Origin: an uncultured Intrasporangium sp. | GTDB lineage: Bacteria > Actinomycetota > Actinomycetes > Actinomycetales > Dermatophilaceae | Direction of reading: 5' to 3' | Length of the DNA stretch: 18,502 bases | NCBI GenBank assembly: GCA_937873285.1 | Contig: CALMNV010000335.1 | Coordinates: forward strand, 1 to 18,502 | Shown: positions 1 through 18,502 of the stretch, piece by piece | How the letters are laid out: each line of letters starts with the position of its first letter | Numbering within the stretch: the stretch's first letter is position 1 | Position numbers and translations under genes: made by a program | Notes under the pieces: generated by a model | What the model saw: the letters and a program-made list of their open reading frames with translations, nothing else | Databases searched by the model: none | What the model was told of the DNA's origin: nothing

Positions 1-1
1 A

Positions 2-139
2 CTTCCAGAATACATCCACTCGGGGGCCCAGCACCCGCAGTTCGGCAAGGTGCTCTCCAGCCTGATCACCGAAAGCCAGGGCCAGCGGATTGCGGACGCG
101 CTCGCCGCGCTGTCTGATATCCCAACGGTCGTGTCGTGA
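2..139 (+). CDS. C-terminal fragment of an unidentified protein
   Basis: An open frame enters from the left edge and ends at TGA 137-139, giving 45 C-terminal residues that finish in SDIPTVVS. I do not recognise the family; it does not look like the end of a bacterioferritin. Codons such as CTT, CCA, ATT, TCT and GAT are less GC-biased than in the genes to the right. The stop overlaps the GTG of the following Bfd-like gene in a GTGA arrangement, which supports it being a real gene co-translated with its neighbour. It probably belongs to a piece of DNA foreign to the rest of the window (see findings). Confidence 0.45.
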
Positions 140-366
140 TCATTTGCTCGTGCAATTCCCTCAGTGACAGCCAAGTGCGGGCGGCAGCTGATCAATACGG
201 CGCCCTGCGCGTGACGCAGGTGCATTCCTCGCTCGGGTGCCGGCCAAGGTGCGGCGGTTGCTTTGCTACGATACGGGCCGTGCTCGAGAACAAGCTGCTG
301 ACCGAGCTGGGCGGTGTCTTCAAGCGGGCGCGGCGCGTGTGGGGGCTGCCGGGCAATCCGTGCGAC
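136..366 (+). CDS. Bfd-like [2Fe-2S]-binding protein, 3' end undefined
   Basis: The GTG start at 136 begins a protein opening MIICSCN. It has Cys4 and Cys6 in a CxC pair, and Cys39 and Cys42 in a CxxC pair inside GCRPRCGGC. This CxC-(~32)-CxxC layout is that of bacterioferritin-associated ferredoxins (about 60-75 residues), small [2Fe-2S] proteins that in characterised species reduce bacterioferritin to release iron. The frame lacks a stop where a Bfd should end. It continues through a stretch around 307-375 (residues about 58-80, containing [16 protein letters not shown]) that resembles the N-terminal or core-binding part of a tyrosine recombinase, then into the antisense of hemL. The given end is therefore arbitrary. 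The family call is good; the boundaries are not, and the fragment looks joined to unrelated DNA. Confidence 0.6.
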
Positions 367-1398
367 GACGTCGAGCCGGGCGTAGACCTCGTCGGTGCAG
401 CCCTGCAGCGTTGCCAGGCCGGCCGCCGTGGCGACCGGGTTGCCGGACAGCGTTCCGGCCTGATAGACGGGCCCGAGCGGGGCGAGGAGCGCCATGACGT
501 CGGCCCGGCCACCGAAGGCGGCGACCGGGAACCCGCCGCCCATGACCTTGCCGAAGGTGAACAGGTCGGCCGCCCCGCCGGCATACGGCCCCTCGAGGCC
601 GTAGAAGCCCGCCCGGGAGCAGCGGAAGCCGGTCATGACCTCGTCGGAGACGAGCAACGCGCCGTGCTCGCGGGTGATCCGGCGCAGCCCCTCGGTGAAG
701 CCGGGCCCCGGCGGCACGACTCCCATGTTGCCCGGGGCCGCCTCGGTGATGACCGCGGCGATCTCCTCACCGTGCACGACGAACGCTGCCTCGACCGCGG
801 CGAGGTCGTTGTACGGCAGCACGATCGTCTCGCCTGCACTGGACGCCGGCACCCCCGCCGAGTCGGGCAGGGCGAACGTGGCGACCCCCGACCCTGCCGC
901 GGCGAGCAGGGCGTCGACGTGCCCGTGGTAGCAGCCGGCGAACTTCACCACCTTGGAGCGGCCGGTGAAGCCGCGCGCGAGCCGGATCGCCGACATCGTC
1001 GCCTCGGTGCCGGAGTTGACGAGCCGCACCTGGTCCACGGGCTCCACCCGGGAGACGATCTCCTCCGCGAGCCGCACCTCGTTCTCGGACGGCGTGCCGA
1101 AGGAGAAGCCGCGCCCGGCCGCCTCGGCGACGGCCGCCAGCACGGTGGGGGCGGCGTGGCCGAGGATCATCGGCCCCCAGGAGCAGATGAGGTCGACGTA
1201 GCGGTTGCCGTCGACATCGGTCAGCCACGGCCCCGCCGCGGATGCCACGAAGCGTGGCGAGCCGCCCACCCCGCGGAAGGCCCGGACCGGCGAGTTGACG
1301 CCGCCCGGGATGACCCGCATCGCCCGCTCGAGAAGCGCCTCCGAGGTGTGCGTGGTCGAGGCAAGGGCGTCGGTGGGAGCGATGGGCATCGAGCACAT
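361..1398 (-). CDS. hemL: Glutamate-1-semialdehyde 2,1-aminomutase, C-terminally truncated
   Basis: PLP-dependent enzyme that isomerises glutamate-1-semialdehyde to 5-aminolevulinate, the second step of the C5 route; it completes the pathway whose first enzyme HemA is encoded upstream. Visible landmarks are [13 protein letters not shown] near the N-terminus, the cofactor-site stretch SDEVMTGFR, the Schiff-base lysine in [13 protein letters not shown], and [13 protein letters not shown]. Homology stops after YARLDVVA near position 361. About 345 of the usual 430-440 residues are present, and the frame then runs open into unrelated sequence to the left edge without the normal C-terminal domain. 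The start at 1398 is preceded by a -10-like GACAAT exactly 7 nt upstream, suggesting a leaderless mRNA; in-frame ATGs at 1407 and 1389 are alternatives. As drawn the protein would be non-functional, but the truncation may be an assembly effect. Confidence 0.85.
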
Positions 1399-1491
1399 GC
1401 GCACCATTGTCGCGCAGGAAGGCGGTGCCCTCGGGCGGACGGGGCTGCGACCGGCCCGGCGCTGCTCGCTCGGTGCTCGTCGCGCAGCGCG

Positions 1492-1998
1492 TCAGCGGTC
1501 GGTCGTGCCGCGCCCGTCGAGATGGGCGGAGACTCGGGCCATGGCCTGCCCCATCGCGCGGAACTGCTCGGGGGACAGGATGTCGACGAAGTCGTCGCGC
1601 ACGCTCCTCACGTGCACCCGCGCGAAGTCGGTGACCGCCGCCAGGCCAGCGTCGGTGAGCCGCAGCCGCACCCCGCGCCGGTCCTCGGCGCACTGCTCAC
1701 GGGTGACCCAGCCTCGCTCCTCGAGGCGCTTGGCGGTGTGTGTGAGGCGGCTGCGGGACTGCACGACGAACACGGCCAGCTCCGACATCCGCAGCCGCGC
1801 ACCGGGTGCCTCCGAGAGCATGGAGAGGATCTCGTACTCGCTCAGCTGCAGGCCCACCTCACGCAGCGCGTCGTCCAGCGCCCGCTCCAGCAGCCGCGTC
1901 CCACGCAGCACGGCACGCCACGATGCCTGCTCCGCCTCGCTCAGCCAGCGGACCTCGTGACGCCGCGAGCCCGCGGCCACCGCCTCCTCCGCCGTCAC
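1492..1998 (-). CDS. MarR-family transcriptional regulator
   Basis: A 168-residue winged-helix protein with the standard MarR core. Helices lead into LSEYEILSMLSEAP (about 52-65), the helix-turn-helix follows with MSELA and the recognition helix SRSRLTHTAKRLEERG, and the wing contains the signature DRRGVRLRLTDAG. MarR proteins act as dimers, usually repressing nearby genes until a small phenolic or oxidant ligand binds. The GTG start at 1998 has a GGGAGAGG Shine-Dalgarno a few bases upstream and lies 17 bases below the hemB stop, so it is probably transcribed with hemB. The gap to hemL is about 90 bp. Its position inside a haem gene cluster hints at regulation of hemL or haem stress, but no operator could be identified. 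Ligand unknown. Confidence 0.88.
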   Translation of the reverse strand: MTAEEAVAAGSRRHEVRWLSEAEQASWRAVLRGTRLLERALDDALREVGLQLSEYEILSMLSEAPGARLRMSELAVFVVQSRSRLTHTAKRLEERGWVTREQCAEDRRGVRLRLTDAGLAAVTDFARVHVRSVRDDFVDILSPEQFRAMGQAMARVSAHLDGRGTTDR

Positions 1999-2014
1999 GA
2001 CCTCTCCCGCTCGC

Positions 2015-2980
2015 TCAGTTCAGCCACTGCGCCGCATCGAGAGCGTAGTACGTCAGGACGACCCGGGCGCCCGCCCGCCGGATCGACAGCAGCGACTCCA
2101 GCGCCGCGGCCCGGCGGTCGACCCAGCCGTGTGCGGCCGCCGCCTCGATCATCGCGTACTCCCCCGACACCTGGTATGCCGCCACCGGCACCGTGACGCG
2201 CGCGGCCGCTGCCGCCACGACGTCGAGATAGGACATCGCCGGCTTGACCATGACGATGTCCGCACCCTCGGCCACGTCGAGGTCGACCTCGCGCAGCGAC
2301 TCGAGCAGGTTGGCCGGGTCCTGCTGGTAGGTGCGCCGGTCGCCCTGCAGGCTGGACTGGACCGCCTCGCGGAACGGGCCGTAGAAGGCGGAGGCGTACT
2401 TCGCGGCATACGCGAGGATGATGGTGTCCTCGAAGCCGGCCGCGTCGAGCGCCGAGCGGATCGCGCCCACCTGTCCGTCCATCATCCCCGAGGGGGCGAC
2501 GACGTGCGCGCCGGCGCGGGCCTGCGCCAACGCCATCTCGTTGTAGACCTCCAGCGTCGCGTCGTTGTCCACCCGCCCGCGCGCGTCGAGCACGCCACAG
2601 TGCCCGTGGTCGGTGAACTCGTCGAGGCACGTGTCGGCCATGACGAGCACGTCGTCGCCCACCTCGTCGCGGACCCGGCCGAGCGCGACGTTGAGGATCC
2701 CGTCACGGCTGCAGGCACCCGAGCCGATCGCGTCCTTGCGCTCCGGCACCCCGAACAGCATGACCCCCCCGATCCCGGCTGCGACGGCGCGACGGGCCAC
2801 GTCGACGAGCGAGTCGAGGGTGTGCTGCACGACGCCGGGCATGCTCCCGATCGGCCGGGGGGAGCTCGCGCCCTCGGCGACGAAGACCGGCAGGACCAGC
2901 TGGGCCGGGTCGAGCCGGGTCTGGGCGACGAGGCGACGCAGCACCGGGGTCTGGCGCAACCGGCGGGGCCGCTCGATCAT
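2015..2980 (-). CDS. hemB: Porphobilinogen synthase (delta-aminolevulinic acid dehydratase)
   Basis: Condenses two 5-aminolevulinate molecules to porphobilinogen in the cytoplasm. The 321-residue protein has both catalytic lysines: Lys194 in AYAAKYASAFYGPFREA and Lys246 in MVKPAMSYLD. The metal-site segment reads DTCLDEFTDHGHCG, with Cys118 and Cys128 but Asp in place of the middle cysteine of the classical three-cysteine zinc site; actinobacterial enzymes commonly look this way. I start at ATG 2980 (MIERPRRLRQTP) because GGGAGGAG lies 4-5 bases upstream and the family begins here; a 32-residue upstream extension in the same frame has no homology. It follows hemD by 13 bases and precedes the marR gene, in the same transcription unit. 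Confidence 0.96.
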   Translation of the reverse strand: MIERPRRLRQTPVLRRLVAQTRLDPAQLVLPVFVAEGASSPRPIGSMPGVVQHTLDSLVDVARRAVAAGIGGVMLFGVPERKDAIGSGACSRDGILNVALGRVRDEVGDDVLVMADTCLDEFTDHGHCGVLDARGRVDNDATLEVYNEMALAQARAGAHVVAPSGMMDGQVGAIRSALDAAGFEDTIILAYAAKYASAFYGPFREAVQSSLQGDRRTYQQDPANLLESLREVDLDVAEGADIVMVKPAMSYLDVVAAAAARVTVPVAAYQVSGEYAMIEAAAAHGWVDRRAAALESLLSIRRAGARVVLTYYALDAAQWLN

Positions 2981-2993
2981 CGGCTCCTCCCGC

Positions 2994-4643
2994 TCATCGA
3001 GCCCGTCGCCTGGAGGTCGGGCGCTTGTCGCTGGGTCGCTGCACGGCCTGGTCGGCCTCCCGGGCGGCCAGGGCAAGGCCTAGCCCGTGACCGGCCAGCG
3101 CGTCGACGAGACGCAGCGCGGAGGCCTCGGGGGCGAGCACGTCGACCCGCAGGCCGTGCTCCTGCGCGGTCTTGGCCGTCGCCGGGCCGATGCACGCCAC
3201 GACGGTCGCCGGGTGCGGCTTGCCGGCGATGCCGACGAGGTTGCGCACCGTCGAGCTCGACGTGAACAGCACCGCGTCGTAGCCGCCCCCCTTGATCGCG
3301 TCGCGGATGCTCGCCGCGGGCGGCGCCGCCCGCACCGTGCGGTATGCCGTGACGTCGTCGACCTCCCAGCCCATCTCCCGCAGCCCGGCGACGAGGGTGT
3401 CGGTGGCGATGTCGGCGCGGGGCAGCAGCACCCGGTTGATCGGGTCGAGCACCTCGTCGAACTCCGGCCAGTCCGCCAGCAGCCCCGCCGCCGACTGCTC
3501 GCCGGACGGCACGAGGTCGGGGTTGATGCCCCAGTCACGCAGGGCCGTCGCGGTCACGCCGCCCACGGCTGCGACCTTGAGGCCGGCGAAGGCACGGGCG
3601 TCGAGCCCGAGCTGCTCGAAGCGCTCACGCACCGCCCGCACCGCGTTGAGCGAGGTGAACCCGACCCACTCGTAGCGGCCGGTCACGAGCCCCTTGATCG
3701 CCCGCTCCATCTGCTGCGGGGTCCGCGGCGGCTCGACGGCGATGGTCGGCACGACCTCGGCGACGGCGCCGAACGCCGCGAGCCGGTCCACCATGGGCCC
3801 GGCCTGGGCCTGGGTGCGGGGGACGAGGACCCGCCAGCCGAACAGCGGCTTGTTCTCGTACCAGGAGAACTCCTCGCGCATCGCGACGTTGGGCGACACG
3901 ACGACGACCGTGGGGCGGATGGGCTCCTCGCCCTCGAGGGCGTCCGCCGCGTCGCCCAGCGCCGTGGTCACCGAGCGCTGCGCCACCGTCGTGCCCTGCT
4001 CGACGAGGACCACCTGCTCGTCGCGGGGGCGTCCCGCCTGCAGGAGTCCGGTCAGAGCGCGGCGGATCTGCTCCGGCGCCCCGGTGATCACGATGCTGCC
4101 CTCGAGGTCGGCGTAGCGGGCCCAGTCCCGGCCGCGGGAGTCGCTGCTCACCGCCGAGATCGACGTGACCTGCTTGGAGGTCAGGGGCACGCCGGCATAC
4201 GTCGGCACGGCGGTGACGGTGGGCACGCCGGGCACGACGTCGACGCTGAGACCCGCCTTGCGACAGGCCCGGACCTCCTCGACGAGCCCGTTGAAGGTGG
4301 CGGGGTCGCCGTCCATGAGGCGCACGAGCAGGCCGCCCTCAGCCAGCGCCGCCGCCGCGCGGACGACCACCTTGGCGCGCATCGCATGGGTCAGCTCCTG
4401 GCCCTGCTCGCCCTGGCCGGCGTCGACGATCTGCACGTCGGGCCGGGCATGGCGCAGCACGTCGTCGTCGCGCGCGATGCGGTCGAGGACGACGACGTCG
4501 GCCGCCGCGAGCAGGTCCCGTCCGCGCAGGGTGAGCAGCCCCGGGTCGCCCGGGCCGGAGCCGACGAAGGCGACCCGGACCGGGGACTGCGGGACCGATG
4601 GGCTGTGCACCGTCTGCTCTGACGGTTGACGCGGACGAGTCAC
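2994..4643 (-). CDS. hemD: Uroporphyrinogen-III methyltransferase-like / uroporphyrinogen-III synthase fusion
   Basis: A 549-residue fusion. Residues about 22-255 form a SUMT/CobA-like tetrapyrrole methylase domain, starting at VGSGPGDPG (27-35). Residues about 265-520 form uroporphyrinogen-III synthase, which closes and inverts ring D of hydroxymethylbilane (LVPRTQAQAG, FTSLNAVRAV, DAVLFTSSSTVRNL). In the methylase half the usual GGDPFxFGRGGEE loop is degenerate, reading DGDPATFNGLVEE at 111-123; the same divergence is familiar in actinobacterial HemD fusions, so siroheme methylation activity is uncertain. The GTG start overlaps the hemC stop as GTGA. The last ~30 residues are basic and look disordered. 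The order hemA-hemC-hemD-hemB matches the pathway, and the synthase assignment is firm. Confidence 0.95.
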   Translation of the reverse strand: MTRPRQPSEQTVHSPSVPQSPVRVAFVGSGPGDPGLLTLRGRDLLAAADVVVLDRIARDDDVLRHARPDVQIVDAGQGEQGQELTHAMRAKVVVRAAAALAEGGLLVRLMDGDPATFNGLVEEVRACRKAGLSVDVVPGVPTVTAVPTYAGVPLTSKQVTSISAVSSDSRGRDWARYADLEGSIVITGAPEQIRRALTGLLQAGRPRDEQVVLVEQGTTVAQRSVTTALGDAADALEGEEPIRPTVVVVSPNVAMREEFSWYENKPLFGWRVLVPRTQAQAGPMVDRLAAFGAVAEVVPTIAVEPPRTPQQMERAIKGLVTGRYEWVGFTSLNAVRAVRERFEQLGLDARAFAGLKVAAVGGVTATALRDWGINPDLVPSGEQSAAGLLADWPEFDEVLDPINRVLLPRADIATDTLVAGLREMGWEVDDVTAYRTVRAAPPAASIRDAIKGGGYDAVLFTSSSTVRNLVGIAGKPHPATVVACIGPATAKTAQEHGLRVDVLAPEASALRLVDALAGHGLGLALAAREADQAVQRPSDKRPTSRRRAR

Positions 4644-5590
4644 GAGACTGGCTCCGAAGGTTGCGTGGCGGTCGGGGAGGACGCCTCGAGCCCGGCTGCG
4701 CCGTCGTCGAGGAGGATCTGGGCGAGCTGGGCCCCCAGGGCCCGGGGGTCGGCGAGGGGGCCGACGAGGGAGCGCCGGAGCGCCACCTCGCCGTCGGCGG
4801 TGCCGGCGAAGGCGCGCAGGAACAGCTCCAGCCCGTCCTCACCGTCGACGATCTCGGCGAGCGCGCCGACCGGAGCGGTGCAGCCTGCCTCGAGGGTGGC
4901 CAGCAGGGAGCGCTCGGCCTCGACGCAGACCCTCGTGTCCGGGTCGTCCAGGGCCGCGAGGGCGGCTCGGACTTCGGGCCGGTCACCCCGGCACTCCACC
5001 GCCAGCGCACCCTGTCCCGGGGCGGGAAGGACCTGGATCGGGTCGAGGACCTCCGTCACGACGTCGAGGCGGCCCAGGCGGGCCAGGCCCGCTCGGGCGA
5101 GGACCACGGCGTCGAGCAGGCCCGAGGCGACGTAGCCGACGCGGGTGTCGACGTTGCCGCGGATCGGCCGGACGTCGAGTCCCAGGCCCAGCGCCGCGAG
5201 CTGAGCGGTCCGCCGCGGGGACCCGGTGCCGACCACGGCGCCGGGCCGCAGCTGCCCGAGCGTGAGGCCGTCGCGGGCGACCAGCGCATCGCGGCTGTCC
5301 TCCCGGGGCGGCACCGCCGCCACGACGAGGGCGGGGTCCGGCGCGGTGGGCAGGTCCTTCAGGGAGTGCACGGCGAGGTCGACCCGGCCGCTGTGCAAGG
5401 CGGCCCGCAAGGCCGACACGAAGACCCCGGTGCCGCCGATCTGCGTCAGCGGCGCGTCCGACAGGTCACCCTCGGTCGTGATCTCGACGAGCTCGACGCG
5501 GTGTCCGAGGCGGCGGAGCCGCTCGGCGACGTGCGTCGACTGGGTCCGCGCGAGCACCGAACGGCGCGTTCCGAGGCGCAGCGCGGTCAC
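4640..5590 (-). CDS. hemC: Hydroxymethylbilane synthase (porphobilinogen deaminase)
   Basis: Polymerises four porphobilinogens into linear hydroxymethylbilane. The 316-residue protein shows HSLKDLPT with the catalytic aspartate at about Asp79, GTGSPRRTAQL, IRGNVDTR, LPAPGQGALAVE, and Cys237 in LEAGCTAPVG, which anchors the dipyrromethane cofactor. The GTG start at 5590 overlaps the hemA TGA (5587-5589); a longer upstream extension of the frame is only the shadow of hemA. Its own stop overlaps the hemD start in the same way, so hemA, hemC and hemD are probably translationally coupled. Length and motifs are normal. Confidence 0.97.
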   Translation of the reverse strand: MTALRLGTRRSVLARTQSTHVAERLRRLGHRVELVEITTEGDLSDAPLTQIGGTGVFVSALRAALHSGRVDLAVHSLKDLPTAPDPALVVAAVPPREDSRDALVARDGLTLGQLRPGAVVGTGSPRRTAQLAALGLGLDVRPIRGNVDTRVGYVASGLLDAVVLARAGLARLGRLDVVTEVLDPIQVLPAPGQGALAVECRGDRPEVRAALAALDDPDTRVCVEAERSLLATLEAGCTAPVGALAEIVDGEDGLELFLRAFAGTADGEVALRRSLVGPLADPRALGAQLAQILLDDGAAGLEASSPTATQPSEPVS

Positions 5591-6900
5591 GAGACCACCC
5601 GCCTCGGCGGGGTGGCGACGTTGGCCACGTCGTCGGCCTCGAGGTCGAACAGCTCGCGCAGCACGGCGGCGTAGTCGGGGCCCGACCCGTCGGTCGCGAA
5701 CTCCTTCACCCGGCGGGTCGGGGTGTGCAGCAGCTTCTCGACGATGCGGTGCACCGCGAGGGCGACCTCGGCGCGGGACTGCTCGTCGAGCGCCGGGAGC
5801 CGCTGGTCGAGCCGGTCCATCTCGGCGGCGACGACCTGGGCCGCCCGGGCGCGCAGCGCCGCCACCGTGGGGGCCACCGACTGCTCCATCCGGCGCTCCA
5901 CGTATGCCGCCACCTCCGCTGACAGCAGGTCGTGCACCTTGGAGACCTGCCGCGCGTCCGCGCGCCCCTCGAGGAGGTGTCCGAGCGCTTCGAGGTCGAG
6001 CACCGAGGTGGTCGGCACGGGCAGGGCCCACTCCGACTGGGGCTGCACGTCGCGCGGCAGGACCAGGTCGACCACGACCTGGGGGCGCCCGGCCCGGGCA
6101 GCGGCGCTGAGCGCGAGGTCGGCGCCCGTGATGACGTGCCCCAGCGCGCCGGTGCAGGCGAGCACGAGGTCGCTCTCGGCCAGCACGTCGGGCAGCTGCG
6201 CCCAGGGCCGGGCGGTGCCGTGGGTGGCCGCCGCCAGCCGCGTCGCGCGCTCCGACGTGCGGTTGACGATGGTGAGGCCGCCGACGCCCGCCCGGGCCGC
6301 GCTGGCCGCAGCCAGCCCGCTCATGCCCCCGGCGCCGACCACGCTGACCCGCAGGCTCTCGAGCGGCCCGAGCAGCTGGGACGCCCGCTCCAGCGCGATC
6401 TGCACGAGGGAGACGCTGTGGGCGTCGATGTCGGTCTCGGAGTGCGCCCGCTTGCCCACCCGCAGCGCCTGCTGCAGCAGGGAGTTCAGCGAGTGCCCGA
6501 CCCGGCCGTGCGCCTGGGCGACAGCCAGGGCGTCACGCATCTGGGCGAGGATCTGCGTCTCACCGACCGCCATGGAGTCGAGGCCGCACGCCACCCTGAA
6601 GGCGTGCGCGACGGCGCTGTCGTCGTAGCGCACGTAGAGGTGGTCGGTCAGGTCCCGGGCCGACTGGCCGGCGGCCTGTGCCAGCGCCTCCCCCACCGCG
6701 GCGACGCCGGGGTGGAAGCCCGACACCTCGGCATACACCTCGAGCCGGTTGCAGGTGGAGAGCACGACGACCTCGGACGCGGCCGCCGAGGCGAGGACCG
6801 ACGAGGCGATGGCGTCGGCGCAGCCGACCGACCCGGACAGCTCCTCGATGACCGCCAGAGGTGCCGTGTGGTGCGACAGCCCGAGCACGAGCAGGCTCAC
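5587..6900 (-). CDS. hemA: Glutamyl-tRNA reductase
   Basis: Reduces Glu-tRNA(Glu) with NADPH to glutamate-1-semialdehyde, the committed step of C5 tetrapyrrole synthesis. The 437-residue protein starts LVLGLSHHTAPL and has the nucleophilic Cys50 in STCNRLEVY, then VGETQILAQ, the NADPH-binding VVGAGGMSGLAA, IVNRTSERA, and the C-terminal dimerisation helix with RRVKEF. The GTG start at 6900 overlaps the rex stop (GTGA), so translation is coupled to the redox sensor gene. As first pathway enzyme it is the logical control point; the Rex operator upstream of rex would regulate it at transcription. Confidence 0.97.
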   Translation of the reverse strand: MSLLVLGLSHHTAPLAVIEELSGSVGCADAIASSVLASAAASEVVVLSTCNRLEVYAEVSGFHPGVAAVGEALAQAAGQSARDLTDHLYVRYDDSAVAHAFRVACGLDSMAVGETQILAQMRDALAVAQAHGRVGHSLNSLLQQALRVGKRAHSETDIDAHSVSLVQIALERASQLLGPLESLRVSVVGAGGMSGLAAASAARAGVGGLTIVNRTSERATRLAAATHGTARPWAQLPDVLAESDLVLACTGALGHVITGADLALSAAARAGRPQVVVDLVLPRDVQPQSEWALPVPTTSVLDLEALGHLLEGRADARQVSKVHDLLSAEVAAYVERRMEQSVAPTVAALRARAAQVVAAEMDRLDQRLPALDEQSRAEVALAVHRIVEKLLHTPTRRVKEFATDGSGPDYAAVLRELFDLEADDVANVATPPRRVVS

Positions 6901-7574
6901 CGGGCCACCGCCCCGGAGAGCGGGGCGGCATACGTCCGGCGCTGCGCGTGAAAGGCGAGGATCTGGAGCTCGGTGGACAGGTCCACGCGCCGCACGTCGA
7001 CCGCTGCCGGGACGGCGATGCTCGCCGGGGCGAAGTTGAGGATGGACCTCACCCCAGCGGCGGCGAGGGCCTCGCCCACGGCCTGGGCGGCGGCGGCGGG
7101 TGTGGCGATGACGCCGATGGCGATGCGGTCGGACCGGACGCGCGCGGGCAGCTCGGCGAACGGCCGGATCACCACCCCGCCGACCTGCTCCCCCACGAGG
7201 CCGGGGTCGTCGTCGAAGAGGGCGACGACGCGAAAGCCCTTCGTGGCGAAGCCGGGGTAGGACGCGAGTGCGTGCCCGAGGTTGCCCATGCCCACGACCG
7301 CCACCGGCCAGTCACGGGTGAGGCCGAGGACGCGAGAGATCTCGACGGCCAGTGTCTCGACCTCGTAGCCGACGCCCCGCACCCCGTAGCTGCCGAGCCG
7401 GCTGAGGTCCTTGCGCAGCTGGGCAGACCGGACGCCGACGGCGCTCGCGAGCTCCGCGGACGAGACGCAGGACACGCCGCGCTCGGCGAGCCGGGACAGG
7501 GTCCGGAGGTACTCAGGCAGCCGCGCGACAGTGGCGTCGGACACGTCGCGACGCGAGATGGGGTCGGCGGACAC
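6897..7574 (-). CDS. rex: Redox-sensing transcriptional repressor Rex
   Basis: Rex dimers bind operators when NADH/NAD+ is low and release when NADH rises. The 225-residue protein has an N-terminal winged helix (about 12-85: ATVARLPEYLRTL, SSAELASAVGVRSAQLRKDLSRLGSYG) and a Rossmann domain with GMGNLG at 95-100 and an acidic run FDDDPG after the second strand. The C-terminal helix that is swapped in the dimer is present. The GTG start at 7574 has AAAGGAG rather far upstream (about 13 bases), so a slightly downstream GTG (VSDATV) is possible. It leads the rex-hemACD operon, an arrangement known from Streptomyces coelicolor, and probably represses itself. Confidence 0.95.
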   Translation of the reverse strand: MSADPISRRDVSDATVARLPEYLRTLSRLAERGVSCVSSAELASAVGVRSAQLRKDLSRLGSYGVRGVGYEVETLAVEISRVLGLTRDWPVAVVGMGNLGHALASYPGFATKGFRVVALFDDDPGLVGEQVGGVVIRPFAELPARVRSDRIAIGVIATPAAAAQAVGEALAAAGVRSILNFAPASIAVPAAVDVRRVDLSTELQILAFHAQRRTYAAPLSGAVAR

Positions 7575-7648
7575 GCTCGTTCACCGGCTCCTTTCACAAG
7601 GGCGCTGGCAGGCAGCGCGGAGCACTGGGACCTGATCAGGCTAGACGT

Positions 7649-7666
7649 TTGTGAAGCGATGCACAA
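7649..7666 (-). promoter_or_regulatory. Rex operator (ROP) in the rex-hemACD promoter
   Basis: The site TTGTGAAGCGATGCACAA matches the Rex operator consensus TTGTGAA-N4-TTCACAA at 13 of 14 specified bases and is flanked by T and A that extend the dyad. It lies 75 bp upstream of the rex GTG. On the - strand it overlaps a plausible -35 (TTGTGC, 7666-7661), 16 bases from a -10-like TAGCCT (7644-7639), so bound Rex would block polymerase. A perfect 10-bp palindrome, CCTGATCAGG (7631-7640), overlaps the end of that -10. Confidence 0.85.
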
Positions 7667-7702
7667 AGTGGCGGAGGGCTCCCATCCCCTGGTCGGGGTC
7701 GC

Positions 7703-7957
7703 TCAGCGCAACGACGCGCGCAGCCGCTCCTCGTCCACTCGCCAGAAGCCGTGGACCTGCCCGTCGACGAAGATGACCGGGATCTCGTCGGCGTATCGCC
7801 CGAGCAGGTCGGGGTCGCCGTCGATGGAGCGCTCCTCCCAGCCGACCCCGAGCTCGGCGGCGACCCGCTCGACCACCCCGCGGGCCTCCTCGCACAGGTG
7901 GCAGCCGATCCTGCCCAGCAGCAGGATGCGGGCCGGAGCCGCGGGAGTGTCAGCCAC
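7703..7957 (-). CDS. Glutaredoxin-family (DUF836-type) small thiol protein
   Basis: An 84-residue thioredoxin-fold protein with the redox motif CHLC (Cys19, Cys22) after the first strand ILLLGRIG. The cis-proline segment IPVIFVDGQ and a final helix follow, as in short single-domain glutaredoxin-like proteins. It probably reduces or isomerises disulfides in the cytoplasm; no partner is evident. The GTG start at 7957 has AGGAAGG about 7 bases upstream and follows the acyltransferase stop by 12 bases, so it is the last gene of the SDR-acyltransferase operon. A similar gene lies just upstream of hemA in Mycobacterium tuberculosis (Rv0508), which supports conserved neighbourhood rather than a known shared function. 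Confidence 0.85.
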   Translation of the reverse strand: MADTPAAPARILLLGRIGCHLCEEARGVVERVAAELGVGWEERSIDGDPDLLGRYADEIPVIFVDGQVHGFWRVDEERLRASLR

Positions 7958-7969
7958 GCAGCGACCTTC

Positions 7970-9385
7970 CTAGACGAAGATCGAGGAGCGCTGCATGAGC
8001 AGGCTGTAGAGCGTCTGCTGGATCGTCTCGCGGACCTGGTCGGTGAGGTCGAAGACCACCATGGGGTCGTCAGCGGCCTCGGCGCCGAAGTCGGTGGTCT
8101 GGATGGGAGGCCCGAACTCGATGAGCCACTTGCTCGGCAGCGGGAGAAGCCCGAGCGGCCCCAGCAGCGGGAAGGTCGGCGTGATCGGGGCATAGGGCAG
8201 CCCGAGTAGACGCGCCACGGTGGGCAGGTTGCCGAGGATCGGGTAGATCTCCTCGGCACCGACGATCGAGCAGGGGACGATCGGGACCCCGGTGCGCACC
8301 GCCGCCGAGACGAAGCCGCCGCGCCCGAAGCGTTGCAGCTTGTAGCGCTCGCTGAAGGGCTTGCCGACTCCCTTGAACCCCTCGGGCCACACGCCGACGA
8401 GGGCTCCGCTGCGCAGCAGCCGCTCCGCGTCGGAGTTGGCCGCGAGGGTGGTGCCCGACCGACGGGCCATGGCACCGAGGAAGGGTGTGCGGAAGACGAG
8501 GTCCGCGCCGAGCATCCGCAGGTGGCGGTGCTGCGGGTGCTCGTCGTGCACCGCGAGCTGCGTCATCAGCGAGTCCATGGCGATGGTGCCCGAGTGGTTG
8601 CCGACGACGAGGGCGCCGCCTTGGGCCGGAATGTTCTCGATGCCACGCACCTCCACCCGGAACCAGCCGCGGTAGAGCGGTCGCAGCAGCGGCAGGTGCA
8701 CGTGGAGGGTGTAGTCCTCGTCGAAGCCGAACTCGTCCACCAGGTAGTCGCCGGTCAGCCGCCGCCGAACGTAGGCCAGCGTCTCGGCGACCTGGTGCTC
8801 GGCCTCCTCGGTCGTCAACCCGGCGCCGGACGCGGCGGAGCGAAGGACGTTCACCGCCAGGTCGACGAGCTCGGCCAGGCCCGGGCGGACATCGGTCGAG
8901 CGCTCGCCAGGCGGGAGCCGGTCCGTCGTGGCGGCTCCGCTGGTGGGCTCCGCCCCTCGGAGGACGCCGACCCCGGTGCCGGCGGCCGCGGTCGGCACCG
9001 TCCGCAGCCGACGCTTCCGACGCGATGCCGCTCGGCCCGCGCCCGGGCCGGCGGCGGCTCGCCGAGCCGGGCTCACCTCGACCGGCTCCGTCGCGGGCAG
9101 CAGGGGGGTGCCGGTCCGGCGCCGGCGCTCACCGGTCGCGCGCGCCGCGCCGGCGGCCAGCGCACGACGCCCGGATGTCGCGGCCACCCGCCGGCCTCGC
9201 TCCGGGACGTCCCCCGCTGTGGAGGGAGCGGGTCGGGCAGGCTGCTGCGGCGTGGCCGTGTCCGCGCCGCCGCTCCCGGCCGACCTCGACCGGGTGCGGC
9301 GCTTGGCGGGCTGCCCGGCCTCGGCCGCCTGGCCGGCCTCGGCCGCCTGGCCCGCGCGGGACGCTCTGCGTGCCGGCTCGGTCAC
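7970..9385 (-). CDS. Lysophospholipid acyltransferase-family protein with long Ala/Arg-rich N-terminus
   Basis: A 471-residue protein. Residues 1 to about 190 are Ala/Arg/Pro/Gly-rich and probably disordered, including a QAAEAG duplication. Residues about 200-471 form a PlsC/LPLAT-type acyltransferase: the histidine-acid motif NHSGTIAMD (His264, Asp271), the motif VWPEGFKGVGKP (about 332-343) and PIVPCSIVGAEE. The family transfers acyl groups from acyl-CoA or acyl-ACP to lysophospholipids or acylglycerols at the membrane; the substrate is not predictable here. The histidine-to-acid spacing is longer than the classical HX4D, as in the DAGAT-like branch. GTG 9385 overlaps the SDR stop (GTGA), which is why I reject a start 106 codons upstream. 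The M. tuberculosis counterpart by position is Rv0502. Confidence 0.85.
   Translation of the reverse strand: MTEPARRASRAGQAAEAGQAAEAGQPAKRRTRSRSAGSGGADTATPQQPARPAPSTAGDVPERGRRVAATSGRRALAAGAARATGERRRRTGTPLLPATEPVEVSPARRAAAGPGAGRAASRRKRRLRTVPTAAAGTGVGVLRGAEPTSGAATTDRLPPGERSTDVRPGLAELVDLAVNVLRSAASGAGLTTEEAEHQVAETLAYVRRRLTGDYLVDEFGFDEDYTLHVHLPLLRPLYRGWFRVEVRGIENIPAQGGALVVGNHSGTIAMDSLMTQLAVHDEHPQHRHLRMLGADLVFRTPFLGAMARRSGTTLAANSDAERLLRSGALVGVWPEGFKGVGKPFSERYKLQRFGRGGFVSAAVRTGVPIVPCSIVGAEEIYPILGNLPTVARLLGLPYAPITPTFPLLGPLGLLPLPSKWLIEFGPPIQTTDFGAEAADDPMVVFDLTDQVRETIQQTLYSLLMQRSSIFV
9315..9350. repeat. 18-bp perfect tandem duplication in coding sequence
   Basis: CCGGCCTCGGCCGCCTGG occurs twice without a gap (9315-9332 and 9333-9350). 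It encodes the repeated QAAEAG in the disordered N-terminus of the acyltransferase. It keeps the frame and is a likely site of copy-number slippage. Confidence 0.9.
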
Positions 9386-10422
9386 TGCGAGATCCTCTCC
9401 ACCACTGTGCCCGTCCCCGCCGCACCGGACCCGGCGTCGCTCACCGAGACCGCGCTCCTCCCGCCAGGCAGGACCGGTGACAGGCGTCGCGCGAAGTCCT
9501 CGAAGGCGGCCCTGGTGGAGTACGCCGGCTCGAAGCCGAGCACCTCCCGCATGCGCGTGGTCTCGAGCCCGCGACCGAAGGCGAAGAAGGACAGCTGCTC
9601 GGTGGAGAAGTCGGCGAGCCCACCACGCCGGGCGAGCCCACCGAGCAGCCCGGCTGCCTGCAGCGGCACGGGCAGGATCGGGCGCCCGGCCAGCGCCGCG
9701 CACTGCAGCACGGTGAGGACCCCGTCTCCAGCGACGTTGACGATCCCGACGGACGGGCCTGTCGTGGCGAGGATCAGCGCGGCGGTGGCATCGTCCTCGT
9801 GCAGCAGCTGGAAGCGCCCGTCGAAGCCGAGCGGCACCGGCACGACCGGCAGGGAGAAGTAGTCCGTCATCGACGTGCGGACTCCTCCGCCGACGACGTT
9901 CGCGAGGCGCAGCATGGTGATCTCGACGTCCGGGCGCCGGCGCGAGAACCCTCGGACATATCCCTCGACCTCGACGGAGTCCTTGCCGAACCCCGTGCTG
10001 GGGATGCTCTTGGGGTTCATGTCCTCGGTGAAGAGGGCCGGGTTCATCGGCGAGGACCCGTAGACGGTGGCGGAGGACTTCACGACCAGCCGCTCGACCG
10101 TCGTCGACTTCTGGCAGGCTGCGAGCAGCTGCATGGAGCCGATGACGTTGATCTCCTTCTGCGTCACCCGGCCCCCGGTCCCCTTGGGAGTGGCGATGAC
10201 GCTCAGGTGCACCACCGTGTCGACCGCCGCCGACGCCATGATCCGCCCGATCATGGGGTTGCGGATGTCCGCACGGACGAACTCGGCACGGCCGATCGAG
10301 TGGCGCGGCGGCACGACGTCGATCCCCAGGATGCGCTCGACCGAGGGCTCGGCGCTCAGGCGCCGCGCGTAGAGGCCGCCGAGGTAGCGGGAGACTCCCG
10401 TGACGAGCACGACCTTCGCCAT
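9382..10422 (-). CDS. NAD-dependent epimerase/dehydratase-like (extended SDR) protein
   Basis: A 346-residue extended short-chain dehydrogenase-like protein, positional counterpart of M. tuberculosis galE2 (Rv0501). The Rossmann start reads VTGVSRYLGG, lacking the middle glycine of the usual TGxxGxxG. VVHLSVIATP and VKSSATVYGSS follow. Where the catalytic YxxxK tyrosine is expected the sequence reads GFGKDSVEVE, with Phe for Tyr. A dehydrogenase or epimerase reaction is therefore doubtful; a nucleotide-binding or structural role is possible. The ATG start at 10422 has GAGGAGGAG immediately upstream. It heads an operon with the acyltransferase (GTGA overlap) and glutaredoxin genes. The substrate is unknown. 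Confidence 0.85.
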   Translation of the reverse strand: MAKVVLVTGVSRYLGGLYARRLSAEPSVERILGIDVVPPRHSIGRAEFVRADIRNPMIGRIMASAAVDTVVHLSVIATPKGTGGRVTQKEINVIGSMQLLAACQKSTTVERLVVKSSATVYGSSPMNPALFTEDMNPKSIPSTGFGKDSVEVEGYVRGFSRRRPDVEITMLRLANVVGGGVRTSMTDYFSLPVVPVPLGFDGRFQLLHEDDATAALILATTGPSVGIVNVAGDGVLTVLQCAALAGRPILPVPLQAAGLLGGLARRGGLADFSTEQLSFFAFGRGLETTRMREVLGFEPAYSTRAAFEDFARRLSPVLPGGRSAVSVSDAGSGAAGTGTVVERISQ

Positions 10423-10452
10423 CGCTCCTCCTCGCCGCTGTTTGACGTCCTC

Positions 10453-10458
10453 AGCCTA
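10453..10458 (-). promoter_or_regulatory. Possible -10 element for the SDR-acyltransferase operon
   Basis: The - strand reads GATAGGCT, with TAGGCT fitting TANNNT, about 30 bases upstream of the ATG. No convincing -35 is seen. The rest of 10423-10590 shows nothing else clear. Confidence 0.3.
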
Positions 10459-10590
10459 TCGATGAGCGCAACAGCCACGACGGCCACGACTGGGGGGAGC
10501 GCAAACTCGGAGGAAACGCTGACGAGACGCGCAGCGGCGCCACAGCACCACCGACGGGACAGCACCCCGGCCTGCCGCGCCCAGAGCGGG

Positions 10591-10689
10591 CTACTTCTTG
10601 TTGCGGCGCTGGTGACGCGTCTTGCGCAGCAGCTTGCGGTGCTTCTTCTTCGCCATCCGCTTGCGGCGCTTCTTGATGACAGAGCCCAT
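10591..10689 (-). CDS. Small ribosomal subunit protein bS22 (AURKAIP1/COX24 domain)
   Basis: A 32-residue, extremely basic protein starting [19 protein letters not shown] and ending HQRRNKK. This is the characteristic sequence of the tiny actinobacterial 30S protein bS22, seen in mycobacterial ribosome structures near the decoding region. The ATG at 10689 has GAGG seven bases upstream. It is separated from the HTH gene by about 190 bp containing a terminator and its own promoter, so it is likely transcribed independently, as befits a ribosomal protein. In many actinobacteria it lies next to the same HTH, SDR and proC genes. Confidence 0.95.
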
Positions 10690-10783
10690 GGTTGTCCTCG
10701 ATCCGTTGACGGTGCCTGGTGCCGACCTGCGTCGACAGACCGTCATGCGGAACGTCGAACCTCACGAGCCGAACAGAGATCCC

Positions 10784-10813
10784 ACCTTAGCGCCTGCTTC
10801 GGGCGCTGCCCAA
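10784..10813 (-). promoter_or_regulatory. Promoter for bS22
   Basis: On the - strand TTGGGC (10813-10808) and TAAGGT (10789-10784) are 18 bases apart, fitting a sigma70/HrdB-type promoter. A leader of roughly 90 nt would precede the bS22 ATG. Confidence 0.5.
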
Positions 10814-10821
10814 AGACGGTG

Positions 10822-10863
10822 GCCCGGCGCAGCCGGGCGGACGGTTCGACCGAACCGTCCGCC
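10822..10863 (-). terminator. Hairpin terminator after the HTH gene
   Basis: Arms GGCGGACGGTTCG (10836-10848) and its exact complement (10851-10863) give up to 13 bp, starting 18 bases past the HTH stop in the direction of transcription. A second hairpin, GCCCGGC-GCA-GCCGGGC (10822-10838), overlaps the far arm. No U-tract is present, which is usual for GC-rich actinobacterial terminators. Confidence 0.7.
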
Positions 10864-10881
10864 GGTGGCTGGGTCGGCCGG

Positions 10882-11082
10882 TCAGGCGGTGTCGATGTAG
10901 GAGGTCGAGAGGTACCGGTGCACCGCGTCCTCGGGGACCCGGAACGAGCGCCCGACACGCGCGGCGGGCAGCTCCCCTCCGTGGACGAGCCGGTAGACCG
11001 TCATCTTCGACACGCGCATGATCGAGGCGACCTCGGCCACGGTCAGGAACCGCACCTCGGCGAGCTTGCGCTCAGTGGACAT
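10882..11082 (-). CDS. Excisionase/MerR-type helix-turn-helix DNA-binding protein
   Basis: A 66-residue protein consisting almost wholly of one winged HTH: FLTVAEVASIMRVSKMTVYRLVHGG, then the wing LPAARVGRSFRVPEDAVHRYL. This 'excisionase family' type is a conserved actinobacterial neighbour of bS22 and proC (M. tuberculosis Rv0500A) and is not a phage excisionase. I start at ATG 11082 because GAGG lies 6 bases upstream and conservation begins there; a 51-codon upstream extension looks non-coding. It may regulate its own promoter or nearby genes: a 9-bp inverted repeat lies 55-97 bases upstream. Confidence 0.88.
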   Translation of the reverse strand: MSTERKLAEVRFLTVAEVASIMRVSKMTVYRLVHGGELPAARVGRSFRVPEDAVHRYLSTSYIDTA

Positions 11083-11136
11083 GTTGACCTCGATCTCTCC
11101 CACACACGCGCGTCGCCGGCTTCCCCTCCGGCGAAA

Positions 11137-11179
11137 CGTCACACGGGTGCAGAACGACACACTAGGTGCTCGTGTGACG
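11137..11179. promoter_or_regulatory. Inverted repeat flanking a -10-like element upstream of the HTH gene
   Basis: CGTCACACG (11137-11145) and its exact complement CGTGTGACG (11171-11179) are centred 34 bp apart. Between them the - strand carries TAGTGT (11164-11159), a TANNNT-type -10 for the HTH gene. The spacing suits two half-sites on about the same helical face, so an operator is possible. Confidence 0.4.
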
Positions 11180-11244
11180 CCAGGGGAAGTCAGCGACACA
11201 CCAATCGGCGCGTGGCAAGCCGACACGCCGGACACGCCCCCATC

Positions 11245-12651
11245 TCAGGGGGCCAGGCGGTGCAGGTCTCGCGGGAAGAGCGTCACCTCCCTGATGTTCT
11301 GCGCGCCGACGAGGCGCGCGACCCAACGCTCGAGCCCGATGGCGAAGCCGCCGTGAGGAGGCATCCCGGAGCGGAAGGCCTCCAGGTAGCCGGCATACGG
11401 CTCGACGGCCTGTCCGGTGCGCGCCAGTGCCGCCTCGTAGTCGCTCGGCCGGTGCAGCCGCTGCCCCCCGGTCGTCAGCTCGAGCCCGCGGAAGAGCAGG
11501 TCGAAGCTGTTGGACCAGCGCTCGTCGCCCGGTGAGGGATGGGTGTAGAACGGGCGCTTGGCGAGCGGGTAGCCCTCCACCGCGAGGAAGTCCGAGCCGT
11601 ATGCCGCCGACGCCCACTCGCTGAGGGCACGCTCGTCAGCGGGGCGCAGGTCGGGCTCGTCGGGGTCCGCGCCGACGCGGGCCAGCGCCTCGCGGAAGGA
11701 GATGACGGGCAGCTCCGAGGGCACCCGCGGCAGGCGCACCTCGAGCAGCGCGACGGACTCGGCGGCATCCGTCCGGATGGCCTCGAGCATCCCGGCGAGG
11801 GCGTCGCGCAGCACGGCGAGGACGTCCCGATGGTCCCGGATGAAGGCCAGCTCGGCGTCGAGCGAGGTGTACTGCGCGAGATGGCGCACCGTGTCGTGCG
11901 GCTCGGCGCGGAACACCGGGCCGATCTCGAAGACCCGCTCGAAGACGCCGACGAGCATCTGCTTGTAGAGCTGCGGCGACTGGGCGAGGAAGGCGGGGCG
12001 CCCGAAGTAGTCGACGGTGAAGACGTCCGCCCCCGACTCGGTCGCCGCGCCGACGAGCTTGGGCGTGACCACCTCGGTGAAGTCCAGCCCGGTCAGCGCC
12101 TCGCGGAAGCCGCGCATGGAGGCGCTCGCCAGCGCCCACGCCGCGCGGTGCCGCGGGTGGCGCAGGGTCACGGCCGCGTGGTCGAGGATGGTGGGCAGCC
12201 CGGCTCCGAGGCGCGGCCGCCACAGCTCGGTCGGCGGGGCGGCGGCGGGCTCGGTCAAGGCGGTGACGGTGGGGTCGACGAGCTCGGCTCCCCCTGGTCC
12301 GGCGGGATGGTGGCGCACCGTGCCGAGGACCTCGACGACGGTCTCCTCGGGCAGCGACAGCAGCTCGCGCGCCGTGGCGGGGTCGCGCACGACGACCTGG
12401 GTGAGCCCGGATCGGTCACGCACGACGAGGAAGCTGACGCTGGCGAGGGTCCGCCGGCGGTGGACCCAGCCGCGCAGGAGCGCTCGGGCGCCGTCGGGCA
12501 GCGACGCCAGGTCGGCGGCGAGGGTGCGAGGCAGGCGGCCGGACGCTGGCGCGACGGGCTTGGCCGGGGTGGTCGGGGTGATCGGGGCGGTCGGCGTGAT
12601 CGGGGCAGTCGAGGTGGTCGGGGCGGTCGAGGTGGTCGAGGTGGTCGGCAC
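11245..12651 (-). CDS. aspS: Archaeal-type aspartyl-tRNA synthetase (probably Asp-tRNA(Asp/Asn) ligase)
   Basis: A 468-residue class II synthetase. A Thr/Pro-rich extension (about 1-35) precedes an OB-fold anticodon-binding domain (about 40-135, starting LLRGWVHRRRTLASVSFLVVRD). The catalytic core has motif 2 in FRAEPHDTVRHLAQ (247-260) and motif 3 in GFAIGLERWVARLVG (435-449). It is short and lacks the GAD insertion of the ~600-residue bacterial AspRS, so it is the archaeal-type enzyme. The His in GWVH (residue 64) is the residue type reported for non-discriminating enzymes that also charge tRNA-Asn; this is suggestive only. I start at GTG 12651 because GGAGG lies 5 bases upstream. That Shine-Dalgarno is buried in the T-box described separately. 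Whether a bacterial-type AspRS exists elsewhere is unknown. Confidence 0.93.
   Translation of the reverse strand: MPTTSTTSTAPTTSTAPITPTAPITPTTPAKPVAPASGRLPRTLAADLASLPDGARALLRGWVHRRRTLASVSFLVVRDRSGLTQVVVRDPATARELLSLPEETVVEVLGTVRHHPAGPGGAELVDPTVTALTEPAAAPPTELWRPRLGAGLPTILDHAAVTLRHPRHRAAWALASASMRGFREALTGLDFTEVVTPKLVGAATESGADVFTVDYFGRPAFLAQSPQLYKQMLVGVFERVFEIGPVFRAEPHDTVRHLAQYTSLDAELAFIRDHRDVLAVLRDALAGMLEAIRTDAAESVALLEVRLPRVPSELPVISFREALARVGADPDEPDLRPADERALSEWASAAYGSDFLAVEGYPLAKRPFYTHPSPGDERWSNSFDLLFRGLELTTGGQRLHRPSDYEAALARTGQAVEPYAGYLEAFRSGMPPHGGFAIGLERWVARLVGAQNIREVTLFPRDLHRLAP
12559..12645. repeat. Degenerate Thr/Ser/Ala/Pro codon repeats at the AspRS N-terminus
   Basis: Imperfect tandem units built on ACC, TCG, GCC and CCG codons encode residues 3-31 (units like TTSTAP and ITPTAP). 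Simple-sequence expansion gives a disordered tail that is not part of the synthetase fold. Confidence 0.6.
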
Positions 12652-12656
12652 GTGGT

Positions 12657-12811
12657 CCTCCGGGAGTGGTGAGCCCCGGAGGTGTGGGCGATGGGGAATG
12701 TCGCTGTGCCACCACACCTTCGCCGCGGGCGGAGCGCCCTCGGCCTCTGCTCCCTGCACGGCTCCGGATCGTCAGGCCCCTCTTCGCCGCAGGCCCGAGC
12801 CTACCGGAGCC
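12657..12811 (-). promoter_or_regulatory. Translational T-box riboswitch, tRNA-Asp type, in the aspS leader
   Basis: On the - strand the leader has the T-box parts in order. Stem I: GGCUCCGG (12811-12804) pairs with CCGGAGCC (12767-12760), and AGGCUC (12802-12797) with GGGCCU (12779-12774). The 3' internal loop GACGAU begins with specifier GAC (12773-12771), an Asp codon. A middle stem pairs GGAGC (12753-12749) with GCUCC (12735-12731). Antisequestrator: AGGUGUGG (12719-12712) pairs with CCACACCU (12687-12680), enclosing bulge UGGCACA (12711-12705; consensus UGGNACC) and stem GCGA/UCGC (12704-12701, 12691-12688). UGGC complements an acceptor end GCCA, i.e. discriminator G73, as in tRNA-Asp. 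Sequestrator: CCUCCGGG (12682-12675) pairs with CCCGGAGG (12664-12657), burying GGAGG 5 bases before the GTG. Its first three bases are shared with the antisequestrator, so the two folds exclude each other. Uncharged tRNA-Asp should therefore switch translation on. Confidence 0.85.
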
Positions 12812-12827
12812 CTCCTGCGAGGAGGGC
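12809..12827 (-). other. Strong short hairpin just upstream of T-box Stem I
   Basis: GCCCTCCT (12809-12816) and AGGAGGGC (12820-12827) form a perfect 8-bp stem with a 3-nt loop. It shares three bases with the 5' strand of Stem I, so the two compete. It may be a second terminator for acuC read-through or an extra fold of the leader. Confidence 0.45.
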
Positions 12828-12850
12828 GATCGGTGCTGGAGGCCGGAGTC

Positions 12851-12888
12851 CTGGCTCGGTCGGCCGACAAGTCCGGCGACCGAGCCAG
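12851..12888 (-). terminator. Hairpin terminator after acuC
   Basis: CTGGCTCGGTCG (12851-12862) and its exact complement (12877-12888) form a 12-bp stem with a 14-nt loop, 30 bases beyond the acuC stop. No U-tract follows. It should separate acuC from the aspS leader, though no clear aspS promoter was found between them. Confidence 0.65.
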
Positions 12889-12918
12889 AAGCGGCCGACC
12901 GACGCCTCGCCGGTGTGC

Positions 12919-14115
12919 TCAGTCGAAGTGGACGTCCAGGCCGTGCAGCGGGAAGACGGCCTGGCGGGTCGCCATGATGGCGCGGTCGACCTCACTGGCC
13001 GGGTCGTAGCCCATGTCCCAGGAGCGCCACCACAACGGTCCTTGCTCGTCGGTCAGGTCACCCATGCGTCCGGGACCCGGCCTCCCGCACAGCATCTCGA
13101 CGTGGTCGCGCCACGCCTGCGGCACCGGCACCGTGCAGCCGACCGGGGCATGCGCCGCGATCGCCGTCACGTGGGTCCAAGCACGTGGGACGACGTCGAT
13201 CACCTCGTAGCCGCCGCCGCCCAGGGCGACCCACCGACCCTCGCACACCTCGTGCGAGAGCCGGTGCAGGGCGTCCGCGGCCGCGCGCTGCGCGTCGACG
13301 GAAAGCGCGAAGTGCCCCAGGGGATCCTCCATGTGGGTGTCGCAGCCGTGCTGGGTGACGAGGACGTCGGGCCGGAAGCCGCGCACCAGCGGCACGACCG
13401 TGGCGTGGAACGCGCGCAGCCAGCCGGCGTCGCCCAACCCCGGCGGCAGCGACACGTTGACCGCCGAGCCCTGCGCCGTGGGGCCGCCGATGTCGGCGGG
13501 CCAGCCCGTGCCGGGAAAGAGCGCCCGGCCGGTCTCGTGCACCGAGATGGTCAGCACCCGGGGGTCGTCCCAGAAGATCCGCTCGACCCCGTCGCCGTGG
13601 TGGACGTCGATGTCGACGTAGGCCACCCGCTGCGCACCGTGCTCGAGCAGCCAGCGGATGCCGACAGCGGCGTCGTTGTAGATGCAGAACCCGGAGGCGT
13701 TGCGCGGCATCGCGTGGTGCAGGCCGCCGGCAAAGTTGACGCCGTGCTCGGTCTCGCCGGCCCAGACCGCGCGGCATACGTCCACGGTCCCGGCGACGAC
13801 CCGGGCGCTCGCCTCGTGCATCCCCTGGAACGCCGGGTCGTCCTCGGTGCCGAGCCCGTAGGCCGTGTCCGCCGAGTCGGGGTCGTCGGAGGCGTGGCGC
13901 ACAGCGGTGATGTAGTCGCGGTCATGGACACTCGCGATGACGTCGTCGGACGCCGGGTCGGCGCCGACCACCTCGACGCCCGGGGCATCGAAGACGCCGA
14001 GCGCCTCGCACAGCCGGGCGGTCAGGTCGAGCCGCACCGGGGACATCGGGTGCGACGAGCCGAAGTCGTACTTGGTGAACGCGGTGTCCCAGACGACCCT
14101 GACCTGGCTTGGCAT
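12919..14115 (-). CDS. acuC: AcuC-type histone-deacetylase-family protein
   Basis: A 398-residue class I/II HDAC-fold zinc deacetylase. Key residues visible are the His pair in LHHAMP (133-134), GFCIYND (142-148), zinc ligands Asp170 and His172 in DIDVHHGDG, Asp259 in GCDTHMEDPL, and the transition-state tyrosine in GGGGY (303). In Bacillus, AcuC deacetylates and so reactivates acetyl-CoA synthetase; the substrate here is unproven, although a GNAT acetyltransferase is encoded 0.8 kb away. I start at ATG 14115 (MPSQVRVVW). A TANNNT -10 (TAGCGT) ends 7 nt upstream and no Shine-Dalgarno is seen, which suggests a leaderless mRNA. It is divergent from the RCK gene, separated by 46 bp. Confidence 0.92.
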   Translation of the reverse strand: MPSQVRVVWDTAFTKYDFGSSHPMSPVRLDLTARLCEALGVFDAPGVEVVGADPASDDVIASVHDRDYITAVRHASDDPDSADTAYGLGTEDDPAFQGMHEASARVVAGTVDVCRAVWAGETEHGVNFAGGLHHAMPRNASGFCIYNDAAVGIRWLLEHGAQRVAYVDIDVHHGDGVERIFWDDPRVLTISVHETGRALFPGTGWPADIGGPTAQGSAVNVSLPPGLGDAGWLRAFHATVVPLVRGFRPDVLVTQHGCDTHMEDPLGHFALSVDAQRAAADALHRLSHEVCEGRWVALGGGGYEVIDVVPRAWTHVTAIAAHAPVGCTVPVPQAWRDHVEMLCGRPGPGRMGDLTDEQGPLWWRSWDMGYDPASEVDRAIMATRQAVFPLHGLDVHFD

Positions 14116-14122
14116 GATTGAG

Positions 14123-14128
14123 ACGCTA
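14123..14128 (-). promoter_or_regulatory. -10 element for a leaderless acuC transcript
   Basis: TAGCGT on the - strand lies 7 nt before the acuC ATG, so the start codon would coincide with the transcription start. No clear -35 is visible. Confidence 0.45.
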
Positions 14129-14161
14129 CCGCGTCGACGCAGCGCACCACGGAGGAAAGCC

Positions 14162-14830
14162 ATGGCGAGGAACCGCCTGTACCATGACGACGTCATGGTC
14201 ATCGGACTGGGACGGTTCGGCTCGGCCGCCGCCCTCGAGCTGACCCGGCTCGGGCACCGGGTGATCGCGGTCGAGCGGGACCCGGCGCTCGTCGACGCCT
14301 ACGCTCACAAGGTCTCCAAGGTGGTGCGAGCCGACATGGCGTTGGCCAACGCGGCCGAGATGATCCGCGCGATCGACCCCAAGATCGCCGTCGTCGGCGT
14401 CGGCTCCTCGGTCGAGTCGTCGGTGCTCGCAGCGGCCAACCTCGTCGATGCCAGGGTCCCCTCGATCTGGGCCAGGGCCCTGTCCCCCGAGCACAAGCGG
14501 ATCCTTGAGCGCATCGGGGTGCACCACGTCATCTCCCCCGAGGCAGACTCCGGCCGGCGCCTCGCCCACCTCGTGGGAGGCAAGCTGCTCGACTACATCG
14601 AGTTCGACGACGGCTTCGCCATCGTCAAGATCCGGCCGCCCGCCGAGACCGTCGGGTTCACTCTCGAGCAGAGCCAGGTGCGCCGCAAGTACGGCGTCAC
14701 GATCGTCGGGACCAAGGCCCCGGGCGAGGACTTCACGTATGCCGTGCCGCAGACCAAGATCTCGGCGCACCACATGCTCATCGTCAGCGGGCCCACCGAG
14801 CTGCTGGAGCGCTTCACCGCGCGCCCCTGA
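14162..14830 (+). CDS. TrkA/KtrA-type potassium uptake regulator (RCK domain)
   Basis: A 222-residue cytosolic protein. The RCK_N Rossmann domain (about 8-130) has VIGLGRFGSAAALEL (glycines 15, 17, 20) and an acidic Glu38 at the end of the second strand, the usual NAD/ATP adenosine-binding position. The RCK_C domain (about 140-222) follows. Such proteins form octameric rings that gate Ktr/Trk K+ channels with nucleotide, and c-di-AMP in some species. ATG 14162 is preceded by GGAGGAAA 5 bases upstream, which excludes longer starts. No membrane-channel partner (KtrB/TrkH) is in the window, so it acts in trans or its partner lies elsewhere. It is divergent from acuC and convergent with the GNAT gene. 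Confidence 0.93.
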   Translation: MARNRLYHDDVMVIGLGRFGSAAALELTRLGHRVIAVERDPALVDAYAHKVSKVVRADMALANAAEMIRAIDPKIAVVGVGSSVESSVLAAANLVDARVPSIWARALSPEHKRILERIGVHHVISPEADSGRRLAHLVGGKLLDYIEFDDGFAIVKIRPPAETVGFTLEQSQVRRKYGVTIVGTKAPGEDFTYAVPQTKISAHHMLIVSGPTELLERFTARP

Positions 14831-14836
14831 GGCGGC

Positions 14837-14866
14837 GCACCTGCCGGCACCTGCCGGCACCTGCCG
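14837..14866. repeat. Three tandem copies of a 10-bp unit
   Basis: GCACCTGCCG is repeated three times exactly, immediately followed by two copies of the 9-mer GCAGCCAAG (14867-14884). The repeats lie in the convergent RCK/GNAT intergenic region and contribute the terminator stem. Confidence 0.9.
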
Positions 14867-14870
14867 GCAG
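14851..14870. terminator. Bidirectional hairpin between convergent genes
   Basis: CTGCCGGC (14851-14858) and GCCGGCAG (14863-14870) form an 8-bp stem with loop ACCT, 20 bases past the RCK stop. Because of the tandem repeat the stem can also form one unit earlier. No U-tract. Confidence 0.6.
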
Positions 14871-14913
14871 CCAAGGCAGCCAAGGGACACCGACCGGTCA
14901 TCCGGCGGCCGGG

Positions 14914-15441
14914 TCAGAGTCTCGGCCAGGGCCCCGGCTCCTCGTGGAGCGGCAGGACCATGGCGATCTCCTCGTCGCCGTCGTCTGCGCTGACCACACC
15001 CATGGGCCGCCGGTAGTCGGTGGGCAGGAAGCCCATGCCGCTCGCGAAGGCGACCGCCCGCCCGTTCTCGGTGCCGACCCAGTAGACGAGGTGCCGCCGA
15101 CCGCCCTCGCGCGCCCGGGCCGCCGCCTCCTTGACCAGCAGGGTCGCCACCCCCGTGCCGCGGTAGTCGGGGGCCACCCACAGGCCGAAGAGCTCCGCGA
15201 CCTCGCTGGACGCCGCCTGCCCCTCCCCGATGCTCACCACGCCGACGGCCTGTCCCTGACGCACCGCCACGAGTCGCTGGGAGCGCACCATCCGGGCGCG
15301 CCAGATCCGCTCGTCGAAGGCCTCCTCCTCCTCGAGCGAGCCGACGAACGCCTCGGGAGACTCCCGCAAGGCGGCCAGGCGCACCGACCGGTAGTCCTGC
15401 CAGTCCGCCTCGCCAAGGGCTCGCACGTTGACATCGCTCAT
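14914..15441 (-). CDS. GNAT-family N-acetyltransferase
   Basis: A 175-residue single-domain GNAT. The acetyl-CoA pyrophosphate-binding motif A is LWVAPDYRGTGVATLLV (about 87-103), with the R/QxxGxG/A core at Arg94-Ala99, and motif B includes the NGRAVAFASGMGF segment. The acceptor substrate is not predictable. ATG 15441 has a weak AAGG 8 bases upstream. The upstream region holds the dyad GTCAA-CC-TTGAC (15445-15456). It lies 0.8 kb from an AcuC-type deacetylase; a protein acetylation/deacetylation pair is conceivable, but the genes are not in one operon. Confidence 0.88.
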   Translation of the reverse strand: MSDVNVRALGEADWQDYRSVRLAALRESPEAFVGSLEEEEAFDERIWRARMVRSQRLVAVRQGQAVGVVSIGEGQAASSEVAELFGLWVAPDYRGTGVATLLVKEAAARAREGGRRHLVYWVGTENGRAVAFASGMGFLPTDYRRPMGVVSADDGDEEIAMVLPLHEEPGPWPRL

Positions 15442-15532
15442 AGGGTCAACCTTGACAGAGCGGCCCCGTCGCGGCGAGCGGGGGAGGCGAACTCTGGCCG
15501 AACGAGCGGCATACGGCCCGGCCGGTGGCTGC

Positions 15533-16339
15533 TCACCCCTGCCCGGACGCGAGCTGTCGGGAGCGGGCGGCGGCGGCCTCCATCGCGGTCACGAAGGCGG
15601 CGCGCACGCGGTGGTCGTCGAGCTGGCGCAGCGCCGCGACGGTGGTGCCGCCCGGGGAGGACACCTGCTCGCGCAGCACCGTGGGGTGTTCGCCGGTCTC
15701 CCGGAGCATCGTCGCGGCGCCGTAGAGCGTCTGCACGACGAGCTCGGTGGCGGTGCCGCGCGGCAGGCCCAGCACGACGCCGGCCTCGATCATCGCCTCC
15801 ACCACGTAGAAGATGTATGCCGGGCCGCTGCCCGAGATCGCCGTCACCGCGTCGAGGTGCTTCTCCTCGAGGCGTAGCACCCTGCCGCACGACGACAGGA
15901 GCGACTCGGCTTCGGCCAGGTGCTCCTGCGTGCAGTGCCGGCCGGGCGCGATCGCCGCCATGCCCTGGTCGACGAGCGCCGGGGTGTTGGGCATGACCCG
16001 GACGACCGAGGTGCCCTCGGGCAGCCGGGCCTCGAGGAAGCCGGTGGGGATGCCCGCTGCGAGGGAGACCACGGTGTTGCCGGGGGAGACGAAGTCACGG
16101 ATCTCCTCGAGCAGGGCCGCCATGTCCTGCGGCTTGACGACGAGCACGAGCGTGTCCGCCGAGCCGGCGGCGACGGGGTTGGGCAGCACCCGCACGCCGT
16201 AGCGGTCGCCGAGGGCGCGGGCCCGCTCGGCGTTGCGCTCGGTGATGACCAGGTCGGCCGCCGCTCGGCCGGCGCGGAGCAGGCCGGACAGCAGGGTCTC
16301 GCCCATCACCCCGGCGCCGAAGATGGCCGTCGTCGGCAT
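15533..16339 (-). CDS. proC: Pyrroline-5-carboxylate reductase
   Basis: Reduces 1-pyrroline-5-carboxylate (P5C) to proline with NAD(P)H, the last step of proline synthesis. The 268-residue protein has the nucleotide-binding IFGAGVMGETLLSGL (glycines 8, 10, 13), VKPQ, MPNTPALV, the substrate-binding AISGSGPAYIFY (about 167-178), and VSSPGGTTVAAL near the C-terminus. The ATG at 16339 is 6 bases after the proline dehydrogenase stop, so the two are co-transcribed. Length and motifs are normal. Confidence 0.97.
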   Translation of the reverse strand: MPTTAIFGAGVMGETLLSGLLRAGRAAADLVITERNAERARALGDRYGVRVLPNPVAAGSADTLVLVVKPQDMAALLEEIRDFVSPGNTVVSLAAGIPTGFLEARLPEGTSVVRVMPNTPALVDQGMAAIAPGRHCTQEHLAEAESLLSSCGRVLRLEEKHLDAVTAISGSGPAYIFYVVEAMIEAGVVLGLPRGTATELVVQTLYGAATMLRETGEHPTVLREQVSSPGGTTVAALRQLDDHRVRAAFVTAMEAAAARSRQLASGQG

Positions 16340-16345
16340 CGCCGC

Positions 16346-17296
16346 TCAGCCTCTCGTCGCCAGGCCGCGGAGGAAGAACAGCACGTTGGCCGGCTTCTCG
16401 GCCATGCGCCGCATGAGGTAGCCGTACCACTCGTCCCCATAGGGGAGGTAGACCCGCATCCGGTCGCCGCGGTCGGAGATGCGCCGCTGCTCCTCCGGCC
16501 GGATGCCGTAGAGCATCTGGTACTCGAACGAGTCCGGTCCTCGGCCGGCCTGCGCTGCCAGCGCGCCGGCGATCTCGATGAGCCTGGGGTCGTGGGTGGC
16601 GACCATGGGATAGCCCTCCCCCTGCATGAGGACCTTGAGGCAGCGCACGAAGGACCGGTCGACCTCGGTGCCCGAGAGGTAGGCGACCGACTCCGGCTCC
16701 CGGTAGGCGCCCTTGCACAGCCGCACCCGCGACCCGGCATACGACAGGTCACGGCAGTCCTGCTCCGTGCGGCGCAGGTAGGCCTGCAGCACGGCGCCCA
16801 CCGTGGGGAAGTCGGCCCGCAGGGCGTGCAGCGCCTCAAGCGTCGGGTCGGTGCGGGTCGAGTCCTCCATGTCGAGCGTCACGGTGGTGCCGGCCTCGCT
16901 CGCCACCGCGCAGATGTCCCGCGCGTGCTGCAGGGCGAGCTCGGGGCCGGTCCCCGGCAGGGCCTGGCCCAGCGCGCTCAGCTTGACCGACACCTCGACG
17001 GCGCCGCTCGCGGTGAGCCCGCGCTCGCGCAGGCCGGTGAGCAGCGCGACATACGCGTCCCGCGTGCGGGCGGCCTGCTCCGGCTCGCGGGTGTCCTCCC
17101 CGAGGAAGTCGATGGTCGCGAGGCGACCCGAGCCGACGAGCTCGGCTGCGGCGGACAGGACGTCGTCGCGTCCCGGGCCGGGCACGAACCGCCGCACGAC
17201 GGACCGCGACACCGGCGCCTTCTCGATGACATCCCGCACGCGGTCGGACTTCGACAGCTGCAGGAGCGAGCTGCGCAGCAGGTCGCCGGGATCCAT
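16346..17296 (-). CDS. Proline dehydrogenase (monofunctional, FAD-dependent)
   Basis: Oxidises proline to P5C and passes electrons to the respiratory chain at the membrane. The 316-residue length matches Thermus/Bacillus-type stand-alone PRODH rather than a PutA fusion. Motifs: TLDMEDSTRTDPTLEAL, RVRLCKGAYREPESVAY, VATHDPRLIE, FEYQMLYGIR, and the substrate-binding C-terminal segment RVYLPYGDEWYGYLMRR. I choose ATG 17296 (MDPGDLLRSSLL): the upstream frame has no homology, and a -10-like TACATT ends 7 nt before the ATG, suggesting leaderless expression. It shares an operon with proC, which catalyses the reverse carbon conversion; no P5C dehydrogenase is in the window. Confidence 0.95.
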   Translation of the reverse strand: MDPGDLLRSSLLQLSKSDRVRDVIEKAPVSRSVVRRFVPGPGRDDVLSAAAELVGSGRLATIDFLGEDTREPEQAARTRDAYVALLTGLRERGLTASGAVEVSVKLSALGQALPGTGPELALQHARDICAVASEAGTTVTLDMEDSTRTDPTLEALHALRADFPTVGAVLQAYLRRTEQDCRDLSYAGSRVRLCKGAYREPESVAYLSGTEVDRSFVRCLKVLMQGEGYPMVATHDPRLIEIAGALAAQAGRGPDSFEYQMLYGIRPEEQRRISDRGDRMRVYLPYGDEWYGYLMRRMAEKPANVLFFLRGLATRG

Positions 17297-17303
17297 GGGC
17301 GCC

Positions 17304-17309
17304 AATGTA
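17304..17309 (-). promoter_or_regulatory. -10 element for a leaderless PRODH-proC transcript
   Basis: TACATT on the - strand lies 7 nt upstream of the PRODH ATG, where no Shine-Dalgarno is present. The -35 is not recognisable. Confidence 0.45.
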
Positions 17310-17369
17310 CCGGTCCCGCCGGCTGCCACGTCCGCTGCCGAGCCCCGGGTGTGCGGCAGACTGCCCGGC

Positions 17370-18083
17370 ATGGGCCGCCCCTTCGCCGCCGTCGCCCTCG
17401 GGGCGATGCTCGTCGCCGGGTGCTCCGGTCCCGAGCCGCCGGCGGGCAGCGCCACGCCGAGCCTGGGGCGTGGCACCGACTCCCCGTCGCGCATGGTCTC
17501 CGCAGCCCCGCGCGCCTCCAGCCCGCCGACGAGCAGACCGCCGACGTATGCCGCCGCAGGTGTCCTCGCGCGACTCGCTGCGCTCACGCCGGAGCGCCTC
17601 GCGGTCACGGCGCTGCCGGCCGCGAGCCCGGTCGTCGTCGACGCGTGTCCCGGCGCCGCCTTCGTCAGCCGGCCGCCCGGCTCGGCAGCGCTCGTGCGAC
17701 AGTGGGGGGACGTGGCAGGTCCGACGGGCACCGAGATCTACCTGGCGGCCATCGTCTATCCAGACCCCGAGGCCGCGGCCCGGGCGCTCGGCCCGGTGCA
17801 ACGGGCGGTGCCCGCCTGCCAGGCGCCTCCCGCGCAGCGCGGCCTCACCGTGGCCGTGTCCGACGCGGGGGCAGCCCCGCTGGGCGGCGCGCCGGGAGCG
17901 AGCCTCGGCATCTCCTACGCGACTCCTCAGGGCACCACCTACGACCGCGTCACCGTCCTGCAACTGGGCAACGTGGCGCTCCGCGTGACCGCCACCGCGC
18001 GCGACCCGCGCCGCGCCGCGGAGCTGTCCACGCGCACGCTCGCCCAGGCCGTCGCCGCCGTCCGACGCGGCCCAGCCGGTTGA
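17370..18083 (+). CDS. Putative lipoprotein of unknown function
   Basis: A 237-residue protein with a short hydrophobic signal and lipobox LVAGC ending at Cys18, so it should be lipidated and anchored outside the membrane. A Ser/Pro/Thr-rich linker (about 20-60) leads to a folded domain (about 65-235) with two cysteines, in VVDACPGA and AVPACQAPP, that could form a disulfide. The domain vaguely recalls the PknH-type extracellular sensor domains of actinobacteria, but I cannot confirm the family. I start at ATG 17370 because the signal peptide begins there; CAGACT ends 7 nt upstream and no Shine-Dalgarno is seen, so leaderless translation is possible. Divergent from PRODH, 73 bp apart. Confidence 0.8.
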   Translation: MGRPFAAVALGAMLVAGCSGPEPPAGSATPSLGRGTDSPSRMVSAAPRASSPPTSRPPTYAAAGVLARLAALTPERLAVTALPAASPVVVDACPGAAFVSRPPGSAALVRQWGDVAGPTGTEIYLAAIVYPDPEAAARALGPVQRAVPACQAPPAQRGLTVAVSDAGAAPLGGAPGASLGISYATPQGTTYDRVTVLQLGNVALRVTATARDPRRAAELSTRTLAQAVAAVRRGPAG

Positions 18084-18110
18084 GCCGTTCGGCCGTTCGG
18101 CCGCTCGGCC
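18084..18110. repeat. 8-bp tandem repeat directly after the lipoprotein stop
   Basis: GCCGTTCG occurs twice, then GCCGCTCG and a partial GCCGTCG, beginning at the base after the stop codon. Confidence 0.75.
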
Positions 18111-18128
18111 GTCGAGGCGGCTGGCCGG

Positions 18129-18151
18129 GTCCGCGCAGACGCAGCGCGGAC
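18129..18151 (+). terminator. Hairpin terminator after the lipoprotein gene
   Basis: GTCCGCGC (18129-18136) and GCGCGGAC (18144-18151) form a perfect 8-bp stem with a 7-nt loop, 45 bases past the stop. No U-tract. Confidence 0.55.
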
Positions 18152-18248
18152 TGCGGCTCACCTGTCCGCTGTTGGCGAACATGCCCGGTGCCTGCGTCCG
18201 CACGCCTCCGGGTAGGGAACATGCGCACGAAGCCTCGCGTTGGTCCGG

Positions 18249-18304
18249 TTGTGCCTTGTGTCAGGGGACGCGCATAGCATCGAGGTGCCTCGATCAGTCA
18301 GGAG
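18249..18304 (+). promoter_or_regulatory. clpC promoter region with 16-bp palindrome and Shine-Dalgarno
   Basis: TTGTGC (18249-18254) and the -10-like CATAGC (18273-18278) are 18 bases apart. Directly downstream lies the perfect palindrome ATCGAGG-TG-CCTCGAT (18279-18294), covering the expected transcription start. AGGAG (18300-18304) is 6 bases before the ATG. Upstream, GAACATGC occurs twice exactly 40 bp apart (18177 and 18217). Confidence 0.5.
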
Positions 18305-18310
18305 CGAAAC

Positions 18311-18502
18311 ATGTTTGAACGGTTCACCGACCGGGCCCGGAGGGTGGTTGTCCTGGCGCAGGAGGAAGCGCGCCTGCTCAACCACAACTACATCGGGACC
18401 GAGCACATCCTCCTGGGTCTGATCCACGAGGGCGAGGGTGTGGCCGCCAAGGCCCTGGAGAGCCTCGACATCTCGCTCGAGGCGGTCCGCGCTCAGGTGC
18501 AG
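18311..18502 (+). CDS. clpC: ATP-dependent Clp protease ATP-binding subunit ClpC, N-terminal part
   Basis: The first 64 residues run to the window edge. [21 protein letters not shown] followed by [28 protein letters not shown] is the first Clp_N repeat of ClpC, the AAA+ unfoldase that feeds ClpP and is essential in mycobacteria. The N-terminal domain binds adaptors and phospho-arginine or substrate signals in studied homologues. The ATG has AGGAG 6 bases upstream. The rest of the gene, including both AAA modules, lies outside the window. Confidence 0.96.

Follow-up and report, generated by a model that had tools for sequence, protein, structure and literature searches.

A predicted Asp-specific translational T-box upstream of an archaeal-type aspS gene in an uncultured Intrasporangium

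Introduction

T-box leaders are sorted into four classes, which the accessible part of PMC10482949 describes as class I, with a long Stem I and a Stem II; class II, with a long Stem I, no Stem II and specificity for glycine; class III, with a short Stem I, a Stem II and the specifier in an apical loop of 5-6 nt; and class IV, an intermediate form with a side bulge. Where Stem I is naturally truncated, Stem II is considered essential in the available portion of a review (PMC7583486). For Actinobacteria, the available text of PMC1262725 reports T-boxes upstream of ileS only, and in the accessible part of PMC2494555 the total for 12 actinobacterial genomes is 32 T-boxes, of which Symbiobacterium has 18, ileS being among the genes of the remainder. 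The same portion of PMC2494555 states that where Firmicutes hold several copies of a synthetase, only one has a T-box in 58% of cases, and a spare synthetase under T-box control is thereby a known pattern in that phylum. Extra AspRS genes are described in Actinomycetales by PMC4206432, in whose accessible text T-boxes appear only in reference titles, and TBDB ran a class II model of its own over Actinobacteria (PMC7778990, available part).

The window analysed here is a stretch of 18,502 nt from an uncultured Intrasporangium sp. (assembly GCA_937873285.1, contig CALMNV010000335.1). A sequence-only reading had proposed that it carries an Asp T-box on an archaeal-type AspRS gene and that such an element may be undescribed. 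This agrees with the open literature, in which our searches turned up no account of an actinobacterial aspS under an Asp T-box; an unremarked TBDB entry is possible.

Results and discussion

Layout of the aspS leader

Judged from its sequence and that of its relatives, the leader on the - strand of the archaeal-type aspS gene is an Asp-specific, Shine-Dalgarno (SD)-sequestering T-box. Read 5' to 3', it comprises a short Stem I with GAC, a hairpin, an antisequestrator, an SD hairpin and a GTG start codon.

12798..12803, - strand: -10-like box TAGGCT; TANNNT is conserved in position in short-Stem-I leaders
12758..12790, - strand: Stem I drawn as in relatives, from by-eye comparison, minimum free energy (MFE) folding and pair changes in relatives
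12790-12786 / 12762-12758, - strand: Stem I outer helix, GCGGC / GCCGU, followed by a short inner helix and an apical loop with the specifier
12771..12773, - strand: specifier GAC, an Asp codon, predicted to pair with anticodon GUC; found in Stem I context in leaders
12722..12744, - strand: Stem III, GCCG-A-GGGCG / CGCCC-G-CGGC, abutting the antisequestrator
12680..12719, - strand: antisequestrator, whole
12719-12712 / 12687-12680, - strand: A1 helix, AGGUGUGG / A1' CCACACCU
12711-12705, - strand: T-box bulge UGGCACA
12704-12701 / 12691-12688, - strand: A2 helix, GCGA / UCGC
12657..12682, - strand: sequestrator hairpin, CCUCCGGG (12682-12675) / CCCGGAGG (12664-12657)
12661-12657, - strand: SD sequence GGAGG, paired in the sequestrator
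11245..12651, - strand: aspS, GTG start at 12651, 468 aa

The strings and positions that the sequence-only reading had given for A1, the bulge, A2, the sequestrator, the SD sequence and GAC were all recovered on the - strand, and its middle stem is likewise present, although it aligns with Stem III of the relatives and not with Stem II. Sequence and folding evidence together reveal two mutually exclusive helices: CCU of A1' is common to the antisequestrator and the sequestrator, the latter folds at -17.4 kcal/mol versus -14.4 kcal/mol for the former when each is folded alone, and the segment 12649-12720 folds with the sequestrator formed. The folding energy of the whole leader was rejected as evidence for a T-box, being no better than that of shuffled sequences (z -0.73; 41 of 200 shuffles are as stable or more so). 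Farther upstream, a strong hairpin at 12849-12888 (- strand), with a chance Rfam match, lies between a deacetylase-like gene and the promoter; it is perhaps the terminator of that gene, lacking a U-run.

Model matches and conservation in orthologous leaders

A covariance match to the Rfam T-box models on 12600-12930 had been named as a check on the sequence-only reading; this region gave none at E-values up to 10, and neither did the window. Relatives were therefore used as evidence, the ortholog set being the best 80 of 504 confirmed loci from a scan of genome contigs. RF00230 matched 12 of 15 ortholog loci chosen from these 80, in the leader and with E-values of 2e-19 to 3e-4. The gathering score (93) was passed by L111 at 94.4, with the 11 others below it; the match in L101 ends upstream of the antisequestrator of that leader, and L033, L054 and L097, all with a short Stem I, gave no match. 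The orthologous leaders are thus T-boxes by the standard model and the window has a shortened form. With the Rfam cut-off reached by only one of 12 loci, many leaders of this kind probably lack annotation.

Thirty leaders, among them L036, of the window's own family, went into model R2, from which the window and L032-L035 were left out. It matches the window at 12649-12720 (70.3 bits, E 2.6e-20), its next matches scoring 8.1 and 5.3 bits. In the genome searches described below, model matches of about 30 bits or less were taken as chance where none of the three query synthetases adjoined. Weak matches L150 (30.3 bits), L152 (29.7) and L153 (27.5) do adjoin an archaeal-type aspS, and L157 and L176 adjoin ileS; these low scores indicate that the search model also misses or underrates true members.

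Of the best 80 of 504 loci, 79 carry an antisequestrator (75 by a first script, 79 after adding leaders overlapping the match). The remaining leader, L068, has no recognisable antisequestrator and, by eye, a doubtful GGUGGUACGUCC stretch at most. Among these 79 leaders the bulge reads UGGCACC in 69, UGGCACA in nine and UGGUACC in one, bearing out the earlier remark that the bulge of the window departs from the usual last C. GAC occurs in Stem I context in all 79, a figure for presence in context and not a blind count because the search pattern contained GAC; 40 hold it in the GAAGAC of a longer Stem I (L036 having been moved to this group) and 39 in an apical loop. Conservation of UGGC, GAC and both exclusive helices in orthologous leaders had been named beforehand as a check, and it was observed; with the R2 match, an antisequestrator in 79 of the best 80 of 504 leaders upholds the proposal of an Asp-specific T-box on an archaeal-type AspRS gene. 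Orthologs L101, L108 and L111, on contigs labelled Chloroflexi or Herpetosiphonaceae, are long-Stem-I Asp T-boxes on the same gene in which, by eye, bases downstream of A1' could pair with A2'/A1' in a strong hairpin, without direct cover of the SD sequence.

Covariation was scored for the antisequestrator in a set of 39 leaders (37 distinct). Every cell of the A1 helix is paired (100%), and two of its eight pairs show both-side changes; in A2, 25 of 37 leaders lack pairing at the fourth position. Both the number of both-side-changed cells (6) and the covariation score of the antisequestrator exceed all 500 shuffles, 81 of which reach the same number of both-side-changed pairs, and slid registers show no both-side changes. 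For the sequestrator, 89.7% of cells are paired and both-side changes occur in two of nine pairs; cells and score again exceed all shuffles, 428 of 500 shuffles reach the pair number, and one slid register has three such pairs. The Stem I apical helix was examined in 18 leaders (17 distinct) picked among those with a short Stem I, the row of L056 being shifted by one base and giving a gap. In this helix 94.0% of cells are paired, and three of its four pairs show both-side changes; seven of 500 shuffles reach the pair number, none the score, and slid registers show none. By eye, the third pair of the outer Stem I helix is G-C, C-G or A-U across relatives. Stem I and A1 covary, the sequestrator less convincingly, in counts that are not of independent events because the sequences are related. 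Comparison thus establishes the conserved parts, the pair changes and the agreement of specifier, discriminator and gene, and we assign a probability of about 0.93 to the leader being a translational T-box that senses tRNA-Asp charging.

Stem I and the predicted transcription start

The sequence-only reading had placed GAC in the 3' internal loop of a Stem I with an 8-bp base. GAC does lie in Stem I; the internal loop did not hold up, as relatives carry GAC in a 9-nt apical loop. The base itself, GGCUCCGG/CCGGAGCC, is a perfect 8-bp helix present in the window DNA, and in a longer RNA Stem I with this base reaches -24.7 kcal/mol versus -4.7 kcal/mol for the relatives' form; the base is part of the MFE structure of the 163-nt leader. 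A T-box built on it, with GAC in the 3' internal loop and a lineage-peculiar, class IV-like side bulge, would be a variant of the preferred explanation and not an alternative to it, and we consider it unlikely: the base was not seen in the relatives compared by eye, and its 5' arm lies upstream of the position-conserved -10-like box.

A sigma-70 consensus promoter scan gave no hit. Of 40 short-Stem-I leaders, 37 have TANNNT between 8 and 42 nt upstream of their inner Stem I helix, 34 of these (the rows being related) at -19 to -25; within a same-length stretch 76-110 nt upstream, none of the 40 has it. In the window, TAGGCT at 12803-12798 places the mRNA start near 12790, and the 5' end of the aspS mRNA probably lies at about this position, directly at Stem I. 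RNA starting at 12791 or 12790 has the relatives' Stem I as its MFE structure, with GAC in a 9-nt loop and an inner helix that in the window is 2-3 bp only; starts at 12792-12796 or 12789-12788 give other folds. With a start at about 12790 the 5' arm (12811-12804) would not be transcribed because it lies upstream of the -10-like box, and the 8-bp base is thus present in the DNA and probably upstream of the transcription start.

Absence of Stem II

The spacing between GAC and Stem III divides the best 80 of 504 loci into 10 leaders, including the window, with 22-24 nt and 70 with 39 nt or more, the Stem III call being poor in five of the long-spacing group (L089, L090, L101, L108 and L111). Short spacing coincides with a short Stem I in the window, L032-L035 and L037, and with the GAAGAC context in L038-L041; in the latter group L039 and L041 are matched by the full-length Rfam model. 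In short-spacing leaders the linker is 11-13 nt long, can form a marginal hairpin at most (best -1.0 kcal/mol) and is too short to hold Stem II, which is therefore absent.

This absence, together with the weakened inner Stem I helix of the window, is what might be expected of a decayed T-box that retains its antisequestrator and SD hairpin but has lost tRNA sensing. We regard decay as very improbable, as 10 of the best 80 of 504 leaders share the layout without Stem II and have GAC and the antisequestrator intact, and the six short members of those 10 also keep the -10-like box.

As in class III, Stem I is short and lacks the elbow-binding motif, an assignment resting on the predicted start. 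The specifier loop is apical; by standard pairs it has 9 nt against the 5-6 nt of that class, and non-standard pairs could shorten it. The Stem II of class III is missing from the window. The earlier assignment to the ultrashort actinobacterial class consequently does not simply apply, and by sequence the short element without Stem II would fit none of the four classes published in the accessible part of PMC10482949. We give even odds to a minimal, fifth kind of T-box, without an elbow-binding long Stem I or a Stem II and starting at the first transcribed bases. Under such a minimal kind, lacking either gripping part, tRNA-Asp would have to be held by anticodon-specifier pairing and its acceptor end alone; the internal loop of a two-tier Stem I (five bases versus one or two) could perhaps replace Stem II. 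The same gene family spans long and short Stem I, each with or without Stem II, and this range forms a natural series for the loss of T-box domains. With both parts absent, a conserved Asp T-box would be a test of the contacts that T-boxes really need.

Linkage to synthetase genes

Of 58 related genomes, 11 encode a protein close to the archaeal-type AspRS (65-100% identity). Model R1, which contains the window's own leader, gives strong matches (58 bits or more) in 18 of the 58, each directly upstream of an aspS; 11 precede an archaeal-type aspS and seven a bacterial-type aspS in genomes where an archaeal-type gene was not found (L139, L140, L164-L166, L170 and L171; family checked for L140). 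One regulator has thus served two unlike enzymes, and an SD-hiding arrangement was not discerned in these seven leaders. Nine of the 10 other genomes with the archaeal-type gene (G028 being the exception) hold a second, partial AspRS match without a strong T-box match, taken for a bacterial-type AspRS. G055 has a 37%-identical AspRS relative with no model match and no UGGNAC near its start. The T-box accompanies the archaeal-type AspRS at 79 of the best 80 of 504 loci and in 11 of 11 relatives.

In a sample of 296 genomes of the phylum, matches above 50 bits and AspRS at E 1e-90 or better co-occur in the same two genomes, one of them the window's own. In a sample of 345 genomes of the class, in which counts start from T-box model matches, 30 genomes gave a total of 31 places with E 0.01 or better. 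Archaeal-type AspRS adjoins 20 of these, bacterial-type aspS two, serS one and ileS one; six have none of the queried genes beside them, and one is unread. Among the 20, L138 lies at a contig end with a 109-residue AspRS match, and at L149:186-1502 (reverse strand) a GAC T-box precedes a divergent archaeal-type AspRS gene (37% identical to that of the window; NF003483, 481.2 bits). Another member of the class, L142 (reverse strand, leader upstream of 1469), has a serS T-box with, by eye, a long Stem I. This serS T-box carries UCC at the specifier place and a UGGC bulge, and its gene matches TIGR00414 at 362.6 bits; two ileS matches carry UGGU. These serS and ileS matches provide a built-in specificity control for the aspS element.

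These observations also bear on whether the leader could be a classical transcription attenuator, or a set of chance hairpins in a GC-rich leader where many are possible. That explanation has a negligible probability: a scan for terminator-like sites found none, the leader is conserved, and UCC is found on serS. We count it as refuted by the RF00230 matches in orthologs and the R2 match in the window.

The synthetase and its tRNA

The aspS product scores 505.7 bits against NF003483 (cut-off 353), identifying an archaeal-type AspRS, and 330.9 bits against TIGR00458, below the cut-off of 368.4; its closest solved structure is 1n9w, the non-discriminating T. thermophilus AspRS2. Two sites of AspRS exclude tRNA-Asn, and we take them to be His and Pro in the non-discriminating type. 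Placed by eye on structure-match alignments, both residues are present in the window AspRS; of the 80 orthologs (the best 80 of 504 loci), 78 have the His and 79 the Pro, so that the archaeal-type AspRS is probably non-discriminating. A search at E 1e-60 found no AsnRS in 38 relatives, a control search being positive in 11 of 14 known genomes. An AspRS that is probably non-discriminating, in genomes without an AsnRS match, would serve both tRNA-Asp and tRNA-Asn, and of the two tRNA-Asp alone would be sensed. The enzyme of the window also has an N-terminal extension of about 40 residues (12530-12651, - strand), low in complexity and rich in Thr, Pro, Ala and Ile (PTTSTTSTAP...).

Of 38 relatives searched for a tRNA-Asp pattern, 36 gave a match, the window's own genome and G038 being the two without; the own assembly, 58% complete, gave 14 tRNA matches with Asp absent among them. 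All 30 tRNA-Asp(GUC) genes read in relatives, one in each of 30, have G73, and UGGC is complementary to the GCCA end of these G73 tRNAs. The sequence-only reading was right that UGGC fits discriminator G73, but not in treating it as an independent signal for Asp: the tRNA-Asn of the own genome also has G73, so that UGGC fits Asp and Asn alike. The bulge cannot separate the two, and the specifier GAC alone therefore decides.

Proposed mechanism and comparison with known systems

The T-box should control aspS at the level of translation; from sequence we infer tRNA binding, the direction of the switch and the transcription start. When uncharged tRNA is absent or Asp-tRNA-Asp is present, CCUCCGGG would pair with CCCGGAGG, hiding the SD sequence and leaving aspS silent. 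As uncharged tRNA-Asp (GUC, G73) builds up, its anticodon would bind the GAC of the Stem I loop, and its GCCA end would base-pair with the bulge UGGC. A tRNA-Asp bridging GAC and UGGC would stabilise the antisequestrator, whose A1' arm would retake CCU from the sequestrator, exposing the SD sequence and allowing AspRS to be made.

The translational ileS T-boxes of Actinobacteria (class III, as on ileS of Nocardia farcinica) resemble the window element in having an SD sequestrator instead of a terminator, a UGGN bulge with A1 and A2, and a short Stem I without the elbow-binding motif and with the specifier in an apical loop. They differ in responding to Ile rather than Asp (GAC and UGGC here, UGGU in the ileS matches) and in their gene, here aspS. 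According to the accessible part of PMC10482949, their loop has 5-6 nt, versus 9 nt by standard pairs here, and they require the Stem II that is absent here. Class II T-boxes (glyQS) share with the window the absence of Stem II and a single-stranded linker, but in the same part of PMC10482949 they have a class I-like long Stem I, are glycine-specific and are generally transcriptional. RF00230 carries a long Stem I and a Stem II, neither of which the window T-box has. In C. acetobutylicum, a T-box reportedly lies on AspRS/GatCAB genes (available portions of PMC4206432 and PMC2494555); that organism is a Firmicute, whereas the window has a single gene with SD sequestration. In both, the regulated AspRS is one of several AspRS genes and the setting is one of tRNA-dependent asparagine formation. 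The type of switch is known, and it is the absence of both tRNA-gripping parts that seems to set the window element apart.
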